This document shows positions 1 through 64,000 of a stretch of DNA of 64,000 nucleotides, one piece after another. Under the pieces are notes generated by a model, which saw nothing but the letters and a program-made list of their open reading frames with translations, was not told where the DNA came from and searched no databases. The position numbers and the translations under genes were made by a program. Source of the stretch: Seongchinamella unica. GTDB taxonomy: Bacteria > Pseudomonadota > Gammaproteobacteria > Pseudomonadales > Halieaceae. How positions within the stretch are numbered: position 1 is the stretch's first letter; every line of letters starts with the position of its first letter. Where the stretch lies: contig NZ_SMSE01000001.1 in NCBI RefSeq assembly GCF_004354085.1, forward strand, positions 1,107,724 to 1,171,723, in the 5' to 3' direction.

Positions 1-540
1 GAGCTGACCACCCGGTTCCTGCTCACAGACACCGGCGCGGAGGACTTTCTCGCCGGGCTGATGACCTCGGTGGACGACTACGCAGGCTTCAGCCTGCTGC
101 TGGGTGAGGGTGACGAGTTGTGGTATTACAGCAACAGCGGCAAGGGTTCCGGGGCTCTCCCCAGGCCGCTGGCGCCGGGCGTATACGGCCTCAGCAATGC
201 GCTGCTGGATACGCCCTGGCCCAAGGTGGAACTGGGCAAGCAGGCGCTGTCGCGGGTACTGGCAGGGGACGTGATTAATCACGACGAGCTGGCCGCAGTC
301 GTCGGGGATCGCCAGCTCGCCAGCGAGGAACAGTTACACCCCCAGGGTCTGGACGGCGAGATGGACCAGATGCTATCAGCCCAGTTTATCGTCAATCCTG
401 CCTACGGCACCCGCGCGACCACCACCTGTTGGCGCGACAGTGCGGCCGCATATCACTGGCGGGAGCAGACCATCGCCGCCAGCGGAGAGATCACCGGCAC
501 CGTGGAGCAGGTCATCGCTACGCAACCGGGTTGTGGATGA
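1..540 (+). CDS. TANGO2/NRDE family protein, 3' part (5' end outside window)
   Basis: The frame is open from base 1 and ends in TGA at 538-540, so only the C-terminal 179 codons are seen. The piece carries the late features of the NRDE/TANGO2 family: a YSN-containing strand (WYYSNSGKGSG), a GVYGLSNALLDTPWPK stretch, then alternating strands of an Ntn-hydrolase-like fold. The family's N-terminal Asn-Arg-Asp-Glu motif lies upstream of the window. TANGO2 proteins are broadly distributed and linked in eukaryotes to membrane and haem handling; no bacterial reaction is settled. The last 23 bases overlap the convergent ptsP stop region. Family assignment is good, function open. Confidence 0.8.
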   Translation, partial: ELTTRFLLTDTGAEDFLAGLMTSVDDYAGFSLLLGEGDELWYYSNSGKGSGALPRPLAPGVYGLSNALLDTPWPKVELGKQALSRVLAGDVINHDELAAVVGDRQLASEEQLHPQGLDGEMDQMLSAQFIVNPAYGTRATTTCWRDSAAAYHWREQTIAASGEITGTVEQVIATQPGCG

Positions 541-2782
541 AGTTCTCCATCCCGTGTTCAGCCAGGAAACGCTCGAGGCGGGCGTGAATGGCGCCGGGAT
601 ACTCATGTTGCATTACTTCCTCCAGTAACGCCCGCGCCTCGACAAGACTGACATTGCGCAATGCTCTTTTCACCTTGGGCAGGCTGGTGGCGTTCATGGA
701 TAACATGTCGTAGCCCATGGCCAGTAACAGCACGGCCCCCTCCGGATCGCCGGCCAGCTCTCCGCAAATACCCACCTTTTTGCCTTCGGCGCGGGCTGCT
801 TCGGCAACCTGCTGCAGCGCACCAAGCACCGCCGGGTGCAGCGAGTGGTAGAGGTCGGCCACCCGGGCATTGTTGCGATCTACCGCCAGCAGATACTGGG
901 TCAGGTCGTTGGAACCCACCGACAGGAAGTCGACCCGGCGGGCGAGCGCCCTAGCCTGGTAAACGGCCGAGGGCACCTCCACCATTACCCCGATACGCGG
1001 TAGCGGGGTCTCCACCCCTTCCTGGAGAATTTCCCGGTGACTGCGGTGAATGAGTTCCAGGGCTTCATCCAGTTCGCTGACGCTGGAAATCATCGGCAAC
1101 ATGATGCGCAGGTTGCCCAGCCCGGCATTGGCCTTGAGCATGGCCCTGACCTGGGAGAGAAAAATTTCCGGGTGATCCAGGGTGACGCGGATGCCCCGCC
1201 AACCGAGAAAGGGATTGTCCTCCTCGATAGGAAAATAGGGCAGGGCTTTGTCGCCGCCAATGTCCAGGGTACGCATGGTTACCGGCCTGGGTGCAAATGC
1301 TTCCAGCTGGCTGCGGTAAATCTGCCGCTGCTCCTCTTCCGAGGGGAAACGCTCGCGCAACAGGAAGGGCACCTCGGTGCGGTACAGACCCACCCCTTCG
1401 GCCCCGTGCTCCAGCGAACGGGAGACATCGGCCATCAGCCCGGTATTCACCCACAGCGGCATGCGATGGCCGTCTTCGGTCACGCAGGGCTGATCCCTGA
1501 GTGACTCCAGGTCGCGACTCAACTCCCGGTCGGAATCGACAATCGCCTCGAACCGGGACAGCACTTCCGGCGGCGGATTGAGATGCACGGTCCCGTTGTA
1601 GCCGTCGATCACCAGATTGCGACCCTGCAGCTTGGTGTAGGGCAGGTCCACCGCCCCCATTACCGTGGGGACACCCATGGCCCGGGCGAGGATGGCGACG
1701 TGGGAATTGCCTGATCCGCGCACGGAGATCAGGCCCGCCAGTCTGTCCCGTGGAATTTCACCCAGCGACGAAGCAGTCAGTTCCTCCCCCACCAGCACAG
1801 TCTGTTCCGGGAAGACCTGTTCTTCCTTGTCCGATGCCTGGAGGTAGGCGAGCACCCTGGTTCCAAGGTCCTTGACGTCCACCGCACGCTCTTTCAGGTA
1901 GCTGTGCTCCATCCGTTCAAAATGCCGGATGTGCTCGATCATCACCTTGCTCAGGGCTCCCTGGGCCCAGTGACCTTCCTTGATCAGGCTGACCACCTCG
2001 CGACCGATAGAAGAGTCATCGAGGATTCCCAGGTACACGTCGAACAGGGCATGGTCCTCGGGGCTGAGTTCGCCACCGAGATTATCGGCCACGCCCCGGA
2101 TATCCTCACGCACCCTGCCCAGGGCGCCGCGGAAGGCCTTCAGCTCACCCCTGCGGTCGTCGACGAACTTCTGCGGCACCGCGTACAGGTCGGCTATTGG
2201 CGAAATCACCACCGCGGTGCCTATGGCAATCCCCGGCGCACCGGGAACACCGCTGATCTTGGTGGGCGCACCCGCCGCGACCTCGTCCGAGTCCACCGCA
2301 CCGGTCACCCGGGCGTGGGCAATGACCGCCGCCAGCTGTGCCGACATGGTGACCAGGAAAGCTTCCTCACCCTCGTCGAAGCGACGGTGTTCCGCCTGCT
2401 GGACTACCAGGACGCCCAGTACGTCACGCTGGTGAATAATGGGTACACCGAGAAACGCGTTGAAATGCTCCTCTCCCAGGTCAGGGAAAAAGCGGAAATT
2501 GGGGTGGTTCTCGGCATTTTCCAGGTTCAAGGGTTCTTCCCGTTCAGCCACCGTGCCCACCAGGCCCTCCCCCGGCGCGAGGCTGGCAATCCCCACCTGG
2601 TCCTGGTTCAGGCCCTCGGTGGCGCTGAACACAAACCGGGAGCCGTCCTCTTCCCGCAGGTAGACGCTACAGACTTCCGTGCCCATGGCGACGCGCACCC
2701 GGCTGACAATAATCCCCAACGCCTCTTCCAGCGTGCTGGCGGAGTTGACCTCCTGGACTATCTGGCGCAGTACCTCCAGCAT
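518..2782 (-). CDS. ptsP: Phosphoenolpyruvate-protein phosphotransferase of the nitrogen PTS (EI-Ntr)
   Basis: This cytoplasmic enzyme takes phosphate from PEP and passes it to NPr (PtsO), which feeds EIIA-Ntr, a regulatory rather than sugar-transporting PTS. A GAF domain at about residues 10-155 is followed by the PEP-utilising fold; the phosphohistidine is His361 in GSGNSHVAILAR, and the barrel carries the GICGELAGDP cysteine loop near the C-terminus. At 754 residues it matches PtsP rather than PtsI, which lacks the GAF domain. Its ATG overlaps the rppH stop by one base (TGATG), so the pair is co-transcribed and probably translationally coupled, the arrangement seen in Pseudomonas and E. 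coli. Confidence 0.97.
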   Translation of the reverse strand: MLEVLRQIVQEVNSASTLEEALGIIVSRVRVAMGTEVCSVYLREEDGSRFVFSATEGLNQDQVGIASLAPGEGLVGTVAEREEPLNLENAENHPNFRFFPDLGEEHFNAFLGVPIIHQRDVLGVLVVQQAEHRRFDEGEEAFLVTMSAQLAAVIAHARVTGAVDSDEVAAGAPTKISGVPGAPGIAIGTAVVISPIADLYAVPQKFVDDRRGELKAFRGALGRVREDIRGVADNLGGELSPEDHALFDVYLGILDDSSIGREVVSLIKEGHWAQGALSKVMIEHIRHFERMEHSYLKERAVDVKDLGTRVLAYLQASDKEEQVFPEQTVLVGEELTASSLGEIPRDRLAGLISVRGSGNSHVAILARAMGVPTVMGAVDLPYTKLQGRNLVIDGYNGTVHLNPPPEVLSRFEAIVDSDRELSRDLESLRDQPCVTEDGHRMPLWVNTGLMADVSRSLEHGAEGVGLYRTEVPFLLRERFPSEEEQRQIYRSQLEAFAPRPVTMRTLDIGGDKALPYFPIEEDNPFLGWRGIRVTLDHPEIFLSQVRAMLKANAGLGNLRIMLPMISSVSELDEALELIHRSHREILQEGVETPLPRIGVMVEVPSAVYQARALARRVDFLSVGSNDLTQYLLAVDRNNARVADLYHSLHPAVLGALQQVAEAARAEGKKVGICGELAGDPEGAVLLLAMGYDMLSMNATSLPKVKRALRNVSLVEARALLEEVMQHEYPGAIHARLERFLAEHGMENFIHNPVA

Positions 2783-3291
2783 CAGCGACCCTGTGCCTCA
2801 AACTGTTGTTCCGTGTGGCGCCCAAGGGGCAATGCCAGTTCTTTCATGGCTCGTCGGTAAACCTCGCGCTTGAAGGAAATAACCTGGCCCAGTGGATACC
2901 AGTAGCTAACCCACTGCCAGTGGTCGAATTCGGGCTTGTGGTTGTGATCCAGGCGCACCGCGTCGTCATCGGCCAGCATGCGCAGCAGGAACCACTTCTG
3001 CTTCTGGCCGATACAGACGGGCTTCTGGCCCTTGCGCACAAAGCGCCTGGGCAGTCGGTAGCGCAGCCAGCCCTTGGTCACCCCCAGCACTTCTACTGCA
3101 TCCGGGGTCAGGCCGACCTCTTCCTCCAACTCGCGATACAGCGCCTCTTCCGGAGATTCACCGCGGTTTATCCCTCCCTGGGGAAACTGCCAGGCGTCCC
3201 GTCCACCGACACGCCGGGCCCACAGGACCTGCCCCCGGTCATTTGCCAGCACTATTCCCACATTGGGCCGAAAGCCATCTTTATCGATCAC
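2782..3291 (-). CDS. rppH: RNA 5'-pyrophosphohydrolase (Nudix)
   Basis: RppH removes pyrophosphate from 5'-triphosphate mRNA ends and so starts RNase E-dependent decay. The Nudix box begins at about residue 39 ([20 protein letters not shown], continuing VGL) and has the full GX5EX7REUXEEXGU pattern. The N-terminal [20 protein letters not shown] is typical, and 169 residues is close to the E. coli enzyme. It is first in an operon with ptsP and is divergent from the HAD phosphatase across 118 bp, where both promoters must lie. Confidence 0.97.
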
Positions 3292-3409
3292 GTTTATTGG
3301 TCTATCCAGCCAAACAGCCGGTTATTGTTCCACACTTTCCCGTCCCTGAGAAATTTACTCCGGCGGTGCCGGCGGCTATGCTGCCCTCCTTTTACCCGGA
3401 GCAGCGGCG

Positions 3410-4081
3410 ATGGCACTGGCGATTTTTGACCTCGACAACACCCTTATCGGTGGTGACAGCGACTACCTGTGGGGGGAATTTGTCTGCGAGCGGGGCCTGG
3501 TCGACAGTGAGGAGTTCGCCGCCCGCAACGACCAGTTCTATGAAGACTACAAATCCGGCGACCTGGATATCTACGCGTACCTGCGCTTCGCCCTGGCTCC
3601 GCTCAAGGGCGTCGACCCGGAAATCCTCGCCAGCTGGCACCGCGAGTTTATGGCCAGCAAGATCCAGCCGATAATGCTGCCGAAAGCACAACAGCTGGTC
3701 GACAGTCACCGCCAGCGCCACGACCAGTTGCTGATCATTACCGCCACCAACGAATTCATTACCCGCCCCATTGCCGCGGCGCTGGGGGTCGACGATATCA
3801 TCGCCTGTGAAGCGGAAAGGGTGAATGGCCGATATACCGGCGAACCTTCTGGCACCCCCTCCTACCACGAGGGCAAGGTGGTCAGGCTCGAACAGTGGCT
3901 GCAGGGACGGGATATCTCCCTGGCCGGGGCCTACTTCTACAGTGATTCCCACAACGACCTGCCGCTGCTGGAACAGGTGGACAAGCCGATCGCAGTGGAC
4001 CCCGACCCAACGTTGCTGGCCAGGGCGCGGGAAGCAGGATGGCCAGTGATTTCCCTGCGCGACCAGGGCCAACTCAGTTAG
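3410..4081 (+). CDS. HAD-IB family phosphatase, possible histidinol-phosphate phosphatase
   Basis: This 223-residue soluble HAD enzyme has motif I with catalytic Asp7 and Asp9 (FDLDNT), motif II in LLIITATNEF and motif IV in FYSDSHNDLPLL, the pattern of the SerB-like HAD-IB subfamily (TIGR01490). A GGAG Shine-Dalgarno sits about eight bases before the ATG. The position beside rppH-ptsP matches the P. aeruginosa PA0335 locus, whose product has been described as a histidinol-phosphate phosphatase. That makes a role in histidine synthesis plausible (hisI and hisE are elsewhere in the window), but substrate cannot be read from sequence. A phosphoserine phosphatase-like enzyme is the alternative. 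Confidence 0.85.
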   Translation: MALAIFDLDNTLIGGDSDYLWGEFVCERGLVDSEEFAARNDQFYEDYKSGDLDIYAYLRFALAPLKGVDPEILASWHREFMASKIQPIMLPKAQQLVDSHRQRHDQLLIITATNEFITRPIAAALGVDDIIACEAERVNGRYTGEPSGTPSYHEGKVVRLEQWLQGRDISLAGAYFYSDSHNDLPLLEQVDKPIAVDPDPTLLARAREAGWPVISLRDQGQLS

Positions 4082-4097
4082 TGTGAACAGGCCCGGC

Positions 4098-5288
4098 TCA
4101 GTCCCGGCGGGCGAAAATCGCTTTCAGGTATTCGGTCTCCGGAATTCCCGGGTGAATCGGGTGGTCCGGCCCCTGGGCACCCTGCTCCACAACACGCAAC
4201 TGGCAACCGGCACGCACCGCGGCCTGTTGCAGTGCCGACATCAGGTCAGCACGGCCGAGATGCATGGAGCAGGAACCGGAAACCAGCAGGCCGCCAGGAG
4301 CCAGCAGGCGCAGACCCAGCTCATTGATCCGCCGGTAGGCAGCGATTCCTTTTTTGAGATCCTTGCGCCGCTGGATGAACGCGGGCGGATCCAGTATGAC
4401 CACGTCAAAGGAAAGGCCCTCGCCAATCATCTGCTTCATGGTTTCCGGCGCTGAACCCTGGCGGACAGTCACTTTATCAGCCAGGCCATTGAGTTCAGCA
4501 TTTCTCATCACCCCCTCGAGGGCGACCGCGGAGCTGTCCAGGCAGCTGACCTGGCGGGCGCCAAATGCCGCCGCCTGGATGCCCCAGCCGCCAATGTAGC
4601 TGTAAACATCCAGCACCGACCTGCCGGCCACCCAGGGGGCAAGCCGGGCGCGGGACATGCGATGATCGTAGAACCAGCCGGTTTTCTGTCCGGCGTGGAC
4701 CGGCGCCAGGAACTGCACGCCATTTTCCTCCAGGGGAACCCGTTCAGGTACCTGGCCAAACACCACTTCGGCAGATTCCTCCAGCCCGCTTTCCCGGCGG
4801 GCACGGCTGTCGCCCCGCAACAGGATTCCCTCCGGCTGCAACAACGCCTGCAGCGCCTGCAGCAGTGGCTGGCGGTAACGCTCGATCCCCGCGTTGTTGA
4901 ACTGCACAACCAGTTGCGGACCAAACCGGTCGATGACAACGCCCGGCAGCAGATCGCTGTCGCCATACACCAGCCGATAAAAGGGTTGGTCAAATGCGAT
5001 CTCACGGCCCTGCAGGGCGCGCTGCAGCCGTCGGGTAAAAAATTCGCCATCGAGGGCCCGCTCCTCGCCCGGGGCATAAAGCCTGGCGCAGATCAGGGAC
5101 TGCGGTTCCATATAGGCGCTGCCCAGCAGGCGGCCCTGAGTGTCCAGCACCCGCACCAGATCGCCGGCCTGATAGTTCGCCAGCGTATTGCGCTTACTGT
5201 CAATCTCGTTGGAATAAACCCACAGGTGGCCAGCGCGCAGGCGTCGGTCGGCCCCCTGGCGCAGGTAGAGGTCGGCGAATGCTGTCAT
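4098..5288 (-). CDS. rlmI: 23S rRNA m5C1962 methyltransferase
   Basis: The product of 396 residues has an N-terminal PUA-like RNA-binding domain (about residues 1-75, starting MTAFADLYLRQGADRRLRAG) and a Rossmann SAM-binding domain (VLDVYSYIGGWGIQAAAFGA) with the DPPAF substrate motif and a downstream SGSCSMHLG cysteine. This is the RlmI class of rRNA cytosine-C5 methyltransferases. The frame is open 66 codons further upstream, but that extension runs into gcvH and reads as its antisense-like shadow; the ATG at 5286-5288 starts where the PUA domain starts. It follows gcvH by 28 bases and may be co-transcribed. It converges with the HAD gene, with 16 bases between stops. Confidence 0.92.
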   Translation of the reverse strand: MTAFADLYLRQGADRRLRAGHLWVYSNEIDSKRNTLANYQAGDLVRVLDTQGRLLGSAYMEPQSLICARLYAPGEERALDGEFFTRRLQRALQGREIAFDQPFYRLVYGDSDLLPGVVIDRFGPQLVVQFNNAGIERYRQPLLQALQALLQPEGILLRGDSRARRESGLEESAEVVFGQVPERVPLEENGVQFLAPVHAGQKTGWFYDHRMSRARLAPWVAGRSVLDVYSYIGGWGIQAAAFGARQVSCLDSSAVALEGVMRNAELNGLADKVTVRQGSAPETMKQMIGEGLSFDVVILDPPAFIQRRKDLKKGIAAYRRINELGLRLLAPGGLLVSGSCSMHLGRADLMSALQQAAVRAGCQLRVVEQGAQGPDHPIHPGIPETEYLKAIFARRD

Positions 5289-5316
5289 GGGGAGGTTCGG
5301 GGAACCGGACGAGGTT

Positions 5317-5709
5317 CTAGTCGTCCTCGTCACACTTGCTCTGGTAGTCCTCGGCGCTGAGCAGGGCATCCAGTTCGTTGGCGTCCGCTGGTTGTATCTT
5401 GAACATCCAGCCGTCAGTGTAGGGGTCGGCGTTGACCGTTTCGGGCTCGTCTTCAAGCTGCTCATTGACCGCCAGCACTTCACCACCCACGGGAGTGTAT
5501 ATGTCAGACGCGGCCTTCACCGACTCCACCACGCCCGCCTCGTCACCGGCTGCCAGGGTGATGCCCACTTCCGGCAACTCCACGAAAACCACATCGCCCA
5601 GTGCATCCTGGGCGTGATCCGAGATGCCCACAGTCACGGTGCCATCCTCTTCCAGGCGCGCCCACTCGTGGCTGCTGGCGTATCTCAATTCGCTTGGTGT
5701 CTGGCTCAT
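5317..5709 (-). CDS. gcvH: Glycine cleavage system H protein
   Basis: The H protein carries the lipoyl arm that shuttles the aminomethyl group between the P, T and L proteins of glycine cleavage. The lipoylated Lys65 is in [18 protein letters not shown], and 130 residues is the standard length. The genes for P and T proteins are not in the window, so gcvH stands alone here, unlike the E. coli gcvTHP operon. No glycine riboswitch fold is evident in the short upstream gap (5710-5790). Confidence 0.97.
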
Positions 5710-5790
5710 GGAGCGTCCTCTGTTGGATCAATGATGGGAGCTGAGCCGCTCATTCTAACGGGGAGTGGGTGAAAAACAATACAGTGAGGT

Positions 5791-7008
5791 TCAACCGATG
5801 CCCAGGGCCTGGCGCATCAGCCGTTGTTTTAGCGGCGCGATGCGACCCACTCCGCGCATACCCGCGTTGCGCAGCCACCGCACCGGCAGCGCCTGCTGCT
5901 CGAACAGGCGCTTGAAACCATCCATGGCGCCCATCATCAACAAATTGTCCCCCTTGCGCCGGCGCTGGTAACGGGACAGTACGTCCACGCGTCCCGGCTG
6001 CAGGCCGCGCTCATGGGCCTGCAACAACTCCTCGGCCAGCACCGCCACATCCCGCAAGCCCAGGTTTATGCCCTGTCCGGCCAGCGGATGAATGGTATGG
6101 GCGGCATCGGCCACCAGCGCCGCACCTGGCTGGATGTAGTCCACCGCATGGCGCTGGCGCAGCGGAAACGCGAAGCGCGGGCTACTGGCCAGCACCGGGC
6201 CAAGGGTTTCCTCGAAGGCGGCACCCAGGCGGGCACAGAAGCCGTCATCATCCAGGGCCAGCACCTCCTCGGCCACCTCATCCTGCAGCGACCAGACAAT
6301 GGAGCTGAAATGCTCGCTGGCACTGCCCGGTAACGGCAGGAAAGCCAACGGACCAGTCGGCAGGAAGCGCTGCCAGGCCGTCTGCTGGTGGTCCAGGGCG
6401 GTCTGTACGGTGCACACCACGGCGCGATGGCCGTAATCCCACTCACGGGTTGAAAACTCCAGCATCTGCCGCACTCGTGACAGGGCACCGTCGGCACCCA
6501 CCACCAGGTTGGCACGCAAGCTCTGGCCACTGTCCAGTTCAAGCAGCATTGTCCCATCACCACCCCGCTGGCACTGTTGCAGACAGTCGGGGTTGTAGGT
6601 AGCGATATCCCGGGCACGCTCCATCACTGCCAGCAAGCCATCAATGATGGCCCGGTTTTCGACGATGTGCCCCAGCGCCGGAACACCCAGTTCCGAGCGG
6701 TCAAACTCAATGCGGCCGGTGCCCTCGGCGTCCCAGACTGTCATGTGGGAATAGGCGCAGTGACGGTAGGCGGCAATGCGCTCCCAGGCGCCCAACTGTT
6801 CGAGAAAGGCGATAGAAATGGGCGTCAGGGCGCTGACCCGGGCGTCATAGCTGTTGAGATCGCGCCCGGCCGGCAGCGTTTTTCGCTGCAGGGGCTGCGC
6901 CTCCACCAGGGCCAGTGACAAGCCACTGCCGGCGAGGGCGGTCGCCAGCGCGGTGCCGGCGATACCGGCGCCGATTATCACCACATCGTACTGCGCAGGC
7001 CCGCTCAC
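5791..7008 (-). CDS. ubiI: FAD-dependent ubiquinone-biosynthesis hydroxylase (UbiI-type)
   Basis: A class A flavoprotein monooxygenase of the UbiH/COQ6 family, 405 residues. It has an N-terminal FAD-binding GAGIAGTALATAL Rossmann motif, a central VVGADGALSRVR (DG motif) and the C-terminal ADAAHTIHPLAGQGINLGLR FAD motif. UbiI adds the C5 hydroxyl in ubiquinone synthesis in E. coli. Its start overlaps the ubiH stop by four bases (ATGA) and the order ygfB-pepP-ubiH-ubiI is the same as in E. coli; this context, rather than a diagnostic residue, is why UbiI is preferred over UbiF or UbiM. Confidence 0.85.
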   Translation of the reverse strand: MSGPAQYDVVIIGAGIAGTALATALAGSGLSLALVEAQPLQRKTLPAGRDLNSYDARVSALTPISIAFLEQLGAWERIAAYRHCAYSHMTVWDAEGTGRIEFDRSELGVPALGHIVENRAIIDGLLAVMERARDIATYNPDCLQQCQRGGDGTMLLELDSGQSLRANLVVGADGALSRVRQMLEFSTREWDYGHRAVVCTVQTALDHQQTAWQRFLPTGPLAFLPLPGSASEHFSSIVWSLQDEVAEEVLALDDDGFCARLGAAFEETLGPVLASSPRFAFPLRQRHAVDYIQPGAALVADAAHTIHPLAGQGINLGLRDVAVLAEELLQAHERGLQPGRVDVLSRYQRRRKGDNLLMMGAMDGFKRLFEQQALPVRWLRNAGMRGVGRIAPLKQRLMRQALGIG

Positions 7009-8246
7009 TGTTCCCCCAGTGCGGCCAGGCCGGCGGCGTGGTTGACGAAATTTCGTTTCAGCGGCGGCAGTAAGTCCAGCCCCGAGAGGGCCGCGTCGCG
7101 GACCAGGCCGAGCACCGGGTCGGTCTGCATGAACAGTGACGGTAGTCGATCACTGAATTCAATCGTTCGCCGCTGGTCGTCCTGCTGGCGTCGCTCATAA
7201 CGCTGCAACACCGCCAGAGACCCGTAACTCTCTCCCCGCTCGGCGGCATCGGCGAGCACACCGGCCAGTTCCGCCACGTCGCGCAGGGCCAGGTTATAGC
7301 CCTGGCCAGCGACCGGGTGCAGGGCATGGGCGGCATTGCCCATAACGACCACCCCCTGGCGCACCTGCTCATCAGACGTCACCAGTGACAGGGGATAGGC
7401 GTGCCGCTCACCGACCTGCTCAAGCCGCCCCAGTCGATAGCCGAACCGCCGCTGCAAGACCTGTAGAAACTCCGCCTCGGGGCAGTCCAGCAGGCGCTCC
7501 GCTTCCTCTGGTGCCAGGGTCCAGACCAGGCCACTGCGATTGACGCTGTTGGCAACCCCGAGTAACGGGAGTAACGCCAACGGGCCGCGTTCAGTGAAAC
7601 GCTCGAAGGCACAACCCTTATGCGGCTGGGCAAAGCCGATATTGGCAACCAGTGCCTGCTGCCGGTAGGACTTTTCGCTCACCCCCACTCCCAGCTTCTG
7701 GCGCAGCCCGGAATCGGCACCGTCAGCCACCACCAGCAAGCCGGCCTCCAACTCCCCGTTCGTGCCCCCCGCCAGGCTCAGTCGGGTCAGCTGCCCGGCG
7801 GGACGGGCCTCGGTCACTTTGGCAGGGCTGATCAGTTCGACCCGCCCCTGGCGATGCAAGGCCTGAGCCAGGCTGGCACCCAGCCAGGCATTTTCAACCA
7901 CATAGCCCAGCGCCTCCCAGCCGTAATCCCGGGCGCGCATCAGGGTGCTGCCAAAACGGCCGCGGTTGGACACGTGAATGGTTTCAATCGGGCACAACCA
8001 CTGCTGCAGGTCCGCCCACAGGCCGAGGCGCTGGTAGATCAGGCGGCTGCTATAGCTCAGGGCGGTAGACCGGGCATCAAACGAAGGATGGTAATCGGGC
8101 TTGTGCCCCGGCTGCGGCTCCGGAAAGGGATAGCTTTCTACCAGCGCGATACTGGCCCGCGGGGGCAGGACGTGCGCCAGGTAAAGGGCGAGGCTGATGC
8201 CCACCATGCCGCCACCGGCTATCACGATGTCATATTGCTCACGCAT
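7005..8246 (-). CDS. ubiH: 2-octaprenyl-6-methoxyphenol hydroxylase-type FAD monooxygenase
   Basis: The second flavin monooxygenase of the locus, 413 residues, adds the C1 hydroxyl to the ubiquinone ring in the E. coli pathway. The FAD signature GGGMVGISLALYLA is near residue 11, VADGADSGLRQKLG is the DG motif, and MGNAAHALHPVAGQGYNLAL is the C-terminal motif; the GNAA form is usual for UbiH and differs from the ADAA of its neighbour. It follows pepP with two bases between stop and start. Likely a membrane-associated member of the Ubi complex. Confidence 0.9.
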   Translation of the reverse strand: MREQYDIVIAGGGMVGISLALYLAHVLPPRASIALVESYPFPEPQPGHKPDYHPSFDARSTALSYSSRLIYQRLGLWADLQQWLCPIETIHVSNRGRFGSTLMRARDYGWEALGYVVENAWLGASLAQALHRQGRVELISPAKVTEARPAGQLTRLSLAGGTNGELEAGLLVVADGADSGLRQKLGVGVSEKSYRQQALVANIGFAQPHKGCAFERFTERGPLALLPLLGVANSVNRSGLVWTLAPEEAERLLDCPEAEFLQVLQRRFGYRLGRLEQVGERHAYPLSLVTSDEQVRQGVVVMGNAAHALHPVAGQGYNLALRDVAELAGVLADAAERGESYGSLAVLQRYERRQQDDQRRTIEFSDRLPSLFMQTDPVLGLVRDAALSGLDLLPPLKRNFVNHAAGLAALGEQ

Positions 8247-8248
8247 GA

Positions 8249-9562
8249 TCAGGCGGCCATGGTGGCCTCAATCTCCTCTATGGTGCGCGGCGCGTCGGCG
8301 GTCAACACCTCACAACCTGACGCAGTCACCAGAACGTCGTCTTCTATACGCACCCCAATCCCTCGCCACTTGCGCGCCACGTCGGTATTCCCTGGCGCTA
8401 TGTAGATACCCGGTTCCACCGTCATCACCATCCCCGCTTCCAGCAGGCGCCACTCATCGCCAACCCGGTAATCGCCCACATCATGCACATCCAGGCCCAG
8501 CCAGTGCCCCAATCGATGCATATAAAAGGGCTGGTAGGCCTGGGCTTCAACGAGTTCATCGACCTCACCCTCCAGCAGGCCCAACTTCACCAGGCCCGCG
8601 GTGATCACCCGGACGCTGGCATCGTGGGGCTGGTTCCAGTGATTGCCGGCGCGAATCTCAGCGATCGCCGCCCCGTGGGCGGCCAGCACCAATTCATAAA
8701 TCGCTCGTTGCTCGGCGTTGAACCTGCCGTTTACCGGGAATGTGCGGGTGACGTCCGCCGCGTAATACTCGAACTCACATCCGGCATCGACCAGCACCAG
8801 GTCACCGGCGCGCATTTTGCTGCTGTTTTCCACGTAATGCAGGGTACAGGCGTTAACACCACTGCCGACGATACTCAGGTACGCCGGATAGCGGGCGCCC
8901 CCACGAACAAACTGGTGGTGCAGTTCACCCTCCAGTTCATATTCAAACATGCCGGGCTGGCAATAGCGCATGATGTGGCGGTGGGCACTGGCGGTGATTT
9001 CGCCGGCCCGGCGCAGCAGCTTTTGCTCGGCGGCGCTCTTGATCAGCCGCATATCATGGAGCATGTGGTCCAGGTCGGTGAACTCTCCGGGAGGAGAGGC
9101 GCCGCTGGACTCCTTACTGCGAATGCTGTTGACCCAGCCCATGATCTGGCGGTCAAACTCTGCGCTGCGGCCCATGGAATAGTAGACCCGGTCGCGGCCT
9201 TCAATCAGCCCCGGGAGAATTTCATCCACATCGGTCACCGGAAAGGCGTCGTCGGCACCGAAATGGTCGCAGGCACCATCCGGCCCCGCCCTGCTCCCGT
9301 GCCAGAGCTCGGTCGCAGGGTCACGCTCCCGGCAGAACATGACAAACTCGCCATGCGCGCGCCCGGGAATCAACACCAACACCGCCCCGGGCTCGCAAAA
9401 ACCGCTGAGGTAATAAAAGTCGCTGTCCTGGCGAAAGGGGTATTCGGTATCCCTGCTGCGCAGTTTTTCCTGCGCGGCGGGTATGATGGCGATGCTGTCA
9501 GGCGCCATCATCGCCATCAGCTTGCGCCGTCGGCGGGCGTATTCTGCGTTGCTTATCTTCAT
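8249..9562 (-). CDS. pepP: Xaa-Pro aminopeptidase P
   Basis: A 437-residue metallopeptidase that removes the N-terminal residue from Xaa-Pro peptides. It has the creatinase-like N-terminal domain and a pita-bread catalytic domain. Dinuclear metal ligands are visible in DAGCEFEYYAADVTRTFP (two Asp), HRLGHWLGLDVHDVG (His), VMTVEPGIYI (Glu) and RIEDDVLVT (Glu). Length and order match E. coli PepP (ygfB-pepP-ubiH). Cytoplasmic: no signal peptide. Confidence 0.97.
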   Translation of the reverse strand: MKISNAEYARRRRKLMAMMAPDSIAIIPAAQEKLRSRDTEYPFRQDSDFYYLSGFCEPGAVLVLIPGRAHGEFVMFCRERDPATELWHGSRAGPDGACDHFGADDAFPVTDVDEILPGLIEGRDRVYYSMGRSAEFDRQIMGWVNSIRSKESSGASPPGEFTDLDHMLHDMRLIKSAAEQKLLRRAGEITASAHRHIMRYCQPGMFEYELEGELHHQFVRGGARYPAYLSIVGSGVNACTLHYVENSSKMRAGDLVLVDAGCEFEYYAADVTRTFPVNGRFNAEQRAIYELVLAAHGAAIAEIRAGNHWNQPHDASVRVITAGLVKLGLLEGEVDELVEAQAYQPFYMHRLGHWLGLDVHDVGDYRVGDEWRLLEAGMVMTVEPGIYIAPGNTDVARKWRGIGVRIEDDVLVTASGCEVLTADAPRTIEEIEATMAA

Positions 9563-9607
9563 CCGGTGACGCTGTAATCGGGAAATCCGCAGATTACCAC
9601 AGGCTAT

Positions 9608-10180
9608 CTAGTGCAGAGAGGGAGGCTCTCCCCCGGCGGGTTCGACCCGGCTGTCCATGAAAATGTTGAGAGAGGCAAAACGCAGGTACTCGACAATCTC
9701 CATGAAAGCGTTTTCTGCGTCCTCTTCCTCCTCGCCTTCATCCACCCCGGCCTCGGCGATAGCCGCGAAGTCCCGCAGGATTTCACTACTGTCCTGTGAC
9801 ACCTGGGCCTGGTTGACCTGGGCAAAGCCGGCGAGAAAACCGCTGGCCCAGTCGGCCACGGCTGCGGTACGGGCTTCAATCTCAACCTCATCGTCCGGCA
9901 ACAGGGGGTAGAAGTCGAATTCGTCGTCTTCCAGCGCCGCCGCCGATACCTGGTAGAGTTGCATGAGCTGAGCGGCCAGCTCACCGTGCGAGTTCAGGTC
10001 CATCGCCTGACTTAGCAGCGCCAGTCCCGCCTCGGCCTGGGCCGGAGCGCCTGCAGCGAGAAGGCCGCACAAACAACCGTGGATACGCGAGGGGGAGGTG
10101 TCCAGGCCCTGCTCCAGCAGGTGATTGGCCAACTCGTCGATGTCGAAGACTCCGACTTCATCGGGGGATGGATCAAACAT
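9608..10180 (-). CDS. ygfB: YgfB/YecA family (UPF0149) protein
   Basis: A 190-residue acidic, mostly alpha-helical protein of the UPF0149 family; conserved features include the LLEQGLDTSPSRIHGCLCGL segment (residues about 18-37) and a late EVEYLRFA-like helix (EIVEYLRFASLNIF). Family members sit upstream of pepP in many gammaproteobacteria, as here (45-bp gap). In P. aeruginosa YgfB has been linked to repression of alpA-dependent gene expression. No enzyme motifs are seen. It heads the ygfB-pepP-ubiH-ubiI operon and is divergent from the zapA operon. Confidence 0.9.
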   Translation of the reverse strand: MFDPSPDEVGVFDIDELANHLLEQGLDTSPSRIHGCLCGLLAAGAPAQAEAGLALLSQAMDLNSHGELAAQLMQLYQVSAAALEDDEFDFYPLLPDDEVEIEARTAAVADWASGFLAGFAQVNQAQVSQDSSEILRDFAAIAEAGVDEGEEEEDAENAFMEIVEYLRFASLNIFMDSRVEPAGGEPPSLH

Positions 10181-10280
10181 GTCGATTTCCTGGCGCGTGA
10201 AACCCGGTGACCCCGGGGAAAGTTACAACAGCAAGCTAACAAAGCTTGGCAGGCCCTTGATTTTCATTGCTTTTGTTCCG

Positions 10281-10309
10281 TTGACCTCGATCGGAAGCGC
10301 CCTTATAGT
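10281..10309 (+). promoter_or_regulatory. Sigma-70 promoter for the coiled-coil/zapA operon
   Basis: TTGACC at 10281-10286 and TATAGT at 10304-10309 are separated by 17 bp, a near-consensus housekeeping promoter. Transcription should start near 10316, about 28 bases before the ATG at 10344. The divergent ygfB promoter must lie in the remaining part of the 10181-10343 gap but I do not see a convincing one. Confidence 0.75.
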
Positions 10310-10343
10310 AAAGTCCACACGGGACTAACACCAGTAAAACTCC

Positions 10344-10544
10344 ATGGCGGACAAGCAACTGCAGGCCCTGAGCCAGAAGATCGATCAGCTGATCGAACTG
10401 TGCAACCAGCTGAACAGGGAAAACCAGCTGCTAAAAGCGGAAAATGCCGGCTGGCAGCAGGAACGCCAGGACTTGATCGACAAGAACGAACTGGCCAGAT
10501 CCAAAGTAGAAGCCATGATCAACCGTCTGCGCACAATGGAGTGA
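10344..10544 (+). CDS. Small coiled-coil protein, TIGR02449 family
   Basis: A 66-residue protein that is almost one continuous amphipathic coiled coil, rich in Gln, Leu, Glu and Asn (QKIDQLIELCNQLNRENQLL). It matches the small family TIGR02449 that precedes zapA in gammaproteobacteria and resembles ZapB in general character. Its TGA lies five bases before the GTG of zapA, so the two are translationally linked. A division-related role is inferred from this neighbourhood only. Confidence 0.85.
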   Translation: MADKQLQALSQKIDQLIELCNQLNRENQLLKAENAGWQQERQDLIDKNELARSKVEAMINRLRTME

Positions 10545-10548
10545 ATCG

Positions 10549-10866
10549 GTGAACCAACCCAACACTGTCACGGTAAAAATTCTCGACAAGGACTACCAGG
10601 TCGCCTGCCCGGAAGAGCAGGAATCGGATCTGGTGGTATCGGCAAAATACCTGGACAAACAAATGCGCAGTATCCGCGAAACAGGCAAGGTCATCGGCCT
10701 GGAGCGCATTGCGGTCATGGCCGCACTCAACATCAGCTATGAGTTGCTGCAGGCCTCTGAACACAGTGGCAGCGAGGCTCCCGCGCCGGAAGCCAGCGCC
10801 GTAGAAGGCCTCAACCGCAAGCTCGATGACGCCCTCTACCAGCTGCGACAGCTGGAAATCGGCTGA
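10549..10866 (+). CDS. zapA: Cell division protein ZapA
   Basis: ZapA binds FtsZ and promotes bundling of the Z ring. The product has 105 residues: a globular N-terminal half beginning VTVKILDKDYQVACPEEQE and a C-terminal coiled coil from about residue 70. The start is GTG (10549-10551), five bases after the upstream stop. The 6S RNA gene and fau follow, the standard gammaproteobacterial order. Confidence 0.93.
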   Translation: MNQPNTVTVKILDKDYQVACPEEQESDLVVSAKYLDKQMRSIRETGKVIGLERIAVMAALNISYELLQASEHSGSEAPAPEASAVEGLNRKLDDALYQLRQLEIG

Positions 10867-10920
10867 GCCCTCCCGTAATTCCCGCGGAAATGCAAGGGCG
10901 AATTTGTTCTCCGCCCCCGT

Positions 10921-10926
10921 TATAAT
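10921..10926 (+). promoter_or_regulatory. -10 box of the 6S RNA promoter
   Basis: A perfect TATAAT lies about 9 bases before the predicted 5' end of 6S RNA. No good -35 hexamer is present at 16-18 bp upstream (the nearest TTGTTC, 10904-10909, is only 11 bp away), so the -35 contact is weak or the promoter uses other features. Confidence 0.6.
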
Positions 10927-10934
10927 CCACCCCG

Positions 10935-11114
10935 GATCCCTGGCGTATGCGCCAGGCAGACAGTCCTCGAGCCGATAAATTTGTATCCGGGGGCGTCTCG
11001 CCACTGCTGGTGTGCAGGTCCGGCATGACCGGAAAGCCTTATGCAGTGCAGGTGCCTCCACCTTGAACCATCGGGTTCAAGGGCAGCGCTGTCAGCGGTA
11101 CGCCGGGAATCTTT
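10935..11114 (+). ncRNA. ssrS: 6S RNA
   Basis: 6S RNA folds like an open promoter and sequesters sigma-70 RNA polymerase in stationary phase. The region between zapA and fau aligns by eye with E. coli ssrS: AGTCCTCGAGCCGATA near the 5' side, GGAAAGCCTTATG in the middle, CCACCTTGAACC with GGTTCAAGGG on the 3' side, and a closing stem between the first bases (GATCCCTGGCG) and the last (CGCCGGGAATC, 11101-11111). Length about 180 nt agrees with the family. Exact ends are estimated from the -10 box and the closing stem. Confidence 0.9.
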
Positions 11115-11121
11115 AACACCC

Positions 11122-11700
11122 ATGGAAAACCTGCCTCAGTCCAAATCAGAGCTCCGCCGGGACATGCGTTCCCGTCGGCGGGCGCTGCCAGAGACCAAAC
11201 GGCGCCAGGCGGCGGGCAAAATTGCCGAGCGACTGGCGTCCCTGCCGAGTTGGCGCCTGGCGCAACGTATCGCCGTGTATCTCGCCAATGACGGAGAAAT
11301 AGACCCCTCTATCGTGGTCAACACCCTTCGCGCCGAAGGCAGGACACCGTACCTTCCGGTAATCCAGGCCGACAGATCACTTCGATTCGCGCGTTGGGAA
11401 GCGGGCGAGCACCTCGGCAGGAACCGTTTTGGTATTCCGGAACCTTCGGGCGACCCACGCCCGGCCAGCGAACTGGACGTCATACTGCTGCCGCTGGTTG
11501 CCTGGGACCGGCAGGGTAATCGGCTGGGGATGGGGGGCGGTTTCTACGACAGGGCGCTGGCAAACGCCCCTGAGGTACTGAAGGTGGGTTTGGCGTACGA
11601 GTGCCAGCAGGTGAGCACCCTGCCGGCGCAGTCATGGGATGTTCAGCTGGACTTCATCGTGACCGAAAGTACCCTGTACAACTGTCAGGGCGATCACTGA
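11122..11700 (+). CDS. fau: 5-formyltetrahydrofolate cyclo-ligase
   Basis: This 192-residue enzyme (YgfA/Fau) uses ATP to convert 5-formyl-THF into 5,10-methenyl-THF. The family motif LPLVAWDRQGNRLGMGGGFY near residues 130-150 is intact, as is the basic N-terminus KSELRRDMRSRRRAL. The frame stays open back to 11041 but that extension lies within 6S RNA; the ATG at 11122 follows the RNA's closing stem and starts the conserved protein. Joint transcription of 6S RNA and this gene is usual in gammaproteobacteria. Confidence 0.93.
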   Translation: MENLPQSKSELRRDMRSRRRALPETKRRQAAGKIAERLASLPSWRLAQRIAVYLANDGEIDPSIVVNTLRAEGRTPYLPVIQADRSLRFARWEAGEHLGRNRFGIPEPSGDPRPASELDVILLPLVAWDRQGNRLGMGGGFYDRALANAPEVLKVGLAYECQQVSTLPAQSWDVQLDFIVTESTLYNCQGDH

Positions 11701-11708
11701 GCCTGCCT

Positions 11709-11855
11709 TCAGTCGTTTATGATAACGCCCGCCTGCAGTTCGGAGGCAGGTGCTGCAACTGAGTCGGAGGCGGCCATTGGCAGCATCAGGGTGACCAATA
11801 CGCCCATGCCAAAAGCGGCCATCAGGACTAGCATAAGGTCTGGCTTGCGTTTCAC
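11709..11855 (-). CDS. Small GTG-start membrane peptide (48 residues)
   Basis: A short frame reads GTG at 11853-11855 to TGA at 11709-11711. The peptide starts MKRKPDLMLVLMAAFGMGVL, continues as a hydrophobic helix to about residue 29 (VTLMLPMAA) and ends in a short polar tail finishing VIIND. A GGGG Shine-Dalgarno lies about seven bases before the GTG. Positive residues at the N-terminus, one membrane segment and a mature-like tail suggest either a single-pass membrane peptide or a small exported protein cleaved after AMA-like residues. It is convergent with fau (nine bases between stops). No function is recognised; coding is inferred from composition and the ribosome site. Confidence 0.6.
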   Translation of the reverse strand: MKRKPDLMLVLMAAFGMGVLVTLMLPMAASDSVAAPASELQAGVIIND

Positions 11856-12028
11856 TGTTTCCCCACTCTTCTCGGATCAGTAACAGGCGCTTCCGGGAAG
11901 GCCTGTTCGACTTATTATCAGATGGAATCAACCACTAACTTTCGGCATTATTTCACAAAAACGAAAAATGTCTACAGCTAGTGGACAAAAACTTCAACTT
12001 TCTGAACTATTTCTGTTGCACAGGCGGC
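11856..12028. other. Intergenic stretch upstream of the small peptide and downstream of ilvA
   Basis: This 173-bp AT-richer stretch should hold the promoter of the small minus-strand peptide and the 3' end of the ilvA transcript. I see no hairpin followed by a T-run, and no convincing -35/-10 pair. Confidence 0.4.
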
Positions 12029-13558
12029 TCAGCTGTCCCGCTGGCCAAGGTACAGCGCGTAAGCGAGGTTGTCCGTCTCGTCCCAGTAACGATACCCGAT
12101 CTGGGCGAGCACTTGCTCAAACGCCCCCTTTTCCCCGTGTGGGACCTGCACGCCCGCCAGAATCCTGCCGTATGCCGCACCGTGGTTACGGTAGTGGAAC
12201 ATGGAGATATTCCAGTGCTGCCCCAGACCTGAGAGAAATTTCGCCAGCGCGCCGGGCCGCTCGGGAAATTCCACCCGATAGACCCGCTCATTGTCCAGGC
12301 CCGCCGGCGCATGACCACCCACCATGTACCGGACATGGAGTTTGGCCACCTCGTTATCGGTGAGGTCCTGTGCCTCATAGCCCTTGTCCTCAAGCACCTG
12401 TAACAGGCGGGCAAGATCCTCTCCGCCGGGCACCACCGAGAGGCCGACGAAAACCTGTGCCGAACCCTTGTCGACATAGCGATAGTTAAACTCGGTGATA
12501 TTGCGCCTGCCCAGGGCGGCGCAGAATACCCGGAAACTACCCGGCTGCTCCGGGATGGTCACCGAGATTACTGCCTCACGCTGTTCACCGATTTCAGTTC
12601 GCTCGGAGATATAGCGCAGCCGGTCGAAATTGGTATTGGCGCCACTGACAATCGCCAGCAGGTCCTCGTCCTGCACGCCCTCGCGCTCGCAGTAGAGCTT
12701 CAGCCCTGCCAGCGCCAGCGCACCGGCGGGCTCGGCAATGCTGCGGGTGTCCTCAAAGATATCCTTGATAGCGGCGCAGATTTCGTCGCTGCTGACGGTA
12801 ATAACCTCGTCCACCAGCTCTTTGATCACCCGAAAGGGCTCCTTGCCCACCTGGGCGACGGCACAGCCGTCGGCGAACAACCCCACTTCAGGAAGGACTG
12901 CCCGACGGCCCCGCTCCAGCGCCAGCTTGAGGCAGGCAGCGTCCTCCGGCTCGACGCCAATGACCCGGGTATCGGGCCAGACGTACTTGATGAAGGCAGC
13001 AACACCGGCAAGCAGGCCGCCGCCGCCTACCGGGACAAAAATCGCATCCAGCGGCCGCTCCTGCTGGCGGACAATTTCCATGCCCACGGTGCCCTGGCCG
13101 GCGATAACGTCGGGGTCATCAAAGGGATGAACGTAGGTCATGCCCTTTTTTTCCACCAGCACGGCAGCATGCGCAGCGGCCTCGTCGTAGGAATCGCCCC
13201 GCAGCACCACCTTGGCACCGCGATCGCGAACCGCATCGACCTTGATTTGCGGCGTGGTGCGAGGCATGACAATGGTCGCCCTGACCTTCATTCTGCCGGC
13301 AGCCATGGCCAGGCCCTGGGCGTGATTGCCGGCGGAAGCCGCCACCACACCGAGGGCGCGCTGCTCCGGGGTGAGGTGATGCATCTTGTTGTAGGCGCCC
13401 CGCAGCTTGAAAGAAAACACCGGCTGCAGGTCTTCCCGTTTCAACCAGACCCGATTGCCCAATCGGCGGGACATCAGTTCAGCCCGGTCTACCGGGGTCT
13501 CCCTGGCCACGTCATAGACGCGCGCATCGAGAATCCGCTTGATGTAGGACTTTGGCAT
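12029..13558 (-). CDS. ilvA: L-threonine dehydratase, biosynthetic
   Basis: IlvA deaminates threonine to 2-oxobutanoate, the first step of isoleucine synthesis. The PLP lysine is Lys51 in FSFKLRGAYNK; the glycine loop binding phosphate is VPVGGGGLLAGV. Two ACT-like regulatory domains follow (about 325-410 and 420-505), the form that binds isoleucine and valine. The protein has 509 residues from the ATG at 13556-13558 (MPKSYIKRIL); a 12-codon upstream extension lacks family similarity. It is divergent from rpiA across 142 bp, the same pairing as in Pseudomonas and E. coli relatives. Confidence 0.96.
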   Translation of the reverse strand: MPKSYIKRILDARVYDVARETPVDRAELMSRRLGNRVWLKREDLQPVFSFKLRGAYNKMHHLTPEQRALGVVAASAGNHAQGLAMAAGRMKVRATIVMPRTTPQIKVDAVRDRGAKVVLRGDSYDEAAAHAAVLVEKKGMTYVHPFDDPDVIAGQGTVGMEIVRQQERPLDAIFVPVGGGGLLAGVAAFIKYVWPDTRVIGVEPEDAACLKLALERGRRAVLPEVGLFADGCAVAQVGKEPFRVIKELVDEVITVSSDEICAAIKDIFEDTRSIAEPAGALALAGLKLYCEREGVQDEDLLAIVSGANTNFDRLRYISERTEIGEQREAVISVTIPEQPGSFRVFCAALGRRNITEFNYRYVDKGSAQVFVGLSVVPGGEDLARLLQVLEDKGYEAQDLTDNEVAKLHVRYMVGGHAPAGLDNERVYRVEFPERPGALAKFLSGLGQHWNISMFHYRNHGAAYGRILAGVQVPHGEKGAFEQVLAQIGYRYWDETDNLAYALYLGQRDS

Positions 13559-13700
13559 AGATCCGGGTTCCGCTGGTTTGAAGCAAGCGGCCATGTTAAA
13601 GAAGCCGCGCCGGTTTTGCAGCCCCGATACCGGATAATTGCTGCCGCGACCAGCCCGCTGGCCTATAATGGCCCTCCGCAGAACTCTGGAGCCATGGTCT
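13559..13700. promoter_or_regulatory. Divergent ilvA/rpiA intergenic region
   Basis: The 142 bp between the two start codons must hold both promoters. CTATAATGG near 13661-13669 gives a TATAAT-like -10 for rpiA about 30 bases before its ATG. I see no leader peptide or attenuator of the ilv type on the ilvA side. Confidence 0.4.
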
Positions 13701-14378
13701 ATGAACCAGGATGAGATGAAGCAGGCCGTCGCCCAGGCCGCACTGGATTATATTCGCCCGAAAATAGACGACGACACCGTGCTGGGCATCGGCACCGGCT
13801 CCACCGCCAACCTGTTCATTGACTGCCTGGCGGACATTCGCGGGCTGTTAACCGCAACGGTAGCCAGTTCGGAGGCATCAGCCGAGCGGCTGCGAAACCA
13901 TGGCATTCCGGTGTATGACCTGAACGCGGTCGACCAGGTGGACTTTTACATTGACGGCGCCGACGAATGCAACGCCGCCCTGCAACTGATCAAGGGCGGT
14001 GGCGCTGCCCTGACCCGGGAAAAAATCGTGACGGCGGTGGCAAAAGAATTCATCTGCATCGCCGATGAGTCAAAACTGGTTCACACCCTCGGACAGTTTC
14101 CCCTGCCGGTGGAAGTTATTCCCATGGCCCGCAGCCACGTCGCCAGGGAGCTGGTAAAGCTGGGGGGTGACCCGGTGTACCGGGACGGTGTGGTCACTGA
14201 CAACGGCAATGTCATCCTGGATGTGTACAACTTTTCCATACCCCAGCCACTGGCCACCGAGGAAAAGATCAACGGCATCACCGGGGTGGTCACCAACGGC
14301 CTGTTTGCACTGAAGCCAGCGGATGTATTGCTGCTGGGTACGCCACAGGGAGTGAAAACCCTGTATGCGGCCGACTGA
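13701..14378 (+). CDS. rpiA: Ribose-5-phosphate isomerase A
   Basis: RpiA interconverts ribose 5-phosphate and ribulose 5-phosphate in the pentose phosphate pathway. The phosphate loop [12 protein letters not shown], the catalytic YIDGADE motif and the lysine loop [14 protein letters not shown] are intact. The product is 225 residues from the ATG at 13701; an open extension to 13638 overlaps the promoter and is not conserved-looking. Confidence 0.97.
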
Positions 14379-14390
14379 CTGACGAGCGGC

Positions 14391-15167
14391 TCAGGCCCGG
14401 CGACGAGAGGCCGGATAAATGACCGACCACAGCCAGCGCCAGAAGCTGTTACCGGCCAGCACCTCGGCGTTGATGGCGTCAAAAAAACGCTCCAGTTCAA
14501 CGGGATTGGCAAAATAATCCATGCGGGTTTTGAAGCCCCGGTCCGGATCCAGCTCCTTGACCACTTTTGCCGGGTTGCCCGCCACCACCGCGTTCGCCGG
14601 CACGTCGCGGGTGACAACGGCCCGCGCCGCCACTACCGAATTGTCGCCGATAGTGACGCCCTTGAGCACCACCGAACCGTCTCCCAGCCAGCAGTTGCGG
14701 CCGATATGTACCGGCGTCGGCGTGGGGTCGCGTTCCGTGCGATCGTAGATCATATGCCAGTCGGAATCGGTGACGTAGGCGCCATTGGCGAACATGGTGC
14801 CATCACCGATAGTGACCTCGTCGGAAGCGCTGATGCGCGAACCCGGGCTCATCAACACACAGTCGCCTATGTCGATCCGGCCCTGGCCCTCGGCGCGGCC
14901 CCACACACCAATTTCCACCTGGTGCATGGGCTCGCCGATGGCGGTGAAGGAGCGCCCAATACGGATATTGTTGCCGGAAATGTTGACATACCAGGGCTTC
15001 ATAATGGTGTGATACGGCCCCAGCGACTCGCACTGCGGCCGCAGGAAATACTCGGCATACCATTGACGATAACGCAGGTACAGTTTCTTCAGCCACCAGG
15101 GACGGAGATCTTTACGCATGAACGTGGTTCCACGATAGATGCTGGAAATAGTCTGAGGCGTTATCAT
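14391..15167 (-). CDS. Hexapeptide-repeat (left-handed beta-helix) acyltransferase
   Basis: The 258-residue product has repeated hexapeptides from about residue 85 to 225, for example IDIGDCVLMSPGSRISAS, VTIGDGTMFANGAYVTDS, IGRNCWLGDGSVVLKGVTIG and NAVVAGNPAKVVKEL, the signature of trimeric LbH acyl- or acetyltransferases. A DSDWH motif supplies a likely catalytic His. The chosen ATG (15165-15167) leaves room for the short divergent promoter region before the methyltransferase; the frame is open further upstream but runs over the neighbouring gene. Acceptor is unknown; a sugar or surface-polymer acetyltransferase of the maltose O-acetyltransferase group is the general class. Confidence 0.8.
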   Translation of the reverse strand: MITPQTISSIYRGTTFMRKDLRPWWLKKLYLRYRQWYAEYFLRPQCESLGPYHTIMKPWYVNISGNNIRIGRSFTAIGEPMHQVEIGVWGRAEGQGRIDIGDCVLMSPGSRISASDEVTIGDGTMFANGAYVTDSDWHMIYDRTERDPTPTPVHIGRNCWLGDGSVVLKGVTIGDNSVVAARAVVTRDVPANAVVAGNPAKVVKELDPDRGFKTRMDYFANPVELERFFDAINAEVLAGNSFWRWLWSVIYPASRRRA

Positions 15168-15211
15168 GGCAACCCCTGTGTTGAACTGCAACGGAATCCA
15201 CCAAAGCGAGC

Positions 15212-15877
15212 ATGAGCGAGCCCCGCCAGTCTGATATATCGCGCCCGGTAAGCAGTAACCAGACGGGTCTGCATTCACAGCTCGCGACCACTTTGCAGCG
15301 TCACCTGGATCACCCCTTCCGCCGACCACCGGCACCGCATTCAGTGGCAGCCTACCAGGCACTGGCCGAGCGACTCCGTGCGCAGCCACAACCACTGGTT
15401 ATCGACTCCTTCTGCGGTACCGGAATGAGTACACAGCTATTGGCGCAAAGGCATCCTGACCAGCTGGTGGTGGGTATAGACCAATCCGCCCACCGGCTGC
15501 AAAAACACCTACCCTCCCCTGCCGGCAACTACCTGCTGCTGCAGGCCCAGGTCGAGGATATATGGGCACTGCTGTTGGCCGATGGCTACCGCGCGCAATA
15601 CCACTACCTGCTCTATCCCAACCCCTGGCCCAAGCGCAAACACCTGCAGCGGCGTGTCCACGGCCACGGCAGTTTTCCACTGTTGCTGGAACTTGGCGGC
15701 TATATCGAACTGCGCTCGAACTGGCAGCTGTACGTGGAAGAGTTCGGTGTGGCCATGCACCTCGCCGGCCGCCGAGGCCTGATACGCCAGATATCCGGAG
15801 ATCCACCCCTGACCCTGTTCGAGGACAAGTACCGCAACAGTGGTCACCGGTTGTGGGCGTTCACCGCAGCGCCGTGA
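15212..15877 (+). CDS. TrmB-like SAM-dependent methyltransferase
   Basis: The 221-residue protein resembles tRNA (guanine46-N7)-methyltransferase: a SAM-binding strand (LVIDSFCGTGMSTQLLA), an acidic loop VVGIDQS, then LLYPNPWPKRKHLQRRVHG in place of the usual FPDPWxKxRHxKRR and a LELGGYIELRSNWQLYVEEF strand equivalent to the family's LKxGGxxxxxTDWxxYxxxM. The Asp of the FPDPW motif is Asn here and the TDW Thr-Asp is Ser-Asn, so it is probably a divergent paralogue rather than the main TrmB. Starts and ends are clear; it is divergent from the acyltransferase with only 44 bp between starts. Confidence 0.75.
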   Translation: MSEPRQSDISRPVSSNQTGLHSQLATTLQRHLDHPFRRPPAPHSVAAYQALAERLRAQPQPLVIDSFCGTGMSTQLLAQRHPDQLVVGIDQSAHRLQKHLPSPAGNYLLLQAQVEDIWALLLADGYRAQYHYLLYPNPWPKRKHLQRRVHGHGSFPLLLELGGYIELRSNWQLYVEEFGVAMHLAGRRGLIRQISGDPPLTLFEDKYRNSGHRLWAFTAAP

Positions 15878-15927
15878 CGAAAAGCCTGTTATAGGCTAAA
15901 GTCCCCGCTGCAGAGAGAGGAACCGCA

Positions 15928-16746
15928 ATGACTGCCAATCAGCCCGACCCGGTGTGGGAACGAATTCGCGCCGAGACAGAGAAACACGCCCAGGAAGAAC
16001 CGGTGCTGGCCAGCTTCCTGCACGCCACGATTCTCAATCACGACTCTCTGGAGTGCGCCCTCAGTTTTCACCTGGCCAGTCAACTGGATAGCCCGACCGT
16101 CACCTCGCTATTATTGCGTGAGGTCATGTTGCAGGCCATGCGCTCGGATAAACGTATCGGCGAGGCGATGCGCTGCGACCTGCTGGCCGTGGTCGATCGC
16201 GATTCCGCAAGCCACGAGCTGTATATCCCGTTTCTCTACTTCAAGGGCTTCCACTCCCTGCAAACCCACCGTATTGCCCATTGGCTGTGGAACAACGGCA
16301 GGCGCTCCATGGGACTGTTCTTCCAGAACCGGGTTTCGGTGAAATTTGGCGTGGACATACACCCCGCTGCGCGCATTGGCAGCGGCATTATGCTGGATCA
16401 TGCGACCGGCCTGGTGGTCGGAGAAACCGCCGTCGTTGGCGATAACGTCTCCATCCTGCAGTCGGTCACTCTGGGTGGCACTGGCAAGGAAGACGGCGAT
16501 CGCCATCCCAAGATAGGCAATGGTGTGCTGATCAGCGCAGGGGCGAAAATTCTCGGTAATATCCGCGTCGGTGAGGGCGCCAAGATCGGCGCCGGCAGTG
16601 TCGTGCTGGAAGAGGTTCCACCGCACACAACGGTTGCCGGTGTGCCGGCGAAGATTGTGGGCCGACCGGCCACCGACGCACCGGCACTGGATATGAATCA
16701 CGATTTCTGCTGCGACGGGAGAGATGTCTCGTCGCAGTCGGGCTAG
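15928..16746 (+). CDS. cysE: Serine O-acetyltransferase
   Basis: CysE makes O-acetylserine from serine and acetyl-CoA, the entry to cysteine synthesis. A helical N-terminal domain (to about 140) precedes a left-handed beta-helix with GIMLDHATGLVVGETAVVGD, holding the catalytic Asp-His pair, and VTLGGTGKEDGDRHPKIGNG. The length (272) is close to E. coli CysE (273), the long enterobacterial-type form. A GAGAGAGGAA Shine-Dalgarno-rich stretch precedes the ATG. It converges with hemE, with four bases between stops. Confidence 0.96.
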   Translation: MTANQPDPVWERIRAETEKHAQEEPVLASFLHATILNHDSLECALSFHLASQLDSPTVTSLLLREVMLQAMRSDKRIGEAMRCDLLAVVDRDSASHELYIPFLYFKGFHSLQTHRIAHWLWNNGRRSMGLFFQNRVSVKFGVDIHPAARIGSGIMLDHATGLVVGETAVVGDNVSILQSVTLGGTGKEDGDRHPKIGNGVLISAGAKILGNIRVGEGAKIGAGSVVLEEVPPHTTVAGVPAKIVGRPATDAPALDMNHDFCCDGRDVSSQSG

Positions 16747-16750
16747 GGCG

Positions 16751-17821
16751 CTAATCCCCCAGGTGATACTGGGGTGACAGCTCCTGGACCGCGTCCACAA
16801 ACGCAGTTACGTGGTCCGGGTTGACGCCCGGCGTTATTCCGTGGCCAAGGTTGAATATGTGACCACTGCCATGGCCGAAACCCGCCAGGATAGACGCCAC
16901 TTCTTCGCGGATCCGTGCCGGTGAGGCAAACAGCATCGACGGATCCATATTACCCTGCAGGGCCACCCGGTCACCAACCTCGGCACGCGCCAGGGCAATG
17001 TCCGTGGTCCAGTCAATACCGACCCCCTGGGCACCGCAGTCAGCAATCGAGGTCAACCACTGACCGCCCCCCTTGGTGAATACAATGACCGGCACATCCC
17101 GGGTTTCGGGCTGGCCCTGCAATCTGGTGATGATCCGCTGCATGTACGCCAGTGAGAACTCCCGGTAACCGGCTGCAGACAGGCTGCCTCCCCAGGTATC
17201 GAAAATCTGCACCGCCTGGGCGCCCGCGCGAATCTGCGCCGCCAGGTAATCGGCCACGGCATCCGCCAGCAGCGACAGCAGGCCGTGCATCAGGGCCGGT
17301 TTGTCGTAGGCCATGCCCTTGACGTTGGCAAAGTCCTTGGAGGAACCACCCTCGACCATGTAGGTTGCCAGAGTCCAGGGGCTACCGGAAAAACCGATCA
17401 ACGGCACCTTGCCGTTGAGTTCGGCTCGAATCGTGCGAACGGCATTCATGACGTAGGCCAGGTCATCATCGGCCGTGAAACTGTTAAGCCCGGCCAGGTC
17501 TTCCTCGCTGCGCACGGTCTTGCGAAAACGCGGGCCCTCACCTTCCTCAAAGTACAGGCCCAGACCAAGGGCGTCGGGCACGGTGAGAATGTCGGAAAAC
17601 AGGATGGCCGCGTCCATGGGGTAGCGGCGCAGGGGCTGCATGGTGACCTCGCAGGCCAGCTCGGCATTCTTGCAGAGGTCCAGAAAAGAACCCGCCTGTT
17701 TCCGGGTGGCGCGATATTCGGGCAGGTAGCGGCCGGCCTGACGCATCATCCACACTGGCGTGCGATCAACAGGCTGGCGTTGCAATGCACGCAGGAAGCG
17801 GTCGTTCTTCAGTTCACTCAT
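16751..17821 (-). CDS. hemE: Uroporphyrinogen decarboxylase
   Basis: HemE removes four carboxyl groups from uroporphyrinogen III to give coproporphyrinogen III in haem synthesis. The signature [19 protein letters not shown] is near residue 27, and the second motif [20 protein letters not shown] contains the conserved SPW; the family's Tyr and His are also present ([13 protein letters not shown]). The product is 356 residues from the ATG at 17819-17821, with Ser-Glu-Leu following; a 7-codon upstream extension is unlikely. It follows gltD by 48 bp, as in Pseudomonas. Confidence 0.97.
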
Positions 17822-17869
17822 CAATATCTCTCTTGCCTGCACCCGGACGGCGCAGCTTGTCGTTCGCGC

Positions 17870-23753
<5,884 letters not shown>

Positions 23754-23892
23754 AGTCAGTCCAGAATATTAAGTGAAAACAAACAGTTACACCGGAGACC
23801 CAACCCTGCAACAAAGGCTGGGGCAAAAGGGGGAGCTTATTTTACACAGATGCCCTGACTGCGACAAACGGGGGTTTGGCGCGCCAGAACGG
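23754..23892 (-). promoter_or_regulatory. gltB upstream region
   Basis: This 139-bp gap between the aroB stop and the gltB start is AT-richer than its surroundings and must carry the gltBD promoter if the operon is not read from aroB. I could not fix -35 and -10 boxes with confidence. Confidence 0.35.
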
Positions 23893-24987
23893 CTAACTGG
23901 CCAGCGGCTCCAGTAGCGCCAGTAACTCCTCTTCGCTCACGTCATCGACAACACAGGCTTCGCCCATCGCGCGCAGGAGCACCAACCGCAGGCGACCATC
24001 GATCACTTTCTTGTCCCTGCCCATCAGATCGATAAATTGCGCTGCCGACATGTCCTCCGGGGGCGCTACCGGCAAGCCGGCAGACAGCAACAACTCGCGC
24101 AGGGCAGCGACCTCGCCGGCTTCCACCCAGCCGCGCTGTGCGGAAAGTTTCAATGCAATTAGCATGCCCGTGGCCACCGCCTCCCCATGCAGCCAGTTGC
24201 CATAACCCTGGGCAGTTTCAATGGCGTGGCCAAAGGTGTGGCCCAGGTTCAGGATAGCCCGCAGTCCGCCTTCCCGCTCATCGGCAGCGACCACCTCGGC
24301 CTTGCAGGCGCAGCTACGCTCGATGGCTTCTGCCAGGACGGCTTCGTCTCGCGACAACAGTCGCGGCATCTGTTGCTGCAGCCAGCGATAGAAAGGTTCA
24401 TCGCGGATCAGGCCGTACTTGATCACCTCCGCCAACCCGGCGGCATATTCCCGCGGCGGCAGGCTGTGCAGGGTATTGATGTCAATGAGCACTGCCCGGG
24501 GCTGGTAGAAGGCGCCGATCATGTTCTTGCCCAGAGGATGATTGACCGCGGTCTTGCCGCCGACCGAGGAATCCACCTGTGCCAGCAGGGTAGTAGGCAC
24601 CTGAATAAAATTGACACCGCGCTGGTAGCAGGCAGCGGCAAAGCCGGTGATGTCGCCCACCACACCGCCGCCGAGGGCGACCATGGTGGTGTTTCGGCTG
24701 TGCCGGTCCCCCATTACCCGGTCAAAAATTTCCGCCAGTACGTCCAGGTTTTTGTATTGCTCGCCATCCGCAAGAATGATTTCCGTGACCAGGGAGCGCT
24801 CGCCCAGTGCGGCGCGCAACCGATCCATGTACAGGGGGGCGACGGTTTCATTACTCACCAGCACCACCTGGCTGCCAGGGACATGGTTGTTCAGTAACCC
24901 GGCGTCCTGTAACAGATCCCGGCCGATATAAATGGGGTAGCTGCGTTCTCCCAGCTCAACATGCAGGGTGTGCATGAGTAATGACAC
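23893..24987 (-). CDS. aroB: 3-dehydroquinate synthase
   Basis: AroB converts DAHP to 3-dehydroquinate, the second shikimate-pathway step, using NAD+ and a divalent metal. The NAD-binding GGGVVGDITGFAAACYQRG, the substrate loop DSSVGGKTAVNHPLGKNMIG and metal ligands in HTFGHAIE are present. The start is GTG at 24985-24987: an AGGAG lies nine bases before it. An in-frame ATG four codons later (24973-24975) would start at MHTLHVELGERSYPI and is nearer the usual family start, but lacks a ribosome site. It follows aroK, as in most gammaproteobacteria. Confidence 0.96.
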   Translation of the reverse strand: MSLLMHTLHVELGERSYPIYIGRDLLQDAGLLNNHVPGSQVVLVSNETVAPLYMDRLRAALGERSLVTEIILADGEQYKNLDVLAEIFDRVMGDRHSRNTTMVALGGGVVGDITGFAAACYQRGVNFIQVPTTLLAQVDSSVGGKTAVNHPLGKNMIGAFYQPRAVLIDINTLHSLPPREYAAGLAEVIKYGLIRDEPFYRWLQQQMPRLLSRDEAVLAEAIERSCACKAEVVAADEREGGLRAILNLGHTFGHAIETAQGYGNWLHGEAVATGMLIALKLSAQRGWVEAGEVAALRELLLSAGLPVAPPEDMSAAQFIDLMGRDKKVIDGRLRLVLLRAMGEACVVDDVSEEELLALLEPLAS

Positions 24988-25044
24988 AATAGCGCTCTCC
25001 TGTTCAGGGGAGGGCTATGATACTGCCCGCAAGGGTCCCTGTCT

Positions 25045-25560
25045 TCAGGTGCTGAGTTCGCGCACCAGGCGTTGGGCGACCGTGCGCGGACTGCAGCCGT
25101 CGGTCTCAATAACGTGGTCGGCGATTTCCCGGTACAGCGGGTCACGGATAGCCATCAGTTTACGCAGGGTTTCTTCCGGGTCGCCGGTCTGCAACAGCGG
25201 CCGCTTGCGGTCCCGGCGGGTCCGCCGGACCTGCTCGTCCACGGTGGCATACAGATAGATGACATAGCCCCTGCCACCCAGGGCGCGACGATTCTCCGGA
25301 CGCAGCACCACTCCACCGCCGGTGGCCAGGACCACGTTGTCCCACTGGGTCATTTCTTCCACCACCTGCTGCTCCCGATCCCGGAAACCTTCCTCACCCT
25401 CGACATCGAAGATCCAGGGGATATCGGCACCGGTGCGCGACTCGATCTCAGAGTCGGTATCGGCGAACTGCAGCTTCAGGTGATCGGCAAGGTACTTGCC
25501 AATAGTTGTCTTGCCGGCCCCCATGGGGCCGACAAGAAAAACGCGGTGTAGTGCGGGCAT
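25045..25560 (-). CDS. aroK: Shikimate kinase I
   Basis: AroK phosphorylates shikimate at the 3-OH. Walker A is [12 protein letters not shown] at residues 11-22; the shikimate-binding DSEIE and the GGG loop ([14 protein letters not shown]) are intact. The length of 171 is typical. Its ATG overlaps the pilQ stop by one base, and aroB follows 57 bp downstream, so pilMNOPQ-aroK-aroB probably forms one long transcript. Confidence 0.97.
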
Positions 25561-27716
25561 TAGTCGAGCAGGGTATCAGCCAGAATCCGCGGTGTGATAA
25601 AGATCAGGGTCTCGGTCTTGGTGTTGTTGCGGGTCTCACTGCGGAAGAAAGCACCCACATAGGGGATGTCGCCGAAGAAGGGAACCTTGTTTATGGTTTC
25701 GATATTTTCAGTCTTGAACACACCGCCCAGAACCACGGTTTCGCCGTTACCCACCAGCACCTGGGTGGTCAGCTCGGTGGTGTCAATGGAGGGAATAAAA
25801 CCACCCTGGCCACTGGGCACCAGGTCACCGACCGAGTCCTGCTTGACGTTGAGGTCCAGCATCACCCGATCGTCCGGGGTAATATTGGGCGTGACATCCA
25901 GTTCCAGCACAGCCTCCTTGAAAGAGGTGGAGGTCGCGCCAGAGGCGGCCGCTTCCTGGTAGGGAATTTCGGTACCGGACTTGATGGTCGCCTGCTGCTT
26001 GTCGCCGGTAATGACCTTTGGCTGTGACACGACCTCGCCTTCACCGGCGGCCTCCAGCGCAGACAGCTCAGCGGTCAGGAACAGGTCATCGCTGGTAAAA
26101 CCGAGGGCAAAGCCGCTGGTACTGGCCACACCCAGGTCAACCAGCAGCGCTCCGGGATAACTCACCGACGGCGTCTGACCGCTGATGATGGAATTGTTGA
26201 TTCCAACCACGTTGGCAGCATCACCCGACACTGACAGAATATTGCCGTTGACATCGTCGATGTAGCCACCGCCCCACTCGATACCCAGGTTGCGGGTAAG
26301 GTCTGACTGGGCGATAACGATACGGGACTCGATCATCACCTGGCGGACCGGGATATCCACCTGCTCGATAAGCTCGCGGATTTCCGCCAGCTTGGCGGCG
26401 GTGTCGGTGATGATCAGCGAATTGGTACGCTGGTCAACCACCACCGAGCCCCGCTCGGAAATCAGGCTGCCACCCTCTTCCGAACCGGCCTGGAACAGAC
26501 CGACGATCTGCTGGGCGCTGGCGTAGCGGATGCGCACGAATTCAGACTGCAATGGCGCCAGTTCGGCGATCTGCTTGTTGGCCTCTATCTCCTGGCGCTC
26601 CCGCTCGGCAATTTCCGCCGCCGGCGCGACCATCAGCACGTTACCGATCTGGCGCTTGTCCAGTCCCTTGGTCTTGAGCACCAGTTCCAGCGCCTGGTCC
26701 CAGGGCACATTCTGCAAACGCAGGGTAATACGACCGGACACAGTATCGCTGGCCACCAGGTTGAGTTCGGTGAAGTCAGCGATCAGCTGCAATACCGCTC
26801 GCACTTCAATGTCCTGGAAGTTGAGCGAGATACGGTCGCCAACATAGGAGAACTCGTTGCGCCGCTCTTCCACTTCCTTGGCACTCAACGGCTTGACGCT
26901 CAGCACGTACTGGTTATTGGTCTGGTAGGCCAGGTAATCAAAGTCACCACTGGTCTTCATGGTCAGGATTGCGCCGCGCTCGGTGGTATTCACATCCACG
27001 CTGTCGACGGGTGTGGCAAAGTCGGTGACATCATAGCGGCGCATCAGACGCTCGGGCACGCTGGTGTCGATAAACTGGACCTTGATATCCCCCGCTTCAC
27101 TGAACACGTTGACATCCACCGAGGGGTTGGTCAGCTCCAGGGTCAGGCGACCCTCGCCGTCCCCGGTGCGCTGGAACTGCAGGTCACTGATTTCAGAGCT
27201 TACGTCGGCCACCGGCTCCACTTCGGTTTTCAGCTTGTTGGGATCAGTGGTCGGCTTGATGTAGTCGCCGCCGTCCTGGCCCACCACCAGGAACAGGCTA
27301 TTGCCGTCCACCCGGGTCTCGTAGGGCACCAGTTTGACCAGGTTGAGCACCATGCGGGTCCGGTCGCCCGACTCCAGCACCACGACGCCGGTGGCATTGC
27401 CGTAAGGCAGGGAGTAACGCTTGCGCTCCAGGCTGCTGGTGGTCCCCGGGAAGTCGACGGCGATACGGGCCGGCTTTTCAATGGTATAGGCCTTCAGGTC
27501 CGGGGGTGTTTCATTAAAGTCCAGGCGCACTTCAAACTTGCTGCCCGGTCGCGAGCTGAACTCGATGTCGGTGATAGTGGGTGCCGCCTGGGCGGCAAAC
27601 GCCCAGGCACCCAGCGCCAGTCCGGCGACAGGGCGTATCCATTTCCCCAAATTCAACTTTCCTTTCCCCACGGCCTTGTTCCCCAACGGTTGTTTTTTAA
27701 ATGACATGGCTATCAC
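25560..27716 (-). CDS. pilQ: Type IV pilus secretin
   Basis: PilQ forms the outer-membrane channel through which the type IV pilus passes. The 718-residue protein has a signal peptide ([15 protein letters not shown], cut after AQA), two AMIN domains (about 50-150 and 175-265) that bind peptidoglycan, an N0/STN domain ([18 protein letters not shown]), an N1 domain ([16 protein letters not shown]) and the secretin core ending [10 protein letters not shown]. The frame opens with GTG at 27714-27716; an in-frame ATG at 27705-27707 (MSFKKQPLG) is an equally likely start. Confidence 0.96.
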
Positions 27717-27729
27717 CCATGGCCTCGGC

Positions 27730-28266
27730 TTATAAGCCGGATAATTTAATGGTCCGAGGACGCTCTACCCAACCGTCCTCGCTGCCGTCACTGACAATCT
27801 CGACCACGGCGACGTAGGTCTCGGCAGTTTCGACAATCTTGCCGTGATGGCGGCCGAGATAATTCCCCACCGCCACCCGGTGCACCCCACCCTGGGGGTC
27901 GCGAATCAGCGTCCAGCTGTTATCCCCTCGCTCCAGCGTGCCCACCATGACCAGGGAGTCGAAGGTAAACTGTTCCAGGAACTCCTTGGCCCGGTTTTCG
28001 TCGGGCTTGATGGCGCTGACAGCCTGTAGCTGGGCAATGTCCCGAACCTCGATCGGCCGCTCAAACGGGCTGCGCAAGGTAGTCGCGCTGTAGGCGAAAG
28101 CCTCGTAAGCCTTGAAGGTGGGGATTGGCGCAATGATTCCGCCGGGACGGGCCAGCTTCTCCGCCATGAAGGCATCGAGATCAACGAAGTCGCGGCTGCC
28201 GCATGCAACCAGGGCCAGCGGGAGTGTAAGCAGGGCGGCGATATGGGTCAGTCGCTTCATACTCAT
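27730..28266 (-). CDS. pilP: Type IV pilus assembly lipoprotein
   Basis: PilP is the inner-membrane lipoprotein that links PilNO to the secretin. The signal peptide ends in the lipobox LVAC with Cys22. A disordered linker and the HR/beta-sandwich domain (VGTLERGDNSWTLIRDPQGG) follow. The length is 178. The start overlaps the pilO stop by four bases. Confidence 0.95.
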   Translation of the reverse strand: MSMKRLTHIAALLTLPLALVACGSRDFVDLDAFMAEKLARPGGIIAPIPTFKAYEAFAYSATTLRSPFERPIEVRDIAQLQAVSAIKPDENRAKEFLEQFTFDSLVMVGTLERGDNSWTLIRDPQGGVHRVAVGNYLGRHHGKIVETAETYVAVVEIVSDGSEDGWVERPRTIKLSGL

Positions 28267-28877
28267 ACCTCATCATCCCGGTAGCGGTAGGTCTTGGCGA
28301 TGATGCGCATCTGCAGATTGTTGGCATCCCCACCCGGCGCCGAAATATTGAAATCATGCAAGGTCACAATTCGCGGCAATGCGGCCATGCCGCTGATGAA
28401 GGCGCCCAGGTCATGGTAGGAACCTGAGGCGACGATCGAGATCGGCAGCTCGATGTAAAACTCCCGGGCCTGTTCCGGCAACAGGTCGATACTGGCAATG
28501 TTGAGACCGTTGAGCAGGCCCTTGTTGGTAATATCCTCCAACAGGCCCGGTACTTCGGTATCGCTTGGCAGCTGACTCACCAGGGCACCGAAGGACTCTT
28601 CCATCTCCTTCATCTGCTGGCGGTAGGCATCGAGATTGGCCGCCTGGAAGGCCTTTTTCTCAAACTCCTGCTTGAGTTGCTCCTCTTTCTTGCGCTCACC
28701 CTCCAGCTGTATCTGCAGGTCCTCGATGTGGTAGTAGTAACCAAAGGCGAGCACCCCGCCCAGGACCACGATCCAGATGAACATCCTGATGGGCAGCGGC
28801 CAGCTACCGACGGTGTCAAAGTCCAGGTCGTTGACATCAAACTCGCGCAGGGAGCGCATGGTATCTTCAAATGCCAT
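28263..28877 (-). CDS. pilO: Type IV pilus inner-membrane alignment protein
   Basis: A bitopic inner-membrane protein of 204 residues: cytoplasmic N-terminus, one transmembrane helix at about 28-48 (IRMFIWIVVLGGVLAFGYYY), a periplasmic coiled coil (about 50-95) and a ferredoxin-like domain. It dimerises with PilN. The PilO gene follows pilN by three bases. Confidence 0.95.
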   Translation of the reverse strand: MAFEDTMRSLREFDVNDLDFDTVGSWPLPIRMFIWIVVLGGVLAFGYYYHIEDLQIQLEGERKKEEQLKQEFEKKAFQAANLDAYRQQMKEMEESFGALVSQLPSDTEVPGLLEDITNKGLLNGLNIASIDLLPEQAREFYIELPISIVASGSYHDLGAFISGMAALPRIVTLHDFNISAPGGDANNLQMRIIAKTYRYRDDEV

Positions 28878-28880
28878 GGA

Positions 28881-29449
28881 TCACTGCCCCCCCTGCTGAT
28901 CTTCGGGCTTGGGCAGTTCGACATTCACCGTGAGGTTGAACGTCGTTGCCTGGTCCCCGTATTGTGTGGCCGCATTGACCTTGTCCAGGTTCGGATTTGC
29001 CAGCCAGTCCGATGCATCAAGCCGGCGCATCAGGCTGGACACGCGGTTGTTGGACTCGGCGATACCGTTGATGGTGATCTTGCGGTTCTTGGTGGACAGG
29101 TTGGAATAAAACACCCCGTCCGGGATGGTACGTACTATCTGGTCCATGATGCGCACAATAATCGGCCGATTGCCCTGCAACTCCTGAATCACCCGCATCC
29201 GTTCTATCAACTGGTTACGCCGTTTCTGCAACTCGCGTATTTCCGCCACCTTCTTGTCCAGCTCACGGATATTTTCGGTCAGGTAATTGTTGCGCGCCTT
29301 CTGGTACTCGATCTGTCCATTGACGACCCTGTCACCGAGCAACACCAGGCCGGCGCTCAACAGGGCGACCAGGGCGGTCGTGATCAGGAACTCTTTCTTC
29401 TGTTCCTGGCGCCGCTCCTCTCTCCACGGAAGTAAATTAATTTTAGCCA

Positions 29450-29450
<1 letters not shown>
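28881..29450 (-). CDS. pilN: Type IV pilus inner-membrane alignment protein
   Basis: PilN begins with the conserved INLLPWREERRQEQKKEF peptide that binds the cleft of PilM, followed by one membrane helix (about 22-42), a coiled coil and a periplasmic ferredoxin-like domain. The length is 189. The ATG overlaps the pilM stop by one base. Confidence 0.95.
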
Positions 29451-30688
<1,238 letters not shown>

Positions 30689-33124
30689 ATGAGCTTTCTC
30701 CACTTTCTTGTTCGTTCAGCTATTTTAGGGCTGTTTGGCGCCCTCTGGCTGATCGCAGGCGTCTATCTTTACCTCAGCCCCAACCTCCCCGACGTGGAGA
30801 CATTGCGGGACGTAAAACTGCAAACCCCCATGCGGGTTTACACCCGCGAAGGAGACCTGATCGGCCAGTTCGGCGAGCAGAAACGCAGCCCACTGCCCTA
30901 CGATGAAATTCCGGACCAGTTCGTGAAGGCGCTGCTGGCGGCGGAGGATGACAGTTTTTTCCAGCATCGGGGCATCGACATCATGGGCCTGGCCAGGGCG
31001 GTATCGGAACTGGTGCTTACCGGGCAAAAGGGCTCAGGGGGCAGCACCCTGACCATGCAGGTGGCGCGCAATTATTTTCTCAGCCTTGAACGCACCTTCA
31101 TGCGCAAGTTCAACGAGATTCTGCTGGCCATCGAGATCGAGCGGGCGCTGGATAAAACGGAGATTTTTGAACTCTATTTCAACCGCGTGTTCCTGGGCCA
31201 CCGGGCGTACGGTTTCGAGGCCGCGGCACAGGTTTACTATGGCAAGGGCATTGCCGAACTCAGCCTGGCCCAGCACGCCATGCTGGCGGGCATTCCCAAG
31301 GCACCTTCCCGCAATAACCCGGTCAGCGGCCCGGAGGCTGGCCGGGAACGACGCAACTGGATCGCCGGCCGAATGCTGGAGCTGGGCTATATCACCCGCG
31401 AGGCGTACCAGCAGGTGTTGACGGAGCCGGTTACCGCCGAACTCCATGGCGCACAGATTTCCTTCGCCGCCCACTACGCCGCCGAGATGACCCGCCAGGC
31501 GATGCTGGATCGCTACGGCATGGGTGCCTATAACGACGGCTACCATGTGTACACAACCATCAGCAGCGAACTGCAGCAGTTGGCGAAGGAAGCGCTCATA
31601 AACGGCCTGCTCACCTATGACCGCCGGCACGGCTACCGTGGTCCGGAGCAGCGCTGGCCGATCAAGGAGGGCGACGCCACCGATCCCATCGCGCGCTGGG
31701 GCGACAAACTGGCCAAGATTCCGGTTATCGCCGGCCAGCAGCCGGCGGTGGTCACCGACATTCTCGAGGACCGCGTCTCGCTGCTGCTCAGTGACGGCAG
31801 TTCCGACGAACTGCTGTGGGAAAACGGGATGTCAGAAGCCCGACCCTACATCACGGAAAACTCCCGGGGTCAGCCACCGGAAGCTCCGGCAGACCTGTTC
31901 CAGCCCGGCGACCTGATACGCCTGGTGCGCAACGAGCAGCAGCTCTGGCAACTGGCCCAGGTACCTGCGGCCCAGGGCGCCCTGGTTTCACTCAACCCTG
32001 ACAATGGCGCCATCATCAGTGTGGTCGGTGGCATGGGATTCGAGCTGAGCAAATTCAACCGGGCAACCCAGGCCATGCGGCAGCCGGGCTCCAACTTCAA
32101 GCCCTTCCTCTACGCCGCAGCGCTGGAAGCGGGCTTTACCGCCGCCAGCATCATCAATGATGCGCCGGTGGTCATGGAAGACCGGTCCCTGGAGGATATC
32201 TGGCGGCCAGAAAATGACGGCGGCGTATTCCACGGACCCACCCGCCTGCGCTGGGCGCTTACCAAGTCTCGTAACCTGGTGTCCATCCGGCTGCTGCAAC
32301 AGCTCGGCACCGGCGAGCTGATCAGGGCGATTGATCGCTACGGCTTCGACACCGCGGACATGTCACCCGACCTGTCCCTTGCCCTGGGCACCCATGCGAT
32401 GAGCCCGCTGGAAGTGGCGACAGGCTATGCCATGCTCGCCAACGGCGGGTTCCGGGTAGAACCCTACCTGATCGACCGGGTGGAAAACCTCGACCGACAG
32501 GCGATATACCAGGCCAGGCCACTCACTGTTTGCAGGGACTGCGATGAAAAACCAGTCACCGGTGGGGCGCAAGAGCTGAGTATGGAAGAGATCCTGGCGG
32601 CGGATAACGACCGGGACGAAGCCATGCCGGCGGCCCCACGGGTCATGGAGGAACGCGCCAACTTCATCATCAACAGTATTCTCCAGGATGTGATCACCCG
32701 CGGCACCGGGCGCCGGGCGCTGGTGCTGGAACGCAAGGACGTGGCTGGCAAGACCGGCACCACCAACGGGCCCATGGATGCATGGTTCTCCGGCTACAAC
32801 CGCGATGTCGTCACCACCACCTGGGTGGGCTTCGACAACTACACCCCGCTGGGTCGGCGCGAATTCGGCGGCACAGCAGCACTGCCGATCTGGATTGACT
32901 ACATGCGGACTGCGCTCGAAAACAGCCCGGACCAGCAGCGGCCGCTGCCCCCCGGGGTGGTCAATGTCCGCATCGACCCCGATACCGGCATGCTCGCGGG
33001 TTCGCGGCAGAAAAATGCGATATTCGAGTACTTCCGTGAGGAGAACGTGCCGCGCCAGGGGACAGACGGCGCGGAGGCGGGGGGCAGCCAGGGCACAGGC
33101 GACCTGGTCAGGGATATATTTTAG
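30689..33124 (+). CDS. mrcA: Penicillin-binding protein 1A (bifunctional)
   Basis: PBP1A polymerises glycan strands and cross-links peptides in the periplasm. An uncleaved N-terminal membrane anchor (about 8-29) precedes the glycosyltransferase domain with EDDSFFQHRGID and KGSGGSTLTMQVARN, an OB-like insert, and the transpeptidase domain with Ser468 in GSNFKP (SxxK), SRN and KTGTT motifs. The length of 811 is typical of class A PBP1a. Divergence from pilMNOPQ is conserved in gammaproteobacteria. Confidence 0.97.
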   Translation: MSFLHFLVRSAILGLFGALWLIAGVYLYLSPNLPDVETLRDVKLQTPMRVYTREGDLIGQFGEQKRSPLPYDEIPDQFVKALLAAEDDSFFQHRGIDIMGLARAVSELVLTGQKGSGGSTLTMQVARNYFLSLERTFMRKFNEILLAIEIERALDKTEIFELYFNRVFLGHRAYGFEAAAQVYYGKGIAELSLAQHAMLAGIPKAPSRNNPVSGPEAGRERRNWIAGRMLELGYITREAYQQVLTEPVTAELHGAQISFAAHYAAEMTRQAMLDRYGMGAYNDGYHVYTTISSELQQLAKEALINGLLTYDRRHGYRGPEQRWPIKEGDATDPIARWGDKLAKIPVIAGQQPAVVTDILEDRVSLLLSDGSSDELLWENGMSEARPYITENSRGQPPEAPADLFQPGDLIRLVRNEQQLWQLAQVPAAQGALVSLNPDNGAIISVVGGMGFELSKFNRATQAMRQPGSNFKPFLYAAALEAGFTAASIINDAPVVMEDRSLEDIWRPENDGGVFHGPTRLRWALTKSRNLVSIRLLQQLGTGELIRAIDRYGFDTADMSPDLSLALGTHAMSPLEVATGYAMLANGGFRVEPYLIDRVENLDRQAIYQARPLTVCRDCDEKPVTGGAQELSMEEILAADNDRDEAMPAAPRVMEERANFIINSILQDVITRGTGRRALVLERKDVAGKTGTTNGPMDAWFSGYNRDVVTTTWVGFDNYTPLGRREFGGTAALPIWIDYMRTALENSPDQQRPLPPGVVNVRIDPDTGMLAGSRQKNAIFEYFREENVPRQGTDGAEAGGSQGTGDLVRDIF

Positions 33125-33165
33125 GGCTCGCTGCGAGCGACAGGCAATGCCCCCCGACCGGACTG

Positions 33166-34011
33166 TCAGTCAACCGGCTGCAGCATGGTCGGGTGATCGA
33201 GGTTCAGCATCCACCAGCCGCCACTCATCGGGATCAGCCAGCCGCGCACTTCCACCATGGCGCCTTCCAGTGCACGCAGTTGCCGGCGCGAAAACCGGCC
33301 CTGGTCATCTGCGTCTATTTTCACTCCCAGCTTACCCCCCAACTGCAACCACCAGCCATTGTCCTTGAACGAGACCCGGGTCACCCGGTCCCTGACGATA
33401 TGAAACCCCGCCGCTCCCTGCGACAGGTCGGCCATCGCCCGGGGGTAAAATGCCGGCTCCGCCCAGAGGCCCAGGCCCTGCCGCCGCGCTGTGCGCTCCA
33501 CTGAGGCGAGGCAAGCCGCGAGCGCCAGGTTGGGGGCTATGGCCACATGAAACCCCATTCCACTGGCGATCAAGCGGGCCGAGAGGCTGTTGCCCCGGCC
33601 ATCAAAGGCATACGCCAACAACCGGTGATAGCGGTCGCGCCGGTCCTCCGCCGGCCGCAGCCAAACGGTCCTGTCCGGCCCCAGCAGGTCTTCCAGCGCT
33701 ACCCGTGCTGCCTGCGCCAGCGGTTCATCTGCACGACCACCACGTCCTATTTCCGCCGTGTTCACGCCAACCAGGCGCACGCTTTCGCCATCGGCGAGAC
33801 GCAGGGTATCACCGTCGATGACCACGGCGACCGAATGGCGCTGAAGCGCAGCCGTATCCGCCTGACAGGCGCCAGACGGCGGCGCGGGACGCGCGACGAC
33901 ACCCGCGCCGGGGCCATCACCGCGGGAACAGCCCGCGGCCAGCAGGCATAAAAAAAGCGCCAGTCCGGAGAGGAGCTGGCGCTTTCTGGATTCTGCGACG
34001 CGGGGCCGCAT
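33166..34011 (-). CDS. Staphylococcal-nuclease-like lipoprotein
   Basis: The 281-residue product has a lipoprotein signal peptide with lipobox LAAGC (Cys28), a thermonuclease (SNase) domain at about 50-180 and a C-terminal domain with an RRQLRALEGAMVEVRGWLIP stretch (OB-fold-like). Within the nuclease domain GVNTAEIG stands where the family has VDTPE, so the Ca-binding Asp40 equivalent is Asn while the Glu is kept; Arg in RYHRLLAYAF matches the second catalytic Arg region. The ATG at 34009-34011 lies seven bases after the rpmE stop; the longer open frame overlaps rpmE. Its signal-peptide codons contain the rpmE terminator. Confidence 0.83.
   Translation of the reverse strand: MRPRVAESRKRQLLSGLALFLCLLAAGCSRGDGPGAGVVARPAPPSGACQADTAALQRHSVAVVIDGDTLRLADGESVRLVGVNTAEIGRGGRADEPLAQAARVALEDLLGPDRTVWLRPAEDRRDRYHRLLAYAFDGRGNSLSARLIASGMGFHVAIAPNLALAACLASVERTARRQGLGLWAEPAFYPRAMADLSQGAAGFHIVRDRVTRVSFKDNGWWLQLGGKLGVKIDADDQGRFSRRQLRALEGAMVEVRGWLIPMSGGWWMLNLDHPTMLQPVD
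33950..33985 (-). terminator. Intrinsic terminator of rpmE inside the nuclease gene
   Basis: On the minus strand a 10-bp stem, AAAGCGCCAG (33985-33976) with CTGGCGCTTT (33963-33954), closes a 12-base loop and runs into seven T (complement of the A-run 33950-33956). It is a textbook Rho-independent terminator 34-70 bases past the rpmE stop, yet it lies within codons 9-21 of the nuclease gene. Confidence 0.85.
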
Positions 34012-34018
34012 GCCATGC

Positions 34019-34237
34019 CTAGCGCTTGGCGCCGCCACGGTTGCCAAAACGCTGCTTGAAACGGTCCACTCGGCCGCCGGAGTCAACGATCTTCTGCTTG
34101 CCGGTGAAGAAGGGGTGGCACTGGGAGCACACGTCCACGTGAAAATCTTTACACAGGGTGGAACGGGTCTCGATCGTGTTGCCGCAACTGCAGGTAGCTG
34201 TCACAGTCTCGTACTTGGGATGGATCTCTGCTTGCAT
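34019..34237 (-). CDS. rpmE: 50S ribosomal protein bL31
   Basis: The 72-residue protein starts [20 protein letters not shown] and contains zinc ligands Cys16, Cys18, Cys37 and Cys40 (CSCGN and CSQCHPFF), so it is the zinc-binding (C+) form. The chosen ATG at 34235-34237 has an AAGGAG about seven bases upstream. It is divergent from priA. Confidence 0.97.
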
Positions 34238-34367
34238 GGTATAGCTCCTTACATTGACGTCGCCACCCGATCTCCTGCCGGGCACCACGTCTGGTTACTG
34301 GAGTCTGCCGCCCAGCCCGGCCGGCCTGTTACGCCAACCTGACCGAACAGGGTCCAGGGAAAAAATA
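34238..34367 (-). promoter_or_regulatory. Structured rpmE 5' leader, candidate bL31 autoregulatory site
   Basis: From the promoter at 34375-34402, transcription should start near 34367, leaving a leader of about 130 nt. It can form a hairpin closed by CCGGGC and GCCCGG (34322-34317 with 34283-34278) and a smaller one closed by CCTGGACC and GGTCAGG. E. coli rpmE mRNA is autoregulated by bL31 through its leader; the same function here is inferred from position and structure only. Confidence 0.45.
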
Positions 34368-34374
34368 GGCGCGC

Positions 34375-34402
34375 ATCTTACCAGACACAGCGGGATTGGC
34401 AA
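34375..34402 (-). promoter_or_regulatory. Sigma-70 promoter of rpmE
   Basis: On the minus strand TTGCCA (34402-34397) and TAAGAT (34380-34375) are 16 bp apart, a good housekeeping promoter pointing at rpmE. Confidence 0.65.
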
Positions 34403-34527
34403 GCGCCCTGATTGGTGCTATTGCACCCCGGTGGGCACTGGTCACGGCGCTGGCAAACCCCCGTGGCCCGCCGGTGGCATTGATTGCTACACTTGCCTCC
34501 TCTCAGCAATCACCCCCAAGGGGCCCC

Positions 34528-36717
34528 ATGCCCGTACTGCGACTGGCCATTCCCACGCCCCTGCGCACCCTGTTCGACTACCTGCCTCCCACCGATGCAC
34601 CCGCTGGCAAGCTGGTGCCGGGTATCAGGCTGCAGGTTCCCTTCGGCAGGCGGGAGGTGACCGCTTACCTGGTAGAGGTCGTCGAAAACAGCGACCTTGA
34701 CCCCCAGGCCATCAAACAGGCCATTCGCGTACTTGACCCCGAGCCATTGCCAGCACCCGCTGTACTGGCGCTCTGCGCCTGGGCTGCCAACTACTACCAG
34801 CATCCGCCGGGAGAGGTCTACCAGGCCGCTTATCCCCGGGCGCTGCGCAAGGGAGCGCTTCATAAAGGCCATGCAGAACCCGGCTGGCAGCTCACCACAC
34901 GCGGCAAGGGGCTACCTCACGGGGCCCTGGCCCGCTCACCGAAACAGTCGCGTGCCCTGGCCCTGCTGCAGGCGTCGGGACAGGTCGCAACAGCGGGCCT
35001 GAAAGCGGCGGATATCGGGCCCGCCATCCTGCGGGCGCTGGAGCAGAAAGGCCTCGCCAAGCGCTGCGAGCTGACAGCGACGCCAGTTGCAGCCAGTGCG
35101 GCCAGCGGCCTGGTGCTGAACCCGGAGCAGGCCGGCGCCATGCAGCAGATCCTCGACGCGGGCACGGGGTTCAGCTGTCAGCTGCTGGAAGGTGTTACCG
35201 GTAGCGGTAAAACCGAAGTTTACCTGCAACTGATCGCAGACTGCCTGCAGCGAGGTCGGCAGGCACTGGTGCTGATCCCGGAAATCGGGCTGACCCCCCA
35301 GACCCTGGCTCGCTTCCGCGATCGCTTCCAGGCAGAGATTGCGGTACTCCATTCCGGCCTGAGTGATCGCCAGCGCTACCGGGCCTGGGAGGCGGCCCGC
35401 TCGGGGGCGGCTCACATTATCATCGGCACCCGCTCCGCGGTGTTCACTTCTCTGGCCAGGCCCGGTCTCATCGTGGTGGATGAGGAACACGACGCTTCCT
35501 ATAAACAGCAGGACGGTTTCCGCTATTCCGCCCGGGATGTGGCGGTAAAACGCGGCCAGCTGGAAAACTGTCCGGTGGTACTCGGCAGCGCTACTCCCTC
35601 GCTGGAGAGCCTGCACAACGCCCTGCAGGGCCGCTACGGTCACCAGCGCCTGCTGCAACGGGCCGGCACCAGCGAGCTGCCGCAGCTGCGCGCTATTGAT
35701 ATCCGTCACACCCCGCTGGAATCCGGGTTTTCGGAAGCCCTGGTGCAGGCGATAGCTCAGGCACTGGCAGCGGGCCGCCAGGCCCTGTTGTTCCTCAACC
35801 GGCGCGGCTATGCCCCCACAGTGCAATGCCACGATTGCGGCTGGATTGCCGATTGCCGGGAATGCGATGCCCGGCTGACCCTGCACCGCCGACAGCGGCG
35901 CCTGCGCTGCCACCACTGCGGTGCCAGTCAGCCCCTGCCCCGGCACTGCCCGGAGTGCCGGAGTGAGCAGTTACTATCGCTGGGACTGGGAACGGAAAAG
36001 GCCGAGGACTTCCTGCGTCAACGGTTTCCAGGGGTGCCCGTTTACCGCGTGGACAGTGATTCCATGCAGGGCAGGGAGTCCATGGCGGCACTGGTCGGAC
36101 AGGTAAATGCCGGCGAACCCTGCATCCTCCTGGGCACCCAGATGTTGACCAAGGGGCATCACTTCCCGGCGGTATCGCTGGTCGGGGTGCTCGACCTGGA
36201 CGGTATGCTGTTCAGCACCGACTTCCGGGGCGAGGAGCGCTGCGCCCAACTGCTCACCCAGGTCGCCGGCAGAGCCGGGCGCGCCGAGGCTGCTGGAACC
36301 GTGCTGCTGCAAACCCACCACCCGGAGCACCCCACCCTGCGGGCCATGCTCTCCCTGGATTATCACCAGCAGGCCCTGGCGATGCTGGAAGCGCGGGAGC
36401 AGTCGCGGCTGCCGCCCCGGGGACAGTTGCTGCTGGTGCGCACCGACTGCCAGGATGCCGACTGCGGCGAGCAGTTTTTGCGCGACCTGCGCCAGAACTG
36501 CCAGGACCAGTTACCCCCGGGGGTTGAACTGATCGGCCCGCTACCCGCGCCGATGCAGCGCCGGGCCGGGCGCTTTCGCAGCCAGCTGCTGGTCCACTGC
36601 GACCAGCGCCGGCACTCGCAGCAGGCGGCTCGCCTGCTGGTGGCGCAGGCCCAGGTACTGCCGGCGCGCAAGGGACTCAAATGGTCACTGGATGTGGACC
36701 CCCAGGATATGTTCTGA
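34528..36717 (+). CDS. priA: Primosomal replication restart helicase PriA
   Basis: PriA recognises abandoned forks and reloads the replisome. The 729-residue protein has the N-terminal 3'-DNA-binding domain (about 1-100), a winged helix, Walker [14 protein letters not shown], the DEEH box, and eight zinc cysteines in [19 protein letters not shown] and CPECR. The start is the ATG at 34528 ([20 protein letters not shown]); the open extension to 34396 is not family-like. It is followed by argS after 128 bp. Confidence 0.96.
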
Positions 36718-36845
36718 CACAGCCCTGTGATGCCCGATGGGGCCAGGGGCCCCGAAACTGGCTATCAACGGTGTATCCGGGGATAATACGCCCACGCGAC
36801 CCGGCCAGGCCGGGCCCTCGAGACAACTCAGGTAACTCTCCCCAG

Positions 36846-38531
36846 ATGAAGCAAGAGATCACCCAGCTGATAGAACAGGCGCTGGATGCACTGGTGGCAC
36901 AAGGCCACCTGCCCGACGATACCCAGCCCCGCGTGCAGATTGACCGGACCCGCGACAAAAGCCATGGCGACCTGGCCAGCAATATCGCCCTCACCCTGGC
37001 GAAGGCCGCGGGTATGAAACCGCGGGAGCTGGCCACACTGATCTGCGAGTCCCTGCCGGCATCAGGGCTGGTGGCCCACACCGAAATTGCCGGGCCCGGT
37101 TTCATCAACTTCTTCCTCAGCGACAGCAGCAACCAGGCCATCGTGCGCACTGTGCTCGAGCGGGGCGACAGTTTCGGACACAGCGACACTGGCGCCGGGC
37201 GCCGGGTGCAGGTGGAATTTGTTTCCGCCAACCCAACCGGTCCCCTGCATGTCGGTCACGGGCGCGGCGCGGCGGTGGGCGACAGCATCTGTCGGCTGCT
37301 CGCGGCTACCGGTTGGGAGGTCGCCAGCGAGTTCTACTACAATGACGCCGGTGCCCAGATCGACAACCTGGCGCGTTCAGTGCAGGCCCGCTGCCAGGGC
37401 CTGGAACCCGACAGTACCGAATGGCCGGAGGACGGTTACCGGGGCGACTATATCGCCGAGGTGGCCAGGTCATACCTGGCCGGTGACACCATCGACGCCG
37501 AGGATCGGCATGTCACCGGCGCCGCCGATGCAGACAACCTGGAGGCCATACGCAAATTTGCGGTTGCCTATCTGCGACGGGAGCAGGATCTGGACCTGAA
37601 GGCTTTCGGCGTTCATTTCGACCTGTATTTCCTGGAGTCCTCGCTCTATGACAGCGGCGCCGTGGAGACAACCGTGGAGCGGCTGATCGCCAACGGCCAT
37701 ACCTACGAGCAGGACGGGGCCCTGTGGCTTCGCACCACCGAGTTCGGCGACGACAAGGACCGGGTAATGCGCAAGAGCGATGGCGGCTATACCTATTTCC
37801 TGCCGGACGTCGCCTATCACCTGAACAAGTGGCAGCGCGGCTTCAAGCGGGTGATCAACGAACAGGGCGCAGACCACCACAGCACGGTCACCCGGGTCCG
37901 GGCGGGGTTGCAGGCACTGGAACAGGGTATCCCTGAAGGCTGGCCCGACTACGTTCTGCACCAGATGGTCACCGTGATGCGCGATGGTGAGGAGGTCAAG
38001 ATCTCCAAGCGGGCCGGCAGCTATGTCACCCTGCGAGACCTGATCGACGAGGTCGGCCGGGACGCAACACGCTATTTCCTGGTGGCCAGGGGACCCTCGT
38101 CCCAGTTGACCTTCGACATCGACCTGGCCCTGTCGCAGAGCAACGACAATCCGGTGTACTACATCCAGTACGCCCATGCCCGGGTTTGCTCAATCATGCG
38201 CAAACTGGCCCAGCAGGGCGACACCTGGACCGTCGACAGCGGGCTGGGCAGCCTGGAACGACTCACCGAGGAACACGAAAAAGCCCTGCTGCGCAGGCTG
38301 GACCAGTTCCCGGAAGTGGTCGCCAGCGCCGCAGCCGCCTCTGAACCGCATACCGTGGCCAACTACCTGCGGGAACTGGCCGGCGAATTTCACGCCTGGT
38401 ACAACGCCCACAAGACCCTGGTGGATGACAAACCCCTGCGCGACGCCCGCCTGGCCCTGTCCGAGGCAGTGCGCCAGACCATTCGCAACGGCCTGGACCT
38501 GCTGGGCGTATCCGCCCCGGAGTCCATGTAA
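36846..38531 (+). CDS. argS: Arginyl-tRNA synthetase
   Basis: A class I synthetase of 561 residues: N-terminal additional domain (about 1-110), the HIGH-type motif [29 protein letters not shown] in the KMSKS position, and an anticodon-binding helical C-terminus (DALRM). The ATG at 36846 begins [16 protein letters not shown]; the frame is open back into priA but that part is not homologous. The priA-argS-SPOR-hslVU order matches Pseudomonas. Confidence 0.97.
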
Positions 38532-38534
38532 GAC

Positions 38535-39113
38535 ATGGGCAGGGACTACGCCAAAACGGGCAAAAGCGGACGCAAGCATCCCCCGGCGAGCAAGAAAACA
38601 GCGGCCCGCGGGCGCAACACCAATCCTCAGGGAAGCAGCGGCTGGCGCTGGTACGGTGCCGGGGTAATCACCGGTGTTTTCCTCAGTTTCCTCGCCTACC
38701 TTGGCAGCCTCCCTCCGACAGAGGCCCCGGGCGCCGGGGGCCACACCACCCCCGCAGCGGAAGAACCGGCACCGCCGAAACCTCGCTTCGATTTTTACAC
38801 CATGCTGCCAGAGCAGAGCCTGGAGGAAGAGCCGCCGGCCAGTGAACCGGCCCGGCCATCGGCCTCTGCTGCCCCGCGGGAATACTACCTGTTACAGGCG
38901 GGGTCCTTCCGCCAGCGGGAGGACGCGGATCGGCGCCGGGCTGAATTGCTGCTGCTGGGACTGGAACCGGCGATCGAGGAGAGTAATGGCGAGAACGGCC
39001 GCTGGTTCCGGGTCTACCTCGGGCCCTTCGACTCCCGCTCAAAGATGTCCAAAGCCCGCAGCCTGACGGCAGCGCAGAATATCGACACCTTGTTGTTGAA
39101 GCGCGGCGGTTGA
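38535..39113 (+). CDS. SPOR-domain membrane protein (FtsN-like)
   Basis: The 192-residue protein has a basic cytoplasmic N-terminus (about 1-34), one transmembrane helix (about 36-56, WYGAGVITGVFLSFLAYLG), a Pro/Ala/Glu-rich periplasmic linker and a C-terminal SPOR domain (about 115-190: YYLLQAGSFRQREDADRRRA and WFRVYLGPFDSRSKMSKA), which binds denuded glycan at septa. It starts three bases after argS and corresponds to the FtsN-like gene between argS and hslV in Pseudomonas. It is shorter than E. coli FtsN. Confidence 0.88.
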   Translation: MGRDYAKTGKSGRKHPPASKKTAARGRNTNPQGSSGWRWYGAGVITGVFLSFLAYLGSLPPTEAPGAGGHTTPAAEEPAPPKPRFDFYTMLPEQSLEEEPPASEPARPSASAAPREYYLLQAGSFRQREDADRRRAELLLLGLEPAIEESNGENGRWFRVYLGPFDSRSKMSKARSLTAAQNIDTLLLKRGG

Positions 39114-39138
39114 TGCCAGTTAGTAACTAACCACCGGT

Positions 39139-39253
39139 CTGCGGGGCTGTATCTCCCTTCCCGGGACCGCCAAAAAGCGTACGTCCATGTACAGGCTCGG
39201 CCTCGGGCGTCCCTGCCCTCGGACGCCCCGGGAAGGGAGATACAGCCCCACAG
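39139..39253 (+). repeat. Palindromic repeat element, copy 1
   Basis: Arms at 39139-39165 and 39227-39253 are complementary over 27 bases (26 Watson-Crick pairs plus one G-T position), containing CTGTATCTCCCTTCCCGGG. The 61-base interior has a 36-base core (39166-39201, starting ACCGCCAAAAAGCGTACG) and a small hairpin (GCGTCC 39207-39212 with GGACGC 39221-39226). The core is identical, in reverse complement, to 39404-39439 in copy 2. Confidence 0.9.
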
Positions 39254-39349
39254 CCCTCCGTCAGCTCCATAATCGCCTCTCTGGCGGGTGATCAGTATCG
39301 ATGAGCGTTTCGACGAAATGCCCCAGGTCAAATGTGTGTATCTGGCAGA

Positions 39350-39469
39350 GGTCCGGAGAGTTGAAGGATCTTTTCCGGGGCGTCGGACGACAGGACGTCG
39401 TCCGCCGAGCCTGTACATGGACGTACGCTTTTTGGCGGTCCCGGAAAAGATCCTTCAACTGTCCGGACC
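39350..39469 (-). repeat. Palindromic repeat element, copy 2 (inverted)
   Basis: Arms at 39351-39379 and 39440-39468 are complementary at 28 of 29 positions, containing TTGAAGGATCTTTTCCGGG; one more pair extends the stem to 39350/39469. The interior has the same 36-base core as copy 1 on the minus strand (39439-39404) and a small hairpin (GGACGAC 39385-39391 with GTCGTCC 39397-39403). Arms share only the CCGGG end next to the core with copy 1. Confidence 0.9.
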
Positions 39470-39486
39470 GTGTAGCTTGAAAGAAC

Positions 39487-39514
39487 CTTGAATCCCGGAT
39501 ATTCGACCCCATAT
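39487..39514 (+). promoter_or_regulatory. Heat-shock (sigma-32) promoter of hslVU
   Basis: CTTGAA at 39487-39492 and CCCCATAT at 39507-39514 are separated by 14 bp, matching the sigma-32 consensus CTTGAAA/CCCCATNT. The start site would fall near 39521, about 24 bases before the hslV ATG, with an AGGAGA Shine-Dalgarno in between. Confidence 0.85.
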
Positions 39515-39544
39515 CCGACAAACGACACAGGAGATCCTCCCACC

Positions 39545-40084
39545 ATGGAACAATACAGAGGCACGACCATACTCTCGGTCCGCCGCGGCAACAGCGTGGT
39601 CATCGGCGGCGACGGCCAGGTTTCCATGGGTAATACCGTGATGAAAGGCAACGCGCGGAAAGTGCGACGCCTGCACAAGGACCAGGTGCTGGCGGGGTTC
39701 GCCGGCGGCACCGCCGATGCATTTACCCTGTTCGAGCTGTTTGAAGCCCAACTGGACAAACACCAGGGCCACCTGGTGCGGGCAGCGGTTGAGCTGGCCA
39801 AGGCCTGGCGCACCGAGCGTGCCCTGCGCCAGCTGGAGGCGCTGCTGGCCGTGGCCGACAAGGAAACCTCACTGATCATCACCGGTAACGGCGATGTCAT
39901 CGAACCGGAAGACAACCTGATTGCCATCGGCTCCGGTGGCCCCTTTGCCCAGTCCGCCGCCCGCGCGCTGCTGGACAATACGGACCTCGACGCCCGCACC
40001 GTGGTTGAGAAAGGCCTGGCTATTGCCGGCGACATCTGTATTTACACCAACCACAACCGCACCATCGAAGAACTGACTTTTTAG
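39545..40084 (+). CDS. hslV: ATP-dependent protease peptidase subunit HslV
   Basis: HslV forms the dodecameric proteolytic core of HslUV and uses an N-terminal threonine as nucleophile. The sequence is MEQYRG followed by [19 protein letters not shown], so the catalytic residue is Thr7 after a six-residue propeptide; in E. coli it is Thr2. The rest ([29 protein letters not shown]) is standard. The product is 179 residues from the ATG at 39545. It is nine bases upstream of hslU. Confidence 0.96.
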
Positions 40085-40093
40085 GCTGTACCC

Positions 40094-41416
40094 ATGTCAA
40101 ACATGACCCCCCGGGAAATCGTCTCGGAACTCGACCAACACATCATCGGCCAGGACGAAGCAAAGCGAGCGGTGGCCATTGCCCTGCGCAACCGCTGGCG
40201 ACGCATGCAGCTGCCGGAAGAGCTGCGGGCGGAAATCACCCCCAAGAACATCCTCATGATCGGCCCCACCGGCGTGGGCAAGACCGAAATCGCCCGCCGG
40301 CTGGCCAGGCTTGCGGCGGCCCCCTTCGTCAAGGTAGAGGCCACCAAGTTCACCGAGGTCGGCTATGTAGGCCGGGACGTGGAGTCCATCATCCGCGACC
40401 TCGTGGATACCTCGATCAAGATGATGCGGGAGCAGGAAATATCGCGAGTGCGCTTTCGGGCCGAGGAAGCGGCGGAAGAACGCATTCTGGATATACTGCT
40501 GCCGCCGGCGCGTGACAGCGAGGGCAGTACCGGCGAGAGTACCCGGCAGCTGCTGCGCAAGAAACTGCGCGAAGGTGACCTGGACGACAAGGAAATCGAG
40601 GTCGAGGTGACCGCGCCCGCCATGGGCATGGAGATCATGGCCCCGCCCGGCATGGAAGAAATGACCAATCAGCTACAAAGCATGTTTTCCAACATGTCCC
40701 GTGGCCAGCGCAAGACCCAGAAAATGCCGGTCAAGGCGGCCTTCGCCGCGCTCTGTGACGAGGAGGCGGCGAAGATGGTCAACGAGGACGAGCTCAAGCA
40801 AAAAGCGGTGGAAGCAGCCGAGCAGAATGGCATCGTGTTCATCGACGAACTGGACAAGGTCGCCAAGCGCAGCGAGGGTGCCGGCGCCGACGTCTCCCGC
40901 GAGGGCGTGCAACGGGATCTGTTACCGCTGATTGAGGGCTCCACTGTCTCTACCAAGCACGGCATGATCAAGACCGACCATATCCTGTTCATCGCCTCCG
41001 GCGCCTTCCACCTGGCCAGGCCGTCGGACCTGATCCCGGAACTGCAAGGGCGGCTGCCCATTCGGGTAGAACTGAATGCCCTGGGGCCGGAAGACTTCGA
41101 GCGCATTCTCACCGAGCCCAATGCCTCACTGACCGAACAATACCAGGCCTTGCTGGCCACAGAGGGGCTGCAGGTGGAGTTCACCCGGGACGGGCTGCGG
41201 CGGATTGCCGAAACAGCCTGGCAGGTCAACGAAAAAACCGAAAACATCGGCGCTCGTCGCCTGCACACGGTGATGGAGCGCCTGCTGGAAAAAGCCTCTT
41301 TCAGTGCCGCCGATGCCGGTGTTTCCAGCAACCAACTGCTCGTGGATGCCCATTACGTCAATCAGCAACTGGAAGCGCTGAGCGCCGACGAAGACCTGTC
41401 GCGCTTCATCCTCTAG
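40094..41416 (+). CDS. hslU: ATP-dependent protease ATPase subunit HslU
   Basis: The 440-residue AAA+ unfoldase of the HslUV protease. Walker A is [13 protein letters not shown], Walker [13 protein letters not shown], the pore loop is in the [18 protein letters not shown] region, the intermediate I domain spans about 110-235, and the C-terminus ends DEDLSRFIL, the tail that docks in HslV pockets. Confidence 0.97.
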
Positions 41417-41425
41417 GAGAGTGAC

Positions 41426-41818
41426 GTGAGCACCGGCCCGATACCGACTGACATCCAGCTTCACACTCGCTCCCGGGAGCTGGAACTGACCTATCCCGAG
41501 GGCGAACACTATCACCTGAGCTGCGAATACCTCCGGGTTTACTCGCCTTCGGCGGAGGTCAAGGGTCACGGACCGGGACAGGAGGTGCTGCAAACGGGGA
41601 AACTCAAGGTCGCCATAAAGGCCATCCGCCCCGTGGGCAACTACGCCCTGCAACTGGTTTTCGACGACGGTCACGACACCGGGCTCTATTCCTGGGATTA
41701 CCTCTATCAGCTGTGCACGGAACAGGAAGCCAACTGGCAGGACTACCTGAACAGGATGGCAGCCGCCGGCGAGGCACGCGACCCCGATGTACAGGTTGTA
41801 AAATTAGGTCACCCCTAA
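41426..41818 (+). CDS. DUF971 protein (gamma-butyrobetaine hydroxylase-like N-terminal domain)
   Basis: The 130-residue protein is a stand-alone DUF971/GBBH-like N-terminal domain: LTYPEGEHYHLSCEYLRVYSP near residue 24, VGNYALQLVFDDGHDTGLYSWDYL near 72. The domain often binds zinc or iron-sulfur groups in other contexts, but only one Cys near residue 33 and one near 97 are present here. It follows hslU by nine bases, and the same hslVU-DUF971-ubiE order is found in Pseudomonas. Function unknown. Confidence 0.85.
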   Translation: MSTGPIPTDIQLHTRSRELELTYPEGEHYHLSCEYLRVYSPSAEVKGHGPGQEVLQTGKLKVAIKAIRPVGNYALQLVFDDGHDTGLYSWDYLYQLCTEQEANWQDYLNRMAAAGEARDPDVQVVKLGHP

Positions 41819-41881
41819 ACCACCAGCCACACTGACCGCGGGGCCACATCGCGTTACAATGGCGCGTTCCCAGGAGGGCCC

Positions 41882-42631
41882 ATGAGCGAAAAAGACACCA
41901 CCCACTTCGGCTATAAAGAAGTCGACAAACAGGCCAAGGCCGGCATGGTCGCGGATGTATTCCACTCCGTGGCTTCCCGTTACGACTTGATGAACGACCT
42001 CATGTCAGGCGGCGTACACCGGATCTGGAAGCGCTTTACCATCGAACTGTCGGGTGTGCGTAAAGGCAACGCGGTACTCGACATTGCCGGTGGCACCGGC
42101 GACCTGGCCGCCAGGTTTTCGCGTATCGTCGGCCCCGAGGGGCGGGTGGTGCTGGCCGACATCAATGACTCGATGCTCAGGGTCGGCAGGGACAAGCTGC
42201 TCGATAATGGCCAGTGTGCCAACATCGAATTCGTCCAGGCAGACGCCCAGTTCCTGCCTTTTCCGGACGACTCCTTCGACTGCATCACCATCGCCTTCGG
42301 CCTGCGTAACGTCACCGAAAAAGAGACCGCACTGCGTTCCATGCTGCGGGTGTTGAAGCCCGGGGGGCGCCTGCTGGTACTGGAGTTTTCCAAGCCCGAC
42401 AACGAGCTGCTCAGCAAGGCCTACGATACCTATTCTTTCCGCGTACTTCCGCTAATGGGCCGGCTGGTGGCCAATGACTCCGAGAGTTACCAATACCTGG
42501 CCGAGTCCATCCGCATGCACCCGGATCAGGAGACGCTCAAGGAAATGATGGAAGACGCCGGATTCGGCCGGGTGGAGTTTCACAATATGACCGGGGGTAT
42601 CGTCGCCCTGCACAAGGGCATTAAGGCCTGA
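41882..42631 (+). CDS. ubiE: Ubiquinone/menaquinone C-methyltransferase
   Basis: UbiE methylates the ring carbon in ubiquinone (and menaquinone) synthesis with SAM. Motif I is [16 protein letters not shown], and the family signatures [18 protein letters not shown] and [17 protein letters not shown] are intact. It is 249 residues long. A GGAGG Shine-Dalgarno lies at 41873-41877. It is the first of a ubiE-ubiJ-ubiB-hisI-hisE-tatABC block, the same as in Pseudomonas. Confidence 0.97.
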
Positions 42632-42633
42632 GT

Positions 42634-43281
42634 ATGGCGGGCGCGATCAACCCCACCCTCCATACCGCCGGGCTGGCAGCGGCGGAGACTGCGCTCAACC
42701 GGGCCCTGGAGCTGGCGCCAGCAGGAGCAGGCCGGCTGGGTCAGCTGGACGATTGTGTCTTTGCCCTGCACTGTACGGCACCGGAGCTGGATGTCTACCT
42801 GCAACCCGACGGCCGGCACATCCGGCTGATGGGGATTTACGATGGGCCGGTTACCACCTCCATCCGCGGCAAGGCCTCAGACTTTGCCGAGCTGGCAACC
42901 GCTGGCGATCCCGCCGCCGCGTTGATCAATGGCAACCTGGAACTGCACGGCGACAGCGCGCCACTGCTGGAGTTGCAGTCCATCCTGGCGCAGCTGGATG
43001 TGGACTGGGAAGCACCACTGGTCAGCGCCCTGGGTGATGTCGCTGGTCACCAGCTGGCGCAGTTCCTGCGCGACAGTTTCAACTGGGGCAAACAGGCGTC
43101 GGCCAGTTTCAGCCGCCAGCTTGAAGAATTCATTCACGAGGAGGCCCGGCTCTGCCCGCCCAAACTGGAACTGGAAGATTTCTACCGGGACGTCCAGGAT
43201 CTCGGCCTGCGGGTGGATCGCTTGCAGTCCAGGGCGGCGCGGCTGCGGAAAAAGCTACGCCAGCAGTCGGCAAAAGCCTGA
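42634..43281 (+). CDS. ubiJ: Ubiquinone biosynthesis accessory factor UbiJ (SCP2 domain)
   Basis: UbiJ is a lipid-binding accessory of the Ubi complex. The 215-residue protein has an SCP2 sterol-carrier-like domain (about 15-115: [20 protein letters not shown] and [20 protein letters not shown]) and a basic C-terminal helix (about 175-213) with [18 protein letters not shown]. It starts two bases after ubiE and stops one base before ubiB. Confidence 0.93.
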
Positions 43282-43282
43282 T

Positions 43283-44926
43283 ATGTCCCGCGCCCTTCGC
43301 CTGCTGAAAATTTCCCGTACCATCGGACGCTACCGACTGGATGAGTTCATAGACACCAGTAATCTGCGGCCACAGCTGCGCTGGGCCTTGCGGCTTTCTC
43401 CCTGGCGACTGAAGGGGGCGCCCGATCTTCCCCGCGGGGTGCGGTTGCGCAAGTCCCTCGAGGAACTGGGGCCGGTATTCATCAAGTTCGGGCAGATGCT
43501 ATCCACCCGCAGGGATCTGCTGCCGGAGGACATCGCCGACGAACTGGCCATGCTCCAGGACCAGGTGCCCCCTTTTCCGGGAGAGCAGGCCATCGCCATC
43601 ATTGAGAGTGAGCTGGGGCGGCCGGTCGACGAACTCTTTGCCAGCTTTGAGCCGAGCCCCATGGCTTCCGCGTCTGTCGCCCAGGTTCATGCCGCGCGAC
43701 TGCACAGCGGCGAGGACGTCGTGGTCAAGGTGGTTCGTCCCGACATCAACCCGGTGATCCGCCAGGACCTGGCGCTTATGTTCTCGCTGGCAAAACTGGT
43801 GGAGCGTTACCTGCCCGACGGCAAACGATTGCGGCCGGTGGAAGTGGTGCGGGACTACGAACTGATTATTCTCGACGAGCTGGACCTGAATCGCGAGGCG
43901 GCAAATGCCTCCCAGCTGCGGCGTAACTTCGAAGACGGCAAGCTGGTCTACGTACCCCAGGTGCACTGGGACTACACCTGCAGGAACGTCTTCACCATGG
44001 AACGCATCAGCGGCATCCCGGTCACCGACCTGGACACCCTGCGGGCCAGAGAGGTGGACCTCAAGCTGCTTGCCGAACGGGGCGTCGAGATCTTCTTCAC
44101 CCAGGTGCTGCGCGACAGTTTCTTCCATGCGGACATGCACCCTGGAAATATATTCGTCGATGCCAGTGATCCGGCGGACCCGACGTACATCGCCGTTGAT
44201 TGTGCCATCATTGGTGCCCTGTCGGAGTCCGACCAGTACTACCTGGCCCGTAACCTGCTGGCTATTTTCCGCCGCGATTACCACGAGGTTGCCCAACTGC
44301 ACGTGGAGTGTGGCTGGGTGCCGCCTGATACCCGGGTCCAGGATTTCGAATCCGCCATGCGCGCGGTCTGCGAACCCGTATTCGAGCGGCCGATCAGTCA
44401 AATTTCCTTTGGCCAGCTGTTAATCTACCTGTTCAAGACGGCCCGGCGGTTTGACATGGAGGTCCAGCCTTCGCTGGTCCTGCTGCAGAAAACCCTGCTC
44501 AATATCGAGGGACTGGGGCGCCAGCTGTATCCCGATCTCAACCTCTGGGATACCGCCCAGCCATTCCTCGAGGAATGGGTTGCCGAGCGCTATTCGCCCC
44601 AGTCGATGCTGCGCAGGCTGCAACGCCACGCCCCCTCCTGGCTGGAACAGTTACCCCAGTTGCCCGACGTGGTGATGGACAACCTGCAACATGCACGCGA
44701 GCTGGAGCAGCGCTTTCATCAGCAACAGCAGCGCGCCCAGAAGCTGGCGGAGCAAGCCAGCATCAACACCCGTCGACGCCGGCGCCAGCTTGTGGCTGCG
44801 CTGGTCTGCGCGGCTGCCGCCATCAGCATGTTTCCCGGCGCCTGGCAACAACTGTCTTCAGCCCCCGCGATCAGCTGGGTGCTGGCCGGTGTTGGCCTGG
44901 CCCTGCTGTGGCCCCGGGAACCCTGA
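43283..44926 (+). CDS. ubiB: Ubiquinone biosynthesis protein kinase-like UbiB
   Basis: An ABC1/ADCK-family atypical kinase-like ATPase needed for ubiquinone synthesis. The KxGQ motif is [14 protein letters not shown], the Ala-rich loop is [13 protein letters not shown], the catalytic motif [11 protein letters not shown] follows, and two transmembrane helices end the protein (about 500-545). The product is 547 residues from the ATG at 43283. The upstream open frame is within ubiJ. Confidence 0.96.
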
Positions 44927-44962
44927 GCTGTGCCATAATGGGCAGTCCGCACGGTATACGCT

Positions 44963-45355
44963 ATGAGTCTCAGTAAACACATTAAATGGAATGAAGCCGG
45001 CCTGGTGGCCGCGATCGCCCAGGACTGGGAAACCGGTGAGGTGCTGATGATGGCCTGGATGAATCCCGAAGCGCTGGATTTGACTCTGCGGGAACAGCGG
45101 GCCATTTACTACTCGCGTTCCCGTCAGGCGCTCTGGCGCAAGGGCGAGGAGTCTGGCAATGTGCAGCAACTCAGGGAGCTCCGCGTGGATTGCGATGGCG
45201 ATACCGTGCTGTTGAAAGTCGAGCAGGTTGGGGGCATTGCCTGCCATACCGGACGTCGCAGCTGTTTCTATCGCCTGGCCGATAACAACGGTGAGCTCGT
45301 GGTGACTGATGAAGTGATCAGGGATCCAGCCGACATGTACGGAATAAAACGCTGA
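44963..45355 (+). CDS. hisI: Phosphoribosyl-AMP cyclohydrolase
   Basis: HisI opens the adenine ring of phosphoribosyl-AMP in histidine synthesis. Zn/Mg ligands are in [13 protein letters not shown] and the cysteines in CHTGRRSCF. The 130-residue monofunctional form, separate from hisE, is typical of Pseudomonas-like bacteria; in E. coli they are fused. Its stop overlaps the hisE start by one base. Confidence 0.97.
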
Positions 45356-45687
45356 TGAACGATATTCTGCAAGAGCTCGCCGGGATTCTGGAAGAGCGAA
45401 AATCGTCGGCCAATGCTGACACGTCCTATGTGGCAAGCCTGCACCAGAAAGGCCTCAACAAGATCCTCGAGAAAGTCGGGGAAGAGGCCACCGAGGCCAT
45501 CATCGCCGCCAAGGAACTGCAGGCGGGAGGCAGCCGGGAGGCGGTAGTAGGTGAAGTTGCCGACCTGTGGTTTCACAGCATGATAATGCTGTCGCACCTG
45601 GACATCAGCCTGGACGAGATCGGCGCATGCCTGGCGGGCCGCTTCGGCATATCCGGGCTGGAAGAGAAAGCAAGCCGCGGGCAATAG
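45355..45687 (+). CDS. hisE: Phosphoribosyl-ATP pyrophosphatase
   Basis: HisE removes pyrophosphate from phosphoribosyl-ATP. The MazG-like helical motif [15 protein letters not shown] (metal-binding Glu residues) and [13 protein letters not shown] are intact. Its 110 residues are a stand-alone form. The Tat genes follow 30 bp downstream. Confidence 0.96.
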
Positions 45688-45717
45688 GACCAAAAATTAC
45701 TTGATACGGAGAACGTC

Positions 45718-45930
45718 ATGGGAATAGGTGGCATAAGCGTCTGGCAGTTACTGATAATCCTGGCCATCGTGGTCATGCTGTTCGGCACCAAGCGACTGCG
45801 CACCCTGGGATCCGACCTCGGCAGCGCGGTCAAGGGATTCCGCAAGAGCATGGGTGAGGACGAATCAGCGGCCGAGAAAAAGGAAGCCGGAGACGACAGC
45901 TCTGAAAAGCCTGACGACAAAAATCGATAG
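45718..45930 (+). CDS. tatA: Sec-independent translocase subunit TatA
   Basis: A 70-residue protein: one N-terminal membrane helix (about 4-22, [18 protein letters not shown]), the [20 protein letters not shown] amphipathic helix and a charged tail. TatA oligomers form the pore-like path for folded twin-arginine substrates. The Phe-Gly hinge is intact. Confidence 0.96.
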
Positions 45931-45940
45931 TTGAGCAAAC

Positions 45941-46270
45941 ATGTTTGATATCGGATTTGCCGAACTCATTGTCATCGCGATAGTGGGCCTGCTGGTGGTC
46001 GGCCCGGAACGCCTGCCCGGTGCCATTCGTACCGGCAGCGCCTGGCTGGGTCGAATCAAGCGCGGCTTTAACGATATCAAGCGTGAAGTGCAACAGGAAC
46101 TGCACAATGATGCAGTGATGCAGGAACTGAAAAGTACCCAACAGCAGCTCAGGGATGAAACGGCAGCCCTGCAGGAGCAGGTTCGCGGTGTGGTGGAGGA
46201 GGCCAGTCCGCTGCCAGAGACGAAAAAACGGCCTGAAGCGTCCGCCTCCGACGACAAAACAACCCCATGA
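45941..46270 (+). CDS. tatB: Sec-independent translocase subunit TatB
   Basis: The 109-residue protein starts MFDIGFAELIVIAIVGLLVV, with the Glu8 conserved in TatB, followed by GPERLPGAIRTG and a long amphipathic/coiled helix. TatB pairs with TatC to bind twin-arginine signals. Its stop overlaps the tatC start by four bases. Confidence 0.96.
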   Translation: MFDIGFAELIVIAIVGLLVVGPERLPGAIRTGSAWLGRIKRGFNDIKREVQQELHNDAVMQELKSTQQQLRDETAALQEQVRGVVEEASPLPETKKRPEASASDDKTTP

Positions 46271-47025
46271 CCGAAACAGAATCCAACGATCAGCCGCTGC
46301 CGCTGGTCGCCCACCTGACCGAGTTACGGGATCGTCTCCTGCGCGCCCTGCTGTCGGTGCTGGTGGTGTTTATCTGCCTGTTTCCTTTTGCCAACGAAAT
46401 TTACACCTTCGTCTCTGAACCCTTGCGCGAGTTACTTCCACCCGGGGCGACCATGATCGCCACCGAGGTCGCCTCGCCGTTTTTGACGCCCTTCAAACTC
46501 ACCCTGGTGGCAGCGATTTTTATCGCCATTCCCTATATCCTGTTCCAGGCTTGGAGTTTCGTCGCTCCCGGCATGTACCGGCATGAGAAACGGTTCGCCA
46601 TTCCCCTGCTGGCCTCCAGTGTCGCCCTGTTTTACCTGGGAGCCGCCTTCGCCTACTTCGTGGTGTTCCCGCTGATTTTTGCGTTTTTCACCAGCGTCGG
46701 GCCCGAGGGCATCACCATCATGACCGACATCAACAGCTACCTGAACTTCGTGCTCAAGCTGTTTTTCGCCTTCGGTATCGCCTTTGAAATCCCCATCGCA
46801 GCGATATTGATGATCTGGGCGGGTCTGACTACCGCCGAAGACCTGGCCAAAAAACGGCCCTACATTATCGTTGGCTGTTTTGTATTCGGCATGCTGCTGA
46901 CCCCGCCGGATATTATTTCCCAGTCATTGCTGGCTGTGCCCATGTGGATTCTGTTTGAATTCGGGATCTTCTTTGGCAGGTTCCTGGAAAAAAACGCCAC
47001 CGGCCCCGAAAGCGACAGCGTCTAG
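46267..47025 (+). CDS. tatC: Sec-independent translocase subunit TatC
   Basis: A 252-residue inner-membrane protein with six helices. The conserved N-terminal LVAHLTELRDRLLRALLSV, where the Glu binds the RR signal, and the first periplasmic loop are clear, as is the F-x-E/P-rich helix (LFFAFGIAFEIPIAAILM). It completes tatABC. Confidence 0.97.
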   Translation: MTETESNDQPLPLVAHLTELRDRLLRALLSVLVVFICLFPFANEIYTFVSEPLRELLPPGATMIATEVASPFLTPFKLTLVAAIFIAIPYILFQAWSFVAPGMYRHEKRFAIPLLASSVALFYLGAAFAYFVVFPLIFAFFTSVGPEGITIMTDINSYLNFVLKLFFAFGIAFEIPIAAILMIWAGLTTAEDLAKKRPYIIVGCFVFGMLLTPPDIISQSLLAVPMWILFEFGIFFGRFLEKNATGPESDSV

Positions 47026-47082
47026 GGCATTCCACCTTATTGCGCTAACATGGGCAGACAGATCATCCGGACCGACCCGACG

Positions 47083-48717
47083 ATGCCCATGCTCACCCGT
47101 TTATTGTTGTCTCTCACCCTTGTCGCTCCACTGGCCTGGGGCCAGGCCCGGGAAGCCACTGACCTCTCCGCCAGGGAGTTGATAGAGACCGCCCAGAAGG
47201 CTGAAGAGCTGGTTAAGGAAAAGGCGTCCTCCGACCCAAACGCACTCGAAGGCCAGAGCACGCCGCTGGCGACGATGCTGGGGCTGCGTGATGCCATACG
47301 CAAAAAAGACTACGAGACCGCCGGGGAATATCTTGATCGCCGCTACATTGACGATGCAGTGGGACAGTACAGCGACGAGGCATTGGTCCGGGCCCTGGCC
47401 TATGTCTGGAACCGCCAGAACATCAACGACGTTACCTCCGTCAGCGACAACCCCGAGGGCAAACTGGACGACGGGCTGCCCGCCTACCGAGACCAGATTG
47501 GCAGTGTCAGGCTGCAGGATGAGAAAGTTCCCATCTACCTGCAGCGGGTTCCCGACGGCAAGGGCGGCAGGGTGTGGAAACTGTCCAACGCCACCGTGGC
47601 CAGAATCCCCGACATGTGGGATGAGTTGGGCTATAACGACACCATCGTAAAAATTGGGCAATGGCTGCCGCAATTCTATTTCCTGGGATTGCAGAACTGG
47701 CAGGTCTTCGGCGTTATCGTATTTTTCATCATCGCCTGGCCCCTGGCCATGCTTGCCAGTTACCTGCTGATGAAGATTGCGCTGTTGATCCCCAATCGCT
47801 TCCCGCTGGGTATCGAGCGGTTCTTCCGCGGGCCGATGAAGTTTTTCCTCTATATCCTGATTGCCCGCGGGCTGATCAACGAACTGGGCCTGTCCCTCAC
47901 CGCGCGGATTCTGCTGGATTCGTCGGGTGTCGACTACATCGCGTTCACGGTGCTCGCCCTGGGCTTGCTGTCCCTGCTCCGCGATTACCAGATTCGCAAA
48001 ATGCAGTACGCGGGCAATACCCATTATGTGGCACTGCTGAAGCCGTTTACTACCATCGTCAAGGTCATCATGGTGACGATCATCGCCCTGTTCTGGGCGA
48101 AGCAGGCCGGCTACGACATGTCCACCATCCTCGCCGGCCTGGGCGTTGGTTCATTGGCGGTTGCCCTGGCGGCCCAGAAAACCCTGGAAAACGTGATCGG
48201 GGCGATTACCCTGTATACCGCCAGGCCGGTGAGCGCCGGTGACTTTTGCCGCTTCGGCAAGGTGAAGGGCGTTGTCGAGGAAATCGGGCTTCGCTCCACC
48301 ATAATCCGCACCCTGGACAGATCGGTACTGGTGATTCCCAACTCGATGTTCTCCTCGGTAGAGATCGAAAACTATTCGCAGCGAGACCGCATTCGTTTTT
48401 TCAAACGCTACCAGATGGAGGTCCCTTCCTCGGCGCAGATGCAGCAGATTCTTGCAGATATTCGTGCCCTGATGAGCGAACACGATCTGGTGATCGACGA
48501 AACGATCAGCGTTCGTTTTGAAACCATCGTCGATGCCAACGCCATACTGCGTTTGGATGCCGGCGTCGACACGCTCGATTTCCAGGAATACCTGGCAGTG
48601 GCGGAAACCCTCAACCTGGGCATACTCGATATCGCCGAGCGGGCCGGTTGCCGGTTTACTGGCCCTGCCCAGCTCAATCTTGATGCCAAGGCAGAGTCGG
48701 CCAGCGCCGCTTCATGA
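47083..48717 (+). CDS. MscS-family mechanosensitive channel
   Basis: About 544 residues from the ATG at 47083; 47050 and 47089 are also possible starts. A signal peptide (LTRLLLSLTLVAPLAWGQA) leads a periplasmic N-terminal domain of about 190 residues. Several membrane helices (about 205-385) end in the pore helix with LAGLGVGSLAVALAAQKTLE, followed by the beta domain (VEEIGLRSTIIRTLDRSVLV) and a C-terminal alpha/beta domain. This is a larger MscS relative, likely acting in hypo-osmotic shock. It overlaps the ABC gene by four bases. Confidence 0.9.
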   Translation: MPMLTRLLLSLTLVAPLAWGQAREATDLSARELIETAQKAEELVKEKASSDPNALEGQSTPLATMLGLRDAIRKKDYETAGEYLDRRYIDDAVGQYSDEALVRALAYVWNRQNINDVTSVSDNPEGKLDDGLPAYRDQIGSVRLQDEKVPIYLQRVPDGKGGRVWKLSNATVARIPDMWDELGYNDTIVKIGQWLPQFYFLGLQNWQVFGVIVFFIIAWPLAMLASYLLMKIALLIPNRFPLGIERFFRGPMKFFLYILIARGLINELGLSLTARILLDSSGVDYIAFTVLALGLLSLLRDYQIRKMQYAGNTHYVALLKPFTTIVKVIMVTIIALFWAKQAGYDMSTILAGLGVGSLAVALAAQKTLENVIGAITLYTARPVSAGDFCRFGKVKGVVEEIGLRSTIIRTLDRSVLVIPNSMFSSVEIENYSQRDRIRFFKRYQMEVPSSAQMQQILADIRALMSEHDLVIDETISVRFETIVDANAILRLDAGVDTLDFQEYLAVAETLNLGILDIAERAGCRFTGPAQLNLDAKAESASAAS

Positions 48718-50483
48718 GCAGTCCTTCGGGGGCCCTTGGCTCCCTGATCCCGGTCCTGGGATTCCTCCGACCCTACAAACTGCGATTGCTGGCGGCCAGC
48801 GCGGCCCTGTTATTCACCGCAGCAGCAACACTCTCCATGGGACGCGGACTCCAGGTGTTGATCGACCAGGGGTTTGCCGGTGACAGCGCCGACCTGCGCG
48901 CCGCCATTGGCCTGTTACTGCTCATCGCCGCTGCCATCGCCCTGGGTACATTTGCGCGTTTTTACCTGGTCTCCTGGCTGGGGGAGCGGGTCAGTGCAGA
49001 TATTCGCAAAGCCGTTTTCGACAATATCGTCCGATTGCACCCGGGCTACTTCGAAGTCAATCGTTCCGGCGAAATCATGTCCCGCCTCACTACCGACACC
49101 ACGCTGCTGCAGACCATTATCGGCTCGTCGTTCAGCATGGCCCTGCGCAGCGGCCTTACACTGGTGGGCGCGCTGGTTATGATGGTGATCACCAACCTCC
49201 AGTTGAGCCTGTATATTGCCGTCGCTGTGCCCCTGGTGCTTTTACCCATTCTGGTGTTCGGCCGTCGGGTCAGGCGCCTGTCCAACCAGAGCCAGGACAG
49301 TATCGCCAGCGTCGGCAGCTATGCCGGGGAAGTGATCCAGCACATCCGGGTGGTGCAGAGTTACACCCGGGAACAGTTCGAGAGCGCGGCCTTTGCCGGG
49401 GAAGTCGAGCGCGCCTTCAGCATTGCCCGCCGCCGGATCCGCCAGCGGGCACTGCTTATCTGCGCGGCCATACTGCTCATGTTCGCTGGCATGTCCGGGA
49501 TGATCTGGTCCGGCGGACAGGATGTGATCTCCGGTGAAATGAGCGGCGGCGAGCTGGGCGCCTTCGCCTTTTACGCCATCATGGTGGGTTCAGGGGTGGC
49601 GACCATTTCCGAAGTCTGGGGAGAATTACAGCGGGCTGCGGGCGCTGCCGAGCGATTGATCGAACTGCTCAACACCCGCAGCGTGATTGTTGACCCGGGT
49701 CAAAAGCCCGGGAACAACGCCCGCAGGCAGCCGGCACTGGCGCTGGAGGAAGTGACCTTCCGCTATCCCACCCGCACGGAAGTGCCGGCGCTGGAGGACT
49801 TCAGCCTGCACATCCCCGCTGGCCAGTCGCTGGCCCTGGTCGGCCCGTCGGGAGCCGGGAAATCCACCGTCTTCGAATTACTGCAGCGCTTTTACGATCC
49901 ACACTCAGGCAGGATCAGCCTGGACGGTGCCGATATTCGTGAACTCGGACTGAAACAATTGCGGGAACAGATAGCCCTGGTGCCACAGCAGCCGGCCCTG
50001 TTCACCGGGGACGTGCGCTATAACATCGCCTACGGCAAGCCCGGGGCAAGCGAGGATGAAATCGTAGCCGCCGCTTGCGCTGCCCACGCCCACGAGTTCA
50101 TCAGTGCACTACCCGCTGGCTATGCCAGCCACCTGGGGGAACAGGGCGTCAGACTATCCGGAGGGCAGCGCCAGCGGATTGCGCTGGCGCGCGCCATACT
50201 CAATGACCCCCGTATTCTGCTGCTCGATGAGGCCACCAGCGCCCTGGACAGCGAAAGCGAATACCATGTGCAACAGGCGCTACAAGAGCTCATGCACAAC
50301 CGCACCACGGTCATTATTGCCCATCGACTGTCGACCATCCGGCATGTTGACCGCATCGCCGTGCTCGATCAGGGCCGGCTGGTCGCGACGGGGACCCACG
50401 AAGAGTTGCTGTCAAATTGTGAACTGTACCAGCGCCTGGCGAGACTGCAGTTCCGCGATCAAAGGTCTGCCCGCGAGGCCTAG
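48714..50483 (+). CDS. ABC-type lipid/drug exporter, fused permease and ATPase (MsbA-like)
   Basis: A 589-residue half-transporter: six transmembrane helices (about 15-310) and an ATPase with Walker A GPSGAGKSTVFELL, signature LSGGQRQRIALARA and Walker B ILLLDEATSALDSESE, followed by the H-loop IIAHRLSTI. It belongs to the ABCB exporter group. Substrate is not readable; MsbA itself is usually next to lpxK, which is not here, so it may be a paralogue. It is read from the preceding MscS gene and its stop abuts the convergent hemerythrin gene. Confidence 0.9.
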   Translation: MSSPSGALGSLIPVLGFLRPYKLRLLAASAALLFTAAATLSMGRGLQVLIDQGFAGDSADLRAAIGLLLLIAAAIALGTFARFYLVSWLGERVSADIRKAVFDNIVRLHPGYFEVNRSGEIMSRLTTDTTLLQTIIGSSFSMALRSGLTLVGALVMMVITNLQLSLYIAVAVPLVLLPILVFGRRVRRLSNQSQDSIASVGSYAGEVIQHIRVVQSYTREQFESAAFAGEVERAFSIARRRIRQRALLICAAILLMFAGMSGMIWSGGQDVISGEMSGGELGAFAFYAIMVGSGVATISEVWGELQRAAGAAERLIELLNTRSVIVDPGQKPGNNARRQPALALEEVTFRYPTRTEVPALEDFSLHIPAGQSLALVGPSGAGKSTVFELLQRFYDPHSGRISLDGADIRELGLKQLREQIALVPQQPALFTGDVRYNIAYGKPGASEDEIVAAACAAHAHEFISALPAGYASHLGEQGVRLSGGQRQRIALARAILNDPRILLLDEATSALDSESEYHVQQALQELMHNRTTVIIAHRLSTIRHVDRIAVLDQGRLVATGTHEELLSNCELYQRLARLQFRDQRSAREA

Positions 50484-51554
50484 TCAGTCCTCAAACAGTT
50501 CGCCCCGCTCCCGACGCTCCCTGTTAATCCGCTGCAGATCGTCGAACGTCTCGCGAGAAATATCGACCATATCGCCAACCAGGCGAAAGCCCAGCTTCAT
50601 GTTGTTGACCGAGCAACGCAGCGGCGCACTCAAAGGGGCTTCACGAAACATCTCCCGGGAGTTATCCAGCGCGGTACGCAGGTGATCGCCAGCGGTCTCG
50701 CTGGCAGTTTCTGCTGCGAGGGACAAGACCTCCAGCGATTCCATCAAAGCCTCTACACCCAACCATTCCTGGACAACGCCGCGCTCTACCCGACGGCGAA
50801 CACCCCGGCGCAGGCGTCGAGCGAGATTCCGGAACTCCCGTTGTACCCTTGGGCCGAACACCGGTACCGATACCGCCCGCAAATCATCATCCTCTGCCAG
50901 TTCCCGCCAGTCCTCCAGGGTGAGCACCGATTCGATGTGGGGAAAGACCACTTTTTCCTCCACATTCATGTGCTCATACATGTGGCCCACATATTCCCTT
51001 CCAGCTTTGACGATGGCAGCGCCTTTTACCTCGCCCTCACTCCAGCGCTCTATTTCCCGCAGCAGTTGCCGACCACGTTTGGCCGTAGCATCGTGATCAC
51101 GTTGCAGCGTATCCACATCTTCCGCCGCCCTGCGGTCCAGTTCAGCGACCCGGCCATAGATGAGATCTTCCCGGGGGTGGTGATAACGATCGGGCCAGCT
51201 GGCCATGTAGTCCATCACCTCGTAAACCACATGGGCGTCGACCGGCTCACCGGCTTCAATGGCCTGTAGCTGATCGGAAAACAACTGCATCACCGTGGCG
51301 ATGTGCCGGTGTTCCGCCCGTAACGCTTTCATCAGCGGCTGTTCAGGCCCGGGCGCTGCCGTGGCCGGCCCCGGTTGCGCCCATGCCTGACGGCTGTAGG
51401 CCTTCCGGTCTTTGTCACTACTGGTGCTGCCAGCCTTTCCTTTCACGCCACCCTGCTTGCCGGGCGCTGTCGTGGGGGATGGTTTTGCAGTTCGTGCGGG
51501 GGCTTTTTTGCGCGCCGCGGGCTTCCTGGGGCTGGCTTTCTTTGCTGCCGACAT
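50484..51554 (-). CDS. Hemerythrin HHE domain protein with histone-H1-like N-terminal tail
   Basis: The 356-residue protein starts with about 70 residues of Ala/Lys/Pro/Arg repeats (AAKKASPRKPAARKKAPART), then a four-helix HHE hemerythrin domain (about 80-225) with iron ligands in RAEHRHI, YHHPREDLIY, QRDHDATAK and YEHMNVEEKVVFPHI, and an Arg-rich C-terminal helical part (NLARRLRRGVRRRVERG). An AGGAG ribosome site precedes the ATG by eight bases. Hemerythrins bind O2, NO or iron; the tail suggests nucleic-acid or polyanion contact (inference). It is convergent with the ABC gene with no gap. Confidence 0.85.
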   Translation of the reverse strand: MSAAKKASPRKPAARKKAPARTAKPSPTTAPGKQGGVKGKAGSTSSDKDRKAYSRQAWAQPGPATAAPGPEQPLMKALRAEHRHIATVMQLFSDQLQAIEAGEPVDAHVVYEVMDYMASWPDRYHHPREDLIYGRVAELDRRAAEDVDTLQRDHDATAKRGRQLLREIERWSEGEVKGAAIVKAGREYVGHMYEHMNVEEKVVFPHIESVLTLEDWRELAEDDDLRAVSVPVFGPRVQREFRNLARRLRRGVRRRVERGVVQEWLGVEALMESLEVLSLAAETASETAGDHLRTALDNSREMFREAPLSAPLRCSVNNMKLGFRLVGDMVDISRETFDDLQRINRERRERGELFED

Positions 51555-51684
51555 GAGCGTACTCCTCGTTTACTGCTTCCAGCATAGGGCCCCAGCCTAG
51601 CCTGTCCAGTGAAGTTGGGCATTGATCGGGCTCATGAAAAGCAGGTAGGGACGAACAGGGTAATTAGCTGAACCGGAGCCCCTC

Positions 51685-51715
51685 AAAAAAAAACGCCGGC
51701 ACTGGGCCGGCGTTT
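51685..51715 (-). terminator. Intrinsic terminator of the pnt operon
   Basis: On the minus strand a 10-bp stem, AAACGCCGGC (51715-51706) with GCCGGCGTTT (51700-51691), closes a 5-base loop and is followed by nine T (complement of A at 51685-51693). It lies 20 bases past the pntB stop. Confidence 0.88.
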
Positions 51716-51734
51716 ATCGGGGCGTTGTTGAACC

Positions 51735-53087
51735 CTAGCTGAACTCGCGGATCAGGCCGCCGATCGATTCCTTGGCGTCGCCAAACAGCATCCGCGTGTT
51801 GTCTTTGTAGAACAGTGGATTCTCGATCCCGGCGAAGCCGGAGGCCATGGAACGCTTGAGCACGAACACCGTGCGTGCCGCATCGACGTTGATCACCGGC
51901 ATGCCGTAAATCGGGCTGCCCTCGTTCTCGCGGGCCGCCGGATTAACCACATCGTTGGCGCCGATCACGATGGCCACGTCAACATTTTCCATGCGTGGGT
52001 TAATGTCGTCCATTTCCAGGAGCTGATCGTAGGGCACGTCGGCCTCCGCCAGCAGTACGTTCATGTGTCCGGGCATGCGACCCGCCACCGGATGGATGCC
52101 GAAATTGACCTCAGCCCCATTCTGTTCCAACAACTCGGTGAGTTCCTTGACCACATGCTGGGCCTGGGCTACCGCCATGCCGTAGCCGGGAATAATCGCC
52201 ACGTTGGTTGCAGCCTCCAGCACATAGTAGGCGTCTTCGACAGAGATGGGTTTGATTTCTCCCTCCACTTCCGTGGTGTCCTGCTTGCCACTGCCGAAGC
52301 CGGAAAACAGTACGTTGGACAGGGAGCGGTTCATCGCCTTACACATGATCTGGGTGAGGATGATACCGGAGGCTCCCACCAGGGAACCGGCAACGATCAG
52401 GATATTGTTATCCACCGCAAAGCCGGCGGCGCAGGCCGCCAGGCCGGAGTAGGAGTTCAGCAGTGAAATCACCACCGGCATGTCGGCGCCGCCAATAGGG
52501 ATGACCGCCATGATGCCGAACACCAGCGAAAGGGCGATAACCACAAACAGCCAGGTCAGGTTGCTGGGATCCAGGCAGAACATCACCGCGCCACCGAGAA
52601 TACCGAGCACGATCAGACTGTTCACCACCTGTTGGCCACTGAACAGCACCGCGCCGGAACCGATGGTCTCGGAGAGTTTGCCGTAGGCGACCAGCGAACC
52701 GGTGAAGGTCAGGCCACCAATCAGGATGGACAGGATAATGGTCACCAGCGTGAACGTACCGGCGTCTGGCGACAGGGCGGCCCAACCTACCAGCAGCGAC
52801 GCCATACCGCCGAAGCCATTGAACAGGGCGACCATTTCCGGCATCGACGTCATCTGCACCATCCGCGCTGCTCCAGCACCGATGGCGCCACCGACAACAA
52901 TGCCGATAACAATCCACTGGTAGTCGACAATGCCCTGGTCGAGCAGGGCGGCGACAATGGCAACCAGCATGCCGGTGGAGGAAATCATGTTGCCGCGCCG
53001 GGCTGTCGCCGGCGAGCCCAGCTGTTTCAGGCCGAAAATAAACAGGCCCGCGGATATCACATAGGCGAATTGAATCATCGTATCCAT
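51735..53087 (-). CDS. pntB: NAD(P) transhydrogenase subunit beta
   Basis: PntB carries the NADP(H)-binding domain III and half of the proton channel. The 450-residue protein has eight to nine membrane helices in the first 260 residues and a soluble C-terminus with the NADP(H) loop IIPGYGMAVAQAQHV and VAIVIGANDVVNP. With the two upstream genes it makes a three-subunit proton-translocating transhydrogenase that supplies NADPH. Confidence 0.97.
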   Translation of the reverse strand: MDTMIQFAYVISAGLFIFGLKQLGSPATARRGNMISSTGMLVAIVAALLDQGIVDYQWIVIGIVVGGAIGAGAARMVQMTSMPEMVALFNGFGGMASLLVGWAALSPDAGTFTLVTIILSILIGGLTFTGSLVAYGKLSETIGSGAVLFSGQQVVNSLIVLGILGGAVMFCLDPSNLTWLFVVIALSLVFGIMAVIPIGGADMPVVISLLNSYSGLAACAAGFAVDNNILIVAGSLVGASGIILTQIMCKAMNRSLSNVLFSGFGSGKQDTTEVEGEIKPISVEDAYYVLEAATNVAIIPGYGMAVAQAQHVVKELTELLEQNGAEVNFGIHPVAGRMPGHMNVLLAEADVPYDQLLEMDDINPRMENVDVAIVIGANDVVNPAARENEGSPIYGMPVINVDAARTVFVLKRSMASGFAGIENPLFYKDNTRMLFGDAKESIGGLIREFS

Positions 53088-53093
53088 GATGTC

Positions 53094-53381
53094 CTAGCCC
53101 TCCTTTTTCTTGAACATGGCGAGCATGCGATCGGTTACCAGGTAACCACCCACCACGTTAATGGAGGCAAGGGCCACGGCTCCGGCTCCCAGCCAGTTGG
53201 CCAGGTCCTGGTTGCCGGTACCGGCCAGGCTGATCGCTCCCACCACGGTAATGCCCGAAATCGCGTTGGCGCCGGACATCAACGGGGTATGCAGGGTCGC
53301 CGGTACCTTGTTGATCAATTCAAAGCCCAGGAAGATGGACAGCATCAGGATAAATGTCAGGAATACTACTGCGGGTATCAT
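53094..53381 (-). CDS. pntAB: NAD(P) transhydrogenase subunit alpha, membrane part
   Basis: A 95-residue protein with three to four membrane helices (MIPAVVFLTFILMLSIFLGF and NAISGITVVGAISLAG). In E. coli this segment is fused to the C-terminus of PntA; here it is a separate gene two bases after pntAA and six before pntB, as in Rhodospirillum. Confidence 0.95.
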   Translation of the reverse strand: MIPAVVFLTFILMLSIFLGFELINKVPATLHTPLMSGANAISGITVVGAISLAGTGNQDLANWLGAGAVALASINVVGGYLVTDRMLAMFKKKEG

Positions 53382-53383
53382 GA

Positions 53384-54526
53384 TTACGCCCCCTCTTCCA
53401 CGATGTTTTTAATGGTGTCGTTGGTGATCTCTCCACCGTGGGTGATGATGCACCCCGGGAGAATGTCATCGTCGAAATCCACCACGAACAGTTTCTTTTC
53501 CTCACTCCAGTTGTCTTCCACCAGGTTGAACAGGTTGGCGGAATACATCTGGCTGGCGTCGACAGCCACCTCGCCGGCGAGGTTGCCCTTGCCGATAATG
53601 GTGACGCCTGACCACTCGACGGTTTCGTTAGGCACCGAGCCTTCCACATTGCCGCCGGTCTCGGCCGCCATGTCGACGATGACCGAACCGGGGGCCATGC
53701 CCTCAATCATGTCCTTGGTCACCAGCACCGGCGGCTTGCGGCCAAATACCTGGGCCGTGGTAATCACCACATCAGACTTGGCGATCACGTCCTTTTGCGC
53801 CTGACGCTGGATTTCTACCTGTTCCGGGGTCAGTTCCCTGGCGTACCCGCCGGCGGTTTCGCCGGTTTCACCAAGGTCGATCTCCAGAAACTTGGCCCCC
53901 AGGGAAGTCACCTGCTCCGCGACGACCGGACGGGTATCAAAGGCGGTTACCCGGGCGCCCAGGCGCTTGGCGGTGGCGATTGCCTGCAGGCCGGCAACAC
54001 CGGCACCGATCACGAAGACGTTGGCGGGCTTGAGGGTGCCCGCCGGGGTCATCATCATCGGGAAAATGCGCGGCAGCGCCATGGCCGCCTCGATCACCAT
54101 CTGGTAACCGGCCAGGTTAGCCTGGGAGCTGAGCGCGTCCATCTTCTGACTGCGGGTGGTGCGGGGAATCATTTCCATGGAGATGGAAGTAACGCCGGCC
54201 TCCTTGAACGCCTTGACGAGGCCGTGCTCGTTAAAGGGATCAAGATAACTGATATGGATCGCGCCACGCTTCATGAGAGTGATTTCATCCAGCTCCGGCT
54301 TGCGCAGGCGCAACAGCAGGTCCGCGCTGGAAAACAGCTCTTTGCGGTCGCTGGAGATAGTGGCGCCGGCGTCGGAATATTCGCTGTCAGTGTAACCGGA
54401 GCCGGTTCCCATGCCAGCTTCGATGACCAGATCAGCACCCATGCGGACCAGTTTCTTGGCCACCTCTGGCGTGATGGGCACCCGGTTTTCTCCCGGATGT
54501 GTCTCCCTGGGTATTGCGATGCGCAT
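53384..54526 (-). CDS. pntAA: NAD(P) transhydrogenase subunit alpha, NAD-binding part
   Basis: The 380-residue soluble domain I binds NAD(H). It starts MRIAIPRETHPGENRVPITP, has the alanine-dehydrogenase/PNT signatures and the NAD loop VIGAGVAGLQAIATAKRLGA followed by VTAFDTR. The absence of membrane segments confirms the split form. It is first in the operon. Confidence 0.96.
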   Translation of the reverse strand: MRIAIPRETHPGENRVPITPEVAKKLVRMGADLVIEAGMGTGSGYTDSEYSDAGATISSDRKELFSSADLLLRLRKPELDEITLMKRGAIHISYLDPFNEHGLVKAFKEAGVTSISMEMIPRTTRSQKMDALSSQANLAGYQMVIEAAMALPRIFPMMMTPAGTLKPANVFVIGAGVAGLQAIATAKRLGARVTAFDTRPVVAEQVTSLGAKFLEIDLGETGETAGGYARELTPEQVEIQRQAQKDVIAKSDVVITTAQVFGRKPPVLVTKDMIEGMAPGSVIVDMAAETGGNVEGSVPNETVEWSGVTIIGKGNLAGEVAVDASQMYSANLFNLVEDNWSEEKKLFVVDFDDDILPGCIITHGGEITNDTIKNIVEEGA

Positions 54527-54855
54527 AACGGTTGTTACCCCCCGATGCTTGCTGTGTATTTTTTGTCGGCCTGTGGCTCACCGAAATTTTCCGTCCGGCG
54601 CGCTGGCGCTTTGTTGAGCTGGCCTCTGCGGGCCATTTATCCTACCCGCCCCGTGGAGCGGGCGCCTACTCTAGCACAGAGCAGAAAACGCCGGAACAAT
54701 GACCAATATTCATCAGGTGAATTGTTCTGCCTCGCGCCATAGGGGTGATGAACGTTACTCCAATGCGCGGCAGTCGGCCAATTTACCTCCCTGGTGGCAG
54801 CAGACAAGGACGATGCAGCCCAAAAAAATTGACCAAACGGACCGGCCGCCAGTGC
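54527..54855. other. Intergenic region upstream of the pnt operon
   Basis: The 329-bp gap between the helicase stop and the pntAA start holds the pnt promoter and the end of the helicase transcript. On the minus strand TAGAGT (54673-54668) has TTCCGG 17 bp upstream (54696-54691), a weak candidate promoter, and a GC-rich hairpin (CCCGC 54645-54649 with GCGGG 54658-54662) would be in the leader. No T-run terminator, repeat or RNA gene is seen; small open frames have no ribosome site or recognisable product. Confidence 0.4.
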
Positions 54856-57129
54856 CTAGTCGAGGTAGGACCACCAGGGTGGCAACAGGGACCGGTAAGC
54901 CGGCCAGGCATACCGGCTGTCGACCAGTAGCGCCCGCCCATTGTCAGTGGTGGTACGAACCACCCGTCCCAGGGCCTGGTCCACCTTCTGCATGGCGGGA
55001 TACAGGTAGGCGTATTCAAACCCGGCGCCGTAGGCCTGCTGGTACCAGTCGCGCAGGTTCTCGCGCTCCGACCCGACCTGCGGCAAGCCCACCCCGACAA
55101 TGGCGACTGCCGATAACAGCTCACCCGGAAGATCAATCCCCTCGGAGAACACACCACCGAGGATGCAGAAAGCGGCCATGTTGTCGTGGTTGCCCAAGGC
55201 CTGGAAAAGGCCGTCGCGATCCTCGAGGCTCTGCTCCGGCAACTGCTGCCATAACCGCCGCTCCCGCCACAGGGATTCGTCCTCTTTCATCAGCGCGAGC
55301 ACCGCGCCAAGGTATCGATAGGAAGGGAAGTAGACAATACAGTTGCCGGGCGCCTCCCGCAGAAAGCGGGAGAGGCGGCGTCCCAGCTCAGGGGCGCTGC
55401 GGTCACGCTGCCGATACCGGGTATCGATGGCCGTCTCCAGCTCCACCTGCAACTGGGCTTCGGAAAAAGGTGAGTCCAGCCGGCGGCACACTGCCGATTC
55501 ATCCAGGCCGGTCAACTGGCGCATCCAGTGTTGCGGTGAGAGGGTGGCGGAAAAGGCGATGACCGCGTGGGCCCTGGCCTGGCAGCGGGCCAGCAGGCGC
55601 GACGGGTCCAGGCAATTGAGGCCCAGGCTCAACCCCTGGCTGCCCTCGCCACGTTTCAGCTGCAGGCGATATTCCCGTCCCCAGTTTTCAGCGACGCGCA
55701 ACCACTGCAACAGAGCGAAATAAAAGTTCATCAATTGCGGATTGGCGGGGACAAACCGGGGATCGTCTGCCATGGCCCTGCCTACCGCCGCCACCACATC
55801 CCCCAGCGAGTTGACCAGGCCGGCAGGGAGCTCCTCGCGGAAGACCTCCTCCCCCCAATCCTCTTTCTGTAGCGCCAGCATCGCCCGGTTGACCTTCTCC
55901 AGGGCGCGTTTGGCCTCGGGCGAAGAACTGCGCTTGACCCGCATCAGCTCCGCCTTGCTGAGCCTGGCGCTGTACATTTCGCGGGCGCGTTCGGGCAGGT
56001 TGTGAGCCTCGTCCAGTAATATGGTCCAGCGTCGCTCGTCCCGGGCCATGAGGGAACCCACGCCCGCCGTGAGACTGTAGACGTAGTGCATGTCAGCCAC
56101 AACGATATCCACCCAGGGCAGGAGATCCAGGGCCAGTTGATAGGGGCAGATCTGGTGAGCCCTGGCGATCGTCTCCACCGCTGGCCGATCGAGCACTCCG
56201 TGCCCGACCGCTTCGGCCAGTGCCCGGGGCAGGCGATCGTAATAGCCGCGGGCGAACGGACAGTCGTCACCGTGGCAGGCCCGGCCCGGGGAAAAACAGA
56301 TCGATTCCTTCGCCGTCAGCGAGAGGCTGGATGCATCCATTCCCGCCCTAGCCATCAGCCCCAGGCAGTCCTCGGCACTGCGCCTGCCGACGGTGCGCGA
56401 GGTAACAAATACCACCGCTTCATGCTTGTGCCTGCCCAGGGCCTTGAGGGCCGGATAGAGCACTGCCGCGGTCTTGCCGATGCCGGTGGGCGCTTCCAGC
56501 ATGGCCTGGCCACCCTGGTCGATGCACTTGTAAACCAGTTCCGCCACCACTCGCTGCCCCCGGCGAAATTCGCCATGGGGGAAATCCAGCCGCTGCAGGC
56601 TTGCCTGGCGGTCACGCCGACGCCGGCCCAGCAGACCGAGCCAGTCGGCAAATGCCGCCAGTGTTCCGGCAAGGAATTCCTGTAGCTCGGCCCGACTGTA
56701 GTACTGCAGCAGAGGCGCTTCCTCATCGCGGTCGATGTTGAACCAGGTCAACTGCACGGCCAGCCCATCGAGGGACTGCTCCTCGGCAATCAACGCCGCG
56801 TAGATCCGTGCCTGTGCCAGATGCAGGCGACTGACTGACGCGGGAATCTTTCCTGGATCCACCCGACAGGTTTTTATCTCCTCCACCAAGCCCCGGGCGG
56901 GGTCAAAACCGTCTGCCCTGCCCCGCAGCTGCAGCTGGATATCGCCCTGGCGATGGAGGTAACGGACCGGATACTCGCGAACATAGCTGTCCGGCCGGCG
57001 CCGGTACAGCCGCTGGTGCCCCTCCATCCCCTGCTCGGCACTCGGCGACGGGGTATAGCGGTGATCAATATCGCCGGAACGATGGCAGAAGGCCACCAGG
57101 TCACGTACGCTGAGACTGAACTCAATCAT
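54856..57129 (-). CDS. Iron-sulfur superfamily 2 helicase with N-terminal PD-(D/E)XK nuclease domain
   Basis: The 757-residue protein begins with a PD-(D/E)XK-like domain (about 1-150; GRADGFD and EEIKT give the D...ExK core). A DinG/XPD-type helicase follows: Walker A EAPTGIGKTAAVL, iron-sulfur cysteines in CFSPGRACHGDDC and ICPYQLALDLLPW, DEAH box LLDEAHNLPERAREM, and helicase domain 2 with GGVFSEGIDLPGE and QALGRVVRT. The start is the ATG at 57127-57129, which overlaps the stop of the FAN1-like gene by eight bases. The pair probably processes branched or cross-linked DNA. Confidence 0.92.
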   Translation of the reverse strand: MIEFSLSVRDLVAFCHRSGDIDHRYTPSPSAEQGMEGHQRLYRRRPDSYVREYPVRYLHRQGDIQLQLRGRADGFDPARGLVEEIKTCRVDPGKIPASVSRLHLAQARIYAALIAEEQSLDGLAVQLTWFNIDRDEEAPLLQYYSRAELQEFLAGTLAAFADWLGLLGRRRRDRQASLQRLDFPHGEFRRGQRVVAELVYKCIDQGGQAMLEAPTGIGKTAAVLYPALKALGRHKHEAVVFVTSRTVGRRSAEDCLGLMARAGMDASSLSLTAKESICFSPGRACHGDDCPFARGYYDRLPRALAEAVGHGVLDRPAVETIARAHQICPYQLALDLLPWVDIVVADMHYVYSLTAGVGSLMARDERRWTILLDEAHNLPERAREMYSARLSKAELMRVKRSSSPEAKRALEKVNRAMLALQKEDWGEEVFREELPAGLVNSLGDVVAAVGRAMADDPRFVPANPQLMNFYFALLQWLRVAENWGREYRLQLKRGEGSQGLSLGLNCLDPSRLLARCQARAHAVIAFSATLSPQHWMRQLTGLDESAVCRRLDSPFSEAQLQVELETAIDTRYRQRDRSAPELGRRLSRFLREAPGNCIVYFPSYRYLGAVLALMKEDESLWRERRLWQQLPEQSLEDRDGLFQALGNHDNMAAFCILGGVFSEGIDLPGELLSAVAIVGVGLPQVGSERENLRDWYQQAYGAGFEYAYLYPAMQKVDQALGRVVRTTTDNGRALLVDSRYAWPAYRSLLPPWWSYLD

Positions 57130-58753
57130 CAGTCCACTGTACCCAGGCGACACTGGCGGGTATGCCTTCCCGGGCGAAAAACCGCAGCCATCGCCGCTGG
57201 CTGTCCTGCAGGGCATCGCCAGGACCCTTAACCTCGATCATCCGGTAGTCTCCCGGGGTGCTTCCCAGGGCCAGCAAATCGGGAAATCCGCGACGATTTT
57301 CCCCGGGATCAAACAACATGCGCTGCCATATAGCCAACAGATGATCTCCGGGAATGATGCCTGCCGCCGCTGTCACCAGCGACTCGTCCAGGTATTTCCA
57401 GTTGACCCAGCGGCACTGGTAGCCCTCATACCTGCGCCACAGCGCCGGCAGCTCCTGCGCCAGGTCCGCCTTGGCCAACTGCTGCAGGCGGACCGATAGC
57501 CTATCCCTGCGGCGACTCTGGAATGTTTGCTCGTACATGTCGGCCGGCGCCGACTGGAAAGGATTATTGAAGGCGCCGGGCAGCGGCGCAAATATCTGTT
57601 CCCAGAACGCCAGGCCGAAGAGGCCATTCAGCAGCAGGTTCTCGACATAGTGAACAGCCTGCCATTGGGCCGCCAGCGCACTGCCGGCCAGCAACTCTAC
57701 CGGTTGGTCGCCAGGGGTCAGGCGCAGGTGGATGTCATCGAAACTGTCTCGCCGTCTCGGTTGGGCGGTACCTTCCAGCTTGCGGCGCAGGCGCGGCGCC
57801 ATACGCCCGGCTGCGTCGAGCTCCTCCTCACACCAGGGTTGCGCCTCAATCGTCTGGCACAGGGCGAGCGCCTGCTGCAACTCACCTTCCTGTTCCAACA
57901 CCCGGGCCGTCCTTTCCCTGGCCGGGTGTAACTCGCTGAGTCGGTACAACGCCAGTGCCTGCTCATTGCAGCCCTTCCTCTCGAGCTGCCGGGCCAGCCG
58001 GTTACAGAGCCGATACCAGCGAGGCAGACTGGTGGCAAACCCGGGCGGCGTCGCTATCAGTTCGTCCGCCAGCGCCAACATACCCTCCAGGTCATCCGCC
58101 TCCTGCAACTCCCACCAGCGGTCCGTCTGCGCCGCACAGTCCAGGTATTCATCCAGTTCCGGCCGACCCGGAAACAGGCGATTGCCACGATCCACCGGGT
58201 AGGGGAAGTAGCGGGCAACGCCGAGCTCGCTGAGCACGAAATCAGTCAGGCCCTGGCGGCGATTGCCAAAAAACAACAACTGGAAAAGCGCTACTGTTTC
58301 CGGGTACTGGGGCGCGACGATGCGGGCAGCGTCAAATGCCAGCAGCTTCTGCAACAGGTCTGCCGGAGGTATTGCCGCCAACTGCTCGAGTTGCTCCCCC
58401 TTGCCACGACCGGACACCTCGAACATGACAGCAAGCTCCTCTCTGGTGCACAGGCGCCCGAGCGCTTCCGGCTCCAGACCGTCGGGCCGGAGAGCCAGGC
58501 CCGCCGCGAGCAACGCATCGAGGGCGCGGCCAGGATCGCCCAACTCCGCGTAGTCGAGCTTCCGCTCCCGGAACCAGGGGCCCACGCGCGAGACCAGCCG
58601 CACGTAAAGGCACTGGGCATCGAAGGGCTGCTGCGCATAGACTGCCAGGAACTGCTGTTCCGCGGCGGTGAGGATGTCGCCGTACTGTGACGCTACCGTC
58701 TCCAGCAGGCGCAGGAAATTGTCTCGATAATAGTGCGGTGAAAGGTCGGGCAA
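57122..58753 (-). CDS. FAN1-like VRR-NUC domain nuclease
   Basis: The 543-residue protein has a long helical N-terminus with a SAP/TPR-like part and a C-terminal VRR-NUC domain with the catalytic pattern GFPDLLALGS and MIEVKGPGDALQDSQRRWLR (PD...ExK). It is the prokaryotic relative of human FAN1, a structure-specific nuclease that unhooks interstrand cross-links; the Pseudomonas homologue acts on 5' flaps. Transcription continues into the helicase, an arrangement that supports a shared repair role. Confidence 0.9.
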   Translation of the reverse strand: MPDLSPHYYRDNFLRLLETVASQYGDILTAAEQQFLAVYAQQPFDAQCLYVRLVSRVGPWFRERKLDYAELGDPGRALDALLAAGLALRPDGLEPEALGRLCTREELAVMFEVSGRGKGEQLEQLAAIPPADLLQKLLAFDAARIVAPQYPETVALFQLLFFGNRRQGLTDFVLSELGVARYFPYPVDRGNRLFPGRPELDEYLDCAAQTDRWWELQEADDLEGMLALADELIATPPGFATSLPRWYRLCNRLARQLERKGCNEQALALYRLSELHPARERTARVLEQEGELQQALALCQTIEAQPWCEEELDAAGRMAPRLRRKLEGTAQPRRRDSFDDIHLRLTPGDQPVELLAGSALAAQWQAVHYVENLLLNGLFGLAFWEQIFAPLPGAFNNPFQSAPADMYEQTFQSRRRDRLSVRLQQLAKADLAQELPALWRRYEGYQCRWVNWKYLDESLVTAAAGIIPGDHLLAIWQRMLFDPGENRRGFPDLLALGSTPGDYRMIEVKGPGDALQDSQRRWLRFFAREGIPASVAWVQWTDD

Positions 58754-58766
58754 GCGGCCTGGCTCC

Positions 58767-59930
58767 CTAGTGCGGCTCCAGCCGAATCAGCCGGGAACGA
58801 TCGGCCAGTGCGTAGATCAGGCCGTCCGGTCCGACCTGCACATCCCTGATCCGCATCCCCAGGTCCCCCAGCAGCCGGGTTTCACGGCCCAGGGAACCAT
58901 CGGCATTGACCTCCAGGCGATTGATGCGGGTCATCCGCATGCTGGAAATCAGCAATGACTGCTTCCAGTCAGGGTAGGTATCCCCCGTATAAAAGTCGAT
59001 ACCCCCGGTGGCCAGCGAGGGTGTGTAGTAGATTAGCGGCTGCTCCATTCCCGGCTTGTGGGTCCCTTCGCCGATCTTACCGCCCCCGTACTCCTCGCCG
59101 TAGGTTATGACCGGCCAGCCGTAGTTTGCCCCGGGCCTGAGGATATTGATCTCGTCACCCCCCTGGGGGCCGTGCTCGGACACCCATATTTGTCCGCTAT
59201 ACGGATGGCGGGCGATGCCCTGGGGATTGCGATGGCCGTAGGTATAGATCTCCGGTCGTGCCCCGGCTTTACCCACATAGGGGTTATCGGGGGGAATCCC
59301 GCCGCTCTCGGTCAGGCGCAGGACCTTGCCGCTGTGATCCATGAGGTCCTGGGCCGGCGCCCGCCTGCCGCGGTCTCCCACTGTGATGTAAAGCTTGCCT
59401 GCATCCAGCAGCAGCCGCGACCCGAAGTGACGGCGCTGGGGGTAGGCCGGTCTCGCGGTAAACAGGTCCTGTCGATCCACCAGCCTGTCGCCCTGCAGGC
59501 GGGCGCGGCTGACCCGGGTGGTTAAGCCTTCTTCCACCGCCACGCTGTAACTGAAATATACCCACTGGTTGCGCTCAAAGTCCGGGTGCACCAGCACATC
59601 CATCAGCCCCCCCTGCCCTTCGTTCGCCACCGCGGGCAGCCCGTCGATATCGCGCGTGCTCCAGCTGCCCGGGGTGACAATTTTCATGACCCCCGGTTTT
59701 TCCGTGAGCAGAATGCGACCGTCGGGCAGAAAGTCCATGCCCCAGGGCTCTTTCAGCCATTCAATCAAGGTAACGACACGAATCCGGGTTTTCTCTCCGG
59801 GGCCGCTGGCACTGGCATCCTTCTCACGCACGGGCTCCACTACCGCGGGGCCCGGTTCCGGCAGACTACAACCGGCAAGCAGAATAACGGTGGCGACAAA
59901 CAGTGCCGCAGGGGAAGATTTCGGGGTCAT
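58767..59930 (-). CDS. PQQ-dependent sugar dehydrogenase-type lipoprotein (YliI/Asd-like)
   Basis: A 387-residue six-bladed propeller protein. Cys21 follows the lipobox LLAGC, so it is exported and lipidated. Family signatures are PWGMDFLPDGRILLTEKPG, GQGGLMDVLVHPDF, LYITVGDRG, YGHRNPQGIARHPYSGQIW, EHGPQGGDEINILRPGANYG and WP. These are the glucose/sorbosone dehydrogenase (PQQ) family; substrate is unknown. It is 13 bp upstream of the FAN1-like gene (same strand) and divergent from nhaC. Confidence 0.88.
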   Translation of the reverse strand: MTPKSSPAALFVATVILLAGCSLPEPGPAVVEPVREKDASASGPGEKTRIRVVTLIEWLKEPWGMDFLPDGRILLTEKPGVMKIVTPGSWSTRDIDGLPAVANEGQGGLMDVLVHPDFERNQWVYFSYSVAVEEGLTTRVSRARLQGDRLVDRQDLFTARPAYPQRRHFGSRLLLDAGKLYITVGDRGRRAPAQDLMDHSGKVLRLTESGGIPPDNPYVGKAGARPEIYTYGHRNPQGIARHPYSGQIWVSEHGPQGGDEINILRPGANYGWPVITYGEEYGGGKIGEGTHKPGMEQPLIYYTPSLATGGIDFYTGDTYPDWKQSLLISSMRMTRINRLEVNADGSLGRETRLLGDLGMRIRDVQVGPDGLIYALADRSRLIRLEPH

Positions 59931-60089
59931 TCGGAGCTCAAAAGCAGATCTAAAACTCGGCGCTATAGTACGCGATCATCACCCGCATGTCAGATCCACA
60001 ATCGCCCGACCCTGTACCGCTGGCGCAAATTGAGGCATTCTGGACCGGCATTCTCATAATCCGGCAGGAAGCGCCGGTAACGGCATCCC

Positions 60090-61562
60090 GTGACAGAAAC
60101 CAACGAACAGATAACGCCGCTGCAGGCGTTCACTCCCATCATTTTCCTGGTGGTCATGCTGGCCTGTTCGGTCTACCTGTTCGGTTCGGACTCGTCCTAT
60201 GGGGCCAACCAGATCGCCCTGATACTGGCAACCTGTGTCACGGCCCTGGTTGCCCGCCGCAGCGGCATTAGCTGGCGCCAGGCACAGGAGGGAATTGTCC
60301 ACGGCATCGGCGTGGGGCTGGGTCCCACCCTGATCCTGCTGAGCGTGGGTATGCTCATAGGAACCTGGATTCTCTGTGGGACTGTGCCCGCGATGATTTT
60401 TTATGGCGTACAGATACTGGATCCAGGCATTTTCTACGCCGCCAGCGCGATCATTTGCGCCATTGTCGCGGTGAGTATCGGCAGCTCCTGGACCGTCGCC
60501 GGCACCCTGGGCATCGGCCTGATGGGTATCGCCGGCAGTTTCGACCTGTCGCCGGCGATTACCGCGGGTGCCATTATCTCGGGCGCTTACTTCGGCGACA
60601 AGCTGTCACCCATGTCTGACACCACCAACCTGGCATCTGCCGCCACCGGGGTTGATCTCTTTGACCATATCCGCCACATGCTGTGGACCACCATCCCCAG
60701 TTTTGCCATAGCGCTGCTGATTTTTTCCCTGATAGGCAGCTCCGAAGGTACAACACCGGAACAGATCCAGGCCCTGCAGCAGTCATTGAGCAGTGAGTTC
60801 AGTATTGGCCCGCATCTGCTGTTACCCCTGTTACTGATGCTGGGCCTGGTGTTCAAGCGCTTCCCGGCTTTTCCTTCCATCGTCATCAGCGCCCTGACCG
60901 GCGCCGTATTCGCCGTTATTTTCCAGCCCGAGCAGGTACAGAAACTGGCGGGAGACAGTGGCGACCTCGCCATGGGCTTTGTGCTACTGAAGGGTGTGTG
61001 GATTGCCCTGTTCGATGGCTATACCGCCAACAGCGGCAACGAATTCCTCGACGCTCTGTTGAGCAAGGGCGGCATGAGTTCCATGCTCAATACCGTCTGG
61101 TTGATTATCAGCGCCCTCGGGTTCGGCGGCGTTCTCGAGCGCACCGGCATTCTCGCCTACCTGCTGGGACTGGCACTGCGCGGTGTCAAAAGCGTCGGCT
61201 CACTGATCGTGACCACCGTGGTCACCTGCATCGGTACCAACATTCTTGCCGCCGACCAGTTTATCGCCGTAGCATTGCCAGGCCGTATGTTCAAAGACGC
61301 CTACACCGACAAAAACCTGTCGCGGCTTAACCTGTCCCGTACCCTGGAGGATTCCGCCACCCTGACCTCGGCGCTCATTCCCTGGAATACCTGCGGCGCC
61401 TACATGTCCGCCACCCTGGGAGTGGCCACGATCAGTTATGCGCCCTACGCGTTCTTCAACCTGCTGTGCCCGCTGATGGCTATTTTCTACGGCTTTATTC
61501 ACTTTGCGCTGAAGCCCGCCTCCTACGACCTCTCGGGGCCGGCGGCCGTGACCGACTCATGA
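60090..61562 (+). CDS. nhaC: Na+/H+ antiporter of the NhaC family
   Basis: The 490-residue protein has ten to twelve membrane helices. NhaC marks include SIGSSWTVAGTLGIGLMGIA, GAIISGAYFGDKLSPMSDTT and LAADQFIAVALPGRMF. The start is GTG at 60090-60092. Antiporters of this type expel Na+ and suit a marine host. Its stop overlaps the thioesterase start (ATGA). Confidence 0.93.
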   Translation: MTETNEQITPLQAFTPIIFLVVMLACSVYLFGSDSSYGANQIALILATCVTALVARRSGISWRQAQEGIVHGIGVGLGPTLILLSVGMLIGTWILCGTVPAMIFYGVQILDPGIFYAASAIICAIVAVSIGSSWTVAGTLGIGLMGIAGSFDLSPAITAGAIISGAYFGDKLSPMSDTTNLASAATGVDLFDHIRHMLWTTIPSFAIALLIFSLIGSSEGTTPEQIQALQQSLSSEFSIGPHLLLPLLLMLGLVFKRFPAFPSIVISALTGAVFAVIFQPEQVQKLAGDSGDLAMGFVLLKGVWIALFDGYTANSGNEFLDALLSKGGMSSMLNTVWLIISALGFGGVLERTGILAYLLGLALRGVKSVGSLIVTTVVTCIGTNILAADQFIAVALPGRMFKDAYTDKNLSRLNLSRTLEDSATLTSALIPWNTCGAYMSATLGVATISYAPYAFFNLLCPLMAIFYGFIHFALKPASYDLSGPAAVTDS

Positions 61563-62029
61563 GTCGCGGCGACATCAGCTGGGACTATCCACAGCCCTAT
61601 ACCCTGGACGTGCGGGTGTCGACGGAAAATATCGACGGTCTCCAGCACACCAATAACACCGTGTACGTGCAATGGTGCGAGCAGGTGGCCTGGGCCCACT
61701 CGGTATCGCTGGGCCTTGACCTGGACGCCTACCGCAAGCTCGACCGGGCGATGGCTATCACCCACAGCCAATACCATTACCTGCAAGCCTCACGCGAGGG
61801 TGACGAGATTACTGCCGCTACCTGGATCGTCAACTGGGACAGGAGGCTGACCATGCAACGTCGCTTTCAGCTGGTTCGTGTCAGCGACGGCGTCACCCTG
61901 CTGCGCGGGGCAATGCGGTTTGCCTGTATTGAGATTTCCAGCGGGCGGCCCCGGCGCATGCCCCCGGAATTCCTGGATGGCTATGGCGAGGCTGTTCTGG
62001 GACTGGAAGACAAGGACCTGGTCAGCTAG
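61559..62029 (+). CDS. Hot-dog acyl-CoA thioesterase (YbgC/FadM-like)
   Basis: A 156-residue hot-dog fold enzyme; the family motif with the catalytic Asp/His region is NIDGLQHTNNTVYVQWCEQV near residues 21-40, where the usual Asp of DxxxHxNN is Gly-Leu-Gln-His-Thr-Asn-Asn, so the nucleophilic Asp may be displaced. It is translationally coupled to nhaC (ATGA overlap). The substrate is unknown. It overlaps the stop of epmA by four bases. Confidence 0.8.
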   Translation: MSRGDISWDYPQPYTLDVRVSTENIDGLQHTNNTVYVQWCEQVAWAHSVSLGLDLDAYRKLDRAMAITHSQYHYLQASREGDEITAATWIVNWDRRLTMQRRFQLVRVSDGVTLLRGAMRFACIEISSGRPRRMPPEFLDGYGEAVLGLEDKDLVS

Positions 62030-62979
62030 CAGCGGGCCCAGTCAAAAGCGAGCACCTGGCGAATATCCGTTTTCCCGGTAGCGAGCATCAACAGCCTGTC
62101 CACCCCCAGCGCCACCCCGGAACACGCCGGCATCCCGGATTCCAGCGCCGACAGGAGCCATTCATCCAGCGGCCGTTGCGCCTGGCCACAGTCGCTGCGG
62201 CGTCTGTTGTCAGCCACAAAGCGCCGGCGCTGCTCGCTGGCGTCGGTCAGCTCACAGTAACCGTTGGCGATCTCCATACCCCGCACATAGAGTTCAAAGC
62301 GCTGGGCTACAAACTGCCCCTCTTTTTCCTCGACCCGGGCCAGGGCGGCCTGACTGGCCGGGTAATCGTAGACAAAACAAAGGCCGCGGTCAGCGAGGGC
62401 CGGCTCCACCAGATGACTCATCAGCAGGTCCAGCCACATGTCCCGGTCACCGCTGAGTGAGCCAACATCCAGGGATTCCCGGGCCCGGTCCTGTAACTGG
62501 TTGACGGTCGCGGTCAGGGGGTCCAGGCCGAGCTCGGCGCGGAACAGGTCGCGATAAGTGTGATACTCAACCGACTGCGGCCCCAGGCAGTGAGTGACAA
62601 GCTCAGCCACCTCCGTCATTAACTGGTGATGGTCCAAGCCGGGGCGATACCACTCGAGCAGGCTGAATTCCGGATTGTGCCGGGATCCTGCTTCGCCATC
62701 GCGAAAGGCTCTCGCCAGTTGGTAGATCGGCCCGCTGCCCGCGGCCAGCAGCCGCTTCATGGCGTATTCCGGGGAGGTCTGCAGGAAGCGGGGTGCGCCA
62801 AGGGAATTGCCCCGATCAACACAGAGTGGCTCGATGGCGGGATCCGTCACCCCACGGCTACACAGCAGCGGGGTCTCCACTTCCAGTACATCGCGGCTGG
62901 CGAAGAATGCCCGAATCCGGGCCAGCAGGCCCGCCCGGGCCCGCAGCTCCTCAATCGCTGCCGAGGGCCGCCAGTTCAT
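62026..62979 (-). CDS. epmA: EF-P lysine lysyltransferase EpmA
   Basis: EpmA (PoxA/GenX/YjeA) is a short class II LysRS relative that attaches beta-lysine to EF-P Lys34. The 317-residue protein has motif 2 (AFRDGEAGSRHNPEFSLLEW) and motif 3 (ACSGVALGVDRLLML) without the anticodon-binding domain of lysyl-tRNA synthetase. It follows efp by five bases. Confidence 0.95.
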   Translation of the reverse strand: MNWRPSAAIEELRARAGLLARIRAFFASRDVLEVETPLLCSRGVTDPAIEPLCVDRGNSLGAPRFLQTSPEYAMKRLLAAGSGPIYQLARAFRDGEAGSRHNPEFSLLEWYRPGLDHHQLMTEVAELVTHCLGPQSVEYHTYRDLFRAELGLDPLTATVNQLQDRARESLDVGSLSGDRDMWLDLLMSHLVEPALADRGLCFVYDYPASQAALARVEEKEGQFVAQRFELYVRGMEIANGYCELTDASEQRRRFVADNRRRSDCGQAQRPLDEWLLSALESGMPACSGVALGVDRLLMLATGKTDIRQVLAFDWARC

Positions 62980-62984
62980 CGGGA

Positions 62985-63557
62985 TCAGGACTTGCTGGCG
63001 CGGCCCTGGTATTCACCGGTACGGGTGTCGACCCGGATGACTTCACCCTCACTGAGAAACAGTGGCACTTTGACCACGGCGCCAGTGCTGAGTGTGGCGG
63101 GCTTGCTGCCCCCCTGGGCAGTGTCGCCTTTCAGGCCTGGATCCGTCTCGGTAATTTCCAGCTCGACAAAATTTGGCGGCGCTACCGACAGCGGGCTGTC
63201 ATTGTAAAGCGTCACCTCACAGCGTTCCTGTTCCTTGAGCCACAGATGAGCGTCGCCCACCGCCTTGGCATCAGCCTGGTACTGCTCAAACGTGTCCGGT
63301 TCCATGAAGTACCAGAACTCGCCATCGGTATAGAGGTATTCCATGGTGCGATCCATGACGTCAGCCCCTTCCAGCGATTCCCCCGACTTGAAGGTACGTT
63401 CCCACACCCTGCCGGTGTTGAGATTGCGCAGTTTCACGCGATTAAAGGCCTGGCCTTTGCCGGGCTTCACGAACTCATTGTCGAGAATGCTGCAGGGTTC
63501 ACCGTCGAGCATGACCTTGAGGCCCGAGCGGAATTCGTTGGTTGAATAATTCGCCAT
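62985..63557 (-). CDS. efp: Translation elongation factor P
   Basis: EF-P rescues ribosomes stalled at polyproline. The 190-residue protein has a KOW domain, two OB domains, and Lys34 in [12 protein letters not shown] at the tip that contacts the peptidyl-transferase centre and is the EpmA modification site. Transcribed with epmA. Confidence 0.97.
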
Positions 63558-63711
63558 GGTGCTACCGTTTTACTGTGGGCTGGAAAAGGGCGCTAATGAT
63601 ACCTCAGGGGAGGGGAATTGGGGAGATCGGGATTATTGCCGCTGGCCGTCACCTCGAGAAATAAGCTAATCTTGCTGCCAGGCACCTGAACCCGACGCAG
63701 GGACCGCGAAC

Positions 63712-64000
63712 ATGAGCACTGAAGCGCCAATAAAACTGAAATTTCCGCGGCAGGACCTGGCGCACTTCGACCCGTTCCAGACCGATGAAAACGCCGCCCG
63801 CAGCTGGGCAAGCGAATTGCCCGTGGCCAATCCACGCAGCGTGGCGCAACAGCTGCTGCAGGCAGTGAGCGAGCTGAATCGCCACCCATTGGCATCGGAG
63901 CTGAGGTTCAGGATTCTCGAGGCGATGGCCGACAAGCTGCAGGTTACCCTCGCCAACCTGACCCGCCGCTTCCTCAATCAGCCCCTGGTCATGCCGGAGG
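63712..64000 (+). CDS. Unidentified protein, 5' part (runs off the window end)
   Basis: An ATG at 63712-63714 opens a frame with no stop to the end of the window (96 codons). It begins MSTEAPIKLKFPRQDLAHFD and continues with SELPVANPRSVAQQLLQAVS and NRHPLASELRFRIL, then a long helix ending MADKLQVTLANLTRRFLNQP. The style (LPxAN, xxLLxAVSELN) resembles long Pseudomonas proteins of about 600 residues, sometimes called cyclic-di-GMP-associated, but I cannot name it. It is divergent from efp across 154 bp. Confidence 0.55.
   Translation, partial: MSTEAPIKLKFPRQDLAHFDPFQTDENAARSWASELPVANPRSVAQQLLQAVSELNRHPLASELRFRILEAMADKLQVTLANLTRRFLNQPLVMPE

Follow-up and report, generated by a model that had tools for sequence, protein, structure and literature searches.

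Structure of the locus

The window, by which is meant the whole stretch of 64,000 nucleotides of Seongchinamella unica DNA analysed here, carries two large structured elements between a gene whose product we take to be SPOR-like in its C-terminal region and a gene that is presumably hslV (Table 1). Copy 1 lies on the minus strand and copy 2 on the plus strand, so that the two RNAs diverge back-to-back. Each copy forms a three-way junction of 128-129 nt, in which an outer stem (P1) encloses two hairpins with A(N)GGA loops. As described in an earlier note on this DNA, positions 39166-39201 are the exact reverse complement of positions 39404-39439, and the arms of the two copies are unrelated although this 36-bp core is identical. 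The long inverted arms which the note had drawn as stems of 27-29 bp are real, and by the register of the alignment they comprise 30 pairs in each copy. A sigma-70-like promoter was sought at the pair and in its spacer and an intrinsic terminator at the pair; neither was found, and both candidates were dropped.

Table 1. Features of the element pair and its flanking genes (window positions).
Feature	Position	Strand	Basis or remark
Upstream gene	38535..39113	+	Stop codon 19 nt ahead of copy 1 (ORF list, gene context)
Copy 1, TwoAYGGAY element, 129 nt	39133..39261	-	Covariance-model match G000:C1:1146856-1146984:-, 134.2 bits
Copy 1 outer stem P1, 3' arm	39136..39165	-	Alignment and pair counts
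Copy 1 hairpin 3	39169..39196	-	Loop AUGGAC at 39183-39188; AC/GU closing, as in CsrA SELEX ligands
Copy 1 hairpin 2	39201..39222	-	Loop AGGGAC at 39209-39214; tandem G-A mismatches in stem
Copy 1 outer stem P1, 5' arm	39227..39256	-	Alignment and pair counts
Spacer separating copies 1 and 2, 83 bp	39262..39344		
Copy 2, TwoAYGGAY element, 128 nt	39345..39472	+	Covariance-model match G000:C1:1147068-1147195:+, 131.4 bits
Copy 2 outer stem P1, 5' arm	39350..39379	+	Alignment and pair counts
Copy 2 hairpin 2	39384..39404	+	Loop AGGAC at 39392-39396
Copy 2 hairpin 3	39409..39436	+	Loop AUGGAC at 39417-39422
Copy 2 outer stem P1, 3' arm	39440..39469	+	Alignment and pair counts
Downstream gene	39545..40084	+	Start 72 nt past copy 2; matches in 8/8 genus genomes

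The same intergenic site varies widely among the genomes of the genus. The gap measures 431 bp in the genome of the window (G000) and 429 bp in G006, where it holds a pair with unrelated arms; it is reduced to 154 bp in G005 and 210 bp in G007, which by eye retain remnants of elements, and to 71 bp in G003 and 50 bp in G004, which represent empty sites. A weak covariance-model match is present at the site in G002. The sequence upstream of hslV in G005 (L024) looks, by eye, like a deletion scar in which the left arm of copy 1 is joined to the right arm of copy 2, the core and the spacer being missing.

Identity and distribution of the elements

The earlier note knew of no named family with this layout, a statement overturned by Rfam: the TwoAYGGAY model (RF01731) matches copy 1 with 42.5 bits (E 1.8e-5) and copy 2 with 41.8 bits (E 2.5e-5), in both cases over positions 1-168 of 168, the outer stem included. 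These scores, like those of all other copies in this genome, fall below the gathering score of 43. The best copy in the genus reaches 52.7 bits and is found in G006, the sole one of eight genus genomes above the cut-off. Over the 13 sites of this genome first collected (see below), RF01731 gives 12 matches of 29.0-42.5 bits at 10 sites, and none at E 5 at the other three (L009, L013 and L019). A class-wide scan of 274 genomes under strict filters detects the motif at E 0.001 in 18, with 13 of them passing the cut-off. Both window copies carry AYGGAY-type loops (AGGGAC/AUGGAC and AGGAC/AUGGAC), with the qualification that the second loop base in the genus copies may be any base or absent, a pyrimidine not being required. 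In hairpin 2, 8 of 18 copies, including copy 1, show two non-standard pairs side by side; copy 2 has standard pairs at this place. It is thus nearly certain that the two structures are TwoAYGGAY copies on opposite strands.

TwoAYGGAY was first published in 2010 without a function (Weinberg 2010, PMC2864571), and the later literature, as far as its available parts go, assigns none. The 2010 table rates it as a likely RNA that is not cis-regulatory (PMC2864571), and a later source, in the part available, describes a poorly conserved outer stem and tandem G-A in one stem, and already proposes CsrA binding (PMC4333381). The type given in Rfam is Cis-reg. The identity of the elements is therefore ordinary, a known motif lying just under its cut-off; what is unusual is the biology, as the elements are multicopy, often paired and probably mobile-derived, with a stem kept by paired change.

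A DNA search of the genome with the 361-bp pair as query returned the 13 sites, out of which 18 copies were sorted by core similarity (at most 5 mismatches in 33). All are 128-129 nt long with arms that align without indels, and all 18 have long inverted arms, which differ between copies. A covariance model of the set, the construction of which the earlier note had proposed along with the search for further cores, finds 28 copies in this genome (E <= 0.01) and 132 matches in seven of the eight genus genomes (E 0.01), with none in G003 and one in G004. In the family, matches were obtained for 58 of the 120 genomes sampled and for 22 of the 28 genera. The core pattern was also found in 112 stretches of the genome collection; the 80 of these that were listed belong to Seongchinamella, Mangrovimicrobium, Halioglobus, Parahaliea and metagenome-assembled genomes named only as Gammaproteobacteria, the four genera all being Halieaceae. 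Carriage by phages or plasmids was rejected, since viral contigs contain no exact core pattern and copy 2 has no match in phages or plasmids at E 0.01. The analyses below use 128 genus copies, that is, the 132 matches less five of G007 plus one of G001, or equally 134 matches from which three on the opposite strand and three duplicates (loci L023 and L026) were discarded, and 59 copies of other genera (62 matches less three on the opposite strand). The central proposal of the earlier note thereby holds. Its refuting outcome, a core that occurs nowhere else or further copies lacking inverted arms, did not arise, and the number of copies is far from what chance would give. The elements form a dispersed class whose arms change in sequence and keep their structure, and their source was probably a non-autonomous mobile element.

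Placement among genes

Genes were called with our own codon-usage script trained on the window, not with a standard gene finder. The genus contains 95 sites, 33 of which hold two copies within 500 bp, and the order of these pairs is minus-plus in 32, minus-minus in one and plus-minus in none. Both neighbours were called at 93 sites. Of these, 90 are downstream of one or both neighbouring genes, with 45 flanked by convergent genes, and three are flanked by divergent genes. As a background, the window has 8 convergent and 7 divergent among 57 adjacent gene pairs, or 1 and 7 among the 18 pairs with a gap of at least 50 bp. Elements between convergent genes nearly always oppose the gene end closest to them: 61 of 64 are antisense to it, and 40 of these lie within 60 nt of it. 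Their RNA must therefore originate from the more distant gene or from a promoter not seen here. Tandem contexts follow no such rule. Placement is looser in other genera, where the plus-minus order is seen at 3 of 17 multi-copy sites and divergent genes flank 9 of 41 sites; in one genome of the sister genus g6 (G051) they flank 8 of 21, a result not expected if the elements acted purely as 3'-UTRs.

One explanation of this arrangement is that the elements are insulators or unusual terminators: a sense copy placed before the stop codon of the neighbouring gene would block antisense read-in, and a pair would protect both genes. The nearly invariable minus-plus order and the antisense position close to the nearest gene end are what it would lead one to expect. 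It is nevertheless unlikely, as the flank profile of the 128 genus copies shows a weakly A-rich tail past the stem with no U-tract, no terminator was called at the window pair, and neither the tandem contexts nor the plus-minus sites of other genera conform to it. It also leaves the conserved A(N)GGA loops unexplained.

Loops and candidate CsrA sites

Two C-A(N)GGAN-G loops are present in 109 of the 128 genus copies, one in 18 and none in one, and the spacing of the loops is 23-27 nt in 98 of the 109 two-loop copies. The fuller form AC-A-N-GGA-N-GU occurs in 24 of the 28 copies of this genome and in 75 of 76 copies of genus g6, and less often in G006 (6/22), G007 (5/12), G002 (6/19) and G001 (4/33). 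In the available part of the literature the CsrA SELEX consensus is RUACARGGAUGU, mostly presented in hexaloops with AC/GU pairing, and a CsrA dimer bridges sites separated by 10-63 nt, doing so best when the distance exceeds 18 nt (PMC7652899). The exact consensus is found in 2 of 28 copies here and in 17 of 76 in g6. Judged from sequence, the elements thus have the makings of CsrA sites, with GGA in hairpin loops and two sites spaced within 10-63 nt.

A CsrA gene is present in all eight genus genomes, including those without the element; as both G003, with no copy, and G004, with one, have CsrA genes, the element is dispensable. The chances that CsrA is the binding partner of the two-hairpin element seem about even. 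The idea itself is not new, having been put forward earlier for TwoAYGGAY (PMC4333381, in the part available), and titles and opening lines of abstracts yielded nothing on point that links MITEs or transposable elements to CsrA. An RsmZ-like sRNA (RF00166) was also considered as the CsrA antagonist of the genus and rejected, as none of the eight genomes has a match above the cut-off and weak matches also occur in 8 of 14 control genomes. Sub-threshold RsmZ-like matches of 26-29 bits are located at G003:C1:1306391-1306510, G001:C1:4015146-4015282 and G007:C308:21846-21985, the best of them in G003, the genome without TwoAYGGAY copies.

Inheritance of arms and cores

The earlier note had proposed that the arms are generated at each site rather than inherited with the core. 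Flank comparison provided 65 orthologous same-role element pairs, 62 of which, those without G004, entered the identity test. The mean identity of orthologous arms is 0.54. It drops to 0.45 both for non-orthologous copies of the other genome (p about 2e-8) and for copies of one and the same genome (p about 1e-7). An identity of 65% or more in both arms is reached by 7 of 65 orthologous pairs and by 8 of 2456 random pairs; one site shared by G000 and G005 is nearly identical, one shared by G002 and G007 shows paired drift, and at one further orthologous site the arms are wholly different between flanks that are 93-94% identical. These comparisons of sequence support the view that arms are, on average, inherited with the site. 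That arms are not inherited with the core does hold within genomes of the window's genus, where cores are alike and arms unshared, and fails elsewhere, as dispersed copies in g6 share both. Arms serving as guides or copied from genome sequence were rejected as well: a 20-mer of each arm of the two window copies has no other place in the genome at up to 2 mismatches, and one and two places at 3.

The cores behave differently from the arms. Mean core identity is 0.709 between orthologues, 0.680 between non-orthologues (p 0.025) and 0.715 within a genome, so that, over all genomes, the difference between paralogues and orthologues is not significant (p 0.08), and paralogues exceed non-orthologues (p 8e-8). 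Paralogous cores are more alike than orthologous ones between G000 and G002 (p 0.014), while the reverse is seen for G006/G002 and G002/G007 (0.80 for orthologues versus 0.71 and 0.69). A genome-wide pull on cores is thus present between some genomes only. The highest arm identity within a genome, 0.78, is that between the two members of one G005 pair (L040); the members of a G001 pair (L073) have arms 0.73 alike, and such similarity indicates that some pairs may have arisen by inverted duplication.

Several sites show further rearrangement. Loci L034, L058, L096 and L108 constitute one orthologous site at which the orientation in G000 is opposite to that in G006, G002 and G007, either through inversion of the core inside the palindrome or because different members of a former pair were lost. 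An insert of about 17 nt (CCGGCCGGCGCTCCGGG type) on the 3' side of hairpin 2 is common to copies in six genus genomes (L031:1455-1593, L042:1558-1696, L087:3604-3743, L056:1533-1674, L059, L060, L061, L068, L082, L085 and L101). A second short insert (GAGCCTGCCCCGC..ATCGGG type) is located in the AUGGA/AGGA loop of L035, L043, L106 and L109 and also inside units of genus g6 (L188, L201, L202 and L230); it is perhaps a mobile mini-hairpin within the RNA element.

A mobile carrier and paired change in the sister genus

In genomes G051 and G092 of genus g6 many copies are carried by a MITE-like unit roughly 184 bp long, with ends like GGTAGTGGCTCAGTTTGAAATTTGG and its reverse complement. The 8-bp sequences flanking these ends match at 7-8 positions in 9 of 18 end pairs (three exactly), as against 4 of 306, none exact, when the left flank of one copy is set against the right flank of another, and 0 of 18 at each of the four neighbouring offsets of 1 or 2 bases. 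The matching flanks are a target duplication. One of the 18 end pairs (L219) encloses no RNA core, and at L219, L227 and L238 of G051 the MITE-like end pair or one of its ends is present and the core pattern absent. The end-pattern search of the two genomes, based on end spacing in loci reaching 1.5 kb to each side, found ends 65-215 bp apart or belonging to two neighbouring copies, and no parent transposon. Neither terminal inverted repeats nor a target duplication are seen in the flank profile of the 128 copies of the window's genus, where mobility is therefore presumed. A mobile origin of the elements is likely, and the counts of the target-duplication test make it somewhat more so.

Most dispersed copies in g6 have both core and arms in common; L110, L114 and L115 combine the same core with other arms. 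The bursts were selected through a motif in the arms, which takes in 22 of 28 copies in G051 and 24 of 25 in G090, so that copies with other arms are left out of the following counts. Paired changes outnumber one-sided ones in both bursts, with 88 against 29 in G051 (21 copies, 630 cells) and 105 against 58 in G090 (24 copies, 720 cells). Transversions, for which there is no route through a G·U intermediate, make up about half of the paired changes: 55 of 106 in G051, counting the shifted L111, and 58 of 105 in G090. Paired change amounts to 14.0% per pair in G051 and 14.6% in G090, whereas cores differ pairwise by 4-4.5%. In the outer flanks of the G051 and G092 copies 197 of 1383 bases are off consensus (93 transitions, 104 transversions), a figure of 14.2% that underestimates flank divergence because it comes from the alignable flanks alone (29 and 31 of 45 copies). 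The arms have diverged through paired changes roughly as fast as the flanks. Copying of one arm onto the other with equal chance in either direction predicts exactly this, paired change at the neutral rate, and fast compensatory selection could match the flank rate by coincidence. Multi-base template-switch tracts were discarded as a source, as paired changes are not clearly clustered: at lag 1 there are 18 observed against 18.2 expected in G051 and 26 against 20.5 in G090 (p 0.05; L111, whose arms are shifted by one base, is left out of these counts and of the totals of paired and one-sided changes, and kept in the divergence and core figures). Given the underestimated flank figure and the weak or absent clustering, arm-to-arm copying stays an inference. 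The bursts provide a measured case bearing on the long-standing problem of how extended RNA stems alter their sequence and remain paired.

It could still be argued that the element is a purely selfish non-autonomous mobile element, without cellular function, whose arms are made anew at each insertion. Copies in one genome of the window's genus have no clearly common arms, the orthologous site with wholly different arms and the g6 copies with the burst core and other arms would fit such a history, and the MITE-like unit with its target duplications would suit a selfish element. Yet orthologous arms are inherited on average and most dispersed burst copies share theirs, so that generation of arms per site is contradicted; in addition, core and strand-specific RNA pairing (see below) are constrained long after insertion. 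This explanation is rather improbable.

The outer stem is maintained as RNA

In the alignment of the 18 core-sorted copies all 30 pairs of P1 have changed on both sides, and standard pairs occupy 94.1% of arm cells, compared to 62.9% in shuffled and 37-42% in slid controls. The covariation noted earlier was taken to imply a folded DNA or RNA, a choice that can now be made. In a DNA stem G·T and A·C are expected to be equal, since each is the other read from the opposite strand; a large excess of G·U over A·C on one strand hence indicates that the stem is kept as RNA rather than as a cruciform in DNA. The TwoAYGGAY strand has 233 G·U against 21 A·C (3818 arm cells of the 128 genus copies), a ratio slightly biased by the preference of covariance-model pairing for G·U. 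The corresponding two-sided binomial p of about 2e-46 treats cells as independent, which arm cells are not, so that it is to be taken as rough. The 18 core-sorted copies, less biased through their sorting by core though drawn from sites found with the whole 361-bp pair, give 24:1. The excess is independent of role (minus members of pairs 65:2, plus members 67:7, single copies 101:12), is at least 5-fold in each of seven genomes and 11-fold overall, and recurs in the 59 copies of other genera (68:2). In agreement, folding is more stable for the sense strand than for the antisense strand in 123 of 128 genus copies, 17 of 18 core-sorted copies and 72 of 76 copies of genus g6. We are accordingly confident that the outer stem is selected as RNA, on the TwoAYGGAY strand, as far as sequence can indicate. 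A count of G·U against A·C thus points, without an experiment, to the strand that is the RNA.

A palindrome acting at the DNA level, of the REP/BIME kind or bound as a cruciform by a protein, with any RNA being incidental, would account for the 28 intergenic copies, the frequent inverted pairs and the bias to convergent genes. Intergenic inverted pairs biased to convergent genes are the typical placement of REP/BIME. A duplex or cruciform has no preferred strand, whereas G·U exceeds A·C 11-fold, and the loops are kept as A(N)GGA in most copies; the cruciform was rejected on the strand bias, and the DNA-level reading as a whole is strongly disfavoured and very improbable. That the window pair is merely a local inverted duplication of one palindrome, as its identical inverted cores and the similar arms of the L040 and L073 pairs might suggest, is refuted as an account of the class by the 28 dispersed copies in the genome and the matches in 58 of 120 family genomes, and has virtually no probability left.

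Functional interpretation

Taken together, the sequences portray the elements as mobile-derived RNAs, located mostly downstream of genes and often between convergent ones, which probably bind CsrA. As a whole, the account that we favour, with somewhat better than even confidence, is that the TwoAYGGAY pair consists of old mobile-derived insertions serving as untranslated CsrA-binding RNA modules. The window elements would be such insertions, retained in the untranslated part of read-through transcripts of the flanking genes. The two hairpins of an element may bind one CsrA dimer, and thereby titrate CsrA or mark the transcripts, and the long stem might cap, protect or help to process the RNA end, although this assignment of the exact role of the stem is doubtful. 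The differing arms of the copies would follow if pairing alone is selected and changes reach both arms, either by copying of one arm onto the other in a DNA hairpin or by fast compensatory substitution.

A more specific version can be offered tentatively, and is less probable still than the proposed role of the stem: TwoAYGGAY would be a MITE-borne, CsrA-binding mobile RNA whose 30-bp stem is kept perfect by arm-to-arm copying and which has been domesticated as back-to-back pairs. Under this mobile-RNA reading each arm mutation would be either copied or erased with equal chance, giving paired change exactly at the neutral rate, and the back-to-back pairs would supply both convergent transcripts with a CsrA-binding 3' module. 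Since genomes can hold many copies and sister species offer empty sites, the function of TwoAYGGAY is directly testable.

Comparison with known systems

The elements share with TwoAYGGAY, in the published descriptions available in part, the three-way layout, AYGGAY-type loops, tandem G-A, a gammaproteobacterial host and a variable outer stem. Absent from the available parts of that literature are the many copies per genome, the back-to-back pairs, the placement downstream of genes and the MITE-like carrier of the sister genus. Like MITEs, the unit of G051 and G092 has terminal inverted repeats, 8-bp target duplications and a length of about 184 bp; unlike them it carries a structured RNA as cargo, shows no visible ends in the window's genus and was seen without a parent transposon. 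REP/BIME are likewise short, palindromic intergenic repeats that occur as inverted pairs with a bias to convergent genes, while the elements described here differ in an arm sequence so unconserved that all 30 pairs vary, in strand-specific RNA pairing and in a two-hairpin core. With CsrB/RsmZ-type sRNAs the elements have in common GGA in hairpin loops, several sites per RNA and a spacing suited to the CsrA dimer, and differ from them in having two sites each, in their dispersed copies and in that neither a promoter nor a terminator was found. Template switching has been published as a source of paired change in stems (PMC8794818), and the paired stem changes seen here are alike; according to the available part of that study, it concerns rRNA and microRNA genes and loop inversion is a product of the mechanism, whereas here the stems belong to dispersed repeats, with their flanks as a rate control and no clear multi-base clustering.
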